The notes under the pieces are model-generated. The model did no database searches and had not been told where the DNA came from. It worked only from the letters and a program-made list of their open reading frames with translations. From Prevotella sp. (GTDB lineage Bacteria; Bacteroidota; Bacteroidia; Bacteroidales; Bacteroidaceae): a DNA stretch of 60,365 bases. Location of the stretch: assembly GCA_017940545.1 (NCBI GenBank), contig JAGAYI010000030.1:1-60365 (forward strand). Direction: 5' to 3'. Of this stretch, positions 1 to 60,365 are shown piece by piece; position 1 is the stretch's first letter; each line of letters opens with the position of its first letter. A program made the position numbers and the translations under genes.

Positions 1-563
1 CGGGGAGAGAGTGCCGGGGTGTCGGGGAGAAAGTACGGGGGTCTCTGGGTCACAGCGGCCGCTGTTAGTTCTAACACCGCCCGCTGTTAGAACAAACAGC
101 GGGCGGTGTTCATTCTAACAGCGGGCGGTGTGTTCCTTCCCGAACCACGGGGAAGGCTGTTGGCAGCAAAGACCTGCTAACGGTGCAAAATTACAACTTT
201 TTCGGCAAATGGCCAAGAAATCAGCCGATTCTTTTAGTATTCATTTTGCATATAGTTTTCTTACGGCAATTTTTTTTGTCCTTTTCTTGTCTGGTTATTA
301 CCTATCTTTGCAACGACAATTATTTGACACAATGTTATGCCAACAGTATTCAGACTATTCGGATATATTTTCTTCTTCTAAAGCCTGATGGCGCAATATA
401 TTAGTGGAAAGAAAAACCTCAGCGAATCCAGGAAAGCCTTGATTCTTGATACCGTTAGGGCAATAGGGCAGGAACTTATTGCTGTTTAAGCCCTGCAAGG
501 GGTATTCCCCTCAAAAATGAGGAATCTTTGCAAAGTAAAGATTCTGAAGATGTCGATGGCTTG
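1..563. other. Gene-poor left edge with inverted repeats and an orphan promoter
   Basis: No recognisable gene lies here. The first 160 bases are G-rich and full of small inverted repeats (see 73-131), plus the hairpin CCTTCCC/GGGAAGG near 135-153. A Bacteroidetes -7 box TATCTTTG sits at 303-310. Downstream of it the only small frame that could be translated is 388-489 (33 codons, starting MAQYISGKK), which has no recognised relative. A short AGGGG/CCCCT hairpin lies near 497-511. The promoter could drive a small RNA or that short frame. The longer frame over 128-388 has no supporting feature. Confidence 0.4.
73..131. repeat. Triple copy of a 15-16 bp palindromic unit
   Basis: AACACCGCCCGCTGTT at 73-88 is the exact reverse complement of 95-110, giving a perfect 16-bp stem with a 6-base loop. 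The same unit recurs in direct orientation at 117-131 (AACAGCGGGCGGTGT). The arrangement could form a cruciform, a bidirectional terminator for a gene left of the window, or a dispersed repeat. Neighbouring bases repeat a GTGCCGGGG-like motif seen in other intergenic gaps of the window. Confidence 0.7.
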
Positions 564-1601
564 TCAGGCGACGGTTATTTCTCCCCTGATGCTTTGTGTC
601 ATCCAGTAGCGTATCTGTTCGGGGTCGTCGTAGTGCGACTGCAGGAACATGAGTTTGGTGACGGCGCTCTCAACGGTGGAGTCGTAGCCGCTGATGACAC
701 CGGCCTCCTGCAGTTGGTAGCCCGTGTCGTAGCGGCCCATTTCAACACGTCCCTGCATGCACTGGCTGATGTTGATGACAATCTTGCCCCGCTGGGTGGC
801 ATCGCGGAGTGCCTGCATGACCCACGGGCGCTGCGGCGCATTGCCCGAACCGAAGGTGCGCATGACGATGGAGCGCAGGTTGGGGGTGGCAATGATGTGG
901 CGAACCAAGTCTTCGCGTATTCCGGGGAACAGGCTGAAAATGATGACATTATTGTCAAGGCGGAAGTGCGGAGTCATGGGCTTGTCCCACAGGGGTCTCA
1001 TGATGCGTTCGCGGTGGTAGAGAATCTCCACGCCGGCATCGGCCAGGTGTGGATAGTTGAACGACTCGAAGGCATTGAACTCGTCGGCACTCTGCTTGGT
1101 GGTGCGGTTGCCGCGCAGCAGTCGGCCGTTGAAGTAGATGCCCACCTCGGGAACGCGTGCCTGACCGTTCTCGTCCTTGGCAGCTGCCATTTCGATAGAC
1201 GTGATGAGGTTTTCCTTGCCGTCGGTGCGCAGCATGCCGATGGGCAGTTGCGAGCCGGTGAAGATGACGGGCTTCGTCAGGTTCTCCAGCATATAGGAGA
1301 GGGCAGAGGCGGTGTAGGCCATGGTGTCGGTACCGTGCAGCACGACGAAGCCGTCGTAGTCGTCGTAGTGGTCGCTGATGACGTGGCTCAGCTCCGTCCA
1401 TCGTGCCGGCGTCATGTCGCTGGAGTCAATGGGCGGCGAGAACTGGAAGGTGTCAATCTGGACGTCAAACTGGTTCAGTTCCGGCACCTTGTCGAGAAGC
1501 TGCTCGAAGTCGAAGGGTTCCAGTGCACCCGTCAGCGGGTTGCGGTTCATGCCGATGGTGCCGCCGGTGTATATGAGAAGTACTTTGCTGTTGTACGTCA
1601 T
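564..1601 (-). CDS. ansA: L-asparaginase, type I-like
   Basis: This enzyme hydrolyses L-asparagine to aspartate and ammonia. The 345-residue protein starts directly with the catalytic strand and has no signal peptide, so the cytoplasmic type I form is likely. YTGGTIGM at residues 11-18 carries the first catalytic threonine (Thr15), and HGTDTM at 89-94 carries the second Thr-Asp pair. Length matches the family. The gene stands alone, divergent from uxaC, and the two share a short promoter region at 1623-1661. Confidence 0.93.
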   Translation of the reverse strand: MTYNSKVLLIYTGGTIGMNRNPLTGALEPFDFEQLLDKVPELNQFDVQIDTFQFSPPIDSSDMTPARWTELSHVISDHYDDYDGFVVLHGTDTMAYTASALSYMLENLTKPVIFTGSQLPIGMLRTDGKENLITSIEMAAAKDENGQARVPEVGIYFNGRLLRGNRTTKQSADEFNAFESFNYPHLADAGVEILYHRERIMRPLWDKPMTPHFRLDNNVIIFSLFPGIREDLVRHIIATPNLRSIVMRTFGSGNAPQRPWVMQALRDATQRGKIVINISQCMQGRVEMGRYDTGYQLQEAGVISGYDSTVESAVTKLMFLQSHYDDPEQIRYWMTQSIRGEITVA

Positions 1602-1622
1602 CGTTTACGTGGATTTTGCCTG

Positions 1623-1661
1623 CAAAGATAACATAATTCTGATAATTATTCGCTATCTTTG
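1623..1661. promoter_or_regulatory. Divergent promoters ansA / uxaC
   Basis: CAAAGATA at 1623-1630 reads TATCTTTG on the minus strand and faces ansA. TATCTTTG at 1654-1661 on the plus strand faces uxaC. Both match the Bacteroidetes -7 consensus TAnnTTTG. Clear -33 TTTG boxes are not obvious. Confidence 0.6.
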
Positions 1662-1701
1662 CAGAAAATAACTTTAAAAACTTAAAAACTCAAAACAAAT
1701 T

Positions 1702-3108
1702 ATGAAGCAATTTAACGACAAGAATTTCGTGCTGGACAACGAGGTGGCACAAGATCTCTACCACAATCATGCGGCAAAGATGCCCATCATCGACTACCAC
1801 TGTCATCTGATTCCGGAAATGGTGGCTAACGACCACAAGTTCAAGAGCATTACCGAACTGTGGTTAGGCGGCGACCACTACAAGTGGCGTGCCATGCGTA
1901 CGAACGGCGTTGACGAGAAATACTGCACGGGCAAGGACACCAGCGACTGGGAGAAGTTTGAGAAGTGGGCAGAGACCGTTCCCTATACCTTCCGCAACCC
2001 GCTGTACCACTGGACACACTTGGAGTTGAAGACGGCTTTCGGTATTGAGAAACTGCTGAGCCCCAAGACCGCCCGCGAGATTTTCGACGAGTGCAACGAG
2101 AAGCTGAAGCAGCCGGAGTTCTCTGCCCGCGGACTGATGAAGCACTACAACGTGGAGTGCGTCTGCACGACCGACGACCCCGTTGACGACCTGCACAACC
2201 ACATAGAGTACGCCCGCAACAAGGCTACGGACGACCCCATCATGATTCCGGCATGGCGTCCCGACAAGGCCATGAACATTGAGAAGCCCGAGTTTGCCAA
2301 ATATGTTGAGCAGCTGGCTCAGGTGAGCGGTGTGAACATAGTGAAGTTCAGCGACATGGTGGATGCCCTGCAGAAGCGTCACGACTTCTTCCAGGAACAG
2401 GGTTGCAAACTCTCCGACCACGGCATTGAGGAGTTCTACGACGAGGAATATACCGACTCGCAGATAGAGACTATCTTCGAGAAGGCCATGCGCGGTCAGC
2501 AGCTGTCGAACCTGGAGATTCGCCAGTACAAGAACTGCTTCCTGACGGTGATGGCCGAGATGGATGCCGATGCCGACTGGACGCAGCAGTTCCACTACGG
2601 AGCCATTCGCGACAACAACACGAAGATGTACAACCTGCTGGGTCCCGACACCGGTTTCGACTCTATCGGCGAGTTCAACACGGCCAAGGCCATGTCGAAA
2701 TTCCTGAACAAGCTGAACATGGAGGGCAAGCTCACGCGTACCATATTATATACGCTGAACCCCTGTGCCAACGAGGTCATTGCCACCATGCTGGGCAACT
2801 TCCAGGGTGGTGAGCCCGGCAAGATACAGTTTGGCAGCGGCTGGTGGTTCAACGACCAGAAGGACGGCATGGAGCGCCAGATGAACGCCCTGTCGGTACT
2901 GGGCCTGCTGAGCCGCTTCGTGGGAATGCTGACCGACTCGCGCTCGTTCCTGAGCTATCCGCGCCATGAGTACTTCCGCCGCATTCTCTGCAACATCTTA
3001 GGCAACGACGTGGAGAAGGGTCTGCTGCCCGACGACCGCGAGGTGCTGGCCCGCATGGTGGAGGATATTTCCTACAACAACGCCCGCAGGTATTTCAAGT
3101 TTTATTAA
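1702..3108 (+). CDS. uxaC: Glucuronate isomerase
   Basis: This enzyme interconverts D-glucuronate with D-fructuronate (and D-galacturonate with D-tagaturonate), the entry step of hexuronate breakdown. The 468-residue protein is typical in length and begins with the family pattern, including the metal-ligand motif DYHCHL near residues 31-36. No other uronate genes are adjacent; it has its own promoter and terminator, so it is probably monocistronic. It fits a polysaccharide-degrading lifestyle. Confidence 0.95.
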   Translation: MKQFNDKNFVLDNEVAQDLYHNHAAKMPIIDYHCHLIPEMVANDHKFKSITELWLGGDHYKWRAMRTNGVDEKYCTGKDTSDWEKFEKWAETVPYTFRNPLYHWTHLELKTAFGIEKLLSPKTAREIFDECNEKLKQPEFSARGLMKHYNVECVCTTDDPVDDLHNHIEYARNKATDDPIMIPAWRPDKAMNIEKPEFAKYVEQLAQVSGVNIVKFSDMVDALQKRHDFFQEQGCKLSDHGIEEFYDEEYTDSQIETIFEKAMRGQQLSNLEIRQYKNCFLTVMAEMDADADWTQQFHYGAIRDNNTKMYNLLGPDTGFDSIGEFNTAKAMSKFLNKLNMEGKLTRTILYTLNPCANEVIATMLGNFQGGEPGKIQFGSGWWFNDQKDGMERQMNALSVLGLLSRFVGMLTDSRSFLSYPRHEYFRRILCNILGNDVEKGLLPDDREVLARMVEDISYNNARRYFKFY

Positions 3109-3121
3109 CTAATAGCAATTG

Positions 3122-3159
3122 AGTAAGGGCAAGCAATAGGGCTTGCCTTTACTTTTTTT
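3122..3159 (+). terminator. Rho-independent terminator after uxaC
   Basis: AGTAAGGGCAAGC (3122-3134) pairs with GCTTGCCTTTACT (3141-3153) with one G-U pair, and a run of T follows. Confidence 0.85.
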
Positions 3160-3170
3160 AAACGAAATAC

Positions 3171-3200
3171 TTGTTATTTTAAAAAAATAATGTAATTTTG
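3171..3200 (+). promoter_or_regulatory. Promoter of the export lipoprotein gene
   Basis: TAATTTTG at 3193-3200 matches the -7 box, with TTG at 3171-3173 about 19 bases upstream at the -33 position. The start codon is 33 bases downstream. Confidence 0.6.
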
Positions 3201-3232
3201 CAGGCAGTTTCCTAAATAATTATTTTGAAAGT

Positions 3233-4009
3233 ATGAAAATGAGAAAGTTTGTAGCACCGTTGGCCGTATTGGTACTGGCCTTGGTTTTGGGAAGTTGTGC
3301 AAGCACAAAGAATGTTCCTTATTTCAAAAATGTCGATGAATATGATCCGAGTCAGTCGGCATTTCTTTACGATGCACGCATCATGCCCAAGGATCAGCTG
3401 ACCATTACCGTCAGTACGATTATTCCTCAGGCAGCAGTACCCTATAACCTGCAGGTACCCTCAGGAACAGGTACTAGCGGTGGCGCATATCTTGTTGATA
3501 ACGAGGGCTATATCACCTTTCCCGTAGTCGGCCCGCTAAAGGTGGTCGGCCTTACCAAGTCGGAGGCAGAACAACTGATTCTCTCGAAGATCAGACCCTA
3601 TATGAATGCCGACGAGAATCCTATTGTAACGGTGCGCATGTCAAGCTATAGCATCTCAGTGATTGGTGAGGTGGGACACCCCGGAACCTTCCCCGTGAAC
3701 CGTGAAAAGATTAACATACTTGAGGCGCTGGCGCAGGCAGGCGACATGGGCATCTACGGTGTCCGCGACCGCGTGTGGCTGATTCGTGAGGACGTGACCG
3801 GCAAGAAGGAGTATCACCGTCTGAACCTGAACGATGCCAACATTGTCAGCTCTCCCTATTACTATCTGCAGCAGAACGACATTGTCTATGTAGAGCCTAA
3901 CAAGGTGAAGGCCCGCAACTCGAACCTGGGTCAGTCAACCACCATTTGGTTCTCTGTGTTGTCGATGCTGATGTCTGTGACAACGTTTACCATTCACCTT
4001 ATCAAGTAA
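3233..4009 (+). CDS. Polysaccharide export outer-membrane lipoprotein (Wza/BexD-like)
   Basis: A 258-residue lipoprotein that probably forms part of the outer-membrane channel for capsular or exopolysaccharide. It has a hydrophobic signal ending in the lipobox GSCAS (Cys about residue 22), a Poly_export domain (about 45-130), then a SLBB-type segment (about 133-215, with GEVGHPGTF), and a C-terminal hydrophobic helix. It is shorter than Wza, as is usual for Bacteroidetes. The rest of a capsule locus (Wzc-like kinase, glycosyltransferases) is absent from the window, so the gene is isolated here. glmS follows after 21 bases and may be cotranscribed, which would link export with amino-sugar supply. 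Confidence 0.88.
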   Translation: MKMRKFVAPLAVLVLALVLGSCASTKNVPYFKNVDEYDPSQSAFLYDARIMPKDQLTITVSTIIPQAAVPYNLQVPSGTGTSGGAYLVDNEGYITFPVVGPLKVVGLTKSEAEQLILSKIRPYMNADENPIVTVRMSSYSISVIGEVGHPGTFPVNREKINILEALAQAGDMGIYGVRDRVWLIREDVTGKKEYHRLNLNDANIVSSPYYYLQQNDIVYVEPNKVKARNSNLGQSTTIWFSVLSMLMSVTTFTIHLIK

Positions 4010-4030
4010 AGTTATCAACATTCCGATTTT

Positions 4031-5875
4031 ATGTGTGGAATAGTGGGATATATTGGTGGGCAGGAGGCTTATCCAATATTGATTAAAGGACTGCGCCGGC
4101 TGGAGTATCGTGGATACGACTCAGCCGGCGTGGCTCTTATAAACAGCAGTAATGAGCTCAACGTATATAAGACGAAGGGCAAGGTAGATAACTTGGTGGA
4201 GTATTGTGCCGACAAGGACACCAGCGGCACCGTGGGCATTGCCCACACGCGCTGGGCAACGCACGGCGAGCCGTCGTCGGTGAACGCCCACCCCCATTAC
4301 TCGGAGTCGAAGAACCTGGCCATCATCCATAACGGCATTATTGAGAACTATGCCGACCTGAAGGAAAAGCTGCTGGCCAAGGGTCGCCGCTTCCAGTCGG
4401 ATACCGACACCGAGGTGCTGGTACAGTTGGTGGAGTACATCATGGAGCGCAAGGGCATGGACCTGCTGACGGCTGTTCAGGTGGCCCTCTACCAGGTGAT
4501 AGGAGCCTACGCCATAGCCATTATTGACAAGCGTGACCCGAAGCAGATTATTGCTGCCCGCAAGCAGAGCCCGTTAGTGGTGGGCATTGGCAACGGGGAG
4601 TTCTTCCTGGGCTCCGATGCCACCCCCATTGTGGAGTACACCGACCAGGTGGTCTATCTGGAAGACGGCAACATTGCCGTGCTCCGTCTGGGCGAGGAGC
4701 TGAAGGTGGTTGACGTGCTCGACCGAAAGCTGCACTTGGACGTGCAGACCGTCGATTTGAACCTCGGCCAGTTGGAGAAGGGCGGCTACCCGCACTTCAT
4801 GCTGAAGGAAATCTTCGAGCAGCCGGACTGTCTGACGAACTGCATGCGCGGCCGTGTGAACGTAGATAACGACAACGTGGTGCTCAGCTCGGTCATTGAC
4901 TACAAGCAGCAGCTGCTCAATGCCAAGCGGTTCATCATTGTGGCCTGCGGCACGTCGTGGCACGCCGGGCTCATAGGCAAGCAGATTATCGAGAACTTCT
5001 GCCGCATACCCGTCGAGGTGGAGTATGCCTCGGAGTTCCGCTACCGTAATCCCGTCATTAACGAGGACGACGTGGTGATAGCCATCAGCCAGAGCGGCGA
5101 GACGGCCGACACCCTGGCTGCCGTCAAGCTGGCTCGCGACCACGGGGCATTCATCTATGGCATCTGCAACGCCATAGGCAGCAGCATTCCGCGTGCCACG
5201 CACACTGGCTGCTACATCCACGTGGGACCGGAAATAGGTGTGGCGTCAACCAAGGCATTTACCGGTCAGGTCACCGTGCTCACCATGCTCGCCCTGGCCC
5301 TGGCCAAGGAGCGCGGAACCATCAGGGCGGAGCGCTACATGGAGATTGTGCGCGAGCTGCACTCCATTCCCGACAAGATGCGCCAGGTGCTCAGGCTGAA
5401 CGGTCGCATTGCCGACCTGAGCCGTACGTTCACCTACGCGCGCAACTTCCTTTATTTAGGTCGTGGCTACAGCTATCCGGTGGCTCTTGAGGGTGCCCTG
5501 AAGCTGAAGGAAATATCCTACATACATGCTGAGGGCTACCCTGCAGCCGAGATGAAGCACGGTCCTATCGCCCTGATTGACTCAGACATGCCCGTGGTGG
5601 TTATTGCCACCCACAACGCCATGTATGAGAAAGTGCTGTCGAACATTCAGGAGGTGAAGGCCCGCAAGGGAAAGGTTATGGCCATTGTGAGCGAGGGCGA
5701 CGACACCATCAGCCGCATAGCCGACGAGGTTATCGAGCTGCCCGCCACCATTGAGTGTCTGGAACCGCTGCTGGCCACCATCCCCCTGCAGATTCTGGCC
5801 TATCACGTTGCTGTGTGCAAGGGACTCGATGTTGACCAGCCCAGAAACCTGGCCAAGTCGGTTACGGTAGAGTAG
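4031..5875 (+). CDS. glmS: Glutamine-fructose-6-phosphate aminotransferase (isomerizing)
   Basis: This enzyme makes glucosamine-6-phosphate from fructose-6-phosphate and glutamine, the first step towards UDP-GlcNAc for peptidoglycan and LPS. The N-terminal class II glutaminase begins MCGIVGYIGG, with Cys2 the nucleophile after removal of Met. Two SIS sugar-isomerase domains follow (about 290-430 and 460-600), and the C-terminus ends in the typical DQPRNLAKSVTVE. The 614-residue length is normal. No glmS ribozyme is visible in the 21-base upstream gap, as expected outside Firmicutes. Confidence 0.97.
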   Translation: MCGIVGYIGGQEAYPILIKGLRRLEYRGYDSAGVALINSSNELNVYKTKGKVDNLVEYCADKDTSGTVGIAHTRWATHGEPSSVNAHPHYSESKNLAIIHNGIIENYADLKEKLLAKGRRFQSDTDTEVLVQLVEYIMERKGMDLLTAVQVALYQVIGAYAIAIIDKRDPKQIIAARKQSPLVVGIGNGEFFLGSDATPIVEYTDQVVYLEDGNIAVLRLGEELKVVDVLDRKLHLDVQTVDLNLGQLEKGGYPHFMLKEIFEQPDCLTNCMRGRVNVDNDNVVLSSVIDYKQQLLNAKRFIIVACGTSWHAGLIGKQIIENFCRIPVEVEYASEFRYRNPVINEDDVVIAISQSGETADTLAAVKLARDHGAFIYGICNAIGSSIPRATHTGCYIHVGPEIGVASTKAFTGQVTVLTMLALALAKERGTIRAERYMEIVRELHSIPDKMRQVLRLNGRIADLSRTFTYARNFLYLGRGYSYPVALEGALKLKEISYIHAEGYPAAEMKHGPIALIDSDMPVVVIATHNAMYEKVLSNIQEVKARKGKVMAIVSEGDDTISRIADEVIELPATIECLEPLLATIPLQILAYHVAVCKGLDVDQPRNLAKSVTVE

Positions 5876-5927
5876 GCGCGGAAATAATTAATACATATTA
5901 AAAAAAAAGAAAGCGAACCATTAGCCT

Positions 5928-7076
5928 ATGGAAACAGGAACATCATTAGAATCCCGCATTGACCGGAGTGAATATAAGATTCTGATAGTCGATGACGTGG
6001 TCAGCAATGTCCTGCTGCTGAAAATCCTGCTGACGAATGAGAAATTCCAGGTTTGTACGGCAAACTGCGGAAATGCCTGTATTGAGCAGGCCAAGAAGGA
6101 GCACCCGGACTTGATTCTGCTGGATGTCATGATGCCCGACATCAGCGGGTTCGACACCGCCGTCATTCTGAAGAAAGACCCGGAGACGAAGGATATTCCC
6201 ATCATTTTCCTTACTGCGCTCAACACGCCGAGCGACCTTGTGAGGGGCTTCCAGGTAGGAGCCAACGACTTTCTGACCAAGCCGTTCAACAAAGAGGAAC
6301 TGGTGATGCGCGTGGTACAGCAGATATCGCTGGTGGCCGCCAAGCGCATCATTATTCAGCAGAACGAGGAGCTGCGCCGCACCATTTCGAACCGCGACAA
6401 GATGTACTCCGTCATTGCCCACGACCTACGCTCGCCCATGGCCAGCATCCGCATGGTGCTGAACCTGGCCGTCAGCGTCATTTCGCCAGACGTGGTGGGA
6501 GAGGAGATATACAACCTGTTGGACAAGGCCAACCGGGAATCGGAAGACACCCACGACCTGCTGGACAACCTGCTGAAGTGGACCAAGAGCCAGACGGGAC
6601 GTCTGAACGTGGTCTATCAGGACTTTGACCTCGACGATGTGGTGCCGGGCGTGGTCGATATCTTCAAGATGATTGCCGAAATGAAGAAAATCAAGCTGCA
6701 GTACATTCCCTCGGACGAGAAACTCAGCGTGCATGCAGACAACGACATGATCAAGACCATCATCCGCAACCTCATTTCGAATGCCGTCAAGTTCACCCCC
6801 GACGGGAAAGGTATCGAGGTCTTTTGCAAGCGCGAGGGCGACTTTGCGCGTATCTGTGTGCGCGACCATGGCGTAGGCATAGCTCCTGACCGCATAGACA
6901 GCATATTCCATAAGGGCGAGACCACCTACGGGACGGGCGGTGAGGAGGGCTCCGGCCTGGGGCTCCAGCTGTGTCAGGACTTTGCTCGGAAGAATGGTGG
7001 CGAGGCGATGGTGGAATCCGTGCTGGGCGAAGGCTCAACCTTCAGCTTCACCGTGCCGCTGAATACCAACTCCTGA
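5928..7076 (+). CDS. Receiver-histidine kinase (response regulator fused upstream of kinase)
   Basis: A 382-residue soluble signalling protein. The N-terminal receiver (about 16-135) has the acidic pair in ILIVDD, the phosphoacceptor in LILLDVMMPD and the conserved lysine in LTKPF. It is followed by a short coiled linker, a HisKA dimerisation domain with SVIAHDLRSPM (His about 165), and a HATPase domain with N-box IIRNLISNAVKFT and the G-box region GSGLGLQLC. No membrane segment is present, so the input probably comes through phosphorylation of the receiver by a partner. The gene follows glmS after 52 bases; the partner is not encoded next to it. Confidence 0.9.
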   Translation: METGTSLESRIDRSEYKILIVDDVVSNVLLLKILLTNEKFQVCTANCGNACIEQAKKEHPDLILLDVMMPDISGFDTAVILKKDPETKDIPIIFLTALNTPSDLVRGFQVGANDFLTKPFNKEELVMRVVQQISLVAAKRIIIQQNEELRRTISNRDKMYSVIAHDLRSPMASIRMVLNLAVSVISPDVVGEEIYNLLDKANRESEDTHDLLDNLLKWTKSQTGRLNVVYQDFDLDDVVPGVVDIFKMIAEMKKIKLQYIPSDEKLSVHADNDMIKTIIRNLISNAVKFTPDGKGIEVFCKREGDFARICVRDHGVGIAPDRIDSIFHKGETTYGTGGEEGSGLGLQLCQDFARKNGGEAMVESVLGEGSTFSFTVPLNTNS

Positions 7077-7115
7077 CTTTTGGGGAGTTAGGTAACCGTT
7101 AAAAAACAACTTGGT

Positions 7116-7147
7116 TTTGGCTATGTCGCAGAAATATAGTAATTTTG
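7116..7147 (+). promoter_or_regulatory. Promoter of the fabD operon
   Basis: TTTG at 7116-7119 and TAATTTTG at 7140-7147 are separated by 20 bases, a good match to the Bacteroidetes -33/-7 promoter. fabD starts 53 bases downstream. Confidence 0.75.
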
Positions 7148-7199
7148 CAGCGTTTTAGAAGAAAACGTCAAATAATCAATCAAAAAGAAACAGAAAAAA

Positions 7200-8090
7200 A
7201 TGAAAGCATTTGTATTTCCCGGTCAGGGTGCCCAGTTCGTAGGAATGGGTAAGGACTTGTACGACAACAACGCTACAGCGAAAGAATTGTTTGAAAAGGC
7301 CAACGATATCCTCGGATACCGCATTACGGACATCATGTTCGACGGAACAGACGAGGACCTGAAACAGACAAAGGTTACACAGCCCGCCGTGTTCCTGCAC
7401 TCGGTGATTTCCGCCATCTGCATGGGCGACGCCTTTGAGCCGAAGATGACCGCCGGCCACTCGTTAGGCGAGTTCTCGGCCCTGACGGCAGCAGGCGCCC
7501 TGTCGTTCGAAGACGGACTCCGTCTGGTCTATGCCCGTGCCATGGCCATGCAGAAGGCCTGCGAGGCCCAACCCTCGACGATGGCTGCCATCATCGGTCT
7601 GCCCGACGAGACGGTGGAGAATATCTGTGCCGGCATCAACCGCGAGGGTCACGTAGTGGTATGCGCCAACTACAACAACCCCGGCCAGCTGGTCATTTCG
7701 GGCAACGTAGAGGCCATCAGCGAGGCCTGCGAGCAGCTGAAGGCAGCCGGAGCCAAGCGTGCCCTGCCGCTGAAGGTGGGCGGTGCCTTCCACTCTCCGC
7801 TCATGCAGCCGGCAAAGGACGAGCTGCAGGCAGCCATCGAGGCAACGGAAATCAAGGCTCCCAAGTGTCCCGTATATCAGAACGTAGATGGCAAGCCGCA
7901 CACCGACCCCGCCGAAATCAAGGCCAATCTGATAGCACAGCTCACGTCGAGCGTACGCTGGACCCAATGCGTGCAGAACATGATTGCCGACGGTGCTGAC
8001 GACTTTACCGAGTGTGGTCCCGGAAAGGCTCTTCAGGGCATGATATCGAAGATTAACAAGGAAGTTTCGGCTCACGGCATCGAGGCATAG
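7200..8090 (+). CDS. fabD: Malonyl-CoA:ACP transacylase
   Basis: This enzyme transfers the malonyl group from CoA to acyl carrier protein for fatty-acid synthesis. The 296-residue protein begins with FPGQGAQ, has the nucleophile elbow GHSLG at 86-90 (Ser88), and the catalytic histidine in GGAFHSPLM. It is unlinked to the other fab genes and instead leads a tight operon with a GH13 enzyme (11-base gap) and AlaX. Confidence 0.95.
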   Translation: MKAFVFPGQGAQFVGMGKDLYDNNATAKELFEKANDILGYRITDIMFDGTDEDLKQTKVTQPAVFLHSVISAICMGDAFEPKMTAGHSLGEFSALTAAGALSFEDGLRLVYARAMAMQKACEAQPSTMAAIIGLPDETVENICAGINREGHVVVCANYNNPGQLVISGNVEAISEACEQLKAAGAKRALPLKVGGAFHSPLMQPAKDELQAAIEATEIKAPKCPVYQNVDGKPHTDPAEIKANLIAQLTSSVRWTQCVQNMIADGADDFTECGPGKALQGMISKINKEVSAHGIEA

Positions 8091-8101
8091 CACCACGACT
8101 T

Positions 8102-9769
8102 ATGCAGAAAATCATTATCTATCAGATATTCACACGGCTTTTCGGCAATCGCAATACGACTCGGCAAGAGAACGGTTCGATTGCCGAAAACGGTTGTGGC
8201 AAGATGAACGACTTTGACCAGGCAACGCTGAAGCGGATGGCCCGCATGGGCGTCAGTCACGTGTGGTACACCGGCTTGCTGCGCCATGCCACACAGACCG
8301 ACTACTCGCGTTACGGCATTCCCCGCAACCACCCTGCCATTGTGAAGGGCAAGGCCGGCTCGCCCTACGCCATTACCGACTACTACGACATTGACCCCGA
8401 CCTGGCCACCAGCGTTGAGCGGCGCATGCAGGAGTTCGAACAGCTGGTAGAGCGCACCCATCAGGCGGGAATGAAGGTGGTCATCGACTTTGTGCCCAAC
8501 CACGTGGCCCGCGAGTATCACTCCATAGCAAAACCCAAGGGGGTGAAAGACCTCGGACAGGGCGACGACCCGCAGCAAGGCTTCTCGCCGCAAAACAACT
8601 TCTACTACTGTCCCGGCGAACGCTTCGCGCCCCACTTCGACCTTTCCCGGGGGGCTGAGGAACCCTACTGCGAAGAGCCGGCAAAGGCTACGGGCAACGA
8701 CTGCTTCAACAACGCGCCGGGCGGCAACGACTGGTACGAGACCGTCAAGCTGAACTACGGCGTAGATTATTATGCCGGCAGGGTGGGGCACTTCGACCCC
8801 ATGCCCTCCACCTGGAAGAAGATGGCCGACATACTGCTCTTCTGGGCAGGCAAGCAGGTCGATGCCTTCCGCTGCGACATGGCCGAGATGGTGCCCGCCG
8901 AGTTCTGGGCCTACGCCACGACCAAGGTGCGCAGGAAGTACCCCCACGTGCAGTTCATCGGCGAGGTGTATAATCCCAATGAGTATCGTCACTATATTGC
9001 CAGTGGTTTTGATTATTTGTATGATAAGGTAGGGATGTATGACACCATGCGTGCCGTCATTTGCCATCAGGCTCCTGCTTCTGCCATCACCCGTGCGTGG
9101 CAGCAGACCGACGACATACGCCAGCACATGCTCTACTTTCTCGAGAATCATGATGAACAGCGTGTGGCCAGCGATTTCTTTGCCGGTTCCGGTATCAAAG
9201 GAATCCCCGGGCTTGTGGCTTCTGTCCTTATGCAGCAGAATCCCTTCATGCTCTATGCTGGTGAGGAGTACGGTGAGCGTGGCATGGACAAGGAGGGTTT
9301 CAGCGGCTGCGACGGGCGCACCACCATCTTCGACTACTGGAGCATTGACACCCTCTGCCGCGCAGCCTGGAAGACGCTCAGCGACGAGGAAAAGCAAATC
9401 TTTGAGATGCATCAGAAGGTCATGTCCCTGGCCGTGAAAGAGAAAGCGGTTACTGATGGCATATTCTTTGACCTGATGTATGTGAATGGGCATCTTGACA
9501 GGCAATATGTCTTTTTGCGTAAAGCAGACCGTGAATTGTTGCTGGTGGCTGTCAACTTCGATGACCGTCCTGTCAGTATCGGTGTGAACCTGCCTGCCCA
9601 TGCCTTTGACTTCCTTGGTATTCTTGAGAAAAAAATATCAGCAACTGATTTGTTGAGCGGCAAAAAGCAGACTCTGGACTTGAAAAAGGACGGCTGTCTG
9701 GCATTACAGCTCGAAACACGTGGTTGCGTGGTCTTTAAGATGAAACTACCCGCAAAGCTCGTAAAATGA
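8102..9769 (+). CDS. Cytoplasmic GH13 alpha-amylase-family glycoside hydrolase
   Basis: A 555-residue protein with the four GH13 conserved regions: DFVPNH (about 131-136), the nucleophile region DAFRCDMAEM, the acid/base region FIGEVYNP, and ENHDEQR for the third acidic residue. There is no signal peptide, so it likely acts on internal alpha-glucans or imported maltodextrins. A C-terminal beta domain is present. It could be an alpha-amylase, a trehalose-type enzyme or a glucanotransferase; the subfamily cannot be set from motifs alone. Its stop codon overlaps the start of the AlaX gene (ATGA), indicating translational coupling. Confidence 0.88.
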   Translation: MQKIIIYQIFTRLFGNRNTTRQENGSIAENGCGKMNDFDQATLKRMARMGVSHVWYTGLLRHATQTDYSRYGIPRNHPAIVKGKAGSPYAITDYYDIDPDLATSVERRMQEFEQLVERTHQAGMKVVIDFVPNHVAREYHSIAKPKGVKDLGQGDDPQQGFSPQNNFYYCPGERFAPHFDLSRGAEEPYCEEPAKATGNDCFNNAPGGNDWYETVKLNYGVDYYAGRVGHFDPMPSTWKKMADILLFWAGKQVDAFRCDMAEMVPAEFWAYATTKVRRKYPHVQFIGEVYNPNEYRHYIASGFDYLYDKVGMYDTMRAVICHQAPASAITRAWQQTDDIRQHMLYFLENHDEQRVASDFFAGSGIKGIPGLVASVLMQQNPFMLYAGEEYGERGMDKEGFSGCDGRTTIFDYWSIDTLCRAAWKTLSDEEKQIFEMHQKVMSLAVKEKAVTDGIFFDLMYVNGHLDRQYVFLRKADRELLLVAVNFDDRPVSIGVNLPAHAFDFLGILEKKISATDLLSGKKQTLDLKKDGCLALQLETRGCVVFKMKLPAKLVK

Positions 9770-10236
9770 ACGAAGATATAGTTTTAAACGAACACCATAA
9801 AGAGGAATTTCCTCCGGCACACACAGCCGAACATCTGCTGAACCAAACCATGGTTCGGCTGTTCGGCTGTGAGCGTTCGTTCAATGCCCATGTGGAACGG
9901 AAAAAAAGCAAAATGACGTTCAGACTTGACCACAAGCCGACCCGGCAGGAGGAACGCGAGATAGAGCGTGAGATGCAGCGGCTCATCGATGAGGACCTCC
10001 CCGTCACCTTCGAGTTCGTCACCCGCGACACCCTGCCCGAAGGCGTCTCGCCCGATCGCCTGCCCGACGATGCCAGTGAGACCATCCGTCTGGTGCGCAT
10101 CGGCGACTACGACGTCTGTCCCTGCATCGGAAAGCATGTGCGTTCAACGTCGCAGATAGGCCGTTTCGAAATGCTCGGCACCAATTGGGACGAGCACGAA
10201 AAAACCTTCCGCGTCCGCTTCAAGGTCGTACAGTAG
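9766..10236 (+). CDS. AlaX-like alanyl-tRNA trans-editing domain protein
   Basis: A 156-residue stand-alone relative of the second additional (editing) domain of alanyl- and threonyl-tRNA synthetases, which hydrolyses mischarged aminoacyl-tRNA. Zinc-site motifs are visible as HTAEH at 19-23 and CIGKH at 120-124. It overlaps the upstream GH13 gene by 4 bases. Its final 80 bases are repeated almost exactly at 11202-11281, and the natural terminator of the operon seems to lie after that second copy. The present 3' end ends in Val-Val-Gln where the second copy ends Val-Val. Confidence 0.85.
   Translation: MNEDIVLNEHHKEEFPPAHTAEHLLNQTMVRLFGCERSFNAHVERKKSKMTFRLDHKPTRQEEREIEREMQRLIDEDLPVTFEFVTRDTLPEGVSPDRLPDDASETIRLVRIGDYDVCPCIGKHVRSTSQIGRFEMLGTNWDEHEKTFRVRFKVVQ
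10150..10229 (+). repeat. att-like direct repeat, left copy (3' end of AlaX gene)
   Basis: 80 bases matching 11202-11281 at 78 of 80 positions. The two differences (T/C in an Asn codon, C/A in a Val codon) are both silent in the AlaX frame. Duplication of a gene's 3' end around inserted DNA is the usual footprint of site-specific integration. Confidence 0.85.
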
Positions 10237-10323
10237 CCCCCTTCACATCCTGTGTGCACTAAGAATTAGGCAACATTGGTAACTATAAACAGTAAAATCG
10301 GCCATTGGTGCGCAAATTAATTG

Positions 10324-10668
10324 TTACATAGCCACCGAGGCCTCCACCTTCTCCTCCAGCGCATTCTTGATATAGGCGTTTAGCGTTATGCCGGCCTGAC
10401 GGGCAAGCATGGAAATCTGACGGTGGATGGCGGGAGTCAGTCTGATGTTCAAAATACCGCTATAACTCTTGTCGGGTTCAATTCCCTCGTCCTTGCAATA
10501 GGCCAGATAGTCATCCACAGCCTCGTGAAAGGCTTCAGTCAGTTCTTTAACGCTCTCGCCCTCGAAGTTAACCAACCCATTGATGCCCTCTATCTTTCCG
10601 AAGAAAACGCCGTCCTTTTCGCTAAACGAAACTGATCCCAGATACCCTTTGTAAGTCATTGTATTCAT
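10324..10668 (-). CDS. hicB: HicB-family antitoxin
   Basis: A 114-residue antitoxin of a type II HicAB module. The N-terminal part has the partly degraded RNase H-like HicB fold (YKGYLGSVSFSEKDGVFFGK). The C-terminal part (about 72-108) looks like a ribbon-helix-helix, LNIRLTPAIHRQISMLARQ, for autoregulation. It follows hicA by 15 bases on the same strand. The pair lies between the two copies of the AlaX 3' end, so it arrived with that insertion. Confidence 0.9.
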   Translation of the reverse strand: MNTMTYKGYLGSVSFSEKDGVFFGKIEGINGLVNFEGESVKELTEAFHEAVDDYLAYCKDEGIEPDKSYSGILNIRLTPAIHRQISMLARQAGITLNAYIKNALEEKVEASVAM

Positions 10669-10683
10669 ATTCCTGTCCTCCCG

Positions 10684-10941
10684 TTATTTAATAAAACCTG
10701 CTTCTTTTAAATCATCATAAACCTGTTTCATAGCATAGCCCTTCACAATATTGCCAGGGTGTGGCTTATGTAGCATGATGGGACGTTTGTTACCATTCTT
10801 AAAGATTACACGCGAACCTGACGTTCTGCCTTTTTCGCCCCTCTCATAACCAAAACCCTCAAGGAGCCTTTGCATTTCATCGAATGTAAAGTCAGAAGGC
10901 AATTTGAGAAACCTCTCGCGTAACTTTTCCTTTGTTCCCAT
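10684..10941 (-). CDS. hicA: HicA-family mRNA interferase toxin
   Basis: An 85-residue dsRBD-like toxin. I chose the ATG at 10941 (MGTKEKLRE) because the promoter at 10964-10995 puts the transcript start near 10957, downstream of the longer in-frame start at 10989. GSRVIFKNG and LHKPHPGN match the HicA branch with Arg in the first motif and the histidines in HKPHP. Gene order toxin-antitoxin is the usual one. Confidence 0.88.
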   Translation of the reverse strand: MGTKEKLRERFLKLPSDFTFDEMQRLLEGFGYERGEKGRTSGSRVIFKNGNKRPIMLHKPHPGNIVKGYAMKQVYDDLKEAGFIK

Positions 10942-10963
10942 GCTGTTTATTCCTTTGACGCCA

Positions 10964-10995
10964 CAAAAGTAACTATAATTTAGTTGCAAACCAAA
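10964..10995 (-). promoter_or_regulatory. Promoter of hicAB
   Basis: On the minus strand TACTTTTG (10964-10971) is the -7 box and TTTG (10992-10995) the -33 box, 20 bases apart. Confidence 0.7.
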
Positions 10996-11117
10996 TTTTT
11001 CCTAATTTTTTCTTGTTGTATGACTAAAAAACAAATATAATTTGCGTTGGCTATTATTCAAAATGTTCCGAAACTTGCATGTAGACAGAACATAGTAAGC
11101 AATAATGGTGGCGCGAC

Positions 11118-11200
11118 GCATTATAAAACTATAATGCAACATGGCTAAATCATTAATTGAAGAACTGCCTCGCATCGTGTGCGAAGGCAGGCGTGAGGAC
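11118..11200 (+). pseudogene. 5' stub of a DNA methyltransferase-like gene
   Basis: A perfect 8-bp hairpin (GCATTATA/TATAATGC, 11118-11137) is followed at 11141 by an ATG and 20 codons reading MAKSLIEELPRIVCEGRRE. This resembles, from memory, the start of large site-specific adenine methyltransferases of the type III Mod kind. The reading frame then runs straight into the AlaX tail copy and loses all similarity. I interpret it as the stub left when an inserted restriction-modification gene was deleted by recombination. The 75-codon open frame continuing to 11368 is an artefact of that junction. Confidence 0.5.
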
Positions 11201-11201
11201 C

Positions 11202-11285
11202 TCGCAGATAGGCCGTTTCGAAATGCTCGGCACCAACTGGGACGAGCACGAAAAAACCTTCCGCGTACGCTTCAAGGTCGTCTGA
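11202..11285 (+). pseudogene. Second copy of the AlaX 3' end
   Basis: Right copy of the 80-bp direct repeat (11202-11281) plus its TGA stop. In the AlaX frame it encodes the last 27 residues of the protein, ending Val-Val. It has no start and is separated from the intact gene by the hicAB insert. It is followed by the terminator-like hairpin at 11321, so it is probably the original end of the fabD-GH13-AlaX operon. Confidence 0.85.
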
Positions 11286-11320
11286 TTCTTAGTAGAGACA
11301 GAGCGTCGAGAGACAACAAA

Positions 11321-11347
11321 AGAAGCCCTCCTTCCGGGGGGCTTCTT
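11321..11347 (+). terminator. Terminator-like hairpin, original end of the AlaX operon
   Basis: AGAAGCCC (11321-11328) pairs with GGGCTTCT (11339-11346), extended by C-G and T-G pairs. No long T run follows. Confidence 0.6.
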
Positions 11348-11388
11348 CATTCACTCCGTAATCCGTAATCCTTCATCCGTAATCCGCC

Positions 11389-11832
11389 CTACGGCTCGGG
11401 CTGCGGCTTGGTCTGCTGCACGTAGTTCTCGTAGCGCTTCAGCTTGCGCTCGGGCATGAGCGTCTGGATGGTGCCGCTGCTGGTCTTCTTGCGCTCGGCG
11501 CGGAACAGCACGCCCACGGACTTCACGTTCTCCTCGACGTCGTAGGGTTCCGCGTCGGTCACCGCTTGGTACTTGGCGTGCATGCGGGGCGAGAAGCTGC
11601 CGATGCCGTCCAGCTTGACTGCGAAGCCAGCCTCCAGCTGGTCGGTGATGACCTCTGCCAGTTCCGCGAGCACGGCCTTCACGTCCGACCGTTTCACCGA
11701 GGCGTTGCGCTGGATGATTTCCGCCACCTTGTCGGTGTCGATGTTGCCCAGCAGTTTGACACGCGCGACCTGCTGTCCGTAGTAGTCGCTCTTGCGGTTG
11801 TTGTTCACTTGTAGTACAAAATTTACTGCCAT
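11389..11832 (-). CDS. HU-HIG family DNA-binding protein
   Basis: A 147-residue HU-like protein of the Bacteroidetes HU-HIG type. The N-terminus has the family pattern NNNRKSDYYGQQVARVK, followed by the histone-like fold with KLDGIGSF near residues 88-95. The C-terminus is a charged tail rich in Lys, Pro and Gln. Such genes are common beside capsule and VirE/primase accessory regions, as here, though the exact role is unknown. A paralogue with a similar N-terminal layout lies at 42816-43334. Confidence 0.8.
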   Translation of the reverse strand: MAVNFVLQVNNNRKSDYYGQQVARVKLLGNIDTDKVAEIIQRNASVKRSDVKAVLAELAEVITDQLEAGFAVKLDGIGSFSPRMHAKYQAVTDAEPYDVEENVKSVGVLFRAERKKTSSGTIQTLMPERKLKRYENYVQQTKPQPEP

Positions 11833-12192
11833 GATGTTAGAAAATTAAAGGGTTAAACATTAAACATTAAACATTAAAGATTAAACATTAAAAATTATGC
11901 ATTAAGCATTAAAAGGTTGTTTCTCGTGGTATCAGACCAACTTGATTTATCGTCTTCGTATTCGAATTATTACACTACAAAGGTACAAAAATTATCCGAA
12001 ACCACCAAATTTTAAGACGTTTATTTTCAACTTTTTTACTACTTTTATTCTACTATTTCTTTAAGGTTTTGAAAGTGCCGTTTTGACCTTCTGAAAGCGC
12101 CGTTTTCAGCGCAGGAAATCACCGAGTTTGACCGTGAAAGTGCCGCTTACATTTGCTTAAAACGGCACTTACGGGAGGGGTTGGTTTCAGTA
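11833..12192. other. Intergenic region with ATTAAACATTAA-type and GAAAGTGCCG repeats
   Basis: About 11846-11912 is made of reiterated TTAAACATTAAA-like units. Further on, GAAAGTGCCG-type units appear at about 12073, 12094 (one change) and 12137, with an inverted copy near 12159, forming potential hairpins. CAAAGGTACAAA near 11980 reads as a TAcCTTTG promoter for the HU-HIG gene on the minus strand. No gene is seen. Confidence 0.5.
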
Positions 12193-12223
12193 ATGCGGAA
12201 AGTAGGAAATGCGGAAAGTGGAC
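12193..12223 (+). repeat. Iteron-like repeat, copy A
   Basis: 31 bases built from GGAAAGT units. It matches copy C (19313-19343) at 28 of 31 positions in direct orientation and is opposed by inverted copy B (12340-12371). Confidence 0.7.
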
Positions 12224-12239
12224 ATTAAGCATTTTCAGA

Positions 12240-12371
12240 GTGCGGAAAAGAGACATTTATAGTATAATTTTTTTTTAATTATTATTATTACCATTATATT
12301 ATATCTCTATTATATCTCCCCTCCTTAAAATACCTTTATGTCCACTTTCCTACTTTCCTACTTTCCTACTT
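12240..12371. repeat. AT-rich block and inverted iteron copy B (candidate origin)
   Basis: About 12255-12325 is almost pure A+T, including long T runs and ATTATTATTATTACC. It is bounded on the right by GTCCACTTTCC followed by TACTTTCC units (12340-12371), the reverse complement of copies A and C. Iterons beside an easily melted stretch, with a primase/helicase 4 kb away, resemble a replication origin of an integrated element. A cruciform or recombination site is an alternative. Confidence 0.4.
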
Positions 12372-12385
12372 TTTCGGTGATTTTG

Positions 12386-12417
12386 TTTGGTTGTTTCAGA
12401 ATTATTATCTATTTTTG
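12386..12417 (+). promoter_or_regulatory. Promoter of the leader RNA / nuclease-channel operon
   Basis: TTTG at 12386-12389 and TATTTTTG at 12410-12417 lie 20 bases apart. Transcription would start near 12424, leaving a leader of about 300 nt before the nuclease gene. Confidence 0.7.
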
Positions 12418-12535
12418 CAAATGGAATCGGTATATCATCATCATAAATGATGCTTGCTCTTTGTGGCAAGACTCCCTGAGTGCAGGGGCCGGTGCAATTT
12501 TATTAGAAAGAATAGAAGCGTTATGCTCGTCTTGT

Positions 12536-12645
12536 ATCTAGAAACCTGAGAAATTTCCAGTACGGCAAGAGATCATGATAGCTTCCACGCAAGGCGTGGA
12601 AAGTTGTCACTTCTCCCGTACAAGGTTTTCTCAGGACCGCTAGAT
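12536..12645 (+). ncRNA. Structured leader RNA, copy 1
   Basis: Four nested stems are visible: ATCTAG/CTAGAT (12536-12541 with 12640-12645), CCTGAGAAA/TTTCTCAGG (12545-12553 with 12627-12635), GTACGG/CCGTAC (12560-12565 with 12616-12621) and the apical TTCCACGC/GCGTGGAA (12583-12590 with 12594-12601). The unpaired segments GCAAG, ATAG before the apical stem, and AAGG before the closing strands recur in the same places in the RNA at 45873-45990. It lies inside the 5' leader of the nuclease-channel operon. It is not a riboswitch or ribozyme class I recognise, and no reverse transcriptase, IscB or tRNA is nearby. Confidence 0.65.
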
Positions 12646-12731
12646 GAAGATGTGAACATACAGTTCCACGCTTCTCACATTAATAGGATGGTCTTCTGTG
12701 GGACCAGAAGGCTAAGTTAAATTAAAAAACT

Positions 12732-13826
12732 ATGGATTTTAAAGATTCTATTTTACAATTAGCTGAACGTGTTTCATCCCTGAAGGAATCCATCCAAACG
12801 GAAGAGGCCACAAAGAATGCGTTTATCATGCCATTTATTCAGATGCTGGGATATGATGTTTTCAATCCATTGGAGGTAGTTCCTGAAATGGATTGTGATA
12901 TTGCCAAGAAGAAGGGGGAAAAGATAGACTATGCTATCATGAAGGATGGTGCGCCAATTATGTTGATTGAGTGCAAGCATTGGAAGCAGGACTTAAACTT
13001 GCATGACAACCAGTTGAAGCGTTATTACGTTGCCTCCAAAGCAAAATTCGGAGTATTGACGAATGGCATCGTCTATAGATTCTATGCAGACTTAATCAAG
13101 GAGAACATCATGGATGACGTACCCTTCTTAGAGATAAATCTGGAGAAAATCCGAGAGGCACAAATAGAGGAAGTTAAGAAGTTCTGTAAGGAGAACTTTG
13201 ATCTGGACAATATTCTCAGTAGTGCCAACGAGCTTAAGTACATGTCGGAAGTCAAGAAGGTGATACGTTCAGAATTCTCGGAACCATCTCCAGAACTTGT
13301 TAAGTTGCTGACGAAGCGTGTCTATGAAGGCATCGTTACGCAGAAGGTTCTTGATCAGTTTACTGATATTGTACTTCGGGCATTGAAGAGTCATATCAAC
13401 GATGTGATGAGTGAGAAACTCGGAATAGCCATTAAAGCTACAGAAGTTGCGGGTGCTCCTATTCAGACGACTTCGGCTCCGATTGTGCAAAAACAAGAAG
13501 AGGAGATGACGAAAGAAGACGAAAAAGCTTCGAAGATAAACACCACTATGGAAGAGATGGAAGGCTATTACATCGTAAAGAGTATTGTATGCGAGGTAAT
13601 CTCCTCAGAACGAGTTACCTATCGTGACTCTCAATCATACTTTGCAATCTTTGCTGACGATAATAACCGCAGACCCATTTGTCGGTTGCACTTCAACAAC
13701 ACAAACAACAAGCGCATAGGTTTTGTCGATGAGAACAGGAATGAACAGATGGAAACCATAGAGAAGCTGGATGACATTTATAATTTCAAGAAACAGTTGC
13801 TTGAGGCAGCAAAACGATATGTTTAA
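12732..13826 (+). CDS. PD-(D/E)XK nuclease-like protein, HsdR N-terminal type
   Basis: A 364-residue protein whose first 160 residues look like the N-terminal nuclease domain of type I restriction HsdR subunits (COG4748-like). Visible are a helix with TEEATKNAFIMPFIQMLGYD, then D66 (KIDYAIM) and E80-x-K82 (LIECKHW), the PD-D-ExK triad, and a conserved QLKRYY helix. The motor domains of HsdR are absent. The C-terminal third (about 265-364) is a separate domain. The stop codon abuts the ATG of a voltage-gated channel gene, so the two are coexpressed. Lower G+C than the flanking core genes suggests transfer. A defence role is inference. Confidence 0.75.
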   Translation: MDFKDSILQLAERVSSLKESIQTEEATKNAFIMPFIQMLGYDVFNPLEVVPEMDCDIAKKKGEKIDYAIMKDGAPIMLIECKHWKQDLNLHDNQLKRYYVASKAKFGVLTNGIVYRFYADLIKENIMDDVPFLEINLEKIREAQIEEVKKFCKENFDLDNILSSANELKYMSEVKKVIRSEFSEPSPELVKLLTKRVYEGIVTQKVLDQFTDIVLRALKSHINDVMSEKLGIAIKATEVAGAPIQTTSAPIVQKQEEEMTKEDEKASKINTTMEEMEGYYIVKSIVCEVISSERVTYRDSQSYFAIFADDNNRRPICRLHFNNTNNKRIGFVDENRNEQMETIEKLDDIYNFKKQLLEAAKRYV

Positions 13827-14597
13827 ATGGAGTCGGTAAAACGTTTCTTTACGAATGACATTATAATGCTGGTGTTGGTGCTTATCAACACTGGCATTAT
13901 ATTTATTAGTGGTTTTATTTCCGAACAAGGGGGAACACTTCTAATCATAGACAGCCTGTTTACTTTGCTGTTTATGTTTGAGGCAGTGGTTAAGATTCAT
14001 GTACATGGATTCTCTGGCTACTGGTCTGATGGATGGAACCGTTTTGACTTTATACTTGTCCTGTTAGCTCTACCATCCTGTATTAACGTTTTCGGATATG
14101 ATTTCCCGGGTACAAGCATACTGTTATCATTGAGAATGATGCGTGCGTTCAAGTCCTTCCGCTTACTGAAATTCATTCCAAATGTTGACAATCTTCTGAA
14201 CGGCATTAAACTGGCATTCAAAGCTTCGTACATTGTGGCTATCGGCATGATTGTTTTCTTATTAATCTTCAGTATAATAACAACATTCCTCTTCGGAAGC
14301 GCAGCACCACATTATTTTGGCAATCCTGCACTCAGTGTGTATTCCATCTTCCGTCTATTCACCATCGAAGGCTGGTATGAGATGCCTGAAGCTATTGCAG
14401 CAAATAGTGGAACGGCAATGGCTGTCTTTGCACGAATTTATTTCTCAATTCTTCTTTTCATGGGAGGCATCATCGGCATGAGTCTTGTAAATAGTATTTT
14501 TGTGGATGCTATGGCGTCAGACAATAATGACGAGGTTCTTGACAAACTATCTCAACTGGAAAAGAAACTTGACAAACTGAACACAAAAGATATTTGA
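13827..14597 (+). CDS. Voltage-gated cation channel, NaChBac-like
   Basis: A 256-residue six-helix ion-transport protein. Helices S1-S3 are at about 10-85. S4 has regularly spaced positive residues (LRMMRAFKSFRLLKF, 102-116: R103, R106, K109, R112, K115). S5 is at about 134-157, the selectivity filter TIEGW at 179-183, and S6 at about 202-228. A heptad-like coiled coil ends the protein (about 236-252), as in bacterial tetrameric Nav channels. The EGW filter is closer to calcium-channel repeats than the usual ESW. It starts one base after the stop of the nuclease gene. Such an operon partner is unusual for a channel. Confidence 0.85.
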   Translation: MESVKRFFTNDIIMLVLVLINTGIIFISGFISEQGGTLLIIDSLFTLLFMFEAVVKIHVHGFSGYWSDGWNRFDFILVLLALPSCINVFGYDFPGTSILLSLRMMRAFKSFRLLKFIPNVDNLLNGIKLAFKASYIVAIGMIVFLLIFSIITTFLFGSAAPHYFGNPALSVYSIFRLFTIEGWYEMPEAIAANSGTAMAVFARIYFSILLFMGGIIGMSLVNSIFVDAMASDNNDEVLDKLSQLEKKLDKLNTKDI

Positions 14598-14987
14598 AGA
14601 AAGCCTATAGTTTTCGAATTATTTTTTTTTGATAAATTAATAAAAAATATTACCTTTGCCCACGGCAGGATATGAGTGCACAGCGGAACCGACCCGCTGT
14701 GTGCACAGATAAAGAGATTGATACCAAAGTGTTCGACCTCTACGGACTTATACAATTTACGTACACACTATGTGTACTTCAACATATTTCCATTTTTGAA
14801 TTACAAACTTAATTTTTTGTCTATAGGAATAAAAAAATAGAACAACCTGTCAGCCACATTAGCGGCTACCCGGACCTGAAGTGATTGGTTATGTAACAGG
14901 ATGCGCCAACAACTCTGAACATCAGAGACTATATTAGGCACCGCAGGACGCACTTCGTAGTTAACCCTTTAAAACGCTCAATCTAAT
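14598..14987 (+). other. Promoter and hairpin-rich leader of the ATP-cone gene
   Basis: TTTG (14628-14631) and TACCTTTG (14651-14658), 19 bases apart, form a promoter. The roughly 320-nt leader has the hairpin CACAGCGG/CCGCTGTG near 14677-14701, the perfect palindrome GTACACA-cta-TGTGTAC at 14760-14776, CCTGT/ACAGG enclosing about 14846-14902, and CTCTG/CAGAG near 14915-14927. It does not match the fold of the leader RNA at 12536. No gene is seen in this gap. Confidence 0.5.
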
Positions 14988-15704
14988 ATGAGCAGGAGAC
15001 ACAAAGAACAAGAAACAGAAAGTAATTACAAACCACAGCAGGCTGAGTCTCGGGCAGACGGCAGCCACGAGAGAGATTATTCTTTTAAGTATAAATTATT
15101 GAATTTTACAATTACAAAGCGTGACGGGACAAAGGGCAGTTTTTCGATCGACAAGATAGTTTCGGCTATTACAAAAGCTTTTATGAAAGCTTCTGTGTCA
15201 GACGAAATAGAGGTTGACGATAAATACTTGAAAATTCCCCTCAAGTACGTCAATGAGAATATTGAGGAAGTACAGAAAAAATCAAAGGGAGGAAGGAATC
15301 CAGTCAAGCGTCTGTTTAGCAGGATTTCCGACAGCAAGGTGGTTGAATATTTCCACAACACATTGTGTGCTGTCAAAGAGAAGTGCATAGAGTTGTATGA
15401 GAGTATTACCCAGTACAGCACTTGCTTCCTGAAAGCTGCGAATCAGTATTTTAGCCCTGAAGATGACCCGTATGGCAAGATATCGCACTATCACCGTATT
15501 CTAAAATGTGAGGTAGTGGAACTGCCTACGCGTAAGACGCTGAATAATTGGCTTAGGTGGTTTGAAGATTGGAGCCCAGCGGTAACATACGAAGACCGCA
15601 ATAAAAAGAAACAACGTGCGAGGCATAGTTTATGGGAAATGCTGATTGATTGGATAAAAAAATACCTTATGGAATTAGCGCCAGAATATGCCGTAGCTTA
15701 CTAA
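14988..15704 (+). CDS. Unknown protein with an ATP-cone-like N-terminal segment
   Basis: A 238-residue protein I do not recognise as a whole. After a charged, probably disordered start (1-33), residues 40-72 (FTITKRDGTKGSF then IDKIVSAITKAF) closely follow the ATP-cone pattern of NrdR and ribonucleotide reductases, a nucleotide-binding module. The second half of a normal ATP-cone is less clear. The remainder is basic and helical with tryptophans near the end (NWLRWFEDW). It has its own promoter and a strong terminator. A nucleotide-sensing role in the island is a guess. Confidence 0.55.
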   Translation: MSRRHKEQETESNYKPQQAESRADGSHERDYSFKYKLLNFTITKRDGTKGSFSIDKIVSAITKAFMKASVSDEIEVDDKYLKIPLKYVNENIEEVQKKSKGGRNPVKRLFSRISDSKVVEYFHNTLCAVKEKCIELYESITQYSTCFLKAANQYFSPEDDPYGKISHYHRILKCEVVELPTRKTLNNWLRWFEDWSPAVTYEDRNKKKQRARHSLWEMLIDWIKKYLMELAPEYAVAY

Positions 15705-15748
15705 AAACAGAGGGGCAGGAGTCGAAAGATTCCTGCTCCTCTGTTTTT
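15704..15748 (+). terminator. Strong terminator
   Basis: AAAACAGAGGGGCAGGA (15704-15720) pairs with TCCTGCTCCTCTGTTTT (15731-15747), a 17-bp perfect stem ending in T's. Confidence 0.9.
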
Positions 15749-15794
15749 CAATTATTGGAAAGTTTTTGGAAAAAATACATTAAAAAAATCTCCT

Positions 15795-15802
15795 TACCTT
15801 TG
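15795..15802 (+). promoter_or_regulatory. -7 box of the primase module
   Basis: TACCTTTG, 118 bases before the first gene of the three-gene module. TTTTTGG about 28 bases upstream could supply the -33 element at looser spacing. The leader contains GAGACGCGTCTC, a perfect palindrome near 15878-15889. Confidence 0.55.
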
Positions 15803-15919
15803 TGGTACAGTTTCGAAATAGAGTCGATTCTGTAGTGCTTTTCTTGTTTAGCGCGCTGAAAAGAACAGGGGAGCATCGAGACGCGTCTCATCTTTTTAAC
15901 AACAAACAACAACAAGAAG

Positions 15920-16207
15920 ATGGAGACAAAGATTCTTCACGTAGTGTCACAGGGAGTTGTGACCTATGTTCCCTCCACAAAACAGGAGGGTGGCCAACTG
16001 GCCAAGTGTGTGATCAGACTCAAAGAGTTTGGTGGTTCGAAATTCGGAGATGAGTACTTTTGTACCATGTTCGGCAATCTCGCTCAGTGCCGTTTTGCTG
16101 AGGGTGAATTGGTGGCAGTCTCGCTACGCTTCCAAGTCCACGAGGTGAATGGCAATTGCTATCAGGAAATCATTGCTAATGACGTCGTATCTATAAAGAA
16201 GATGTAA
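15920..16207 (+). CDS. Small OB-fold-like protein of the primase module
   Basis: A 95-residue protein made almost wholly of predicted beta strands. The pattern resembles small OB-fold single-strand nucleic-acid binding proteins or the Bacteroidetes DUF3127 type. It is followed by the next gene with one base between them. Together with the 167-residue protein and the primase/helicase it forms a compact operon, so a role in handling single-stranded DNA at a replication fork is plausible. No zinc or catalytic motif is seen. Confidence 0.55.
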   Translation: METKILHVVSQGVVTYVPSTKQEGGQLAKCVIRLKEFGGSKFGDEYFCTMFGNLAQCRFAEGELVAVSLRFQVHEVNGNCYQEIIANDVVSIKKM

Positions 16208-16208
16208 T

Positions 16209-16712
16209 ATGGCTCAGACGAATAGCAACGCAAAACCCAAGCCCCACAAAGTGCGGGGTACGGGTACCTATGTGGGCGATGAGTTTACGTTTACGCCTTA
16301 CGAGCAGGGTGAGCCGGCACAGCGCAATGTGAAGACCACGAAAGGCGGAAAGGTGTATGAGACGAGCAGTGAGAAGAAACCTTTGAAGGTGGCATATCTG
16401 ACGTGTGCGGCAGATGCTGCCGACCCGTGGAACGAGTACACCAGTCAGCTAAAGAAGCTTGGCATTAAGCCCCAGAAGCCCGTGGCGCAGCCCGACAGCC
16501 TGCGCGTGGTGAAGGAGCTGGGTCTGGAGTGCTGGCTCGACGAGAAGAAGAACATGGTGACATTCACGGGCACCATAGACCTCTTAAAACACCCGCGCGA
16601 CTGGCAAGCCGAAGTGCTGCGTCAGGTGCAGTTGGTGGTGCGCCGACTGCCGGCAAGCGATCGATTCAACAAAATGATTAACCTTATAAAATTTGGAGGA
16701 ACCAAGAAATGA
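16209..16712 (+). CDS. Unknown 167-residue protein of the primase module
   Basis: Not recognised. The first 60 residues are basic and low in hydrophobics (KPKPHKVRGTGTYVG), the rest mixed alpha/beta with no catalytic signature. Its last four bases overlap the start of the primase/helicase gene (ATGA), implying coupled translation and a functional link. It may be a loader or DNA-binding partner, but nothing in the sequence proves this. Confidence 0.6.
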   Translation: MAQTNSNAKPKPHKVRGTGTYVGDEFTFTPYEQGEPAQRNVKTTKGGKVYETSSEKKPLKVAYLTCAADAADPWNEYTSQLKKLGIKPQKPVAQPDSLRVVKELGLECWLDEKKNMVTFTGTIDLLKHPRDWQAEVLRQVQLVVRRLPASDRFNKMINLIKFGGTKK

Positions 16713-19312
16713 GAAGTTATCAAAAAAACATCAATCAACCCACTCAGGAACTGTCGGAACAGGTGTTGAAAGACCTTACTGCACAGAAAGAGAACAACAT
16801 GGCTATTGATGCTTACCGCAAGGCTAAGCGAGATATGGCAGACGCTGCAGCCCGTAATGCTTTGGACGAATATGTTGCCGCTGTCATGCTTTTGGAGGAT
16901 TACCAGAATTGGCTGAAATGCGAACTGAAGAAAGACGCACGACGCTCTAAAAAGCGTATGCCCAGCGACGATCTGCAGCGCGTGATGCTCTACATCACGC
17001 AGCTGAAGAGCGGACTGCCTGCCGTCATCCTCACAGCCAACTTTACCGAGAGTACCGACCGCTGGGGGCGTACGGGATTGTGGCGTGTGCAGTCGAAAGG
17101 CTATCTGACAGGTCTTGCGGTGCTCGATGCCGACCATGTCCCCGACGTGGAGACACGTATTGAGGAGTGGCTCAAGCGTGACGACTTCAAAGACCTGGGC
17201 ATCGTCTGGGTTTTCATCACTCCTTCGGGCGAGGGCATCAAGGTGGTGTTCAAGGCCCGCGAGGAATGGGGCAACCTGCAGGACAACGCCTACACACTAG
17301 CCGAAAAACTGGGTGTGCTGGACTATGCAGACAGTCAGACGAAGAACGCTGACCATGCCCACTTCATTCCCAAATATGATGACATCAAGTTCATCGACTG
17401 GAAGGGGCTGTTTACCTATGAGAATCCTGCCTATGAGCAGAAGTACGGAGAGGCCTACCGTCGCGGTGAGTCAGAACCTACCCAACAACGCTGGCAGGAG
17501 CTGGAACGGCAGCGCAAGGAGGCTCGCAAGCAGACATCGGGTACTGCCACTACGCAGCCCACAGCCGTCGTTGCACCTCAGGCAGAAACGCCAGTAGCGT
17601 TTTCGGCAGAGGACGAGGCTTTCATCAAGGTGCTCAACGAGTATTACGGGCCGAGTCTGCCGCCACACACGAAGCACGACCGCATGCAGACGGAAACGTC
17701 TCACTGGCTCTGTTACTACAACGACAACGATGCAAAGAAAGCCATTGCTATGGCTCATCGGCTCGACTGGGTGAAGGACTGGAACCCGAACCCGGGCGAA
17801 GTGGAAGACCTGTGCCAGTCGGCTGCCAAGAAGAAACTGCTGACGCGCTATCCGAAGGCGCTGAAGGAGCTGATGGAGAAGGCGGGCATTGACCTGTCGC
17901 CTAAGCAACCGACATTGTCGCGTGATGCAGACCCCATGGCTGACCTGCCCTTCGACAAATGGTGTGACGAGATTGAGGCGCTGTTCGACGTGTTCCCCTG
18001 TCTGCGTGAGGTGTGTCAGCCCCATCCGCGCCGTCTGTGGCCCTTCCTGCTCTTTGCCTCGGCCGCCATGATGGGCACGTGCATGACGTTGACATACTAT
18101 AGGTTCTACGCGAATAAGACCATCCGATGCCGACTGAACTACATCATCCTGGGTGTCGGCGACCCTACCAGCGGCAAGGGCACGCTGAGCCGTCTGCAAG
18201 AGCAGTTGCTGGCTCCTATCATCGAGGCTGACATGCTGGCTGACGAGGCTACCAACAGCTGGAAGGAGATGAAAGGCAATGCCGCCACCAACCACGACAC
18301 GAAGGCTCGCGACAAGATTTACAACCGCATGTTCGGTCCCCGTGCCTCGAATACGGAATTCATCCGCTCGATGATCAATAGCAAGACAATGGTTGACGGC
18401 GAGGAGATGAATAACCATCTTATCACCGTGGATTCGGAAAAGGACAATAGCATCAACATGTCGAAGAGCGGCGGTTGGCAGAATCGTGACATCATGGTTT
18501 TGAAGAGCTTTCACAATGAATTCGACTCGCAACACTACTCCAACAACCAGTCGGTCAGCGGAAGGTTCAGGATATTCTGGAACCAGATCGAGACTTGTAC
18601 TCCGCCAACGCTGAAAAGGCTTGTGAACGAGCGGAACTTCAATTCAGGTCTTGATACGCGTATGGGTACCATCCCCATGGGTAAGCCCGACTTCAACATG
18701 ATGCCCTTGGAGGACGAGAACGACACGTTCCTGGAGGTGGCTAACGAGACGCTGAAGAAGTGGAGCTACAAGTTAGACCAACGTCGTGGCGAACTACCGC
18801 TGTGGCCTCTGGTGGAGCATGTTCATAAGTGGTGCGATGAGCGCCGTGCCATTGCCGAGTTCAACGACAAGGACCAGGCCGACTGGCTGCTTATCAAGCG
18901 TGTGCCTTACTACGGCATCAACGTCTCGGCACCCTACATCGACATGCGCCATTGGGAGGAGCGTGAGAAGACGGGGACCTACGTCATCGACGACACCGAC
19001 CGCCGTCTTTGCGACCTGGTGCTCGACATACAGTACCGTACACAGCTTTACTGGTTCTACGACCTGCACCGTCTCTACTACGACAACCAGCTGCGTGATG
19101 CAGCACAGCAGCGCCGACGCACCAACAAGTTCCAGGAGTGTTTCCGCTTGTTGCCGGACGAATTCAGCACAGAGAAGTTTGCACAGGTCTTCGGTTATGC
19201 CAACAACCGTGCAGGGCAGAAAACCCTGCAACGTCTGGAGGCTGACAAGGCCATTGAGCGTACCATGCGTGGCCAGTATAAGAAGCTCGTTTCCGAACTT
19301 CCGATAGTATAA
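16709..19312 (+). CDS. VirE/BT4734-type primase-like plus DUF3987-like ATPase
   Basis: An 867-residue protein in two parts. Residues about 90-290 resemble the BT4734/VirE N-terminal domain, an archaeo-eukaryotic primase relative, with LAVLDAD (D140, D142) and the glycine motif TPSGEGIKVVF (171-181). The C-terminal part (about 400-820) is a DUF3987-like P-loop ATPase with Walker A GVGDPTSGKGT at about 482-492 and an acidic stretch EEMNNHLITVDSE as probable Walker B region. Such fusions are frequent in Bacteroidales mobile or capsule-associated islands. The stop codon is followed directly by iteron copy C. G+C is nearer to the core than in the preceding three genes. Confidence 0.8.
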   Translation: MRSYQKNINQPTQELSEQVLKDLTAQKENNMAIDAYRKAKRDMADAAARNALDEYVAAVMLLEDYQNWLKCELKKDARRSKKRMPSDDLQRVMLYITQLKSGLPAVILTANFTESTDRWGRTGLWRVQSKGYLTGLAVLDADHVPDVETRIEEWLKRDDFKDLGIVWVFITPSGEGIKVVFKAREEWGNLQDNAYTLAEKLGVLDYADSQTKNADHAHFIPKYDDIKFIDWKGLFTYENPAYEQKYGEAYRRGESEPTQQRWQELERQRKEARKQTSGTATTQPTAVVAPQAETPVAFSAEDEAFIKVLNEYYGPSLPPHTKHDRMQTETSHWLCYYNDNDAKKAIAMAHRLDWVKDWNPNPGEVEDLCQSAAKKKLLTRYPKALKELMEKAGIDLSPKQPTLSRDADPMADLPFDKWCDEIEALFDVFPCLREVCQPHPRRLWPFLLFASAAMMGTCMTLTYYRFYANKTIRCRLNYIILGVGDPTSGKGTLSRLQEQLLAPIIEADMLADEATNSWKEMKGNAATNHDTKARDKIYNRMFGPRASNTEFIRSMINSKTMVDGEEMNNHLITVDSEKDNSINMSKSGGWQNRDIMVLKSFHNEFDSQHYSNNQSVSGRFRIFWNQIETCTPPTLKRLVNERNFNSGLDTRMGTIPMGKPDFNMMPLEDENDTFLEVANETLKKWSYKLDQRRGELPLWPLVEHVHKWCDERRAIAEFNDKDQADWLLIKRVPYYGINVSAPYIDMRHWEEREKTGTYVIDDTDRRLCDLVLDIQYRTQLYWFYDLHRLYYDNQLRDAAQQRRRTNKFQECFRLLPDEFSTEKFAQVFGYANNRAGQKTLQRLEADKAIERTMRGQYKKLVSELPIV

Positions 19313-19343
19313 ATGCGGAAAGTAGGAAAGTAGGAAAGTGGAC
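19313..19343 (+). repeat. Iteron-like repeat, copy C
   Basis: 31 bases starting immediately after the primase stop codon and matching copy A (12193-12223) at 28 of 31 positions. Copies A and C are direct repeats bounding 7.15 kb. Confidence 0.75.
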
Positions 19344-19370
19344 AAGAACCTCTTTTCAAACACCACACAC

Positions 19371-19408
19371 CCCCCCGTCATTCCTTAAACAATCGGAGTG
19401 GCGGGGGG
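19371..19408. terminator. Bidirectional hairpin between convergent genes
   Basis: CCCCCCGTCATTCC (19371-19384) pairs with GGAGTGGCGGGGGG (19395-19408) with two G-U pairs. It lies between the primase gene and the oppositely oriented nuclease/phosphatase gene. A second small hairpin (GGTCG/CGACC) is near 19431-19447. Confidence 0.65.
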
Positions 19409-19501
19409 ATGTTTGTTAGGACACAGTAGGGGTCGGTTCTTCGACCTGAAGGTACAAAGCGGCAGAGCCGAGCGCCGGTGTGCACTCTGGCGGCAAACTC
19501 G

Positions 19502-20590
19502 CTACAGCGCTATCTTCATGAACACGGGGAAGTGGTCGGAGTAGGTGATGTCCTTGGTATAGTAGGTGATGCCCCGCAGGCTCTCGTCGTGAAAGATGTA
19601 GTCGATGCGTACGGGCTTCTTCGGCTCGCGGTAGGTGTACATGAAACCGCTGCCACACTCCTTGAAGCCATCGACCAGACGGCCCAGCATGGTGTTGTAG
19701 GTGTAGGAGTAGGGGACGTCGTTGAAGTCGCCGCAGACAATGCACGGCACGTCGCTCGTGGCTACCTCGTTGGCTACCAGTCTGGATTGTCCGGCACGCA
19801 CTATCATGCCGAGGGTGTAGTTGCCGTAGATGGCCTTCAGCAGCCGGTTGCTTTCCACCTGGCGGCCGGCTGACAGGATTTTTCCTGCCTGGCGCATGGT
19901 GCGGCTGAACCCCGTCGTCTCAAGGTGTACGTTGAATACGCGCAGGCGCTTGCCCCGTGCCTCTATGGTTGCCCACATGGCGCTGTTGTTGGTGGCCCAG
20001 CGGCTGTCATCGGCGGGGTCGCTGAAGGGCAGGTTCTTGGAGTCTCTGATGGGGTAGCGGCTGTAGATGACCATGTCGCTCTGTCCGACGGCCTTGTAGG
20101 GGAAGTACTCCTGATAGCTTTTTGAGACCGTCTTGTCGCCGAGCACGTCGAGGTATTCCTGCATGCAGAGCACATCGACCTTCTGGCGTTTCATCTCGGC
20201 CAGGATGTCTTCGGCCCTGAAGCCGGTTGTTTCCCTGCCGAACGACAGCACGTTGTAGGTGGCCACCTTGATGCCCCTCACGGCGTCAGCCTCGGCGTCG
20301 GACGGCTGGGTACGGGGCTGGAAGAGTGTGCCCACGTAAGGTATGCAGCAGAGTAGCGGCAGGGCGGGCAGGACCGCCCACTTCCACTTTTTGCGCACCA
20401 GCCAGTACGTGAGCAGCAGGACGTTGAGCACAATGAGGACGGGCAGGATATAGACCAGCATGGCCAGGGCTGTATTGCCCGTAGGGTCAACGCTTCCGCC
20501 GAAGAGGGCTGCAAGGGTTGACACCATCACTAAGACGGTGATGATGAGGAATATCATGGAGAAGTAACGATAGACGGCGAGTTTTCCCAT
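19502..20590 (-). CDS. Membrane-anchored endonuclease/exonuclease/phosphatase-family protein
   Basis: A 362-residue protein with two or three N-terminal membrane helices (about 8-80) followed by an EEP catalytic domain. Its motifs are KVATYNVLSFG (Asn), MQEYLD (Glu), VFNVHLETTG (His), CGDFNDVPYS (Asp-Asn) and YSDHFPV (Asp-His). Members hydrolyse phosphodiesters of nucleic acids or lipids; the membrane anchor with the domain after an odd or even number of helices leaves the side uncertain. It follows the hybrid kinase and glycosyltransferase on the same strand. Confidence 0.85.
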   Translation of the reverse strand: MGKLAVYRYFSMIFLIITVLVMVSTLAALFGGSVDPTGNTALAMLVYILPVLIVLNVLLLTYWLVRKKWKWAVLPALPLLCCIPYVGTLFQPRTQPSDAEADAVRGIKVATYNVLSFGRETTGFRAEDILAEMKRQKVDVLCMQEYLDVLGDKTVSKSYQEYFPYKAVGQSDMVIYSRYPIRDSKNLPFSDPADDSRWATNNSAMWATIEARGKRLRVFNVHLETTGFSRTMRQAGKILSAGRQVESNRLLKAIYGNYTLGMIVRAGQSRLVANEVATSDVPCIVCGDFNDVPYSYTYNTMLGRLVDGFKECGSGFMYTYREPKKPVRIDYIFHDESLRGITYYTKDITYSDHFPVFMKIAL

Positions 20591-20608
20591 AGTCGAATAA
20601 TATAAGAG

Positions 20609-21871
20609 TTAAATATGGTCATGAAGGTGTTTGGAAACTACTTCAATCAAATCTTCTACACGGAAGGGCTTGGCCAGGAAACCGTCGCAGCCAGCCGACC
20701 TGGCCTCGCGAATGTTCTCGTCGAAGGCGTAGGCACTCAGGGCGACGACGGGAATGTCGGGGTTTACCTCCTTAATGATGCGCGTGGCGTCAAGCCCGTT
20801 CATGTCGGGCATGCGGATGTCCATCAGTATCAGGTCGGGTTTCTCTTCCTCGCAGTAGGTGACGGCCTCGATGCCGTTCTGGGCGCGGAGCAGGCGGTAG
20901 CGCTTGGCCAGCACAATCTTTACCAGTTCGTAGTTGCTGTCTTCGTCTTCGGCGACCAATATCAGCTTCATGTCTTTCAGGTTGCCCTGGGTGCTGATGC
21001 GTATGGTGCGCGAGTTGGTGGTGATGCGGCTGTTCTTGTGCAAGCCGCCAATGGTTCCTTCGAAGGGCAGCACGAACGTGAATGTTGACCCGTGGCCCAA
21101 CTCGGAACGCACGGCGATGGTGCCGCCCATCTTCTCGACAATAATCTTGCTGAGCGAGAGTCCGAGCCCGTAGCCGTTGTGCATGGTTTCTGCGTCTTTC
21201 GAGACGTAGGTGTTGAAGATGTCGGGCAGGTCTTCCCGGGCAATTCCTGTTCCTGTATCGCTGACGAAGAACTCCACATCCTGACCGTCGTTTATCAGTC
21301 GGTAGCCGTAGGTGATGCTTCCTTGCGAGGTGTGTTTCAGGGCGTTGCTTATCAGGTTCGAGAACACCTGTGTCAGCCGGTTCTCGTCGGTCATCAGCGT
21401 CACGTCCAGGTGCGGGTTAGTCCACGTCATCTTCACGGAGTCAGGGCAGCGGAACCGGAACAGCTGCTGCAGTCCCTGGCACAGCTGGTTCAGGTCGGTA
21501 CTGGCTTTCCTGATGCTTATTTCGCCGGCCTCGACCCTCGACAGGTCAAGAATCTCGTTGATGAGGCTGAGCAGGCGGGCATTGTTGGTCTCGATAATCT
21601 CCATGTACTTCAGGCGCTCCTCCTGCGAGTCGGTTTCTGCCATAATGCGTGAGAAGCCCTCGATGGCATTCAGCGGCGTGCGTATTTCGTGGCTCATGTT
21701 TGCCAGGAACAACGATTTCATGCGGCTGGCCTTCTCGGCCTGCTTCGTCTTTTCCTCATATTCTTTCAGCTTGCGGGTTGCCTCGTCCAACTGGTTGTTG
21801 GCCTGAAGCAGTCGTTGGCTCGATTCGGCTAATTTCCGGAGTAACAGCTCTTTCTCGTTAAGTTCCATCAT
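20609..21871 (-). CDS. Hybrid histidine kinase with C-terminal receiver
   Basis: A 420-residue soluble hybrid kinase. I chose the ATG at 21871 (MMELNEKE) because longer frames run into the glycosyltransferase gene upstream. Domains are an N-terminal coiled coil (about 1-50), HisKA with FLANMSHEIRTPLNA, HATPase with N-box VFSNLISNALKHT and GYGLGLSLS, then a receiver with VAEDEDSN, LILMDIRMPDMNG and LAKPFR. No sensor domain is present. The gap to the glycosyltransferase is 23 bases, so it is probably cotranscribed. Confidence 0.88.
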   Translation of the reverse strand: MMELNEKELLLRKLAESSQRLLQANNQLDEATRKLKEYEEKTKQAEKASRMKSLFLANMSHEIRTPLNAIEGFSRIMAETDSQEERLKYMEIIETNNARLLSLINEILDLSRVEAGEISIRKASTDLNQLCQGLQQLFRFRCPDSVKMTWTNPHLDVTLMTDENRLTQVFSNLISNALKHTSQGSITYGYRLINDGQDVEFFVSDTGTGIAREDLPDIFNTYVSKDAETMHNGYGLGLSLSKIIVEKMGGTIAVRSELGHGSTFTFVLPFEGTIGGLHKNSRITTNSRTIRISTQGNLKDMKLILVAEDEDSNYELVKIVLAKRYRLLRAQNGIEAVTYCEEEKPDLILMDIRMPDMNGLDATRIIKEVNPDIPVVALSAYAFDENIREARSAGCDGFLAKPFRVEDLIEVVSKHLHDHI

Positions 21872-21894
21872 GTTTTCTGGTACAATAAAGTTTT

Positions 21895-23079
21895 TTATCC
21901 TCTTTTGGCTTTTTCCCATGCGCCGTTGCTCTTGTGGCTGTGCAGATAGGCCATCCCCTTGAACACGTTGATGTTCATGAAGACGAAGTAGTAGGGTATG
22001 TAGAGCAGCTTGTTCTTCTTGCCGCTGCGGGCCATCAGCCAGCCTGCCGTGGCGGCCAGCCAGAAGAGCAGCTGCAGCACGAGCAGGACGGTGTAGGCCG
22101 TGCCGGCATGGAGCACGACGAGTGCCACGTTCAGCGGCACGAGTGCCACGAGTGCAAAGGGTGTTACGGTCCAGCGCAGTATGCGGTGGGAAATAAGCTG
22201 GAAGGCAACGACGGGCTGGCGGAAGGGGTTGAGCATGCCGCGAAGCCGCCACGTGCTTTGCAGTCCGCCGGCGGCAATGCGCCGTTTGCGCTTCGACTCT
22301 TCTGCCATATTGGCCGACCCGTACTCCATGGCGTAGGCTGCAGGAGTGTAGGCTATGCGGTAGCCACGGTCAACAAGCAGCATGGAGAGAATGAAGTCGT
22401 CGAGCAGCGTGTCCTTGGGCATGTCCTGGTAGAGTGGGGTACGAATGGCGCAGAGCTCTCCGGCAGCACCCATGGCGGAATAAAGCTCGCTGTCCCACCG
22501 TTTCAGCGTGCTCTCATATTTCCAGTAGAGGCCCTCGCCTTCAGCTACGGCTTCACCCTTCTGGCGCGACATGACGCGCTTCTCGCCTGCCACACAGCCC
22601 ACCTTGGGGTCCGTCAGGCAGCGTACGATTTCCCGAATACAGTCAGCATTGAGCATGGTGTTGGCATCGGTCATAACCACTATCGGCGTCTTGACGCTCC
22701 TGATGCCGTGGTTCAGTGCGGCCGTCTTCCCTTCACGCTCCGGCTTAAAGACGACGGTAACGTCCTGATAGTGCGACAGCCGGTCGTTTGTCCCGTCGCT
22801 CGACCCGTCGGTAACCCACATGACTTTCAGCTTCTCTTCGGGATAGTTCAGCTGGCGGGTGTTTTCCATCTTGATGTTGACAATGTCCTCTTCGTTGTAC
22901 GCACAAATCATGAGCGTCACTTCAGGCAGTTCGTTGTCAGCGGGCAGGCTGAGCTTGAGGTCTTTCCCTTTGAACATACGTTTGAGTACGACCAGCACGT
23001 AGAGTACCACTCCATATCCTAAATAGGTGTAAAGCACAAGGGCAAGACATACCCAGAAACATATTTTCAGTGTCAGCAT
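21895..23079 (-). CDS. Membrane family 2 glycosyltransferase
   Basis: A 394-residue GT2 enzyme of the processive or cellulose synthase-like kind. It has one N-terminal membrane helix (about 5-32), a GT-A domain with MICAYNEED (nucleotide site) and VMTDANTM (DxD-like metal site), a QxxRW-related segment near LQSTWRLRG, and three or four C-terminal membrane helices. It probably makes or extends a surface polysaccharide. It leads a three-gene minus-strand cluster with the hybrid kinase and the EEP protein. Confidence 0.88.
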   Translation of the reverse strand: MLTLKICFWVCLALVLYTYLGYGVVLYVLVVLKRMFKGKDLKLSLPADNELPEVTLMICAYNEEDIVNIKMENTRQLNYPEEKLKVMWVTDGSSDGTNDRLSHYQDVTVVFKPEREGKTAALNHGIRSVKTPIVVMTDANTMLNADCIREIVRCLTDPKVGCVAGEKRVMSRQKGEAVAEGEGLYWKYESTLKRWDSELYSAMGAAGELCAIRTPLYQDMPKDTLLDDFILSMLLVDRGYRIAYTPAAYAMEYGSANMAEESKRKRRIAAGGLQSTWRLRGMLNPFRQPVVAFQLISHRILRWTVTPFALVALVPLNVALVVLHAGTAYTVLLVLQLLFWLAATAGWLMARSGKKNKLLYIPYYFVFMNINVFKGMAYLHSHKSNGAWEKAKRG

Positions 23080-23173
23080 AATGATATGAGAAAATTAATA
23101 GCTGTGCAAATGTAGTGAATATTTGGCAGAAATGCAAAAAATGCGGAAACATTTTGCTGTTTCCGCATTTTTT

Positions 23174-24748
23174 TTATGAGTTTTCCATCTCCTCTTGCAT
23201 GTCTATGAATTCCCCGCTCTTGTCGTAAAATTCGTATTGCAGGAAAGCCAGTTTCTGCGAGGCGATGATGTTCACACCGAATCCGTACTTCATCTGCCAC
23301 CTTCGTTTCAGGGAGATGACTCCCTTGTTGATATAGGCAGCCACATAAGGATGCACGTGCAGCGTGAAGCGTTTGATGCCTATCTTGTTGACGAGACGGT
23401 CAATCTTGCTCTCTAATTGGTCGGTGAAAAGTATCGACGACTTGATTTTTCCTTTACCGAAACAGGTAGGACAGGTTTCTTCCACGTTCACATCCATTGC
23501 CGGGCGCACTCGCTGACGGGTAATCTGCATCAGTCCGAACTTGCTCAGCGGCAGAATGTTGTGTCTTGCGCGGTCTTTCTGCATGTTCTTGCACATGCGT
23601 TCATACAGCATCTGACGGTCTTCGGCAAGGTTCATGTCTATGAAGTCAACCACGATGATTCCTCCCATATCGCGCAGACGAAGCTGGCGTGCCAGTTCGT
23701 CGGCTGCTCCGAGGTTGGTCTCCAAGGCATTTGCTTCTTGTCCGTTTTCCTTCTTGATTCGTGTTCCACTGTTTACATCGACAACGTGCATGGCCTCTGT
23801 ATGCTCAATAATCAGATAGGCTCCGCGCTTGTAGTTTACCGTTTTTCCGAACGACGACTTTAACTGCTTGGTAACGTTGAAGTTGTCGAAAATGGGTACA
23901 GTACCAGTGTAACGCTTTACAATGTCAGTCTTCTCAGGGGCAATCAGTCCGATGTAGTCCCTGATCTGGTGGAAGATGTCCTCATCGTTCACGTAGATGC
24001 CATCGTACGTGGGGTTGAACAGGTCGCGCAGCAATGCTACGGCACGGCTTGTCTCTTCGAAGACTTGTTGCGGACGTTCCGTTGTCTTTTGCACTTTGAC
24101 AATGGCATCATCCCACCGTTTCATGAGCACCTTCAGTTCTGCGTCAAGTTCGGCAGCCCGTTTGCCTTCGGCCGATGTCCGTACGATAATGCCGAAATTC
24201 TTTGGCCGGATGCTCTGCATGAGCTGTTTCAGACGTGCCCGTTCTTCACTTTTCTTGATTTTGGAAGATACAGAAACTTTATCATTGAAAGGTATCAGCA
24301 CAATGTTGCGCCCCGCAAAGCTCAGTTCGCATGTCAGTCGAGGACCTTTGGTGTTGATAGGTTCTTTTACCACCTGTACCAATACCTCTTGTCCTACCTT
24401 CAGGGTCGTGGCAATGCTGCCGTCCTTTGGCAGGTCGGGCATGTGAGATGCCTTTACGATAGGGTAAAGTTTCTTCCTGTCACTTTGTACTTGTTTCAAG
24501 TACTTTTCATAAGAGCTGAATTGAAGTCCCAAGTCCAGATAGTGCAGGAATGCTACGCGTTCAGCACCTACATCGACGAAGCAGGCATTCAGTCCCGGCA
24601 TCAGCTTCTTCACCTTTGCCACATAAATGTTACCCACGGAGAACGATGCCGACCGAGTCTCCTTCTGGTATTCCACCAGGTCTTTGTCTTCGAGCAGCGC
24701 AATCGATATATCCTTGGGCTGGACATCAATAATAACTTCGCTTGTCAT
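23174..24748 (-). CDS. rng: Ribonuclease E/G family endoribonuclease
   Basis: A 524-residue RNase G-type enzyme. It has an S1 RNA-binding domain (about 37-130, GNIYVAKVKKLMPGLNACF), the RNase H-like/DNase I-like catalytic part with GGIIVVDFIDM (magnesium aspartates) and a zinc-link motif CPTCFGKG, but lacks the long RNE scaffold tail. It is downstream of the HU gene and the COX24-like peptide gene on the same strand, a conserved Bacteroidales order. Confidence 0.93.
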   Translation of the reverse strand: MTSEVIIDVQPKDISIALLEDKDLVEYQKETRSASFSVGNIYVAKVKKLMPGLNACFVDVGAERVAFLHYLDLGLQFSSYEKYLKQVQSDRKKLYPIVKASHMPDLPKDGSIATTLKVGQEVLVQVVKEPINTKGPRLTCELSFAGRNIVLIPFNDKVSVSSKIKKSEERARLKQLMQSIRPKNFGIIVRTSAEGKRAAELDAELKVLMKRWDDAIVKVQKTTERPQQVFEETSRAVALLRDLFNPTYDGIYVNDEDIFHQIRDYIGLIAPEKTDIVKRYTGTVPIFDNFNVTKQLKSSFGKTVNYKRGAYLIIEHTEAMHVVDVNSGTRIKKENGQEANALETNLGAADELARQLRLRDMGGIIVVDFIDMNLAEDRQMLYERMCKNMQKDRARHNILPLSKFGLMQITRQRVRPAMDVNVEETCPTCFGKGKIKSSILFTDQLESKIDRLVNKIGIKRFTLHVHPYVAAYINKGVISLKRRWQMKYGFGVNIIASQKLAFLQYEFYDKSGEFIDMQEEMENS

Positions 24749-24867
24749 CTGTGTTATTGGGTTACTTTTAAATAGAAAGGGTGTGCCCCTTTTGCCCCTG
24801 CAGGACTTGACGGCACACTCCTTTCATTACTTTTCTGGGTTCTGAGAAGAACACGTTGCTTGAGAGC

Positions 24868-24957
24868 TTACTTGCTCTTATGACGATTCTTTCTCAGTCT
24901 CTTCTTGCGCTTGTGAGTAGCCATCTTGTGGCCCTTCTTTTTCTTTCCGTTTGGCAT
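24868..24957 (-). CDS. 29-residue COX24/AURKAIP1-like ribosomal peptide
   Basis: A short gene encoding MPNGKKKKGHK followed by MATHKRKKRLRKNRHKSK. Over half of the residues are Lys, Arg or His. It matches the tiny AURKAIP1/COX24-domain proteins of Bacteroidetes, related to a mitochondrial small-subunit ribosomal protein. It sits between the HU and RNase E/G genes. The start is the only ATG in frame preceded by AT-rich leader. Confidence 0.85.
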   Translation of the reverse strand: MPNGKKKKGHKMATHKRKKRLRKNRHKSK

Positions 24958-24987
24958 AGTTGTTTAAAATTTTAATTATTTGATTTC

Positions 24988-25260
24988 TTACTTCATTTTC
25001 TCTACGAAACTCTTGGCTGGCTTGAATGCCGGCATGTCATGAGCGTCAATGACGATGGTAGTGTTCTTGGAAATGTTGCGTGCAGTCTTTTGTGCACGAT
25101 GCTTTACGATGAAACTGCCAAAACCGCGCAGATAGACATTTTCCTTGTTAATCAGTGACTGGCGGAGTTCTTCCATGAAGGCTTCAACTGTCACAGATAC
25201 ATCTTTCTTAGGGAGGCCTGTCTGGGCAGAAATGTTGTTGATAATATCAGCTTTTGTCAT
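24988..25260 (-). CDS. HU-family nucleoid DNA-binding protein
   Basis: A classical 90-residue HU/IHF protein. The helical dimer half is followed by LRGFGSFIVKHR and the DNA-binding arm AQKTARNISKN. It differs from the two longer HU-HIG proteins in the accessory regions. On the minus strand TATCTTTGCACTCC upstream (about 25303-25310) provides the promoter. The COX24-like gene follows after 30 bases. Confidence 0.95.
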   Translation of the reverse strand: MTKADIINNISAQTGLPKKDVSVTVEAFMEELRQSLINKENVYLRGFGSFIVKHRAQKTARNISKNTTIVIDAHDMPAFKPAKSFVEKMK

Positions 25261-25419
25261 GTTGCTTTACTTGTTTTATTATTATGTGTATCAAAATTGG
25301 AGTGCAAAGATACTGATTTTCAGCCGAAAACGAAAAACTTTCGGCATTTTTTTTCGAAAAATAAACATTTTCATGCTTTTCTTCTTTATTTAATCCATAT
25401 TTTTGAACGCTTTGGAAGC

Positions 25420-26487
25420 CTATTCGTAAATATTTGCCTGGCGTTTGCCTTGCAACACGGCAAGGGCATTAAGTGCAAGGGCTTCCATTTCGTCCTCACC
25501 GGGATATACATAGACCGGGGCAAGGAAGCCTATGCGGCGGTGAAGCTCCTCAACGACATAGTCAGAGTGGGCAATGCCGCCTGTCAGCAGAATGGCATCA
25601 ATCTCACCACACAGCACGGCTGCTTCGGCTGCTATACTCTTGGCTACATGGTAGAGCATGGCATCGACAACAAGTTGGGCGTGCTCGTCGCCACGGCGTA
25701 TTCGTTCCATCACTTCGCGCATGTCATTGGTCCCAAGGTGGGCGTTAAGTCCTGCTTTGCCAGCAATGCGCTTCAGCAACTGCTTCTCATTATACTTGCC
25801 GCTGAAGCAGAGCCGGATGAGGTCGGCCGCAGGCAGGCTGCCTGCACGTTCTGGCGAGAAGGGGCCTTCACCGTCCAGAGCGTTGTTTGCATCGATGGCC
25901 TTGCCTTTCTCGTGGGCTGCCACGCTGATGCCTCCGCCAAGGTGGCAGATAATCAGGTTCAGGTCTTCGTATTCACGTCCCGTCTCCCGGGCATAGCGCC
26001 GGGCAATGGCCCGTTGGTTCAAGGCGTGCCAGATGCAAATGCGCGGCATGAGGGGCGAACCGCTGATGCGGGCATAGGGCGACAACTCGTCAACTACGCC
26101 AGGGTCGGCAATGAAAGAGCGACACCCGGGAATGACGGCTGCTATCTCGTGGGCAATGAGGCAGCCGAGGTTGCATGCATGGTTGTGCATGACGCAGCCG
26201 TAGCGTGTGTCGTCAATCATGCGCTGGTTGATTTCATAGACACCACCGCTGAGGGGCTTGACCAGTCCTCCGCGACCGATAACCGCGTCGAAGCGCAACG
26301 GAATGCCGTTTTGTTCCAGTTCGTTGAGCACAAGCTCACGGCGAAATTCCTGCTGTTCGGTAACGTCGCCGTATGGCGCCAGTTCTTCTGCCGAATGGGT
26401 GATGTTACGCTGCAGGATGGGTGTCTCGTCATTGAAGACGGCCATCTTTGTGGATGTACTTCCAGGATTGATGACTAATATCTTCAT
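25420..26487 (-). CDS. buk: Butyrate kinase
   Basis: An acetokinase-family enzyme interconverting butyryl-phosphate and butyrate with ADP/ATP. The 355-residue protein starts KILVINPGSTSTKMAVF (phosphate-binding P motif) and has the family adenosine motifs later (HLGGGISVAAH). Its start overlaps the end of ptb by 4 bases. With ptb it may make butyrate, or act on branched-chain acyl phosphates. Confidence 0.93.
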   Translation of the reverse strand: MKILVINPGSTSTKMAVFNDETPILQRNITHSAEELAPYGDVTEQQEFRRELVLNELEQNGIPLRFDAVIGRGGLVKPLSGGVYEINQRMIDDTRYGCVMHNHACNLGCLIAHEIAAVIPGCRSFIADPGVVDELSPYARISGSPLMPRICIWHALNQRAIARRYARETGREYEDLNLIICHLGGGISVAAHEKGKAIDANNALDGEGPFSPERAGSLPAADLIRLCFSGKYNEKQLLKRIAGKAGLNAHLGTNDMREVMERIRRGDEHAQLVVDAMLYHVAKSIAAEAAVLCGEIDAILLTGGIAHSDYVVEELHRRIGFLAPVYVYPGEDEMEALALNALAVLQGKRQANIYE

Positions 26488-27329
26488 AGACTTGCCAGTG
26501 CCAAAAGTATGCTGTTGAATTTTACTTCGGCAGAGTCGCCGCGTGAGGGAAGAATGACGGGGGCCGCCGTGCCGCAGAGTATGCCGGCCGTCTTTGCATC
26601 AATGAGAAATGTCATGGCCTTGTAGAGTATGTTGCCTGCCTCGATGTCAGGAACCACCAGTACGTCGGCGTCGCCTTCCAGCGACGACTGCATACCCTTT
26701 GCCTGCAGGGCTTCGGGCACCATGGCACACTTCAAGTCCATGGGACCATCGACCAGGCATGGCCCGAACTCTCCTGCCTCAGCCCGTTGCTTGATTTCGG
26801 CATAGCCATCGACGAAGGGGAATTGTTTTCCGCCGTGCTCGGCACAATGAAGCAAGGCGATGCGCGGCTCGCTGATGCCCATGTTCCGGCACAGTTGTGC
26901 GGCATAGCGCACCTGTTCAATACGCTGTTCGTGGGTGGGGTAGGGTATGACGGCCACGTCGGTCACGAAGAGCAGCTTATGGTAGCGTTCCAGCTCGGCC
27001 ACGGCAAAATGGGTCAGCACACGGCCCTTGGGCAGAATGCCTGTCTCCTTGTTGAGCACGGCACGCAGCAGCTGGTCGGTGCCTATGAGTCCCTTCATCA
27101 GGATGTCGGCCTCGCCGTTGCGTATCATGCTGACGGCACGTGCAGCTGCTTCTGCAGGGTCTTCCGCATCCACATAGACGGCTTCGGCCAGTCCTTCCCG
27201 TTCCGCCTGTTGAAGTGCTTCGCGGGTGGCGGGGTCTTTGACGCATACCGCGGCTATGCGGTGTCGCTTGCCTTGTTGGCTCAGCGTCTCGTGGAGTTGT
27301 TGAAAAGTCTTTATCATTTTTTCATTCAA
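26484..27329 (-). CDS. ptb: Phosphate butyryltransferase
   Basis: Transfers a butyryl group between CoA and phosphate, upstream of buk. The 281-residue protein has the PTA/PTB fold signatures (ADILMKGLIGTDQLLRAVL and the glycine/serine-rich C-terminal region). It overlaps buk by 4 bases and follows fcl by 16 bases, so it is likely read from the GDP-fucose operon promoter. Confidence 0.92.
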   Translation of the reverse strand: MNEKMIKTFQQLHETLSQQGKRHRIAAVCVKDPATREALQQAEREGLAEAVYVDAEDPAEAAARAVSMIRNGEADILMKGLIGTDQLLRAVLNKETGILPKGRVLTHFAVAELERYHKLLFVTDVAVIPYPTHEQRIEQVRYAAQLCRNMGISEPRIALLHCAEHGGKQFPFVDGYAEIKQRAEAGEFGPCLVDGPMDLKCAMVPEALQAKGMQSSLEGDADVLVVPDIEAGNILYKAMTFLIDAKTAGILCGTAAPVILPSRGDSAEVKFNSILLALASL

Positions 27330-27345
27330 ATTGATTTCTCATTTC

Positions 27346-28512
27346 TTACAGGCTCTGCCGATACCAGTCAAAGAGCCGGCGCACACCGTCCTCAATCTCA
27401 ACCTTGTGTGTCCAGCCCAGAGAGTGTAGTTTGCTGACGTCAATGAGCTTACGCATGGTGCCGTCTGGCTTTGTAGCGTCAAACTCCACCGTACCTGTAA
27501 AGCCTACGGCCTTGACCACGAGTTCGGAGAGCTGGCGGATGGTCAGTTCCTTGCCGGTGCCCACATTAATGTGGCAATTGCGTATCTCGCCCAGTTGTGG
27601 CAGTGCGCCGCCACGTCCGGCAGAGTGGTTACGGTCAACGGCACCGTCGGTAGAGGCACCATAGTGTACGCTGGAGTATTTCTCAATGCCAATGATGTCG
27701 CTGAAGTTCACGTTCAGCAGCACGTGTACCGAGGCATCGGCCATGTCCTCGCTCCAAAGGAACTCGCGCAGCGGTGTGCCCGTTCCCCACAACACGACTT
27801 TGTTGTCTGAAATGCCGTACTTGGCGAGAACCTTCAGTATGTCCTCACTTTGTGAGGACCCATTGAATCCTTCCACCGGACGGATGTCGAGGTCGCGTCG
27901 GATGGCGTCCCAGTCATCGTCATGTATAAGCTTTGCCAGATAGACCTTGCGCATCATGGCTGGCATGACGTGTGAGTTCTCCAGGTGGAAATTGTCGTTG
28001 GGACCGTAGAGGTTGGTCGGCATCACGGCAATGTAGTTGGTGCCGTACTGTAGGTTATAGCTCTCGCACATTTTCAGACCGGCAATTTTGGCAATTGCAT
28101 ACTCCTCGTTGGTATATTCCAATGGTGACGTCAGCAGTGCGTCTTCTTTCATCGGCTGCGGAGCATTCTTGGGGTATATGCAGGTGGAACCCAGGAAGAG
28201 CAGTTTCTTGACGCCGTGGGCGTACGACTCGCTGATGACGTTACATTGCATCTTCATGTTCTGCATGATGAAGTCTGCCCGGTAGAGTGAGTTGGCCATG
28301 ATGCCTCCGACGAAGGCGGCGGCCAGCACGACCGCATCAGGGCGTTCCTCATCGAAAAACTGGCGTACGGCCACCTGGTCGGTCAGGTCCAGTTCCTGGT
28401 GGGTACGCCCTACAAGATTGGTATAGCCTCGGCTCTTCAGATTGTTCCAGATGGCAGAGCCTACCAGTCCGCGATGACCGGCAACGTATATTTTGGCGTT
28501 TTTCTCTAACAT
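27346..28512 (-). CDS. fcl: GDP-L-fucose synthase
   Basis: An epimerase/reductase converting GDP-4-keto-6-deoxymannose to GDP-L-fucose. The 388-residue SDR protein has YVAGHRGLVGSAIW (NADP-binding glycine motif) and the catalytic Tyr-Lys in YAIAK. It carries an insertion around residues 215-300 relative to the 320-residue E. coli enzyme, as in many Bacteroides. It follows gmd by 2 bases. Confidence 0.95.
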   Translation of the reverse strand: MLEKNAKIYVAGHRGLVGSAIWNNLKSRGYTNLVGRTHQELDLTDQVAVRQFFDEERPDAVVLAAAFVGGIMANSLYRADFIMQNMKMQCNVISESYAHGVKKLLFLGSTCIYPKNAPQPMKEDALLTSPLEYTNEEYAIAKIAGLKMCESYNLQYGTNYIAVMPTNLYGPNDNFHLENSHVMPAMMRKVYLAKLIHDDDWDAIRRDLDIRPVEGFNGSSQSEDILKVLAKYGISDNKVVLWGTGTPLREFLWSEDMADASVHVLLNVNFSDIIGIEKYSSVHYGASTDGAVDRNHSAGRGGALPQLGEIRNCHINVGTGKELTIRQLSELVVKAVGFTGTVEFDATKPDGTMRKLIDVSKLHSLGWTHKVEIEDGVRRLFDWYRQSL

Positions 28513-28514
28513 GT

Positions 28515-29600
28515 CTATTCGTCCATTTGAGCTTTGATGAACATCTTTCTTACTTTCTTCATGTCGTGCTCCACCATGATTTTCACCAAGTCGTGGAACG
28601 ATGTTTTCTGCGGATTCCAGCCCAGTTTCTCTTTTGCCTTGGTGGGGTTTCCGAGCAACTGATCAACTTCTGCCGGGCGGAAGTACTTTGGATCTACTTC
28701 AACCAGCGCCTTGCCAGTCGCCTTGTCGTAGCCTTTCTCGTCGATGCCTTCACCGCGCCACTCCAGTTCAATGCCCACTTCCTTGAAGGCCAGTGTGGCA
28801 AACTCGCGGACGGTGTGGTACTCGCCTGTAGCAATGACGAAGTCGTCGGGTTCAGGCTGTTGCAGAATGAGCCACATGCACTCAATGTAGTCCTTAGCGT
28901 AGCCCCAGTCGCGCAGGGAATTCAGATTACCTAAATAGAGCTTGTCCTGGTGCCCTTGGGCTATGCGTGCTGCTGCCAGTGTAATCTTACGTGTCACGAA
29001 GGTCTCACCGCGGCGTTCGCTTTCGTGGTTGAACAGGATGCCGTTGCAGCAGAACATGCCGTACGACTCACGGTAGTTCTTCATAATCCAGAAACCATAG
29101 AGCTTGGCAACGGCATACGGGGAACGCGGGTAGAAGGGGGTCGTCTCGCTTTGCGGAACTTCCTGCACCTTGCCGTACAGTTCTGACGTTGAAGCCTGAT
29201 AAATGCGGCATTCTTTCTCCAGACCGCAGATGCGGACGGCCTCCAACAGGCGCAGAACGCCAGTTGCATCTACGTCGGCGGTATATTCAGGCACGTCGAA
29301 CGACACTTTTACATGGCTTTGTGCCGCCAGGTTGTATATTTCGTTGGGCTTTACTTCTCCGATGATGCGGATGAGCGATGAAGAGTCGGTCATGTCAGCC
29401 CAGTGCAGGTTGACCAGGCGCTTCTTCTTCATGTCGCGCACCCATTCGTCTAAGTAAAGGTGTTCTATGCGTGCCGTATTGAATGAGGATGAACGGCGTA
29501 GCAGTCCGTGCACTTCGTAACCTTTCTCAATGAGAAATTCTGCCAGGTATGAGCCGTCCTGGCCTGTAATACCTGTAATTAAAGCAACTTTTTTTTCCAT
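28515..29600 (-). CDS. gmd: GDP-mannose 4,6-dehydratase
   Basis: Catalyses the first committed step from GDP-mannose to GDP-L-fucose. The 361-residue SDR protein has [18 protein letters not shown], the active-site STSELYGKV and YAVAKLYG motifs. It sits between manC and fcl with 2-base gaps, a complete fucose-nucleotide operon for surface glycans or glycoproteins. Confidence 0.97.
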
Positions 29601-29602
29601 GT

Positions 29603-30676
29603 TTAACTTTGTGGACTTTGAGAGAACTGCTTGATGCGCTGCTCCTCAGATAGTTTGCAGATTAATAATGTGTTATTGTTCTCTGCTACAATATAGCCGT
29701 CGAGTCCCTGTATGACCACCTTCTTCTCTTGCGTGGTGTGAATGATGCAGTTATGACTCTCAAAAAGCCTGATGTCCTGCCCGATGCAGGCATTACCGCT
29801 GAGGTCTTTCTTCGACTGTTCCTGTAGCGAGCCCCAGGTGCCGAGGTCGCTCCACCCGAAACTGGCCGGGCAGACGAAGATTTCGTCGGCTTTCTCCATG
29901 ATGGCATAGTCAACCGATATGCTCTCGCACTCTGGGAACAGCCGGTCAATTTCCGCCTGTTCCTTGTCTGTGCCATATATAGGAAGCAGCGATTCGAATA
30001 TCTTTGCCATTTGTGGCTGATAGATTCTGAAGGCATTGACAATGGTCGATACGTTCCAGATGAAGATGCCGGCATTCCAGAAATAATTGTTCTTGGATAT
30101 ATATTGCCTGGCCGTTTCTATGTCAGGTTTTTCTCGGAAGGAATCTACCCGGAATATTTCCTTGTTGCGTAACGACTTTGACGACAGGTCGGCCTGTATG
30201 TACCCGTATCCTGTTTCCGGCCGGGTGGGTTTCATGCCGAGCGTGACAATGGCATCGCTCTCTCCCGTGAACTTCAGGCACTCCGTGACGACGCGCCGGA
30301 ACTCCTGTGTGTCCAGCACCACGTGGTCACTGGGTGAAACAACGATGTTTGCCTTGGGATTCTTTGACTTGATGCGCCACGAGACATAGGCAATACAGGG
30401 TGCTGTGTTCCTTCTGCATGGCTCGCAGAGAATGTTGCTGACGGGCATGTCTGGCAGTTGCTGATGCACGATGTCGGCATATTTCTGATTCGTTACCACC
30501 CAGACGTTTTCCGGATTACAAATCGTCTGGAAACGTTCGACGGTCAGTTGCAGCAGGCTCTTTCCTATGCCCAGCACGTCAATAAACTGCTTGGGGTGTT
30601 CGGCAGTACTCATCGGCCAGAAGCGGCTTCCTACGCCGCCTGCCATGATGACGAGATGATTGTTGTTGTTAGCCAT
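29603..30676 (-). CDS. manC: Mannose-1-phosphate guanylyltransferase
   Basis: Makes GDP-mannose from mannose-1-phosphate and GTP. The 357-residue nucleotidyltransferase has [13 protein letters not shown] (pyrophosphorylase signature) and FREKPD. It lacks the C-terminal isomerase domain of bifunctional ManC/AlgA. It is the first gene of the manC-gmd-fcl-ptb-buk run; the minus-strand promoter lies in the 63-base gap to dedA (TACATTTG near 30707). Confidence 0.93.
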
Positions 30677-30739
30677 ACCGTAGTGTTCTTAAATTTATAA
30701 TCGGCAAATGTACAAAGAAAAAACGAAAACCACGAATAA

Positions 30740-31378
30740 TTATTCGTCTTTTTTGTCTCTCTTGTTTTTTATCCGGGATTTTATGATGAAATAGATGATT
30801 GCCAGAGCGACGATACCGACGATGGCCCCGACAATATAATGGTTATACTGTTCAATGGTGGCTTCCAGTTCGTCTTCTTTCACGAACGATGAGAGATACC
30901 AGCCCATGGCGGCCAGAATGGCATGCCACAGTCCGGCACCGATGGTGGTGTAGAGCAGGAACTTCCAGTAGCTCATGCGGGCCAGCCCGGCAGGAATGCT
31001 GATGAGGTGGCGGATGCCGGGAATGAGTCGGCCGGTCAGCGTGGCTGCCACGCCGTGGTTGTCGAAGTATTGTTCACTCTTTTCTACTTTCTGCTGGTTC
31101 AGCAGGCAGAGCTTTCCCCATTTGCTATTGGCAAACTTGTAGATGACGGGCCGCCCTACGTAGAGTGCCACAAAATAGTTGATACTGGCACCAAGGTCGG
31201 CTCCGATGGTTGCAAAGAGCACTACCAGAAAAACGTTCAGCTGGCCGCTGGCGGCATGGTAGGCTGCCGGTGCAACAACCAACTCGGAAGGTACTGGTAT
31301 GACGGTGCTCTCCAGCAGCATGAGCAACAGGATGGTGGGATAATTGAGGTTGTTCAATAATGTGGAAATAATGTTCAT
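30740..31378 (-). CDS. DedA/SNARE-associated (VTT) family membrane protein
   Basis: A 212-residue inner-membrane protein with four or five hydrophobic segments and the DedA pattern GRLIPGIRHLISIPAGLARM. The family is implicated in lipid carrier or phospholipid flipping and membrane-potential homeostasis. The tail is strongly basic (KSRIKNKRDKKDE). It follows the TPR gene on the same strand. Confidence 0.88.
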   Translation of the reverse strand: MNIISTLLNNLNYPTILLLMLLESTVIPVPSELVVAPAAYHAASGQLNVFLVVLFATIGADLGASINYFVALYVGRPVIYKFANSKWGKLCLLNQQKVEKSEQYFDNHGVAATLTGRLIPGIRHLISIPAGLARMSYWKFLLYTTIGAGLWHAILAAMGWYLSSFVKEDELEATIEQYNHYIVGAIVGIVALAIIYFIIKSRIKNKRDKKDE

Positions 31379-31416
31379 TTTTTCAATTCTTCAATTTTTC
31401 AATCTTTCAATTCTAA

Positions 31417-32841
31417 CTACCCCGCTTGGCAGTTGTCCAGCATGTACTGATAGTAGTCCTTGGGGTTCATGCCTTCCGGAAACAGCGTGTTCAGCACGAT
31501 GCGGGCCTCTCCCGGATTGTGTTCTACAGCTAATTTCAGGAATTTCAGGAATTCGTCTTTCTTGTTCAGCTCCCAGCAGCAGAGCGCCATGTACGAATAG
31601 CCCTCGTCATAGTCGTCTCCTACTAAGCTGAAGAATTTTCCAAACATGACGTAGGCCGCTTCATTCAGCTTGTTGTCAAACAGCGACACGATGATGCGAA
31701 GCAGAATGTGGGGAGCATTCTTTGAATGAGTGACAGCCCGTCTGAATGCGTCTTCAGCCTTGTCTGTACATTGGTTTTGCAGCAGTATGTGGCCTCTCAG
31801 CACCTCCATGTCGTCATGGTCGCAGTCCATGTCCTTTGTCTGGTCAATACATTTCATGGCCTCATCCACTTTCCCCAGGGCACTATACGTAAAAGCCAAT
31901 TCCTGATAGACCTGTACCTGATATTCGGAACCGTCGAAAGTCAGTTGCCTGGCCTTTTGCAGATGCTTGACCGCCTCGCCGGTACGGTTCAGGTAGAGCA
32001 GACAGATTCCTGCCTGCAACTCGGTGAAGTCTATGCTGGGCATGTACTCATTGTAGCGAAGATAATATTTCAGGGCCTCTTCAAAGTTGTTCAGGCGGTA
32101 GAGCCCGTTGGCTTTGTTCAGCAGGGCTTCACCGTCGGTCGGGTCAATGGCTATGGCATATTCGCTGCTGGTAATGCTGTCACTGTAATCCTCGTTCATG
32201 AACTGTGCGCTGGCCAGTGCATTCCAGTAGCGGCCGGAGTAGGGGTCGTTGTCTATCAGTTCCATGAAGGTGCGCTGGCTTTCCTTGTATTTGCCAAGTC
32301 CGAACATGATGCGTCCCGTCAGTTCCTTGAAGTCAGGCGAGTCGTTTCCCGGATAGCGCATCACCCATTCGTAAGCCTTGTCGTAAACCCCATAGTCAAG
32401 CCAGATGTTGGCGGCATCAGTCACGAAGTCCTCGTGTTCATCGGCGGGAACCGTCTTGTAGTAGTCGCGCAGGTATTGGTCTGCCTCTTCTGTCTTGTCC
32501 TGGGCTATGAGCAGTTCTGCCTGCAGGTAGAAGTAGTCGGCGGCGTTCTTGTCTGTTATTTGCTCGGCAAGTTCCTTTGCTTCTTCCACGTCTTCGCGTG
32601 CCAGAGCCTCATGTACTTTATACACGAGCGGTGCCGTTGCGCCGGGATAGAAGTCGAGAGCTTTTTCAATAACCTCTTCGGCCTTCTCCAGTTCGCATGT
32701 AAAGTGATAATAGTCGGCAATGTCGGTCAGCTCGTCGGCATCCAGGAAAATGGGTTGCCCCGAGCTGACCGAGTCTTCATAGCTGCTGAGTAGTTCGCGG
32801 AACTCTTCGCTGTCGAAATATTCGTCGCCAGTTTTCTTCAA
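31417..32841 (-). CDS. Tetratricopeptide-repeat protein
   Basis: A 474-residue acidic protein built of TPR-like helix pairs (for example YWNALASAQFMNEDYSDSI and GLYRLNNFEEALKYYLRYN). There is no signal peptide and no catalytic domain, so it is probably a cytoplasmic scaffold of unknown partner. It sits between glnS and dedA in one orientation and a 20-base gap separates it from glnS. Confidence 0.85.
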   Translation of the reverse strand: MKKTGDEYFDSEEFRELLSSYEDSVSSGQPIFLDADELTDIADYYHFTCELEKAEEVIEKALDFYPGATAPLVYKVHEALAREDVEEAKELAEQITDKNAADYFYLQAELLIAQDKTEEADQYLRDYYKTVPADEHEDFVTDAANIWLDYGVYDKAYEWVMRYPGNDSPDFKELTGRIMFGLGKYKESQRTFMELIDNDPYSGRYWNALASAQFMNEDYSDSITSSEYAIAIDPTDGEALLNKANGLYRLNNFEEALKYYLRYNEYMPSIDFTELQAGICLLYLNRTGEAVKHLQKARQLTFDGSEYQVQVYQELAFTYSALGKVDEAMKCIDQTKDMDCDHDDMEVLRGHILLQNQCTDKAEDAFRRAVTHSKNAPHILLRIIVSLFDNKLNEAAYVMFGKFFSLVGDDYDEGYSYMALCCWELNKKDEFLKFLKLAVEHNPGEARIVLNTLFPEGMNPKDYYQYMLDNCQAG

Positions 32842-32861
32842 CTCTTCAATTTTTCAATTCT

Positions 32862-34574
32862 TCAATTCTTTTTCGCCCAAGTGTCTTTCAATCCTACGGT
32901 GCGGTTGAAGACGAGATGGTCGGGCGTTGAGTCAAGATCGGGCGTGAAATAGCCGATGCGCTGGAACTGCAGGAAGTCACCCGGTTGCTTCTCCTTCAGA
33001 TATTGCTCCACATAGCAGTTTTTCAGCACGGTGAGCGACTGCGGGTTGAGCAGTTCGTGGAAGTCGTGCACGTCAGCAGCAGGGTTCTCCACGGAGAACA
33101 GCCGGTCGTAGAGCCTGACTTCAGCAGGCAGGCAATGGTTGGCACTCAGCCAGTGCAGCGTCTTTCCCTTAATCTTGCGGTCGGCACCGGGCAGTCCGCT
33201 GCGTGTCTCCGGGTCGTAGGTGGCATAGATGGTGGTCACGTTGCCTTCGGCATCCTTGTCGCAGGGGTGCTCCTCGTCGCACTTAATGATGTAGGCATTC
33301 TTCAGGCGCACCTCCTTGCCGGGAGCCAAGCGCTGGAATTTCTTTTCGGCCACCTCCATGAAGTCGTCGCGCTCTATCCACAGTTCGCGGCTGAAGGTGA
33401 TGGTGTGCGTGCCGTCAGCCTCGTCCTCGGGGTTGTTCACGGCGGTCAGCTCTTCGCTCTTTCCCTCCGGATAGTTCGTAATGACCAGCTTGACGGGGTT
33501 CAGCACGGCGCTGACGCGGCAGGCCTTCTTGTTCAGGTCGTCACGGACGGCGGCTTCCAGGAGCGCATAGTCGTTCAGTGCGTCAAACTTGGTGTAGCCT
33601 ATGCTGTCAATGAAGTTGCGGATGCTTTGTGCAGAGTAGCCGCGGCGACGCATGCCACAAACGGTTGGCATGCGGGGGTCGTCCCAACCGTTGACTAACT
33701 TCTCATCTACCAGCGCCTTCAGTTTACGCTTCGACATGACGGTGTAGGTCAGGTTCAGACGGTTAAACTCTATCTGGCGTGGGCGGTAGTCATGCTGTTG
33801 GTCTTTTTCCTGCAACAAATCCACGAACTTGTCGTAGAGCGGACGGTGCGGCACAAACTCTAAAGTACAGATGGAGTGGGTGACACCCTCGAAGTAGTCC
33901 GACTGTCCGTGGGCAAAGTCGTACATCGGGTAGCAGTGCCACTTGGTGCCCGTGCGGTGGTGGGGTGTCTGTATGATGCGGTAGATGACCGGGTCGCGAA
34001 AGTGCATGTTGGGGTTTGCCATGTCGAGCTTGGCGCGCAGCACCATGCTTCCCTCGACGGCCTCGGGAGTGTTCATGTGCTCAAACAGACGCAGGTTTTC
34101 CTCAATGGGGCGGTCGCGGAAGGGGCTGGCCACGCCGGGCTGGGTGGGGGTGCCCTTCTGGGCTGCTATCTGTTCGCTGGTCTGCTCATCGACGTAGGCC
34201 AGTCCTTGCTTGATGAGCCATACTGCCAGGTCCCAGAGTTTGTCAAAGTAGTCGCTGGCATAGTACAGGTTGCCCCACTTGAAGCCGAGCCACTCAATGT
34301 CGTGCAGAATGCTGTCAACATATTCCGTGTCCTCTTTTGAGGGGTTCGTGTCGTCGAAGCGCAGGTTGCAGACGCCGCCGAAGCGTTCTGCCACGCCGAA
34401 GTCCATGCAGATGGCCTTCGCGTGTCCGATGTGTATGTAGCCGTTCGGTTCCGGCGGGAAACGCGTCTGCAGACGGCCGCCGTTCTTGCCGGCCTCCAGG
34501 TCTTCCTTTACAAACTGCTCAACGAAGCTCAGGCTCCGCTTCTCCTCGTTCTCGGTAATTCTTTTCTCTTCCAT
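32862..34574 (-). CDS. glnS: Glutaminyl-tRNA synthetase
   Basis: Charges tRNA-Gln. The class I core has the HIGH-type motif PNGYIHIGHAK and the KMSKS-type VMSKRKL, followed by two beta-barrel anticodon-binding domains. I start at the ATG at 34574 (MEEKRITEN), 8 codons inside the longest frame, which begins with an unusual MRINRIQD stretch. The protein is then 570 residues, normal for the family. Confidence 0.96.
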   Translation of the reverse strand: MEEKRITENEEKRSLSFVEQFVKEDLEAGKNGGRLQTRFPPEPNGYIHIGHAKAICMDFGVAERFGGVCNLRFDDTNPSKEDTEYVDSILHDIEWLGFKWGNLYYASDYFDKLWDLAVWLIKQGLAYVDEQTSEQIAAQKGTPTQPGVASPFRDRPIEENLRLFEHMNTPEAVEGSMVLRAKLDMANPNMHFRDPVIYRIIQTPHHRTGTKWHCYPMYDFAHGQSDYFEGVTHSICTLEFVPHRPLYDKFVDLLQEKDQQHDYRPRQIEFNRLNLTYTVMSKRKLKALVDEKLVNGWDDPRMPTVCGMRRRGYSAQSIRNFIDSIGYTKFDALNDYALLEAAVRDDLNKKACRVSAVLNPVKLVITNYPEGKSEELTAVNNPEDEADGTHTITFSRELWIERDDFMEVAEKKFQRLAPGKEVRLKNAYIIKCDEEHPCDKDAEGNVTTIYATYDPETRSGLPGADRKIKGKTLHWLSANHCLPAEVRLYDRLFSVENPAADVHDFHELLNPQSLTVLKNCYVEQYLKEKQPGDFLQFQRIGYFTPDLDSTPDHLVFNRTVGLKDTWAKKN

Positions 34575-34607
34575 ATCTTGTATCCTATTAATTCTCAATT
34601 CTCAACC

Positions 34608-35642
34608 TCACTTAATCCCCCTCTCGTTCAGCGCCTGCTGATACCTTCTGGCGTTGGCCATGTGTTCCTCGCCGGTAGCGGCAAAGGCGTGGTGCCCTGA
34701 GAAGTCGTCCTTGGCACACATGAAGAGGTAGTCCGTCTTCGTGTAGTTCAGCACGGCATCAATGCCCTTGATGCTTGCCACCTTGATGGGCCCCGGTGGC
34801 AGCCCCTTGTTGCGGTAGGTGTTGTAGGGGCTGTCTATCGAGAGCAGGCTGTCGTAGAGCCGCTTCAGGTCAAAGCGTTTCCAGGCGAACTTAATGGTGG
34901 GGCAGGCCTGCAGGGGCATGTCCTTTGCCAGGCGGTTCAGGTAGAGTCCTGCAATGATGTGCTTCTCCTCCGTGTCGTTCGTCTCCTCATCTACGATGCT
35001 CGCCAGCGTCTGCACCTCGTTCGGCGTCAGTCCCATGGCGTCAGCCTTTTGCCGGCGTTCCGCCGTCCAGAAGGCGTCATGCTCTTTCTGCATGCGCTCC
35101 ATCAGGTCGTCGAGCGTCGTGTCCCAATATATATTATAGGTGTTGGGAATGAAAAGGCAGCTGATGGTCGCCGTGTCAGCCTTGTATTTTGCGCAGAATA
35201 TGGAGTCTGTCAGAGCCTGGGCAATGGCTGTGGAGTCGAGCATCAGCTTTTTCGACAGCAGGGCAGCCAGGCGTGTCATGGTGCGTGCCTCGGGCACCGT
35301 CAGGTTAACGGCCTCCTGGCGTCCGCCGCTCAGTCGTCTATATACGCTGACGGCTCCGTCGCCGGGCTCAATCCGGTATCGTCCCGTGCGTATGTCGTCG
35401 TCATAGTTCGTGTGCCGGGCAATGGTTCTGAAGGCAGTCATTCCGCAGCTGGAGGCAAACGGTTCCATCTTCGCAAACACCGAGTCAATGTCGTCGTCGG
35501 TGTCAATATACACATACTGTGCCTTGTCGCTCGTAGAGAGTGAGCACATCAGGTAGTAGCCCACCACGGCAACGATGCCCGCCAGTCCTGCGGCAGCGGC
35601 ATAGAGATAGACCTTGGGGTATTTGAAATTCGTTCTCTTCAT
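34608..35642 (-). CDS. mltG: Endolytic murein transglycosylase
   Basis: A 344-residue inner-membrane protein with one N-terminal membrane helix (about 10-32) and a periplasmic YceG/MltG domain. The catalytic region around LASIVDEETND contains the essential glutamate, and the end has the PLNPGPIKVAS-like block PPGPIKVASIKGIDAVLN. It terminates nascent glycan strands. glnS follows. Confidence 0.93.
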   Translation of the reverse strand: MKRTNFKYPKVYLYAAAAGLAGIVAVVGYYLMCSLSTSDKAQYVYIDTDDDIDSVFAKMEPFASSCGMTAFRTIARHTNYDDDIRTGRYRIEPGDGAVSVYRRLSGGRQEAVNLTVPEARTMTRLAALLSKKLMLDSTAIAQALTDSIFCAKYKADTATISCLFIPNTYNIYWDTTLDDLMERMQKEHDAFWTAERRQKADAMGLTPNEVQTLASIVDEETNDTEEKHIIAGLYLNRLAKDMPLQACPTIKFAWKRFDLKRLYDSLLSIDSPYNTYRNKGLPPGPIKVASIKGIDAVLNYTKTDYLFMCAKDDFSGHHAFAATGEEHMANARRYQQALNERGIK

Positions 35643-35814
35643 CTTGCTGTTACTGAAAGTGCCTGCAAAGGTACGAATTAGTGAGTAAAACGCAAAATTT
35701 ATTTTGATATTTTCGAACGGAAGTACCTTCGACGACAGTCAAAGGTAGTGCAAACTCCCTGCCTCCGGCGGGATTACCGCATGACGTCAGTTTTGCAGGG
35801 AGCATGGTTGGTTC

Positions 35815-36414
35815 TTATAGCTGCTGCAGTCGTGCTATGTATTTGCCGAGGATGTCGAATTCCAGATTGACCACCGAGCCGACTTTGATGTCGCAGAAGT
35901 TGGTGTGCTCAAAGGTATAGGGAATGATGGCCACCTGGAAGCTGTTGGCGGTGGGGTTGCACACGGTGAGCGAGACACCGTTGACGGTGACGGAACCCTT
36001 ATCTACGGTGAAGTATCCCCGGCGTGCCATCTCGCGGTCGGCATCGTACTCGAAGGTGAAGTAGGTGCTGCCGTCGGCATCGTCGATGGCCGTGCAGCGT
36101 GCCGTCTGGTCAACGTGCCCCTGGACGATGTGACCGTCCAGCCGGCCGTTCATGAGCATGGAGCGTTCCACGTTGACCTTGTCGCCCACCTGCAGCAGCC
36201 CGAGGTTCGAGCGGCGGAGTGTTTCCTTCATGGCGGTGACGGTGTAACATCCGTCGCCGATGCTGACAACGGTGAGGCATACGCCGTTGTGGGCTACGCT
36301 CTGGTCAATCTTCAACTCGCCGACGAACGAGCAGGTCAGCGTAAAGTCAATATTCTCACGGTCATGCTTGATGGCCGTAACGGTTGCAAATTCTTCAATA
36401 ATTCCGGAAAACAT
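35815..36414 (-). CDS. ribE: Riboflavin synthase, alpha subunit
   Basis: Condenses two lumazine molecules into riboflavin. The 199-residue protein has the two tandem lumazine-binding barrels, each with a conserved start (MFSGIIEE and IVQGHVDQ). No FMN riboswitch is recognisable upstream; the upstream gap instead encodes a rod-like RNA on the same strand. Confidence 0.95.
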   Translation of the reverse strand: MFSGIIEEFATVTAIKHDRENIDFTLTCSFVGELKIDQSVAHNGVCLTVVSIGDGCYTVTAMKETLRRSNLGLLQVGDKVNVERSMLMNGRLDGHIVQGHVDQTARCTAIDDADGSTYFTFEYDADREMARRGYFTVDKGSVTVNGVSLTVCNPTANSFQVAIIPYTFEHTNFCDIKVGSVVNLEFDILGKYIARLQQL

Positions 36415-36446
36415 AATTTCTTTTAGACTCCCTAAGTTAGATATAA

Positions 36447-36635
36447 AAAAAGAGAGGTCGTACCAGTGATGTGATGAAAACTCCTATTTCTAAGATTTGA
36501 GCGCTCGCCCACCGTTGTAATCCACCGGCATTGCTGCTGCCTCGCGGCATGTGGCCCGCCATTGGTGAGAGAAGACATCTCGGTTTTCAATTTAATTTGA
36601 TGAGTATCCCGATCTAACCGATACGACCTTTATCG
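36447..36635 (-). ncRNA. Rod-like stable RNA, 6S-like candidate
   Basis: On the minus strand a TATCTTTG -7 box (36640-36647) precedes an RNA of about 190 nt. It is closed by AGGTCGTA/TACGACCT (36622-36629 with 36455-36462), has an inner TGAAAAC/GTTTTCA stem, and an apical arm CACC-GGC...TGCC-GCGA-GGCA...GCC-GGTG. It ends at a U-run (A's at 36445-36450). Length, closing stem and bulged rod shape fit 6S RNA. The AGCAGC near the GCGA loop recalls SRP RNA, but the matching 5' side is absent. It could alternatively be a long ribE leader. Confidence 0.5.
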
Positions 36636-36639
36636 TGTG

Positions 36640-36647
36640 CAAAGATA
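36640..36647 (-). promoter_or_regulatory. -7 box for the rod-like RNA / ribE
   Basis: CAAAGATA on the plus strand reads TATCTTTG on the minus strand, 233 bases upstream of ribE. Confidence 0.65.
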
Positions 36648-36706
36648 CGAAGAAAAATGAAGAATGAATAATGAAGAATGAAGAATTTGCTGACGCTTGT
36701 TATTTT

Positions 36707-39700
36707 TTAACGTTCTGACTGTTTCTGTTCGGCCAACTTCTGCTCACGGTAATTGGAAGGCGACATGCCCGTGGCCTCCTTGAAGGTGCGCATGAAGTAG
36801 ATCATGTCGCTGAAGCCTGCGCCTGTGGCTATTTCTTTCAGACTCAGACTGCTGTCTTCGTCGAACAGCTGTATGGCTTTCTTCAGTCGGTACTTGGTCA
36901 TGAATTCCTTGGGTGTCATGCCCGTGTATGTCTTCAGCTTGTTAAAGTATTCCGTGCGTGCAAACGACGACTGGGCTGCCAAGTCGTCGTGGGTCATCTC
37001 GGTGTCGCTGTAGTGGGTTTCCAGCCATGCCATTTGCTTCTTCATGAACTCATAGTCCTCGGTACTGTCGATGATGACGTCCCTATCGCCTATTCGCAGC
37101 ACGTGACCGCGCTGTTGCGCCTTGGCTTTCTCCTGCACCATGAAGATGGCAGCGAGGATGGCGGCACCTAACAGAATAATGTATATCCAGACGGCGGTGG
37201 TGGAGAGGAACCAGTAGGGCGGCACCTTGATGTCTAACGTTCGCATGTCGTAGTTCTCAGGCGACTCTAAGAGGAAAGCCTTTACCCGGAACGTGTAGTT
37301 GCCGGTGGGCAGGTCGGCGTAGGTGGCGGTACGCGTCTTGTCGGCGTTCTGCCAGTCGCTGTCGTAGCCCTCCAGCATGTATTGGTAGTGTACGCGGTGC
37401 TGCAGCTGGTAGTTAAGCGACGCAAAGCGTACGGAGAACTGCGTGTCGTGCCCCGGCAGTTCCACGCTCTGGCTGTTGGGCACGTAGTGGCTGAAGGTCG
37501 GGTCATTGCGCGGACTGACAATCTTTCCCTCAAGCATGAAGTCGGTGATGCGGAGCTTCAGCTGCGAGCCGGCCGTGCTGGTCAGCTTCTTGCGGTCAAC
37601 GACGTAGTACCCGTTGAGGGTGCCGAAGAGGACGTTGCCGTCAGGCAGCGACAGGGCAGAGCCTTCAGAGCACATCGTGTCGTCAACGCCGTCCTGAATG
37701 GAGAAGGTGCTGAATATTTTTTTCCTGATGTCATACGAGCAGAGCACGTGGTCAGTGGCCAGCCACAGGTAGCCTTGACGGTCGAAGGCAATGCTGCGTA
37801 TCTCCTCTGACGGCAGACCGTCCTGGGCGTGGAAGTTCTCAAACCGCCAAAAGCCCTTCTCGTCCTTGCCTGTGGTGTGGCAGAGGCCGCCACCGTTGGT
37901 GCCCACCCACATGGAGCCGTCGGGGGCGGTGGCGATGCACACCACGTCGTTGCTGCCTATTTGGTTCTTGGGGTTTGACGTGTTCTTCAGGGGGCTGACA
38001 GCTACCTTCCTGTTGTGGCACGACATGATGAGGATGCCGTCGGTAGTGCCTGCCCAGATGTTTCCCTTGTTGTCCATGGCCAGCGTGCGCACCTTCTGAT
38101 AAGCCGCCTTGGGGTAGTTCTTGAGCAGGTTGTCCTTATGTGCTATGCGGAAGCTGCCGTCGGGCTGCCTGACCAGGATGTTGACACCGCCGCCGTAGGT
38201 GGCCACCCAGATGTTTCCCTCGCGGTCTTCCAGCGAGCAGTAGGCACGGTCGTCGTTCAGACTGTTGGGGTTGTCGGCACGGTGGCAGTAGCGGTTGAAG
38301 ACGTAGCCGCTGCCCCTGCGTGACATGCTGAACACGCCGCCGCCCTTGGTGCTGATCCAGTAGCTGCCGCCACGGTCTTTGCTGATGCCATATATGCGGC
38401 CAAAGGCGTTCCCCTTGTCGTCGCCCTTGATTTCCGTGCGCTGACCGTCCTTCATGATGATGAGCGAACTCAGCTTGTTGCCTATCAGCAGCTGCCGGCG
38501 CTCTTCGTCGTAGTACAGGGCACGTATCTCGTTGGCCGAGGTGTTCTCGCCTTCGAACAGCATGGCGCGCCTGATGGTGCGCTTGAGAATCTCCAGCTTT
38601 TCCAGACCTCGCCGGCTGGTTGATTCGAACACCACACCTTCGTCCAATGCCAGGAAAGCGTTGACGTTGTTCGAAAGGTTCCAGGGGTTGCCCGGGTCGT
38701 TGTGGAAAAACGCTATGTCGTCGGTCTCTGCATTGTAGTAGCCGAAGCCGCCGTGGTTCATGGCTGCCCAGATGGTGCCGCCGGCCTCCTGCATGATGGC
38801 CCCGTGCGAGTCATACTGCTGCATGAGTGTGTGCTGGGTGTAGTGCCTGACGGTTCCGGTTGCGGGGTTCATTCTTGATATGCCCTGGGCCAGTTGCGAG
38901 AACCAGATGTTATGCTGGCTGTCAACGTACATTCCCGTGAAGCGGTCGTTCAACTCTGCCAGGGTCTTAGGCTCTTGGCCCGGGGCGTACGACAGCAGTT
39001 TACCGTTGCTCGTACCGGCATAGATGGTATATCCGTCGGAGGCCATGCTCTGAATGTTCTCACCTTCAAAGATGCCCTTGCCGCTCAGCGTGTAGTCGCT
39101 GAGGCTGATGCGGCGCAGACCCTTGTCGGTGCCTGCCCACAGGTCACCCTGACGGCCTTCGGCAACGGTATTGACGTGAAGCACCCCGGCAGCAATGAGC
39201 CGTTTGCTGACGCCCTTGCCGTCAAGCTTCATGACGTAGATGCCCTCGCCCTCAATAATGGCCAGCACCTCGCCGTGGGTGGTTGCCAGCACGTCGTGGT
39301 TGGTCATCATGTTTTCGTAGCCGTCCACCCCCTCTAGTGGGTTGATGATGGTGTCTGTCAGGCGGTTCAGCACATAGATGCGCCCGTCGTACATGCGCAG
39401 CCAGACGTTCTGCGCCTGGTCGATGGTCATGGAGAAAATACGGTTGTGCAGAAAGGGTATGCCGCTCGCGTTGCCGGTCTGGTAGTTGTAGAAGTGGTAT
39501 CCGTCGAAACGTGACAGGCCGTTCCATGTGGCAATCCATATAAAACCATAGCCGTCGCGCTTCAGGTCGGCAATGGCGTCGCTGGTCATGCCGTCGTCGG
39601 CAGAGTAGTGCGACAGAGCTGCCTGCAGCTGCTGGCTCATGGCCGGTTGGGCGCTGAGCGACAGCGAGAGGATGGTTAACAGAAGGGCTTTAATGTAAGG

Positions 39701-39712
39701 TTTCAGTATCAT
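36707..39712 (-). CDS. Membrane propeller/AraC regulator without kinase or receiver
   Basis: A 1001-residue relative of Bacteroides hybrid two-component systems. A signal peptide or anchor (1-26) is followed by about 14 regulator-propeller repeats forming two periplasmic beta-propellers (about 40-730), and a Y_Y_Y domain (about 760-835, YQYMLEGYDSDWQNAD). After a membrane helix (about 850-872) there is only a short linker and an AraC helix-turn-helix pair (about 900-1000, LSLKEIATGAGFSD then MSPSNYRE). HisKA, HATPase and receiver modules are absent, so ligand binding must be passed straight to the DNA-binding domain at the membrane. Targets are probably glycan-use genes, but none adjoin it. 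Confidence 0.9.
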   Translation of the reverse strand: MILKPYIKALLLTILSLSLSAQPAMSQQLQAALSHYSADDGMTSDAIADLKRDGYGFIWIATWNGLSRFDGYHFYNYQTGNASGIPFLHNRIFSMTIDQAQNVWLRMYDGRIYVLNRLTDTIINPLEGVDGYENMMTNHDVLATTHGEVLAIIEGEGIYVMKLDGKGVSKRLIAAGVLHVNTVAEGRQGDLWAGTDKGLRRISLSDYTLSGKGIFEGENIQSMASDGYTIYAGTSNGKLLSYAPGQEPKTLAELNDRFTGMYVDSQHNIWFSQLAQGISRMNPATGTVRHYTQHTLMQQYDSHGAIMQEAGGTIWAAMNHGGFGYYNAETDDIAFFHNDPGNPWNLSNNVNAFLALDEGVVFESTSRRGLEKLEILKRTIRRAMLFEGENTSANEIRALYYDEERRQLLIGNKLSSLIIMKDGQRTEIKGDDKGNAFGRIYGISKDRGGSYWISTKGGGVFSMSRRGSGYVFNRYCHRADNPNSLNDDRAYCSLEDREGNIWVATYGGGVNILVRQPDGSFRIAHKDNLLKNYPKAAYQKVRTLAMDNKGNIWAGTTDGILIMSCHNRKVAVSPLKNTSNPKNQIGSNDVVCIATAPDGSMWVGTNGGGLCHTTGKDEKGFWRFENFHAQDGLPSEEIRSIAFDRQGYLWLATDHVLCSYDIRKKIFSTFSIQDGVDDTMCSEGSALSLPDGNVLFGTLNGYYVVDRKKLTSTAGSQLKLRITDFMLEGKIVSPRNDPTFSHYVPNSQSVELPGHDTQFSVRFASLNYQLQHRVHYQYMLEGYDSDWQNADKTRTATYADLPTGNYTFRVKAFLLESPENYDMRTLDIKVPPYWFLSTTAVWIYIILLGAAILAAIFMVQEKAKAQQRGHVLRIGDRDVIIDSTEDYEFMKKQMAWLETHYSDTEMTHDDLAAQSSFARTEYFNKLKTYTGMTPKEFMTKYRLKKAIQLFDEDSSLSLKEIATGAGFSDMIYFMRTFKEATGMSPSNYREQKLAEQKQSER

Positions 39713-39841
39713 TCGTTTCTGACGGTTTGTTGGAAAAACTTGCGCAAGTTACTAATATTTTCTGAATTACAAAACTTTTTCGCCGAAAACTTGTCTGTCT
39801 GATGCCTTTTTGCGGGGAAAGTGCCGGGGCTTAGCAAGAAA

Positions 39842-39874
39842 AGTGCCGCCTTTTCGCGGGAAAAAGGCGGCACT
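39842..39874. terminator. Hairpin between ompA-type gene and propeller regulator
   Basis: AGTGCCGCCTTTT (39842-39854) pairs with AAAAGGCGGCACT (39862-39874), usable on either strand. It terminates the porin gene on the minus strand. The AAAGTGCCG core also occurs just before it (about 39818). Confidence 0.8.
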
Positions 39875-39903
39875 CGGATGTTGAGTGAAGGTGAGTGAGC
39901 GAC

Positions 39904-41100
39904 TTACTCTGCGGTAGTGTCAAAGAACATGGCCACGCGGTTGAAGTCGTTTTCTTCCGACAGCTCGCTGGTGGCACCCATGCCCTCGGTAGTGATGCGT
40001 GCAGAAGAAACCTTGTAGCGGTTGATGAGTGCCGTCCTGACGGACTCGGCACGGGCCAGCGACAGCTTCATGTTCCGCTCGGGGTCACCCTCGGGCGAGG
40101 CGTAGCCCTTGATGAGCAGTTTGGCCTCGGGGTGGTTGCGCATGTACTTGGCAATCATCTCGATGCTGGCATACTGGGCAGCGTCGATGGTGCTCTTGCC
40201 CTGTCCGAAGATGACGATGGGCTGCAGCAGGTTCTTCTTCACCACAACAGTGGTCGAGGTGTGCGGCTGGTTCTCGCAGGCGGTCAGCTTTGCACGGAGG
40301 TCGTCCACCTGTGCCTGCAGGTCGGCAATGGTGCGCTTGCTGGCATCCAGCTTGCCGTCCTTCGACTCGCTTTCCTCGCGCAGCTGGTTAATCTTTGCGT
40401 TCAGCATGTTGATTTCCTGAATGTTACGCAGCGGCTCCACGGCATAGTTGTGGGTGCCGTTGCTGTTGCCGAACTTGTAAATCAGACCCACGTTGGCCTG
40501 CAGCATGGCGTTCTGGAAGTTGTACTTGAAGCCATTGCTGACGGACATGCCGCCGATGTAGTTCTCCAGCGGGTAGATAATGGCGGGCTCTATGTAGAGC
40601 TGCCAGGCCTTGTCCTCGCCCAGGTTGAAGGCGAGATCCAGACCGAACTTTGAGGTGATGAAGTTTGGCTTGTAGTCGGTGCCGAACTGGTGTCCCCAAC
40701 CGAAGCCACCCAGTGCGATGAGCTCCACGGTGCGGGGCTCGCCCTGATAGCCGCCGAAGAGGTTGCTCAGGTTGAACGTTCCTAACAGGTTCAGCATCGT
40801 TGCGTTGACGAACGTCTTGCTGTCATAGACCGACTTCTTGTTTGCCTTGAAGTAGGCATTGCCCTCAAGTGCCAGACCGAACACGGTGGTCAGGTTCTTA
40901 CCCACACGGAGTCCGACGTTGGGGGCCAGACCCTTGAACTTCATGGCGTTGTCGCCATTAAAGGTGCGTGTGGAAGAGATGCCTCCGTTGATGCCCATGT
41001 ACCAGTTGTCGCCGAACTTGTTGGCGGTAACGGCAGTATTCTGGGCGCTTACTGTTGCTGTCAGCATGGCAGCAGCAAACATCATTAATACTTTCTTCAT
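39904..41100 (-). CDS. OmpA-family outer-membrane protein
   Basis: A 398-residue protein with a signal peptide (MKKVLMMFAAAMLTATVSA), an N-terminal eight-stranded barrel-like region (about 28-215), a coiled-coil segment (about 225-270, INQLREESESKDGKLDASK) and a C-terminal peptidoglycan-binding OmpA domain (IAKYMRNHPEAKLLIKGYAS, then NRYKVSSARI). It tethers the outer membrane to peptidoglycan. A promoter lies upstream on the minus strand. Confidence 0.92.
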   Translation of the reverse strand: MKKVLMMFAAAMLTATVSAQNTAVTANKFGDNWYMGINGGISSTRTFNGDNAMKFKGLAPNVGLRVGKNLTTVFGLALEGNAYFKANKKSVYDSKTFVNATMLNLLGTFNLSNLFGGYQGEPRTVELIALGGFGWGHQFGTDYKPNFITSKFGLDLAFNLGEDKAWQLYIEPAIIYPLENYIGGMSVSNGFKYNFQNAMLQANVGLIYKFGNSNGTHNYAVEPLRNIQEINMLNAKINQLREESESKDGKLDASKRTIADLQAQVDDLRAKLTACENQPHTSTTVVVKKNLLQPIVIFGQGKSTIDAAQYASIEMIAKYMRNHPEAKLLIKGYASPEGDPERNMKLSLARAESVRTALINRYKVSSARITTEGMGATSELSEENDFNRVAMFFDTTAE

Positions 41101-41149
41101 GATTTTAATTTGATTGTTGATTTTTTTAGAAAATTATCCTGACATAATA

Positions 41150-41189
41150 AAAAGGAGTTTCAGGTTTTTTGAGGCCCGAGACTCCTTTT
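41150..41189 (-). terminator. Terminator of pgk
   Basis: AAAAGGAGTTTC (41150-41161) pairs with GAGACTCCTTTT (41178-41189), one G-U pair, with T-run on the minus strand. Confidence 0.75.
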
Positions 41190-41206
41190 TGTTTTCCTCT
41201 TATGGA

Positions 41207-42478
41207 TTACTCACCCTTGATGGCTGCAACACCGGGGAGCACCTTACCCTCGATGGCCTCGAGCAGTGCACCGCCGCCGGTAGAGATGTAGCTTACCTTG
41301 TCGGCCAGGCCGAACTTGTTGACGCAGGCTACAGAGTCGCCACCGCCAATCAGCGAGAAGGCTCCGTTGGCAGTAGCCTCGGCAATAGCGTCGCCGATGG
41401 CACGGCTACCAGCTGTGAAGTCGTCGCACTCGAAGACACCGGCAGGACCGTTCCACAGAATGGTCTTGGCACCCTTGATGGCCTCGGCAAATGCCTTCTG
41501 GCTCTCGGGACCGGCATCAACACCCTCGAAACCGGCGGGAACGTTGTTGGCAGGGCAGGTGATGATCTGAGCACCCGGCTTCACGGTCATCGTGTCAAAG
41601 TCCAGACCGTTGGTGGCTGTGCAGTCGCTGCCCAGAACCAGCTCCACGCCGTTCTTCTTGGCCAGCTCCTCGACGCCCAGGGCAACGTCCAGCTTGTCGA
41701 GTTCAACGATGGAGTCGCCAATCTCGCCGTTGTGTGCCTTGGCGAACGTATAGGTCATGCCGCCGCAGAGGATGAGCTTGTCAACCTTGCCGAGCAGATT
41801 CTCGATGATGCCAATCTTCGAACTTACCTTCGAGCCGCCCATGATGGCAACGAACGGACGGTTGATGTTCGACAGCACGTTGTCAACAGCCTTTACCTCT
41901 TTCTCCATCAAGAGGCCGAGCATCTTCGAGTCAGCGTCGAAATAGTCGGCAATGACAGCCGTAGAGGCGTGCTTGCGGTGAGCCGTGCCGAAGGCATCCA
42001 TCACGTAGCAGTCAGCGTATGAAGCCAGCGTCTTGGCAAACTCCTTCTGAGAAGTCTTCATGGCCTTCTTAGCCTCGTCGTATTCGGGAGTGCCCTTCTC
42101 AACGCCTACGGGCTTGCCCTCTTCCTCGGGGTAGAAGCGTAGGTTCTCCAGCAGCAGGGCCTCGCCCATCTTCAGGGCCTTAGCCTGCTCCTGAGCCTTG
42201 GCGCAGTCGGGAGCGAAAGCAACGGGAACGCCCAGTGCCTTCTCGACAGCCTCGCGAATCTGGCCCAGGCTCTTCTTCATATCCACCTTTCCCTTGGGCT
42301 TACCCATGTGGCTCATGATGATGACGGCACCGCCGTCGCCTAAGATTTTCTTCAGCGTGGGCAGCGCACCGCGGATGCGGGTGTCGTCCGTAATCTTACC
42401 ATTCTCGTCTAAGGGCACGTTGAAGTCAACGCGCACGATTGCCTTCTTGCCGGCAAAGTTCATTTCATTGATTGTCAT
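41207..42478 (-). CDS. pgk: Phosphoglycerate kinase
   Basis: Glycolytic enzyme making ATP from 1,3-bisphosphoglycerate. The 423-residue protein has the signature [13 protein letters not shown] and nucleotide-site GGGDSVACV. Lysine/alanine-rich and highly codon-biased, in line with strong expression. Monocistronic, with its own terminator. Confidence 0.97.
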
Positions 42479-42815
42479 AACGTTAATTAACTATTTTACA
42501 ATTTGACTATTTGAATATTCTGTTGTTAAAAATCGGACGCAAAGGTACAACTTTTAATTGACAATCCATAATGGTTAATTGATAATTTAAAACTTTTTTG
42601 CGCTGTAACTCTCATATTGTCAACTACGCTTGTCAAAATGGTCACGTTCTTGAGGTTACTGTGGGATGTAAACAAAAAAGAAGGCCGCCGACTTCCCGGG
42701 GAGTCGGCGGCCTTCTATGGCGAGAGGATTGTCCCTGATACTCAGGGAATGTTCGTTTCAAACCGTTTGCCCCAGTCAGGGGCCTGCGCATCCGTCAGTG
42801 TTCGTCTGCCCGTTT
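42479..42815. other. Gap between pgk and HU-HIG with terminator hairpins
   Basis: Contains the pgk promoter on the minus strand (GTACCTTTGCG, with the box at about 42539-42546). The strong HU-HIG terminator is at 42680-42715, and small hairpins CCCTGA/TCAGGG (about 42734-42747) and GCCCC/GGGGC (about 42769-42783) also lie here. No gene is seen. Confidence 0.5.
42680..42715 (-). terminator. Very strong terminator of HU-HIG gene
   Basis: GAAGGCCGCCGACT (42680-42693) pairs perfectly with AGTCGGCGGCCTTC (42702-42715); the A-run at 42674-42679 gives the U-run on the minus strand. Confidence 0.9.
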
Positions 42816-43334
42816 TTATGGTTCGGGATCATCGTCAGGAACTACGATGGGCGAATAGACGGGAACCTTCTTAGGCTTACCACCAACTGTCACCTCCTTG
42901 TAGGTTACCTCGTAGGTCTTGCGGAGGATGCACTTCTCCTTCATTGCACGGCTGGTGATGCGGTCGAGCTTTTCACCCTCGGGGATGAAGCGGACGTGCA
43001 CACCCTCTACATGCACATTCACGTTGTAGTCTGAAGGGCTGTCAGCGCCGCCATGTGCATTCTCGATGGTGGGGCGGAGCGTTCCAAGACCGTCAATCTT
43101 CACAGCCTGACCGATGGACAACTGGTCCACGGCGACGCGTGAGAGAAGCTTGACACAACCCAGCAGAACATCCTCGGTGAAGGGAGTACCACCGCTGGCA
43201 GCTATGAGACATAAGCCGCGGAGGTTGATGGGCTCCTTTTGATGGATGCGGGCGTAGGATTTGCCGTAGTAGTCTGACTTTCGGTCGTTGTTGGTTACTA
43301 CGTCCAAGTCAACAATTGCCTTTACTGTAGCCAT
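42816..43334 (-). CDS. HU-HIG family DNA-binding protein
   Basis: A 172-residue HU-HIG paralogue of the protein at 11389-11832. Both share the N-terminal RKSDYYGK/Q pattern and a central AVKIDGLGTLRP / AVKLDGIGSFSP motif. The start is the ATG at 43334 (MATVKAIVD), since the longer frame upstream crosses the hairpin-rich leader at 43388-43444. The tail ends in acidic DDDPEP. The role is probably nucleoid-like binding within the accessory region. Confidence 0.82.
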   Translation of the reverse strand: MATVKAIVDLDVVTNNDRKSDYYGKSYARIHQKEPINLRGLCLIAASGGTPFTEDVLLGCVKLLSRVAVDQLSIGQAVKIDGLGTLRPTIENAHGGADSPSDYNVNVHVEGVHVRFIPEGEKLDRITSRAMKEKCILRKTYEVTYKEVTVGGKPKKVPVYSPIVVPDDDPEP

Positions 43335-43387
43335 TTGCTTTTCCTTTTTTTTGATTGTTACACAATAACAAAGATCACTTTTCTCTT

Positions 43388-43444
43388 GGCTGCCGTCGCA
43401 GCCTCCCTGCAGGTCGTCAACAGGATCTTGTTTTCTGTTGACGA
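43388..43444 (-). promoter_or_regulatory. Hairpin leader of the HU-HIG gene
   Basis: Two perfect hairpins lie in the untranslated leader: TCGTCAACAG/CTGTTGACGA (43414-43423 with 43435-43444) and GGCTGC-cgtc-GCAGCC (43388-43403). The first begins right after an ACTTTG -7-like box on the minus strand, so the transcript may start with a 10-bp stem, which would stabilise the mRNA. Confidence 0.5.
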
Positions 43445-43533
43445 TGCAAAGTTCAGAAACTTTTTTCTTTTGTGCAACATCCGCTACTTCCTTTACGAAA
43501 AAGGAAGTAAAGGAAGTGAAAAGGGGATGCTTC

Positions 43534-44565
43534 CTATGGCTTTTGGACAGTCGTTTCAAGTACTTTCCCGAATTGTTCCGCTGCCTGTTGGTAGAGCGCG
43601 TACCAGCATTCCACGTTGAACATGCCTTTCTCCCACTTGCCTGTAGGCTTTATGCCTTTTAGCAGGTACTCGTCGAGTCCGCAGCTCTTTTCGGTCAGCT
43701 TCTGGATGCAGTCCCTGAAGTAGCGCTCAGTACACATCTTGAATCGCTCGGGGTTGTTCTTGGTATAATACTCATGGAACCTGCTGCGCTGGCGGTAGAA
43801 GAAATTGCTGCTGCTGCAGAGGTTGTTGACATATATATAAAAGAAGAGGCACACCAGCAAGTGGTGAACGGTGTATTCCTTGATATAGTAATTGTCGCCT
43901 TCCCGCCATTTCAGGTGGCCGGTCTGTTCGTTGTTGAGCAGTTCCCTGGCAGCTACCGTCATGGCGTTGATCAGTTCCTCGTCGGTATGGGGCGGTTTCA
44001 GGAACGTATGGCCGGCATCCGTCTTCACCGTTCCTGTTATGTGTACCGGTTTGTTCTTTTCTTCCGCACCCTCTTGTTTCCTCACTTCGTGTTTCACCAG
44101 ATAGGGAGGAATCTCCTCGGTAGGTGTGATGATGACAATGGCGTACGTGCCGTCGGGTAGTACTTCCTTTTTCACCTCAAAGCCTGCCGACACGTGTCCC
44201 ACTATGTGTCTGTCAACGACAGCGGCCAGTGGTCCCAGGCCGTGGCGTCCCTGCCGGAGCGTCTTCAGCGGCTGAATGTCGTCGCCCTTCTCCTTGAGTA
44301 CGACGTAGTGTCCGTCCTTTACGAAGTTCACTTTCCCCGTGGGGCTCATCTTCAGGGCCTGCTTGATGGTTGACAGTAATGTTTTCTCCGACTCTACGGG
44401 GGTGGTAAAGGCAATCTTGAAGCCCTGTTTGCTGTATGCCTGCACCTGTGGCATCGTCATCAGCGTCACCGTCGGGTCTTTCACCGACGGTTTCACCGCC
44501 ATGTCGCTGAGCGTTACCGTCAGTTTCTGCCGTGGTGTTTTCTTGAATCCTATTTTTCTTGCCAT
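43534..44565 (-). CDS. Unknown accessory protein, 343 residues
   Basis: Not recognised. The start ATG at 44565 (MARKIGFKKTPRQK) was chosen because two tandem promoters lie just upstream (44613-44620 and 44695-44702). The first two thirds form mixed alpha/beta sequence with MKPPHTDEEL-like and LKWREGDNYYIKEY motifs; a central hydrophobic helix with LLVCLFFYIYVNN (about 245-257) follows. The C-terminal third has several cysteines (CTERYF, DCIQKL, SCGLDEY). It may belong with the HU-HIG gene downstream (gap 199 bases). No catalytic signature is seen. Confidence 0.6.
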   Translation of the reverse strand: MARKIGFKKTPRQKLTVTLSDMAVKPSVKDPTVTLMTMPQVQAYSKQGFKIAFTTPVESEKTLLSTIKQALKMSPTGKVNFVKDGHYVVLKEKGDDIQPLKTLRQGRHGLGPLAAVVDRHIVGHVSAGFEVKKEVLPDGTYAIVIITPTEEIPPYLVKHEVRKQEGAEEKNKPVHITGTVKTDAGHTFLKPPHTDEELINAMTVAARELLNNEQTGHLKWREGDNYYIKEYTVHHLLVCLFFYIYVNNLCSSSNFFYRQRSRFHEYYTKNNPERFKMCTERYFRDCIQKLTEKSCGLDEYLLKGIKPTGKWEKGMFNVECWYALYQQAAEQFGKVLETTVQKP

Positions 44566-44611
44566 ACTGTATTTTGATTGCCGAGAGGCAGTCAGTTTAC
44601 TATTTTTATTG

Positions 44612-44708
44612 GCAAAGTTACGAAAAGTCGAGAGCATAACAAAGAAACTTGTTTCTTTTTTTGCCGAGACGGAGTAATTTCGCGACTTTAGTCGCAAAGT
44701 TACGAAAA
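44612..44708 (-). promoter_or_regulatory. Tandem promoters from a 15-bp duplication
   Basis: GCAAAGTTACGAAAA occurs at 44612-44626 and 44694-44708. On the minus strand each gives TAACTTTG (44613-44620 and 44695-44702), a -7 match, so the gene at 43534-44565 may have two start sites 82 bases apart. CGCGACTTTAGTCGC between them can form a hairpin. Confidence 0.55.
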
Positions 44709-44863
44709 AAGTCTGTAACAAAAGACGGAATTTGGAGAATTAACGCAGAAAGCACGTAAATAAAAGGCAAGACGAGGAAAAACGAGGATGTTCAGTTTTA
44801 GGCTGAATGCAAATTTGGGAGGAATAAAGAAGTAGTTAGGTTTCTTTCGTGTTTATCTGTTGG

Positions 44864-44959
44864 ACGACATTGGCTTTCGTGGACGTGAAGAACCTGACAA
44901 CCGATGATATTGTGGAAATTAACGGCGACAAGTGGATTGTGTCTCACCGCCACATTTGA
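44864..44959 (+). pseudogene. Tyrosine recombinase (integrase) fragment
   Basis: An open stretch reading TTLAFVDVKNLTTDDIVEI then NGDKWIVSHRH and a stop. This is the segment of Bacteroidales phage-type integrases just around the first catalytic arginine region, where intact enzymes continue with a KT motif. Neither the N-terminus nor the catalytic RxxR/H...Y part is present. A CCCCGC/GCGGGG-like hairpin follows at about 44965-44980. It is debris of an integrated element beside the second accessory region. Confidence 0.6.
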
Positions 44960-45071
44960 GCATCCCCGCAAAACGGGGAAGCGGCGTAAGCCAAAGGGGC
45001 AAAAACGATCATTTCAACTAATAATATATAAAAGGTATAGGCAAAGTGTTATATTTATCAAAAAGATTTTG

Positions 45072-45170
45072 TACCTTTGCACCCAAAAGGGTGCGAGACT
45101 CGGCTGCGCCTCGGCAATTGGAGCAAGCTCCATTGCACTCTGCTTGCACGAGCCTTGTGGCCGTAATTAT
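45072..45170 (+). promoter_or_regulatory. Promoter and palindromic leader of DUF4160/DUF2442
   Basis: TACCTTTG at 45072-45079 is the -7 box. The transcript would begin within GCACCC-aaaa-GGGTGC (45079-45094), followed by repeated GCCTCGGC-like units and TGGAGC-aa-GCTCCA (about 45119-45132). A nearly identical promoter start (TTTTGTAYCTTTGCACCCAA) occurs on the minus strand near 59992-60011. Confidence 0.5.
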
Positions 45171-45184
45171 CAAAAAAGAGTATC

Positions 45185-45442
45185 ATGCCAGAGATTTGCC
45201 ATTTCTACGGAATCGTCATTACGATGTATCTGCCCGACCACAATCCGCCGCACTTCCACGTGCGCTATAATGAGTATCGTGCCACCATCGACATTCAGAC
45301 GGGTAGAGTGACTGGACAGATGCCACGTCGTGCGTTGCATCTGGTCTTCGAGTGGCTCGACCTGCATAAGGACGAACTGATGTTGAACTGGGAACGCATG
45401 GAGAATGGTGAGACTCTGGTAAAAATAAGCCCTCTGGATTAG
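45185..45442 (+). CDS. DUF4160 protein (toxin-like partner)
   Basis: An 85-residue protein of the DUF4160 type, with the conserved PEICHFYGIVITMY and HNPPHFHVRY motifs. DUF4160 genes are regularly paired with DUF2442, and the pair behaves like a toxin-antitoxin or mobile-element accessory module; its activity is not established here. The next gene starts 3 bases after the stop. Confidence 0.85.
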   Translation: MPEICHFYGIVITMYLPDHNPPHFHVRYNEYRATIDIQTGRVTGQMPRRALHLVFEWLDLHKDELMLNWERMENGETLVKISPLD

Positions 45443-45445
45443 CGT

Positions 45446-45775
45446 ATGGAACAGACTAATAATTCGGTTAAGCGAGAGCAGAACAAACTTGCTTGTTCTG
45501 CCGAGCGTGAGAATCATCGCCCACAGGGCAATTCACTAAAATGGGTTACAGCCGCCCGCGCCCTTGATGGCTATAGGCTGCACCTGACCTTCAATGACGG
45601 CTGCGAGCGCATCTTCGACTGCCTGCCGCTCATTGAGAAGTATAAACTCTTTGCCCCACTACGCGACAGAGCAGTGTTCGACCATTTCGACCTTGACGGA
45701 TGGACGGTTTGCTGGCTCGACGGCAGCATTGACATCGCTCCCGAACATCTTTATGAGATGGGGCATGTCGCATAG
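45446..45775 (+). CDS. DUF2442 protein (antitoxin-like partner)
   Basis: A 109-residue protein whose last 80 residues match DUF2442 (YRLHLTFNDGCERIFDCLPL, then DGWTVCWLDGSIDIAPEHLY). The first 30 residues are polar and may be an extension or a too-early start; no better ATG lies before the domain. Tightly linked to DUF4160. Confidence 0.85.
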   Translation: MEQTNNSVKREQNKLACSAERENHRPQGNSLKWVTAARALDGYRLHLTFNDGCERIFDCLPLIEKYKLFAPLRDRAVFDHFDLDGWTVCWLDGSIDIAPEHLYEMGHVA

Positions 45776-45872
45776 CCGTGTATATAATTAAGGTGTAACT
45801 CTAAAAATAGATATGCCAATGGACAGATAAAGATATAAGGACATAAGACTGGACGTCCACTTTTGATTCTTG

Positions 45873-45990
45873 TCTTTCGATAATTGGGGAATTAAAGAAG
45901 ACTGCAAGGACTGAAGTAGATAGTTCACGCCGCTCGGCGTGGGCATTTACTCGTTTAAGCAGTTAAGGTTATCCCCAATACCTCGAAAGA
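45873..45990 (+). ncRNA. Structured leader RNA, copy 2
   Basis: Nested stems: TCTTTCGA/TCGAAAGA (45873-45880 with 45983-45990), ATTGGGGA/TCCCCAAT (45883-45890 with 45972-45979), ACTGC/GCAGT (45901-45905 with 45959-45963) and the apical CACGCC-gctc-GGCGTG (45926-45941). The stem sequences differ from copy 1 while single-stranded elements are kept: GCAAGG, GATAGTT before CACGC, GCGTGG after it, and AAGGTTA before the outer strands. A CGTAAGC/GCTCACG hairpin followed by T's (about 45990-46018) could be a terminator or attenuator in front of the HIRAN gene. No clear TAnnTTTG promoter was found upstream. Confidence 0.65.
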
Positions 45991-46075
45991 CGTAAGCGAA
46001 GTAAATTGCTCACGTTTTTCATACAAGAATGTACTATATAGTAAAAGGAATCACCAACTTAAAAGCAATATCATT

Positions 46076-47398
46076 ATGTTTATAGAAAAAGTTCATCCAC
46101 ATAAAGCCGACTATCATGGTGATGTACGCACCCTAATTACTGGTTTATCTTTCCAATGCCCTAATGATTGGGAAGCGATTCTTAATTCCTTGGACGAGGA
46201 AAGTGATTTGACCCTTAGAAAAGAGCCAGATAATCCTCATGACAAGTATGCCATAGCTGCTTATCTTGACGATAGGAGAATAGGATATGTTTCCAAGGAT
46301 GACAACTGTTCTATCTATATGTTTGTAGGGGAAGAACCAGTTGCTTGTAAAGTAATAGACAAATACAAAGCTTCATTTAAAATTTCCTTTGAGCATCCTA
46401 AACAGTTTTACGAACAGTTCACACCAGAGCAAATCTTCCAGCTCCAGCCTGATTGCAATTACAAGGGCTATGATAACAAATTGCCTTCATATGAAATTCC
46501 CGTCTTAGATATTGACAACGATCACTACGATTGGTATGAAGATACCATCTTAATGCCAAATATGGAAAAGTGGATTGTTGATTTTAATAGGAAATTCGTT
46601 TCAAACAAAATCGAGTTGGTCTGCCGACAATCACCAGATGGGAAATACTATTATTACCTTCCGTATCTGAACTGGGACATAGCTGAGGTAAGGTCGCAAG
46701 AAATCTGCGAAGAACTTGAAAGATTGGGAATAGGGATCGGCCTTGTAGATGTTGCGACTATTACCTATCAAGATACCATAGTAGCCGATATTAAAGTAGC
46801 TTTGCGCAAGGATTATTCTGGAATATCTGCTATGTCATATTTCAGAATGAAGAGAGAAAACAAAGATTTTAACTTTGTATATGAACTCCCTAAAAAGAAC
46901 AAAGTTCTCTCTATATCAGAAGAAGTGTTTGCCAAATTCATAAATGAGAATATTGGTTGTGACGTTTTAAGTTCGCCTAACTCTTCATGGAAATACGACA
47001 CTACAGATTTTCTTGGCGATGGGGCAGAAGTTTACGAAACCTATATTTTCAAAAAACGTATTTTGGAGAATCCCAAATGCAATGAGATTATAGCCAACGT
47101 CGTTAGGGGTAAAAGCGTGAATTTTAGCCTAGATATTAAAATGAACAAGAAAGAGATTTTCGATTTTGTGTATCGATACAAAAAGCAGTTCATCCCTGAT
47201 TACACATTAGCCAACTGTAAGAAAGAATATGGTAAAGAACAGTTCTCAATCTTCACAGAAGGGATTAGTCCTTCTCTTGATATTAGGTTCCCATTTATGG
47301 GAGATCCGTGCTCTATAACGTTTTACACCTCTTTTTGCAACAAAGCATATATCGATAAGAAAAAATCCCAAAAGAAAATCCTCACTCTTGAAAAGTAA
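46076..47398 (+). CDS. HIRAN-domain protein of unknown function
   Basis: A 440-residue protein. Residues about 18-95 fit the HIRAN domain (LTLRKEPDNPHDKYAI then RRIGYVSKDD), a module that binds single-stranded DNA ends in restarted-fork helicases and occurs alone in bacteria. The remaining 340 residues, AT-rich in coding, are not recognised and hold no helicase motif. It is the first gene behind the copy 2 leader RNA and precedes the retropepsin-like gene by about 90 bases. Confidence 0.65.
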   Translation: MFIEKVHPHKADYHGDVRTLITGLSFQCPNDWEAILNSLDEESDLTLRKEPDNPHDKYAIAAYLDDRRIGYVSKDDNCSIYMFVGEEPVACKVIDKYKASFKISFEHPKQFYEQFTPEQIFQLQPDCNYKGYDNKLPSYEIPVLDIDNDHYDWYEDTILMPNMEKWIVDFNRKFVSNKIELVCRQSPDGKYYYYLPYLNWDIAEVRSQEICEELERLGIGIGLVDVATITYQDTIVADIKVALRKDYSGISAMSYFRMKRENKDFNFVYELPKKNKVLSISEEVFAKFINENIGCDVLSSPNSSWKYDTTDFLGDGAEVYETYIFKKRILENPKCNEIIANVVRGKSVNFSLDIKMNKKEIFDFVYRYKKQFIPDYTLANCKKEYGKEQFSIFTEGISPSLDIRFPFMGDPCSITFYTSFCNKAYIDKKKSQKKILTLEK

Positions 47399-47486
47399 TT
47401 TTAGAAAATCGTCAAAACTGAATTTTTGTCAACAAGGTCAATTCTAATTAAGAAGATTGGTAATAACAAACGGTGATATTGAACTT

Positions 47487-47963
47487 ATGGAAGATAATAA
47501 GAAATATATAGCGCATAAAGGTTTTTCTATTGCTGCAACTGCTGAGTTGCCCGTTGGGACAACCTCTATCGAGACACGGCATGAAGTAGCCCCAGGATGG
47601 AACGCGGATAACACCATGTTTGAGCCTTGTGTCTGCTTTTGGGATACAGGAGCTACTTATTGTGGTGTATCAGATGCTTTAGCTGATAAATGGGGATTAG
47701 AGAATCTTGGAGATGTTAAAACGTTCTATGCTAATGATGATTATGAGGTAACACCATCATACGCTATTACTTTGCGGTTTGCAGATGGCTCTAAACACAT
47801 GATCACTGCCTCACGGCAACACATGTCAGGGGTGGATATAACCATAGGTCTATCACTTATATCTGATGGAATCTTCACACTCATGCCAACGGCAAATCAC
47901 GGTTCAATCTTCACTTTTGAAATACCTCAAAACCACAACGACATATATGAGTTTTTAAGATGA
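47487..47963 (+). CDS. Retropepsin-like aspartic protease
   Basis: A 158-residue protein counted from the ATG at 47487 (MEDNKKYIAHKG); a TTG at 47457 in the same frame would add 10 residues but is less likely. FWDTGATYCGVS carries the DTGA catalytic motif (residues 53-56), followed by the strand-rich fold GVDITIGLSLI and ending as a single retropepsin-like domain that would act as a dimer. No signal peptide. Its last four bases overlap the next gene (ATGA). Confidence 0.75.
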   Translation: MEDNKKYIAHKGFSIAATAELPVGTTSIETRHEVAPGWNADNTMFEPCVCFWDTGATYCGVSDALADKWGLENLGDVKTFYANDDYEVTPSYAITLRFADGSKHMITASRQHMSGVDITIGLSLISDGIFTLMPTANHGSIFTFEIPQNHNDIYEFLR

Positions 47964-48310
47964 ATAGAAAAGAACTTATTGAAAAATTGCAGAACATAGA
48001 AAAGGATGTGAAAGAGATTAAGGAATATCTTTCGCAGAATGAGGCAGGATCGGATAAACATGTATATTTTCCATTAGCAGCAGAACTTGACTTCAAATTA
48101 GATTATACGTTAGATGATTTATACAGAGAATTTGGAAGCAAGGTGTCATTAGCACGTCGATTAAAGACGGCTCTCCAAAAACGAAACATCAACACATTGG
48201 AAGAGTTCCTGTCACTTTCTCCTGGCGAACTCTTAGAATTGGAAAATGTTGGCTATGATACATTGCTTCGCACTAAAAAAGCTCTGAGCAAGTTGGGAGT
48301 TGCATGGTGA
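47960..48310 (+). CDS. Small protein with alpha-CTD-like helix-hairpin domain
   Basis: A 116-residue protein: an N-terminal coiled coil (about 1-28, IEKLQNIEKDVKEIKEYL), a linker, and a C-terminal domain (about 75-115, NINTLEEFLSLSPGELLEL then VGYDTLLRTKKAL) like the RNA polymerase alpha C-terminal domain or other HhH folds. It is translationally coupled to the retropepsin-like gene, so it may be its partner, substrate or regulator. Confidence 0.65.
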   Translation: MNRKELIEKLQNIEKDVKEIKEYLSQNEAGSDKHVYFPLAAELDFKLDYTLDDLYREFGSKVSLARRLKTALQKRNINTLEEFLSLSPGELLELENVGYDTLLRTKKALSKLGVAW

Positions 48311-48405
48311 GGTAACAAAGAAATGACAATTAGATTCCAAATAATTGAGGCAGAACTCGACACTGAAGTTTATTACTGCTACGGTTAAACATTATAATTT
48401 GGATT

Positions 48406-49680
48406 ATGAAAGACTTAAATAAATCTACATTTGGTTCATATCTCCTATCGTATTTTTGCATGAAGATTGATGCATTAACTTATGGAGAAAACATGACTGA
48501 CAGGGAAATATCTCTGTTCATACATGAGTATATACATTATCTTCAAAGCTTTACTACGATATATGGGCTAGAACGCATAAACTCGGAACTATCCGTATTA
48601 GCAAACTTGGTTGACTGGTTACGGATATCAGCGAACTCTCTTGTAACTATTCCTTTGCCAGAAGACGTTCTAAATACAGTAGTTCGTAATAATGCCTTAA
48701 TAAGTAACCTTGTCTGGGGTGATACGGATGATATTAGCCATCTTCATATAGTTAAAGTAGATAGTGATTATTTCCAGATAGACGAAAAACGACAAGTTGA
48801 ATCCATTAGTTTGTCGTACAGAAACGAAAACGGCCTTGATGGCACTTGCACTTTTGGCGCACGTGAGATATATGAAGGAATGGCGTATATGATAGAGCAA
48901 TTCATTACAAAAGATTATGAAGAGTCGCCCGATCACCCATATTGTACTGCGATAAAAGTTGCAAATTTCATTTACCCACAATTATTAGATGACCGACGCA
49001 ATATACTGGTGCTCTGTGACAAGGCTTTAATGTCATCAAATCCTGGAGCTGAGTATGTAAATATACTTAGATGGCTCAAACAAGTACATTTTTTGCCTTC
49101 TACGCCAGACGAACTATTCTATTTCCTTGACTATAATTGGGAAACTTTCGACTTAAATGAGAAAGCTGGAGTTTTAGACACATTTATAAATCGTATTGAA
49201 TTTGTTAGAAGCAATTTGCATTCTTTGTTACAAGACGAACGCTTTGCGGATTACCATAAATGGTTAGATGTCATTTTTGATTATGCGATAGACTTAAGGA
49301 AAACAGAGCCTATGTTTTGGCTTGACATTGTCGACAACGGATATGTAAAGGATAATTTATACTTCCACGCAATATTACATTTTGCTGGCAGCCCTCTCAT
49401 TGAAACCGTAAAGCACGAATACTTCACTGTGGATCCAGAAGGTAGCGATAGTGAAACCATGCCTTTTTTAAAAGTCTTTCATCAAATATATAAGGCGTTA
49501 GTAGAAGGCAAAACTCAATGTGAGTTGATGCCTTGGTGTAACAACAGCCCTAATGTCGTTAGAATTGATGAAACATGCTATAAATGTCCGTGGAAGCATA
49601 AAGAAGCCAATGGAGAGTTATGCCCCTTTAAATCAATATGGCAACACTGGGGACTTGATGATGTTGAAATCATGAAGTAG
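48406..49680 (+). CDS. Unknown HExxH (zincin-like) protein
   Basis: A 424-residue protein of unknown family. LFIHEYIHYLQS has the zinc-protease motif HEYIH at residues 40-44, and REIYEGMAYMIEQ (Glu157) could give the third ligand of a gluzincin. The C-terminal 70 residues have five cysteines (QCELMPWC, CYKCPW, LCPFK) that may bind another metal. No signal peptide or membrane helix, so an intracellular protease or immunity-type effector is possible. The stop lies 112 bases before the CRISPR array. AT-rich like its neighbours. Confidence 0.6.
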   Translation: MKDLNKSTFGSYLLSYFCMKIDALTYGENMTDREISLFIHEYIHYLQSFTTIYGLERINSELSVLANLVDWLRISANSLVTIPLPEDVLNTVVRNNALISNLVWGDTDDISHLHIVKVDSDYFQIDEKRQVESISLSYRNENGLDGTCTFGAREIYEGMAYMIEQFITKDYEESPDHPYCTAIKVANFIYPQLLDDRRNILVLCDKALMSSNPGAEYVNILRWLKQVHFLPSTPDELFYFLDYNWETFDLNEKAGVLDTFINRIEFVRSNLHSLLQDERFADYHKWLDVIFDYAIDLRKTEPMFWLDIVDNGYVKDNLYFHAILHFAGSPLIETVKHEYFTVDPEGSDSETMPFLKVFHQIYKALVEGKTQCELMPWCNNSPNVVRIDETCYKCPWKHKEANGELCPFKSIWQHWGLDDVEIMK

Positions 49681-49792
49681 CTTTTGTAAATCCACCACGA
49701 CTCCCCTCGATAAAGTGAATAGCGTGAGGATTATATGGTGCATATTATCCCTATATGCATATTGTTCGCCCATCCAAAGGGAGATTACTAAA
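49681..49792. other. Gap before the CRISPR array
   Basis: Holds an inverted repeat TGCATAT/ATATGCA near 49739-49760 and ends AGATTACTAAA directly before the first repeat. No repeat remnant is visible here; leader or trailer status is unknown. Confidence 0.3.
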
Positions 49793-50015
49793 CTGTTTCA
49801 GCACCTATTTATGTATGTACATACAGGCGGCATTCGTATAGACGCTGATAGGGGCAAACTGTTTCAGCACCTGTACATACAGGTTCAACGAAATCAAGTG
49901 CTACAACGTGCTACTGTTTCTGCACCTATTTTTGTATGTACATACAGGATGCCGAGGCATACTACAACAAGACCATCGACTGTTTCTGCACCTATTTTTT
50001 TTATGTACATACAGG
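49793..50015. CRISPR. Orphan four-repeat CRISPR array
   Basis: Repeats at 49793-49827 (35 bp), 49859-49883 (25 bp, internal 10-bp deletion), 49914-49948 (35 bp) and 49980-50015 (36 bp). All start CTGTTTC(A/T)GCACC and end TGTACATACAGG. The 35-bp units hold the palindrome TGTATGTACATACA near the 3' end. Three unrelated spacers of 31, 30 and 31 bp (49828-49858, 49884-49913, 49949-49979) are G+C-richer than the repeats and each has an open frame, as expected for pieces of coding DNA. Repeats 1-2 share CAG, repeats 3-4 CTG at position 8. No cas1, cas2 or recognised effector is near; the nearest candidate is the TnpB gene 143 bases away. Transcription direction is not evident. Confidence 0.8.
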
Positions 50016-50157
50016 GTATATCACATAACACTTAAATAGAATGCTTTTATGCGCCATGTATTCTTTCGAAAACACTACGCAAAGGCGAAACGGATGTTAC
50101 TTTCCGTAGAACAGATCCCGCCTGCCCTTGGACATAACGGGAGAACGCCTCTATCCG
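50016..50157 (-). other. Possible omega RNA / right-end region of the tnpB element
   Basis: On the minus strand, downstream of the tnpB stop, hairpins are visible (ACGGA/TCCGT around 50089-50107 and CCCGT/ACGGG-like pairing near 50110-50145). In IS200/IS605 elements this is where the guide RNA of TnpB is encoded and where the right end lies. The exact boundary could not be located. Confidence 0.35.
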
Positions 50158-51426
50158 CTACCCATTACTGGGATTGCAGATTACATTTCTCATTTGTGGA
50201 TGTTTAATCCTTACTGGCGAATTCATCTGCCAGTCTTTTGTCTTTTCTTTGTACTCCTTGTCTTCTATGTTCTTTCTCAGAATGTTCAGAGCACCGTTTT
50301 GATCGGCATTGATATATCGTCCTGTACTGCTTTGGAACAATCCACGCTTCTTACGCACACCTGCGTAATGCTCATGGTGTCCTATTTCTTCCATTGCCAA
50401 GGCATCGCATTTTGATGTGTGGCTTTCTTCTTGCTCCACATATTCTATGCCAGCCATTTCACATTTATATTGCAGTTTGGATTGTAGAGAATAGAAAGGT
50501 ATCTGCACAAACTTTTGGTTGTTAGTCTTACCGATATTTACTTCTTGCTTCCAACCTTTATTTCGTCCTACTACCAATTTGCCCACTTTCTGTTCTATCA
50601 GCATATCAACAATGGCTTTACTGACTGTATGCATAAAGGTGTCTATATAACGGTTCCGCTTGTCGTACATCGCCGTCATTCGTTTTGTTCCTTTCTCAAT
50701 ACCCTGCTTAGCCTTGATGCTTGAATAACGAGCCAATTCCTTGTTGAAGTATTGATTGTAACTCTTTAGCACTTTACCACTAAATATATAGCATCCATTT
50801 GGTGTAACAACTGTTGCCAAGTTGTCAATACCAAAGTCAATAGCCGCTACATTAGTATCGGCATTATGGTTGTTTAATTCAACATTATACACAACCTCTA
50901 TAGTCATAAAATTCTTTTCAGGCAGAATCCTGACCATCTTGCATCCCTTTAAAATGTTATCCTTGTATTTTCCCCATTGTGGAATTGGTATGTTAACACC
51001 AGATAAGCATCCAAAGGTGATAACTCCATCGTTGCTTATTTTGCAATCGTGATTATATCTGACCTGCACGACGTTCATTCCGCCGCGTTTGTGGAACTTT
51101 GGGAACTCTGGTTTAGCTTTAAATTCTTCTGGATGTTTTTTCCATTTCTCAATAGCCTTGAAAAAACCTTTAACATTATCAGAAACTTGTTTGACAACAT
51201 AGTCAGCTATATCACGTCGCAACAATTTGAAATTTATCTCACCTTCTAAGTTTGTCACGCCATACATGTGCTCCCTCAACTGGCGGTGAAACATCCACAC
51301 TCCTTCTTCTTCACCTCTTTTTCTCATCTCATACAAGGATTGATTATAGAGGTTATTGCTCAATTTGCAAAGTTCTATGACTTCAGAAATGGGCTTTATA
51401 CGGAAGCGTTTTACAAGCTGGATCAT
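50158..51426 (-). CDS. tnpB: TnpB, RNA-guided nuclease of an IS200/IS605-type element
   Basis: A 422-residue protein counted from ATG 51426 (MIQLVKRFRIKP), placed just downstream of a TATATTTG -7 box (51447-51454, minus strand). It has the TnpB N-terminal pattern, RuvC-I aspartate in AAIDFGIDNLATV and RuvC-III aspartate in NADQNGALNI. At the RuvC-II position it reads LVVGRNKGWKQE, without the usual Glu-Asp-Leu, and the zinc-finger region is SKCDALAMEEI with few cysteines; both are typical of the Bacteroidales branch. No tnpA partner is present. It guides DNA cleavage with an RNA from its 3' end in related elements. Its 3' end faces the CRISPR array. Confidence 0.88.
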   Translation of the reverse strand: MIQLVKRFRIKPISEVIELCKLSNNLYNQSLYEMRKRGEEEGVWMFHRQLREHMYGVTNLEGEINFKLLRRDIADYVVKQVSDNVKGFFKAIEKWKKHPEEFKAKPEFPKFHKRGGMNVVQVRYNHDCKISNDGVITFGCLSGVNIPIPQWGKYKDNILKGCKMVRILPEKNFMTIEVVYNVELNNHNADTNVAAIDFGIDNLATVVTPNGCYIFSGKVLKSYNQYFNKELARYSSIKAKQGIEKGTKRMTAMYDKRNRYIDTFMHTVSKAIVDMLIEQKVGKLVVGRNKGWKQEVNIGKTNNQKFVQIPFYSLQSKLQYKCEMAGIEYVEQEESHTSKCDALAMEEIGHHEHYAGVRKKRGLFQSSTGRYINADQNGALNILRKNIEDKEYKEKTKDWQMNSPVRIKHPQMRNVICNPSNG

Positions 51427-51811
51427 ATGATGCATGAATTTGTGTGCAAATATACTCAAAAATTCCAATATTGCATAATCCATTACCTATAAATATTGCT
51501 GAAATGACGCACTTTTCATAATTATTAACCGCAAATCATATACATCATATTGTTTTTCCTGCTATCTTTGCAATTGAAACATCAAAGGAAGGCTGATATA
51601 GGCAATCCAAAGGGAAACAGCAGAAAATGCTCCCCAGGAATTCGGTTTCGTCTTATCGTTATACCAATTGAACATATCAAATCGTCTTTCTGTTGCAAAT
51701 TTACTAAAAATTCGGCAAACAAAAATGATTTAGAAGGAAAAATGCTAAAAAAGTTGCGATATTGGAATTTTTAATATAATTTTGCCCACGAAAAGCAAAG
51801 GAGATTTGATT
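51427..51811. other. Gap between tnpB and the GNAT module
   Basis: Holds the tnpB promoter (minus strand, 51447-51454), an orphan plus-strand TATCTTTG (51563-51570) with no gene behind it, and the GNAT-module promoter TAATTTTG (51777-51784, TTG about 20 bases upstream). The 74-codon frame at 51550-51774 has no recognisable features and is left out. Confidence 0.5.
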
Positions 51812-51979
51812 ATGGCTACACCAGTAAAGATTATCCCGACATTGCACGGTGAGACCGCAAGAGCGTTTATAGAGCGTGCAGAAGAGCGTGAGCGCAACCC
51901 ACGCAACATCTCTATTTATACGGAGAGTGAAGAGCGTGCTTATCTTGATATGATGAAAAGATCAGGAATGCCTCTATGA
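51812..51979 (+). CDS. Small antitoxin-like protein upstream of GNAT
   Basis: A 55-residue charged protein, rich in Arg and Glu (IERAEERERNPRNIS). It ends four bases into the acetyltransferase gene (ATGA). Small genes of this type precede GNAT genes in Bacteroidales and are probably the antitoxins of GNAT-type toxin-antitoxin pairs. No clear ribbon-helix-helix is seen. Confidence 0.6.
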   Translation: MATPVKIIPTLHGETARAFIERAEERERNPRNISIYTESEERAYLDMMKRSGMPL

Positions 51980-52581
51980 CGATTAGTGAATTTCTGAACG
52001 AGTTTACGTTCATAGAACTGACGGAAGATGTGCTCGCTGAGTGCGAGCATTTTTCTTGTGGTGTAGGCGACCTTGATGAGTATTTCCAGAAAGACGTATT
52101 AGGATATACTAGAAAGATGGTTAGCCGTTCTTACGTCTTCCGTTCCAATAGTAACCCAAAGCAGATTGCCTGTGCTTTCTCTGTTTCTAATGACAGTCTT
52201 CGCATGACAGACCTCTCTAATCGCAAATAGGAAGAGTTCCGTGAAGATAATGACCTCAGCGAGAAACGCTTGAAGCGCTACCCTGGAGTCTTGATTGGCA
52301 GACTGGCTGTAAACAAGGAAATGGCACACCAAGGGATTGGAACTGCATTGATGAACTTTATCAAAAGGTGGCTTGGTCAAGGGAGTAAGACTGGCTGTCG
52401 TTTCCTGATAGTCGATGCCCGCAATGCTCCTGATGCTTTAGCATATTATGAAAAGAATGGTTTTACCTATCTGTTTGCATCCGAAGAAATAGAATCAATG
52501 AGTACACGCAAGGACAAGGCTGTAGTTCCTCAGTCCACACGTTTGATGTATTTCGACTTTTTGGATCTAAAAAGCAAATAA
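51976..52581 (+). pseudogene. GNAT acetyltransferase interrupted by an in-frame TAG
   Basis: One reading frame of 201 codons broken only by TAG at 52228-52230. The first part (FLNEFTFIELTEDVLAECEHFSCGV-type start, read in pieces) and the second part (LIGRLAVNKEMAHQGIGTAL with the acetyl-CoA motif HQGIGTA, then NAPDALAYYEKNGF) together make a full GNAT of the TA-toxin kind. The frame is otherwise intact with no frameshift. Inactivation of a toxic gene is the simplest view; readthrough cannot be excluded. Confidence 0.75.
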
Positions 52582-52905
52582 CATTCGCCTCCCTTTCAGA
52601 TCATTTCAGTAATAGGAGGTAGGAGTAGGATTAATATGCAGTTCCCTTGTAGATGCCACACCAGATGTCGCAACTACGACCAGTCAAAGGAGATTGAACG
52701 CCTTGAATTAAGCGACTGGAAGTACCGTGCTTTACGTGCTACCCTGCCATGGAATAACGTCAATGTCATCTGGCTGGAGCGGAATGTTTGAGCAGGCAAT
52801 AAGGAAGGCATTCGCCAATGCCAGCAGTACGTCATCCGCTCGACTTCAGGTCGCTTGGCTCGTCCAAGAACTATGAGGACTCTGTCCGTCGTCGCTAAAA
52901 GTCTT
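52582..52905. other. Gap with gene debris
   Basis: Contains an open stretch 52636-52791 (51 codons, ERLELSDWKYRALRATLPWN) that looks protein-like but is not recognised and stops early; further frames are broken. It may be debris of a gene lost next to the efflux operon. Confidence 0.3.
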
Positions 52906-54243
52906 TCACTGTCCAGTAGCCTGACGGTACTCCAGGATTTTGTTCTGCAAGTCAGCATAGGCATCGGTACGGCGGTCAAGCGACTGTTGGTAGAGCAGTT
53001 GGGCTTCGAGCAGGTCGCTCATCTTTGTGGTGCCTGCTTTGTAGAAATTGCGGTGCAACCGCAGATTTTCTTCACTCTGCTCAATACTGCGTTGAGCGAT
53101 AGTAAGCTGCTGGCGCGCCTCAACGACATTGTTGTAGGCATTCTGCATACGGATTTGCAGTAGCTGGGCCTTGTCGTGCTGTTCGTCAATGGCCTTCTGG
53201 TATTCAATCTCCTTGCGCTTGATGGCATGGGAGCCTCCCCACCAGTCGGAGATAGGTACACTGACGGTAGCGAAAACCATGCCGAAGGTTCGGTTGTTGT
53301 CCAGCAGATTATGGTAGTTATAGCCTGCGCCCACTGCTACTGTCGGCAACTGCTGGCCTACAGCGAGGTTCTTCTGCAATTTAGCCGCCTCGACCTGTTT
53401 ACCCAAGAGCTGATATTCGGGTGTACTGAGCAAAGCCTGGCCATAGTCTTGCTGTTGAATCATAGGTGGCTCCGTTTCCGTATTAGCCACCAGTCTAAAA
53501 TCGGCATTCTCCAGTCCGCAATACTGAGCCAGGAGCAGTCGGACGATGCTGATGCCGTTCTGTAGCTTTACGCGCTGGCTCTCGATGTCATTACGGCGAA
53601 GCTGCACTTGCAGCAGGTCGTTGCGCATGGCCAATCCTGCGCGCACGGCCACATCTACATCTTTGTATATGTCACCCAGCAAGGTATCAACAGCTGCGAT
53701 GGTTTTCATTTTCTCCTGCAGGGATACCAATTGCCAGTAGTATTGTTCTGTCTGCCGCTCTACCTCATTGTCAGAAAGTTCGAGTTGCAGGCGGGCTGCC
53801 TCCTCTCCGACACGAGCCAGACGATTGCCGTTGACAATCTGACCGCCGGCAAAAACTGGCTGAACAGCATTCACACCAGCGACGGTTCCATTCTTCAGCA
53901 TAGACATGCTGATAGGACTTTGCAGTGCTGCAAGTGCTTCGGCAGGAAACTGCTGCGCCATAGCAGCCCCTATCTCTGCAGGAATCATCTGACTGGGATT
54001 GACATCCATACGGGCCGTTCCCTTATTGGCATTGAACCAGAAACCTGTGCCGCTGATATTAGGGAAATACTTGGTAAAAGCCTCCTTGCGCTGTTGGGCG
54101 GCAGATGCTACCGAACGCTGAGCGTTGCGGAGGGTGATATTGTTATGACGGGCGGAGTCTTTGAGTTGCTCCAGGGTATATGTTTGGGCAGCTACTATAT
54201 TGCAGCATAAAGAACAAACTATGACGGTTATAATCTTTTTCAT
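52906..54243 (-). CDS. TolC-family outer-membrane efflux protein
   Basis: A 445-residue protein with a signal peptide (MKKIITVIVCSLCCNIVAA) and two outer-membrane efflux repeats with long coiled-coil helices (for example QLTIAQRSIEQSEENLRLH). It is the exit duct of the tripartite pump encoded by the next two genes upstream and is separated from the RND gene by a strong hairpin. Confidence 0.92.
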   Translation of the reverse strand: MKKIITVIVCSLCCNIVAAQTYTLEQLKDSARHNNITLRNAQRSVASAAQQRKEAFTKYFPNISGTGFWFNANKGTARMDVNPSQMIPAEIGAAMAQQFPAEALAALQSPISMSMLKNGTVAGVNAVQPVFAGGQIVNGNRLARVGEEAARLQLELSDNEVERQTEQYYWQLVSLQEKMKTIAAVDTLLGDIYKDVDVAVRAGLAMRNDLLQVQLRRNDIESQRVKLQNGISIVRLLLAQYCGLENADFRLVANTETEPPMIQQQDYGQALLSTPEYQLLGKQVEAAKLQKNLAVGQQLPTVAVGAGYNYHNLLDNNRTFGMVFATVSVPISDWWGGSHAIKRKEIEYQKAIDEQHDKAQLLQIRMQNAYNNVVEARQQLTIAQRSIEQSEENLRLHRNFYKAGTTKMSDLLEAQLLYQQSLDRRTDAYADLQNKILEYRQATGQ

Positions 54244-54289
54244 AATTACTTCAAATTTACTTTAACTTCGTTGAAGTTTCTTTCGTTCG

Positions 54290-54315
54290 GCCAACGCAAG
54301 CCAGCTTGCGTTGGC
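54290..54315. promoter_or_regulatory. Intercistronic hairpin between RND and tolC genes
   Basis: GCCAACGCAAG (54290-54300) pairs with CTTGCGTTGGC (54305-54315), an 11-bp perfect stem, two bases after the RND stop codon on the minus strand. A smaller AACTTC/GAAGTT hairpin follows (54264-54278). No U-run, so it may stabilise the upstream message or reduce tolC expression rather than terminate. Confidence 0.65.
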
Positions 54316-54317
54316 AC

Positions 54318-57300
54318 TCACTTAGTCGAAACTTTCCAATAAACGACGGGCAACATGGTGACCACAAGGATGAGCGAGCCAATGCCTCCGGCAAAGATGG
54401 TGACACCCACAGGCATCCAGAACGAGCTCTGGGCGATAATCATCGGTACCACACCGACGGCAGTCGTGGCCGTGGTGAGGAAGATAGGCACCATGCGTCG
54501 CTTGCCGGCATCGTAGGCAGCACGCTTCACGGCCTCGTTATATGCCTTGCGATCTACCGTCCAATCACCATGCTCGGCTATATACGCTTTCACTAAGTCG
54601 TTGGCATGTTCAAAGATCAGTATCTCATTGCGCATAATCATACCCATCAGTGTGATGAGTCCAAAAATAGAAGTCAATCCCAAAGCCCGGTTCATAATTC
54701 CTAATCCGATAAGGGCTCCAGGTATCATCAAGGCGAGTGCTGCCATACAGACGGTGGTAATGCCATATTTCTTGAAGTTGAACAGCAGGAAGAAGAACAC
54801 TATCAGCATGGCAATAGCGATACCTCCGATGACCTGAGGCATTGCCTCGCCGCCATATTCTATCTCGCCACCTACTTCAGAACGTACACCTTGCGGAAGC
54901 CGGATGTCGCTGTGCATGATGTCGGCTATCCGTTGTTCGATTTCTGCCGTATAAACACCCTGCACAAACTGGGCTGTGACGGTGATGCAGCGTTCGCCAC
55001 CACGATGCATGATACGCCCCTCGCTCCACTTGGGATTCACCTTGGCCACCTGACGCAACGGCACAGTGGTACTGGTGTTTGTTGCGCCAGGAGTACCTGC
55101 CGAGGTGTAGCCTGCCGAAACCATTGTCGTGGGCGTAGCTATACCCAGATTCTCAATATCGCTATAAGTCATATCACTATCGTCGCGTACCACGATGGGC
55201 AATTCGTAGTCACCCTCCCAGATGTGTCCCACCTGCAGGTCGCTGGTGGTGGCACTGAGGGCGAGTTGTGCGGTGGTACGGGTGATACCCAACTGCGAAG
55301 AGACCACAGGGTCGAGCGTGACGTTGATGATGGGATAAGGCTGCAGATAGTCCGTATGTACCCACTCCAGTTCGGGCATCTGACGCATCCGTTCCATCAA
55401 TCGCTCGGCAGCTACATGCAGAGTGTCGAGGTCTTCTCCATAGAATCGGTACTCCAGTTCCGGCACCTCCATGTAGTCGAGCCGCTTGAACTTGACGTAT
55501 GCATCAGGGAAAGCCTCACCCAGACTGGGCTGATACTGCGCCAAGAGGTCAAGTGTTTCCTGTTCGCCCGTGGTATTGACAATGAACTGCGCAAAATTCT
55601 TGCCACCCATCTGCGGAGCATAGACATCCATGAAGCGGGGCGACGAGCACCCCAGGAACGAGGTGATGCCAGTGATACGCTCGTCCTTTTTGAGAACATT
55701 GTAAACGGAGTCGGCTATATGCACCGTCTCGGCCAAGCCCTTACCCTCGGGCAGGAATATTTCCACAGCAAACTGGTCGCGGTCGGCATATGGGAAAAGA
55801 CGGACCTTCAGCGTAGGCACGATGAGCAGCGAGAGCAGGATAAGACCTACGCCAATGCCCATCGTCAGCCACGGATGGCGGAATGTCTTGTCGAGAACAC
55901 CATCGTAGGTCTTCTGCACCCAGCGGGTGATCGCATTTCCATCGGTACTCACCTTACCCGGCTTGATAATCTTTACTTCCAGGAAAGGAATCAGCAACAC
56001 AGCCAGCAGCAGCGATACCATGAGGTTGATGGTAATAGTCCACGGGAAGTCCTGCAGGGCATCGAGGAACACGCCCTTCATCGTGATGAGGAAGGGGAAG
56101 AAGATGGCACAGATGCATATCGTAGCCAGCATCATGGGCATGAAGTATTGCTTGGCACTCTCGATGGCGGCATCCTTCGGCTCGTAGCCCTTACCGAGGT
56201 ATTCCAAATAGCCGTCGATGACCACAATGGCATTATCAACAATCATGCCGAGCACCACAATCAGTCCAGCCAGGGTAACAATGTTCAGCTCGATACCCAC
56301 CATGTACATGATAGCTACGCTGACAAACGTGCTCAGCGGAATGGTAATGGCAGCAACGATGGCAGAACGCAAAGGGAAGAGTACCATCATCACCAGAATG
56401 ATGATAGCCATCGAAATGAGCAAGTCGCGCAGGAACGAGGTGACACTCGTCGATACCACCTTGGGCTTATCGGCAATGCGGGTCATCGTGACATCGTCGG
56501 GCAGTACCTCACTGCGGAACTCGTCGAGCACCTTGTCCACCTCCTCGCCGTAGATGACCACATTGTTGCCTGGAATCATCTCCATTGACAACAGCAGGCA
56601 GGGATGGCCGTCTTGTTCAATGCGGCTGTTGTCAGTGTCGTATTCACGAACCACACGGGCTACGTCGCGTACTCGTGCCACTTTGCCGTTGACAGGGTCG
56701 CTGAAAATAATCTGGTTGGCTATCTCCTCCACACTGTTCTCAGTAGCCTCCACATGGATGGGCACCTGCTGGTCTGCGTCGTCAATGGCACCGCTCATCG
56801 TGGTCAGTCCCTGAGCCTGCAAGCATCCGAAAAGCATCTGCTGACCGATGCCGTATGCCTGCAAGCGCTGGCGGTCAACGTAAAGAGAAATTTGCTCCTT
56901 CTGTTCACCAAACGTTTTCACGTTAGCTACAGACGGAATACGACGCAGGCGGTCGCTCAGTAGGTCGCTGTATTTCTTCAACTCGCGATAACTGCGCTGT
57001 CCGCTTTCGATAGCTATCAGCAAGGCTGAGGTGTTGCCGAAATCGTCGTTCACCACGACAGCGAGTACACCGACAGGCAACTGAGCCTTGAAGCCGTTCA
57101 CACCGTGCTTGATCTTCGACCAAACCTCGTCCTTGTTGTTGACATTGTCGTTCAGTTTCACCATCACCACGCACATGCCGTTCTGCGATGTCGTGGTGGT
57201 CTTCACGCGGTTCACCTCTTCGAAGGTGAAGAGGTAGCGTTCCAAGGGACGTGCCAGTTGCTCTTCCACCTCCTCGCTGGTAGCGCCAGGATAGACGGCC

Positions 57301-57452
57301 ACGATCACTCCCTGACGGATGGTAGCATGTGGAAACTCATCCTTCGGCATCACATACATGCCGTAAATGCCCAGCACGAACAGAATGCCCACTATGAGCA
57401 GCGATATAGAATAATGCTCCAGCGGCCAGCGGAGCCAAGACGAATTCTTCAT
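54318..57452 (-). CDS. RND efflux transporter permease
   Basis: A 1044-residue proton-driven pump of the AcrB/MdtC superfamily with twelve membrane helices and two large periplasmic loops. Helix 4 has GLIVVLGMIVDNAIVVID, with the acidic residue of the proton relay, and the second half has GLITLMGMIMRNEILIFEHA. The substrate (drug, bile acid or metal) cannot be set; metal-type CusA signatures are not apparent. Two bases separate it from the adaptor gene. Confidence 0.95.
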   Translation of the reverse strand: MKNSSWLRWPLEHYSISLLIVGILFVLGIYGMYVMPKDEFPHATIRQGVIVAVYPGATSEEVEEQLARPLERYLFTFEEVNRVKTTTTSQNGMCVVMVKLNDNVNNKDEVWSKIKHGVNGFKAQLPVGVLAVVVNDDFGNTSALLIAIESGQRSYRELKKYSDLLSDRLRRIPSVANVKTFGEQKEQISLYVDRQRLQAYGIGQQMLFGCLQAQGLTTMSGAIDDADQQVPIHVEATENSVEEIANQIIFSDPVNGKVARVRDVARVVREYDTDNSRIEQDGHPCLLLSMEMIPGNNVVIYGEEVDKVLDEFRSEVLPDDVTMTRIADKPKVVSTSVTSFLRDLLISMAIIILVMMVLFPLRSAIVAAITIPLSTFVSVAIMYMVGIELNIVTLAGLIVVLGMIVDNAIVVIDGYLEYLGKGYEPKDAAIESAKQYFMPMMLATICICAIFFPFLITMKGVFLDALQDFPWTITINLMVSLLLAVLLIPFLEVKIIKPGKVSTDGNAITRWVQKTYDGVLDKTFRHPWLTMGIGVGLILLSLLIVPTLKVRLFPYADRDQFAVEIFLPEGKGLAETVHIADSVYNVLKKDERITGITSFLGCSSPRFMDVYAPQMGGKNFAQFIVNTTGEQETLDLLAQYQPSLGEAFPDAYVKFKRLDYMEVPELEYRFYGEDLDTLHVAAERLMERMRQMPELEWVHTDYLQPYPIINVTLDPVVSSQLGITRTTAQLALSATTSDLQVGHIWEGDYELPIVVRDDSDMTYSDIENLGIATPTTMVSAGYTSAGTPGATNTSTTVPLRQVAKVNPKWSEGRIMHRGGERCITVTAQFVQGVYTAEIEQRIADIMHSDIRLPQGVRSEVGGEIEYGGEAMPQVIGGIAIAMLIVFFFLLFNFKKYGITTVCMAALALMIPGALIGLGIMNRALGLTSIFGLITLMGMIMRNEILIFEHANDLVKAYIAEHGDWTVDRKAYNEAVKRAAYDAGKRRMVPIFLTTATTAVGVVPMIIAQSSFWMPVGVTIFAGGIGSLILVVTMLPVVYWKVSTK

Positions 57453-57454
57453 AA

Positions 57455-58480
57455 TTAATATATCACTTTAGTTCCTTCACTGAGTTTCTGATAGCCTTCG
57501 GTAATGATGCGCTGTCCCATATTTGTTCCTTGACGGACAGCAACATTGTTACCCATTGTATGACCAATATCTACCTTTGTGCGGTGTGCAGTGCTATCCT
57601 TGGCAACGGTCCAAACAAAGAGCGAACCATCAGCTGCCTTCTGGACTGCTGTCACGGGTAGTGATAACTGACTGGCTTCTTGTGAGTCAGTCGCCATAAA
57701 CCGAACCGAAGCAACCATACCCGGCAACAGCTTTCTCTGGCTGTTAGCCACATTGATTCTTATATCATAGGTATGTGTCAGTGCATCGGCAGTCACACCT
57801 TTCTCGATACGTCCGCCTTGGAATGTACCTTCTACAGCATCCACCCGAACGACAGAAGGAGTATTGGTTGCAATGCCGCTTACCTCAGCCTCTGGGACTG
57901 CCACTTTCACCTTCACCGTGCTCACGTCAAGAATGTTCACCACAGCCTGTGAGGGCAATGCTGTCTCGCCTGCACCTATCATCCTATGTCCTATGACACC
58001 ACCGACGGGAGCCGTCAACCGGCAGTCGGCTAAGTTTTTCTTAGCAACCTCCAACTGCGACTTTGCCTGCGCCACCTTGCTTTGCACCTCAATCCACTGC
58101 GCTTCAGGCAGCGAACCGTTGTCGTGCAGCATCTTCATACGCATATAGGCATCATTGGCCTGTGTCATGGTGGCCTCAGCGCCACTCAGCAGGTTGCGGG
58201 CTTGCGTATCGTCCATTTCAGCCAACAATTGTCCACGACTTACGATTTGTCCCTCGCTGACCAAGACACGCTTCACCACACCCATGCCGGTAAAGCTGAC
58301 GGCAGTAGACTCGCGTTCCTCTATAATACCTACATACGTCTGTGTCTCGCCAGCTGAAGCAGGCGAAACCAACATGGTCTTCACTCTGGTCGGAGCTTTC
58401 TCCGAATGCTCCTTCTTCGCTCCGCAACCACTCAACATCAGGAGTACGGCTGCGGTAATCAGCAGATGTTCTTTTTTCAT
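57455..58480 (-). CDS. Periplasmic adaptor lipoprotein (MFP/HlyD family)
   Basis: A 341-residue adaptor. I start at ATG 58480 (MKKEHLLITAAVLL), 4 codons inside the longest frame, because it begins the signal peptide ending in the lipobox SGCG. Visible are the lipoyl-like half-motifs (GMGVVKRVLVSEGQIVSRGQ, then DCRLTAPVGGVIG) flanking a coiled-coil hairpin and a beta-barrel with the membrane-proximal domain. First gene of the efflux operon. Confidence 0.92.
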   Translation of the reverse strand: MKKEHLLITAAVLLMLSGCGAKKEHSEKAPTRVKTMLVSPASAGETQTYVGIIEERESTAVSFTGMGVVKRVLVSEGQIVSRGQLLAEMDDTQARNLLSGAEATMTQANDAYMRMKMLHDNGSLPEAQWIEVQSKVAQAKSQLEVAKKNLADCRLTAPVGGVIGHRMIGAGETALPSQAVVNILDVSTVKVKVAVPEAEVSGIATNTPSVVRVDAVEGTFQGGRIEKGVTADALTHTYDIRINVANSQRKLLPGMVASVRFMATDSQEASQLSLPVTAVQKAADGSLFVWTVAKDSTAHRTKVDIGHTMGNNVAVRQGTNMGQRIITEGYQKLSEGTKVIY

Positions 58481-58684
58481 TGAATTTATCATTTATTGTT
58501 CCTATTTTCTCAAAAGCCTTGCAAAATTGAGCATTTTATTCCTTTTGTGCGTGTCCATTTCGGTAACACTTTTGTTCGATTTTGAATAATATACCAAGAT
58601 GGGACAAAAAAATATACTGTTAGAACATGGTTTTCACGATTATTATGACGATTTTTGCACCAGAATACAAAATACAAAGCCAAA

Positions 58685-59599
58685 ATGGAACAAGATACAA
58701 TACTCTTAGATAAAGTGGCAAGCCATTTCGATGTGGAGCACCCCGTAGATGCCGACGTAACCTTGAGCTACACCGACGAAGACATCGTGATGATTGACAA
58801 TGTAAAGTTTATGGCCAATCCTGCCCCCGTCCGTCTGAAGGTGAATATGGTGGCGTTTTGTATTAAGGGCAAGATACAAGCAGTTATTAACGGACAAGTT
58901 ACACAATTCGAACAAAACCAACTGCTGATTTGTCCACCCAACACGACCATTACAGACTTCTTGCTTTCACCTGATTTTGACTTCAAGGCAATCTTAGTGA
59001 GCAACCGCATGTTGCAGAGTTTCCTGCACGAAAAGATGAGTCTTTGGACAGAAGTGCTCTATATTCACAAAATGCACGTCATCACGTTTGACGAAGAAGA
59101 CATTCGAACCTTCACGCATTTTTACGACCTGCTTAACAGCGTCTTCACTATCGAGAAACAGATAGCATACAAGTCAGAGGTAGTGCGGTCGTTTCTGCGA
59201 GGTGCCTTCCTCCATCTCTGCGGACTGCTAAAAGCAGTCAAACAGTCGGAAACCATTATCCCGTCTTCCGTCAGTCAGCAAGGGACAATATTCCAGCGGT
59301 TTCTCGACTTACTGGGCAAAAGTGCGGTAAAGCACCGCTCGGTGGAATACTATGCCAGTGAACTGTGTATCACCCCAAAGTACCTCTCGATGATCTGTAA
59401 GAAACATTCTGGGAAGACTGCCAACGAATGGATACGCGAGCATACTTTGGAGGACATACGTTACTACCTCAGGCAGACCGACCTCACCATGACACAGATA
59501 GCCGACCGGCTGGGCTTTCCCAATCCCTCATTCTTCGGGAAATATGTGAAGGAGCATTTCGGCATGACTCCAGCTCAGTTCCGCCAGAAGAATATGTAA
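58685..59599 (+). CDS. AraC-family transcriptional regulator
   Basis: A 304-residue regulator, start at ATG 58685 (MEQDTILLDK) rather than the TTG 10 codons upstream. The N-terminal cupin-like ligand domain (about 1-165) is followed by a double helix-turn-helix (SVEYYASELCITPKYLSMICKK and MTQIADRLGFPNPSFFGKYV). It is divergent from the efflux operon, with 204 bases between start codons, and is the likely regulator of the pump. Confidence 0.92.
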   Translation: MEQDTILLDKVASHFDVEHPVDADVTLSYTDEDIVMIDNVKFMANPAPVRLKVNMVAFCIKGKIQAVINGQVTQFEQNQLLICPPNTTITDFLLSPDFDFKAILVSNRMLQSFLHEKMSLWTEVLYIHKMHVITFDEEDIRTFTHFYDLLNSVFTIEKQIAYKSEVVRSFLRGAFLHLCGLLKAVKQSETIIPSSVSQQGTIFQRFLDLLGKSAVKHRSVEYYASELCITPKYLSMICKKHSGKTANEWIREHTLEDIRYYLRQTDLTMTQIADRLGFPNPSFFGKYVKEHFGMTPAQFRQKNM

Positions 59600-60038
59600 C
59601 TATTTAAGACCTGACATCGGTATTACTGCCAAGCCTCAGAACTGAAGGCTGGTCTGACAATCTCTGATAATTCCGTAAGTTCAGAACATTTTGAAACTAG
59701 AATTTGGCCGTTTCAGAAATATAATATACTTTTGCACCGATGATGAGTCACAAAAACGGTTGGTGGCTCATCATCGGGTGTTCTTTGATGCAAATTATGG
59801 CAGAACAACGAATTGAGAACGGTCTCCAAATAGCAGGACTCCTATTTTCGATTTGAATATCAGTGAGTTACCCTTGAACAAGAAAGAAACTGGTAACACT
59901 TTAGAAACGAGAGGACTTACATATTCCTACACATTTCTCACTAAACCAAAGCGCTCGACCTATGGTCGCTTCGCCTCTGCGAAGAACGCTCATCTTGGGT
60001 GCAAAGATACAAAACAAATTCCTTCTTGCCAAATGGTG
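59600..60038. other. Gap with hairpin promoter region and no clear gene
   Basis: Holds the promoter/small frame at 59703-59856 and, on the minus strand, a TATCTTTGCACCC promoter (box at 60002-60009) firing leftwards into palindromic sequence (CGACC-tat-GGTCG near 59957-59969) with no gene behind it. The 107-codon frame at 59853-60176 has no protein features. Confidence 0.4.
59703..59856 (+). other. Canonical promoter with a small hairpin RNA or 38-codon frame
   Basis: TTTG (59703-59706) and TACTTTTG (59727-59734), 20 bases apart, form a full promoter. Directly behind lies GATGATGAG/CTCATCATC (59739-59747 with 59767-59775). A frame 59740-59856 begins ATG ATG and would encode a 38-residue peptide with a hydrophobic centre (GWWLIIGCSLMQIM). 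It could be a leaderless small protein or a small RNA. Confidence 0.3.
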
Positions 60039-60365
60039 TCATATACTTTTCTCAAGTTTATTGCGATATTTGTTTTTATAGGGATACAAACTACTCTGTT
60101 CGGTCACTCCAACGAACAGAATCCTGTCTGCCATTTCACATGCATATCTGTTCCTAGTCATTGCAGTCATCTTTGACTGGCGGATGGCAGTACTAACGGA
60201 GATAATCAATAGACGGTTCTGAGCCAACGGCTCTTTTAGTTCGTCAGGAATAACCTTATACATCTTTCGTGCAAGCACAATGATAATGGGCTGACTGCCT
60301 TTCAATAGGAAATGAAGCACGTCTTGCTCCAACTTGCTACTGAAACCGCTGACCACACACTCCCC
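60039..60365 (-). CDS. DprA/LOG-like Rossmann protein, 5' end cut by window edge
   Basis: At least 108 codons open to the edge; the frame continues upstream of the GTG at 60356, so the true start lies outside. VVSGFSSKLEQDVLHFLLKG and PIIIVLARKMYKVIPDELK match the SMF/DprA-like or LOG-like nucleotide-binding proteins common in Bacteroidales accessory regions. The conserved N-terminal half is missing here. A separate TATCTTTG box lies downstream and is not its promoter. Confidence 0.65.
   Translation of the reverse strand, partial: GECVVSGFSSKLEQDVLHFLLKGSQPIIIVLARKMYKVIPDELKEPLAQNRLLIISVSTAIRQSKMTAMTRNRYACEMADRILFVGVTEQSSLYPYKNKYRNKLEKSI

Follow-up and report, generated by a model that had tools for sequence, protein, structure and literature searches.

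Terminator/antiterminator attenuators, including those of the trp type and the expression platforms of riboswitches, are the known systems most like the RNA element described here. The element resembles them in its overlapping pairings (A:B, B:C and C:D, defined below), in a terminator-like hairpin, U-rich on its 3′ side in most copies, and in its leader position, and differs from them in that no conserved leader peptide was seen by eye in the copies inspected, that the whole 5′ half would act as the antiterminator strand, and that the genes concerned have no function in common. As far as we know, only a small number of Bacteroidota RNA families with a cis-regulatory role have been characterised.

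Flavo-1 (RF01705) and the other Bacteroidota motifs of Weinberg 2010 (PMC2864571), as far as the accessible text of that paper describes them, are likewise structured RNAs of this phylum. According to the accessible part of PMC9723704, Flavo-1 is widespread in Flavobacteriaceae and matches indistinctly the sense or antisense of transcripts, whereas the orientation of the element relative to the gene is fixed. An earlier note on this DNA, made from the sequence alone, had allowed for a match to a known RNA; in Rfam 15, Flavo-1 included, no family matched the element at the gathering score in the DNA analysed, nor at E ≤ 1 in 18 loci. The sole match nearby was DUF805b RNA (RF02914), also a cis-regulatory family, one copy of which (E 1e-8) lies at positions 686–721 of locus L170 (L numbers are our labels for loci), directly behind the copy of the element, 58–93 nt after its core and before the start codon. 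DUF805b is 35 nt long, was present in one of the 12 loci of that scan and is distinct from the rod; similar-looking sequence was seen by eye in L165 and L193.

The palindromic candidate HMP_4078 of Fremin and Bhatt 2021 (PMC8040213) is given in the accessible text as 109 bp long, mostly found in Bacteroidetes and located near D5_N and phage integrase domains. Compared by description only, it is similar to the element in length, near-palindromy and phylum, and its neighbouring mobility genes resemble those of the plasmid copies described below; that text gives no function or second fold for candidates of this type, and they may be the nearest earlier sighting. No description of the element was found in an open-access library or in the accessible parts of PMC7160235, PMC9723704, PMC2864571, PMC8040213 and PMC7366714.

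Two copies in the window

The window, i.e. the whole stretch of 60,365 nucleotides from Prevotella sp. that was analysed, contains two copies of the element, both on the plus strand. The region of copy 1 (12526–12655) folds into one long nested hairpin of −60.2 kcal/mol (z −9.0) and that of copy 2 (45863–46000) into one of −57.1 kcal/mol (z −6.9), with 0 of 200 shuffles as low in either case. The blocks CAAG, CACGC..GCGTGG, AAGGTT and ACC are shared by the two copies in the same order. Their parts and the genes behind them are as follows.

12410..12417, + strand: promoter motif TAnnTTTG (Bacteroidota-type −7) of copy 1, TATTTTTG, 120 nt 5′ of the copy
12515..12528, + strand: P0 of copy 1, a small 5′ hairpin, GAAGCGTTATGCTC; the same block is seen by eye in many copies
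12530..12652, + strand: core of copy 1, rod P1-P2-P3-P4 (state 1); E 3.6e-29 with the covariance model R1, of whose training set copy 1 is a member
12594..12610, + strand: strand B of copy 1 (the apical 3′ strand and what follows), partner of A in state 1 and of C in state 2
12661..12671, + strand: tail arm C of copy 1, CAGTTCCACGC, partner of B (state 2) or of D
12690..12712, + strand: hairpin P5 of copy 1, with loop D TGGGACC (12699–12705) complementary to C; own duplex −11.1 kcal/mol
12732..13826, + strand: first gene 3′ of copy 1, HSDR_N nuclease domain (type I restriction enzymes), 364 aa
13827..14597, + strand: second gene of the same operon, Ion_trans channel-like protein, 256 aa
45868..45996, + strand: core of copy 2, rod P1-P2-P3-P4, AATTGGGG subtype; E 8.4e-24 with R1, copy 2 being a training-set member
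45936..45950, + strand: strand B of copy 2, GGCGTGGGCATTTAC
46003..46014, + strand: tail arm C of copy 2, AAATTGCTCACG
46015..46019, + strand: T-run TTTTT of copy 2, directly 3′ of C in the sequence
46076..47398, + strand: first gene 3′ of copy 2, HIRAN-domain protein, 440 aa

The two hairpins delimited in the earlier note are therefore real, and the element itself is larger, with P0 before the core, tail arm C after it and, in copy 1, P5 with its loop D. Shared blocks in a common order were likewise found; their description in that note as single-stranded is too simple, CAAG(A), GCGTGG and AAGGTT being arms of a second fold. Both operons are AT-rich as claimed, with a GC content of 0.40 (copy 1 operon) and 0.37 (copy 2 operon) compared to 0.50 for the window. 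What had been called a HIRAN-protease operon does encode the HIRAN protein, and no protease family was detected in the three further ORFs scanned. For a small protein of this operon (47960–48310, + strand), the C-terminal domain of RNA polymerase alpha gave a weak match, with an E-value of 2e-4 that stays below the curated cut-off. The window also harbors a Bacteroidales-1 RNA (RF01693, which according to its description may be the 6S RNA of Bacteroidales) at 36450–36628 on the minus strand, with a score of 135 bits.

Family model and distribution

A BLAST search with copy 1 against 100 genomes, its own included, gave matches in five, namely its own genome, three genomes in which the match precedes the same operon and one in which it precedes another gene; one further copy from its own genome turned up as well. 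In a seven-copy alignment, 16 of the 36 predicted pairs had already changed on both sides, and R1 was built from seven copies including copies 1 and 2. With this model nine copies were found at E < 1e-8 in the window's own genome, which is about 70% complete. Copies at E ≤ 1e-3 are present in 149 of the 200 genomes of the genus sample (own genome included; up to 13 copies per genome), and among its more complete genomes in 61 of 85. At the same threshold, R1 copies occur in 123 of 393 genomes and 74 of 206 genera of the order sample, and in 11 of 198 genomes and 7 of 103 genera of the phylum sample, both including the own genome, with all matches in the latter listed as the own class; the conserved blocks are retained in copies from beyond the order. 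The earlier claim of two homologous structured RNAs is thus upheld, as both fold far below their shuffles and a model that includes both finds relatives widely, and the covariance search proposed there did yield more homologues, with compensatory changes among them.

A search with a degenerate DNA pattern that represents the most frequent types of P2 returned at least 119 stretches, and among the matches listed R1 recognised 80 out of 80, the hosts of which include Bacteroides rodentium, B. gallinarum, Pedobacter panaciterrae, Mucilaginibacter kameinonensis, Xylanibacter brevis and Prevotella ruminicola. Seven contigs of a viral collection and seven plasmid stretches are also matched by R1. 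Of the 80 matches listed, a single one, L257 (1636–1763, − strand; R1 E 2e-13), has a title from outside Bacteroidota, its contig being titled Kiritimatiellae MAG. The match itself looked doubtful by eye, and the contig may be mis-binned; since the true group of this contig rests on its title, no spread beyond the phylum is claimed. Another copy from the window's genome, L018 (1501–1679, − strand), has about 50 extra apical bases, which fold as a hairpin of their own. The element is an RNA family that is absent from the RNA family library searched and that stands before many unrelated genes in Bacteroidota.

Conserved pairing of the rod

Pairing was assessed on an alignment of 59 rows, comprising 58 non-redundant copies and the second copy of L052, which was fitted to R1 and so leans towards the R1 structure. 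In this R1-fitted alignment 91.3% of 2087 cells of the rod are paired, compared to 66.3% in shuffles and at most 49.5% when the partners are slid, and in 31 of the 36 modelled pairs both partners have changed, which bears out the earlier proposal of a selected RNA fold. The helices differ strongly in sequence diversity, with 50 distinct 5-mers in the 59 rows for P1 and 56 for P3, both almost all different between copies, and 20 for P2, and the blocks between the helices are conserved. G-T oppositions number 199 against 41 A-C ones and the plus strand folds better in all 59 rows; the element therefore acts as an RNA of that strand.

A second fold and the tail arm

Arm C, which was missing from the earlier note's list of blocks, ends about 20 nt after the core (like CAGTTCCACGC). 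Its core motif lies outside the R1 model and is present after 166 of 179 matches, compared to 11 of 177 at a control distance of +200. The B:C duplex has a mean energy of −17.9 kcal/mol for the copies' own strands and −14.7 kcal/mol for strands swapped between copies, a comparison that leaves the kinship of the copies in (z −10, 0 of 2000 permutations as low, n = 59). With longer arms, one made of B and the adjoining 3′ stretch X and the other of C and the stretch Y that follows P1, the values are −24.4 and −18.6 (z −13.4), and the X:Y extension without the B:C core gives z −7.8, kinship being left in by these swaps too. The 3′ half (B to C) folds by itself into a hairpin with a mean z of −4.3, z ≤ −2 being reached in 53 of 55 copies versus 17 of 59 windows placed 45 nt later, and a small AGGU:ACCU hairpin conserved inside it is paired in 94.6% of cells. 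A:B on the one hand and B:C with its extension on the other are two mutually exclusive conserved pairings.

Two short helices, UCUUG:CAAGA and GAAA:UUUC, are possible in the 5′ half in state 2. Together with AGGU:ACCU they are paired in 89.8% of 743 cells, compared to 87.3% in shuffles, and 24 of the cells are changed on both sides, compared to 7.6 (0 of 500 as high). The support for the state-2 helices of the 5′ half is modest. A stable 5′ hairpin as one half of state 2 was discarded, the first 46 nt folding no better than shuffles (mean z −0.5; one of 55 copies at z ≤ −2).

Forcing B:C costs stability, as the best fold that contains it lies on average 17 kcal/mol above the free fold (state 1). 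Free and forced folds have −59.6 and −33.4 kcal/mol for copy 1 and −61.4 and −39.5 kcal/mol for copy 2, and the two are near equal in a few copies only, such as L083 (−53.1 and −52.3). Because state 1 is energetically so far ahead, state 2 would need help or kinetics to form. The 10 nt after C contain 5.9 T on average, compared to 2.9 nearby; at least six T are found there in 36 of 59 copies versus 7% of background windows, the other 23 copies having fewer. No real U-run follows C in copy 1 (TTCTCACATT); in copy 2 the sequence there is TTTTT.

Many copies possess a hairpin P5 between C and the start codon with a loop D complementary to C, examples of the paired sequences being GGACTC/GAGTCC (L196), GGTTCC/GGAACC (L170) and AAACCC/GGGTTT (L079). 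The C:D duplex averages −9.9 for the copies' own strands and −7.9 for swapped ones, the swap again leaving kinship in (z −7.6, 0 of 2000, n = 56). No P5 with a loop matching C was seen by eye in copy 2.

Position before genes

An ORF of at least 60 codons lies behind 176 of the 179 oriented copies and is on the same strand in 161 of these 176, in agreement with the leader position claimed earlier for the two copies. The same-strand ORF starts at a median of 81 nt 3′ of the core and within 40–140 nt of it in 130 of 161 cases. Copies without a same-strand gene behind them also exist, for instance L011 in the window's own genome. The ORF upstream may be on either strand (90 same, 70 opposite); an integron attC site, judged by gene position, was rejected on these grounds, the element preceding its gene. 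The motif TAnnTTTG, the Bacteroidota-type −7 promoter consensus according to the accessible part of PMC9723704, is found within 220 nt upstream of 143 of 178 copies, compared to 53 of 178 on the other strand, and in 86 of the 143 it is located 60–80 nt before the core. The other 35 copies have no such motif within 220 nt, and copy 2 has none within 260 nt. A leader peptide starting from the ATG in GTTATGCTC was ruled out by eye, as neither the ATG nor the frame is kept across copies.

The 149 downstream proteins belong to 81 Pfam families, the commonest of which, BspA leucine-rich repeats, accounts for 18, and there is thus no shared pathway that would name the ligand of a riboswitch. Exported-looking N-termini, by a simple rule, are enriched among them (83 of 134, compared to 139 of 538 neighbouring ORFs, whose starts were taken as called, unchecked). 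In PADLOC, 60 families match any of the 149 proteins, and the 25 of the 60 that were listed match one protein each. These PADLOC and Pfam tallies do not support control of defence-type genes as a general rule, which had been suggested from the two operons of the window, and speak against an anti-phage defence element with mostly defence genes downstream. In locus L073 (917–1432, − strand) the gene behind a copy encodes a nucleotidyltransferase that belongs to a drug-resistance family (Pfam Aminoglyc_resit, E 2e-25). Locus L052 carries tandem copies (582–708 and 1501–1627, − strand) with one gene between them; the second copy starts 30 nt past the stop codon of that gene and may be the internal leader of an operon.

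Plasmids, viral contigs and mobility

The RNAs of L091 and L097 are 95% identical over 174 nt and have different next genes. In seven genomes, including that of the window, the RNA, the nuclease gene and the channel gene are shared at 76–88% between pairs, the surrounding DNA being unmatched save for short pieces. In the window and six other genomes the shared block has P0 at one edge and the 3′ end of the channel gene at the other; a cassette with exact ends was considered and rejected, in view of a divergence of about 20%, at which the edges may only mark the limit of conservation.

Seven plasmid records carry the RNA. In B. uniformis plasmid pBUN1 it is located directly behind an annotated MobV relaxase gene and before a beta-lactamase gene, and in a Parabacteroides distasonis plasmid it follows a toprim gene and a hypothetical gene and precedes a DUF4433 gene. 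A place between mobility genes and a cargo gene is thus seen in L336 (NZ_AP019725.1; the beta-lactamase gene), L333 (NZ_OY725823.1; the DUF4433 gene) and also L330 (a lipoprotein-like gene); among these three a relaxase is annotated only in L336 and recognised by eye in L330. In the viral-collection contig L324 the RNA precedes the window's nuclease gene, after which comes a second gene unlike that of the window, and another of these contigs, L330, has by eye the look of a mobilizable element; due to this gene content the viral-collection contigs need not be viruses. No match to copy 1 was detected among INPHARED phages.

Mobility genes upstream are not a rule, as 66 upstream proteins have no common family (the largest, AAA ATPases, has 3 of 66, and there are two IS1595-type transposases). 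The earlier suggestion that the RNA is mobile therefore holds for its occurrence in near-identical form before different genes and on plasmids, including the copy next to the MobV relaxase gene, and finds no backing in the proteins encoded just upstream. Judged from these comparisons, the RNA travels, though the upstream proteins share no family.

Proposed mechanism and alternatives

The pairings A:B, B:C and C:D exclude one another in a chain, and in most copies B:C is followed by a U-rich stretch; attenuation is the plain reading of this arrangement. The observed features (the family itself, both folds as conserved pairings, the U-rich stretch, the promoter motif and the gene position) fairly probably make up an mRNA 5′ leader with two mutually exclusive folds, i.e. 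an attenuator-like RNA switch in which the rod would go with read-through and the tail hairpin with termination; termination itself, the direction of control and the signal are what we infer from the sequence. The rod of state 1 (P1, P2, P3 and A:B) would arise by pairing between the 5′ and the 3′ half. In state 2 the 3′ half would fold on itself, B and the following stretch pairing with the stretch after P1 and C, with the AGGU:ACCU hairpin inside, and the U-rich stretch that follows C in most copies would make it resemble an intrinsic terminator. Transcription would stop once state 2 has formed, and would read through into the gene if the 5′ half captures the 3′ half first. Because the free fold is more stable and its parts are made first, read-through is likely the default, and a signal, probably acting on the 5′ half by occupying it, would turn the gene off. 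After read-through, C would pair in many copies with loop D of P5 before the start codon and so be held away from B, as a lock.

The same C:D pairing, which covaries and sits before the start codon, would also suit a 5′UTR element for translation or mRNA stability. The rod and the C:D pseudoknot would then protect the mRNA or control the access of ribosomes, with the U-rich stretch as a linker and no termination taking place. The energetic dominance of state 1 and the lack of a U-run in copy 1 fit this explanation, which we nevertheless hold to be unlikely, as it leaves unexplained the strongly selected hairpin of the 3′ half followed by T-rich sequence, and copy 2 has by eye no P5 loop matching C. 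A promoter motif at a preferred distance together with a terminator-like end could also belong to a free-standing, trans-acting small RNA, its neighbour gene being incidental or co-regulated. This is distinctly improbable, since the RNA is tied to the mRNA both by the same-strand gene within 40–140 nt and by the covarying pairing that reaches into the 5′UTR beyond the U-rich stretch; the position of the second L052 copy, so close to the stop codon of the gene between the two copies, also argues against it.

Processive antitermination proteins such as UpxY and LoaP suggest a further comparison, in which the rod would be the target site of a protein of this kind, or of another RNA-binding protein, and P2 would be read by its sequence. 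The few sequences of P2 compared to P1 and P3 agree with that; against it, the conserved loop blocks are already explained as state-2 arms, and this reading is as improbable as the small RNA. Near-identical RNAs before different genes, and plasmid copies of which one is directly 3′ of a relaxase gene, would further suit an element that acts at the level of DNA, for instance an attC-like, MITE or REP-like hairpin, and that mobilises genes while only resembling an RNA. Against this stand the strong excess of G-T over A-C and the better folding of one strand, the fixed orientation to the gene along with the promoter motif, and the pairings of C and D, which lie beyond the hairpin unit, and we regard it as very improbable indeed. 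The attenuator-like switch thus stays the preferred reading.

Biological significance

The two-fold reading, if true, would explain a pattern that is puzzling at first sight: the "loops" would be kept for their role as helices in the alternative fold, and hypervariability would be confined to stems that serve in a single fold. It is possible, if on balance doubtful, that the element is a plug-in bistable RNA switch common to several orders of Bacteroidota, placed on unrelated and often exported or horizontally acquired genes and answering to one common cellular signal, the private P1 and P3 of each copy letting copies avoid each other or be addressed singly by antisense or trans RNAs. The RNA is common in the genus sample, reaches other orders and precedes genes for surface proteins as well as, in the case of plasmids, cargo genes. 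As both folds are inscribed by covariation, the mechanism is directly testable by mutation, and a common signal would name an undescribed regulon.
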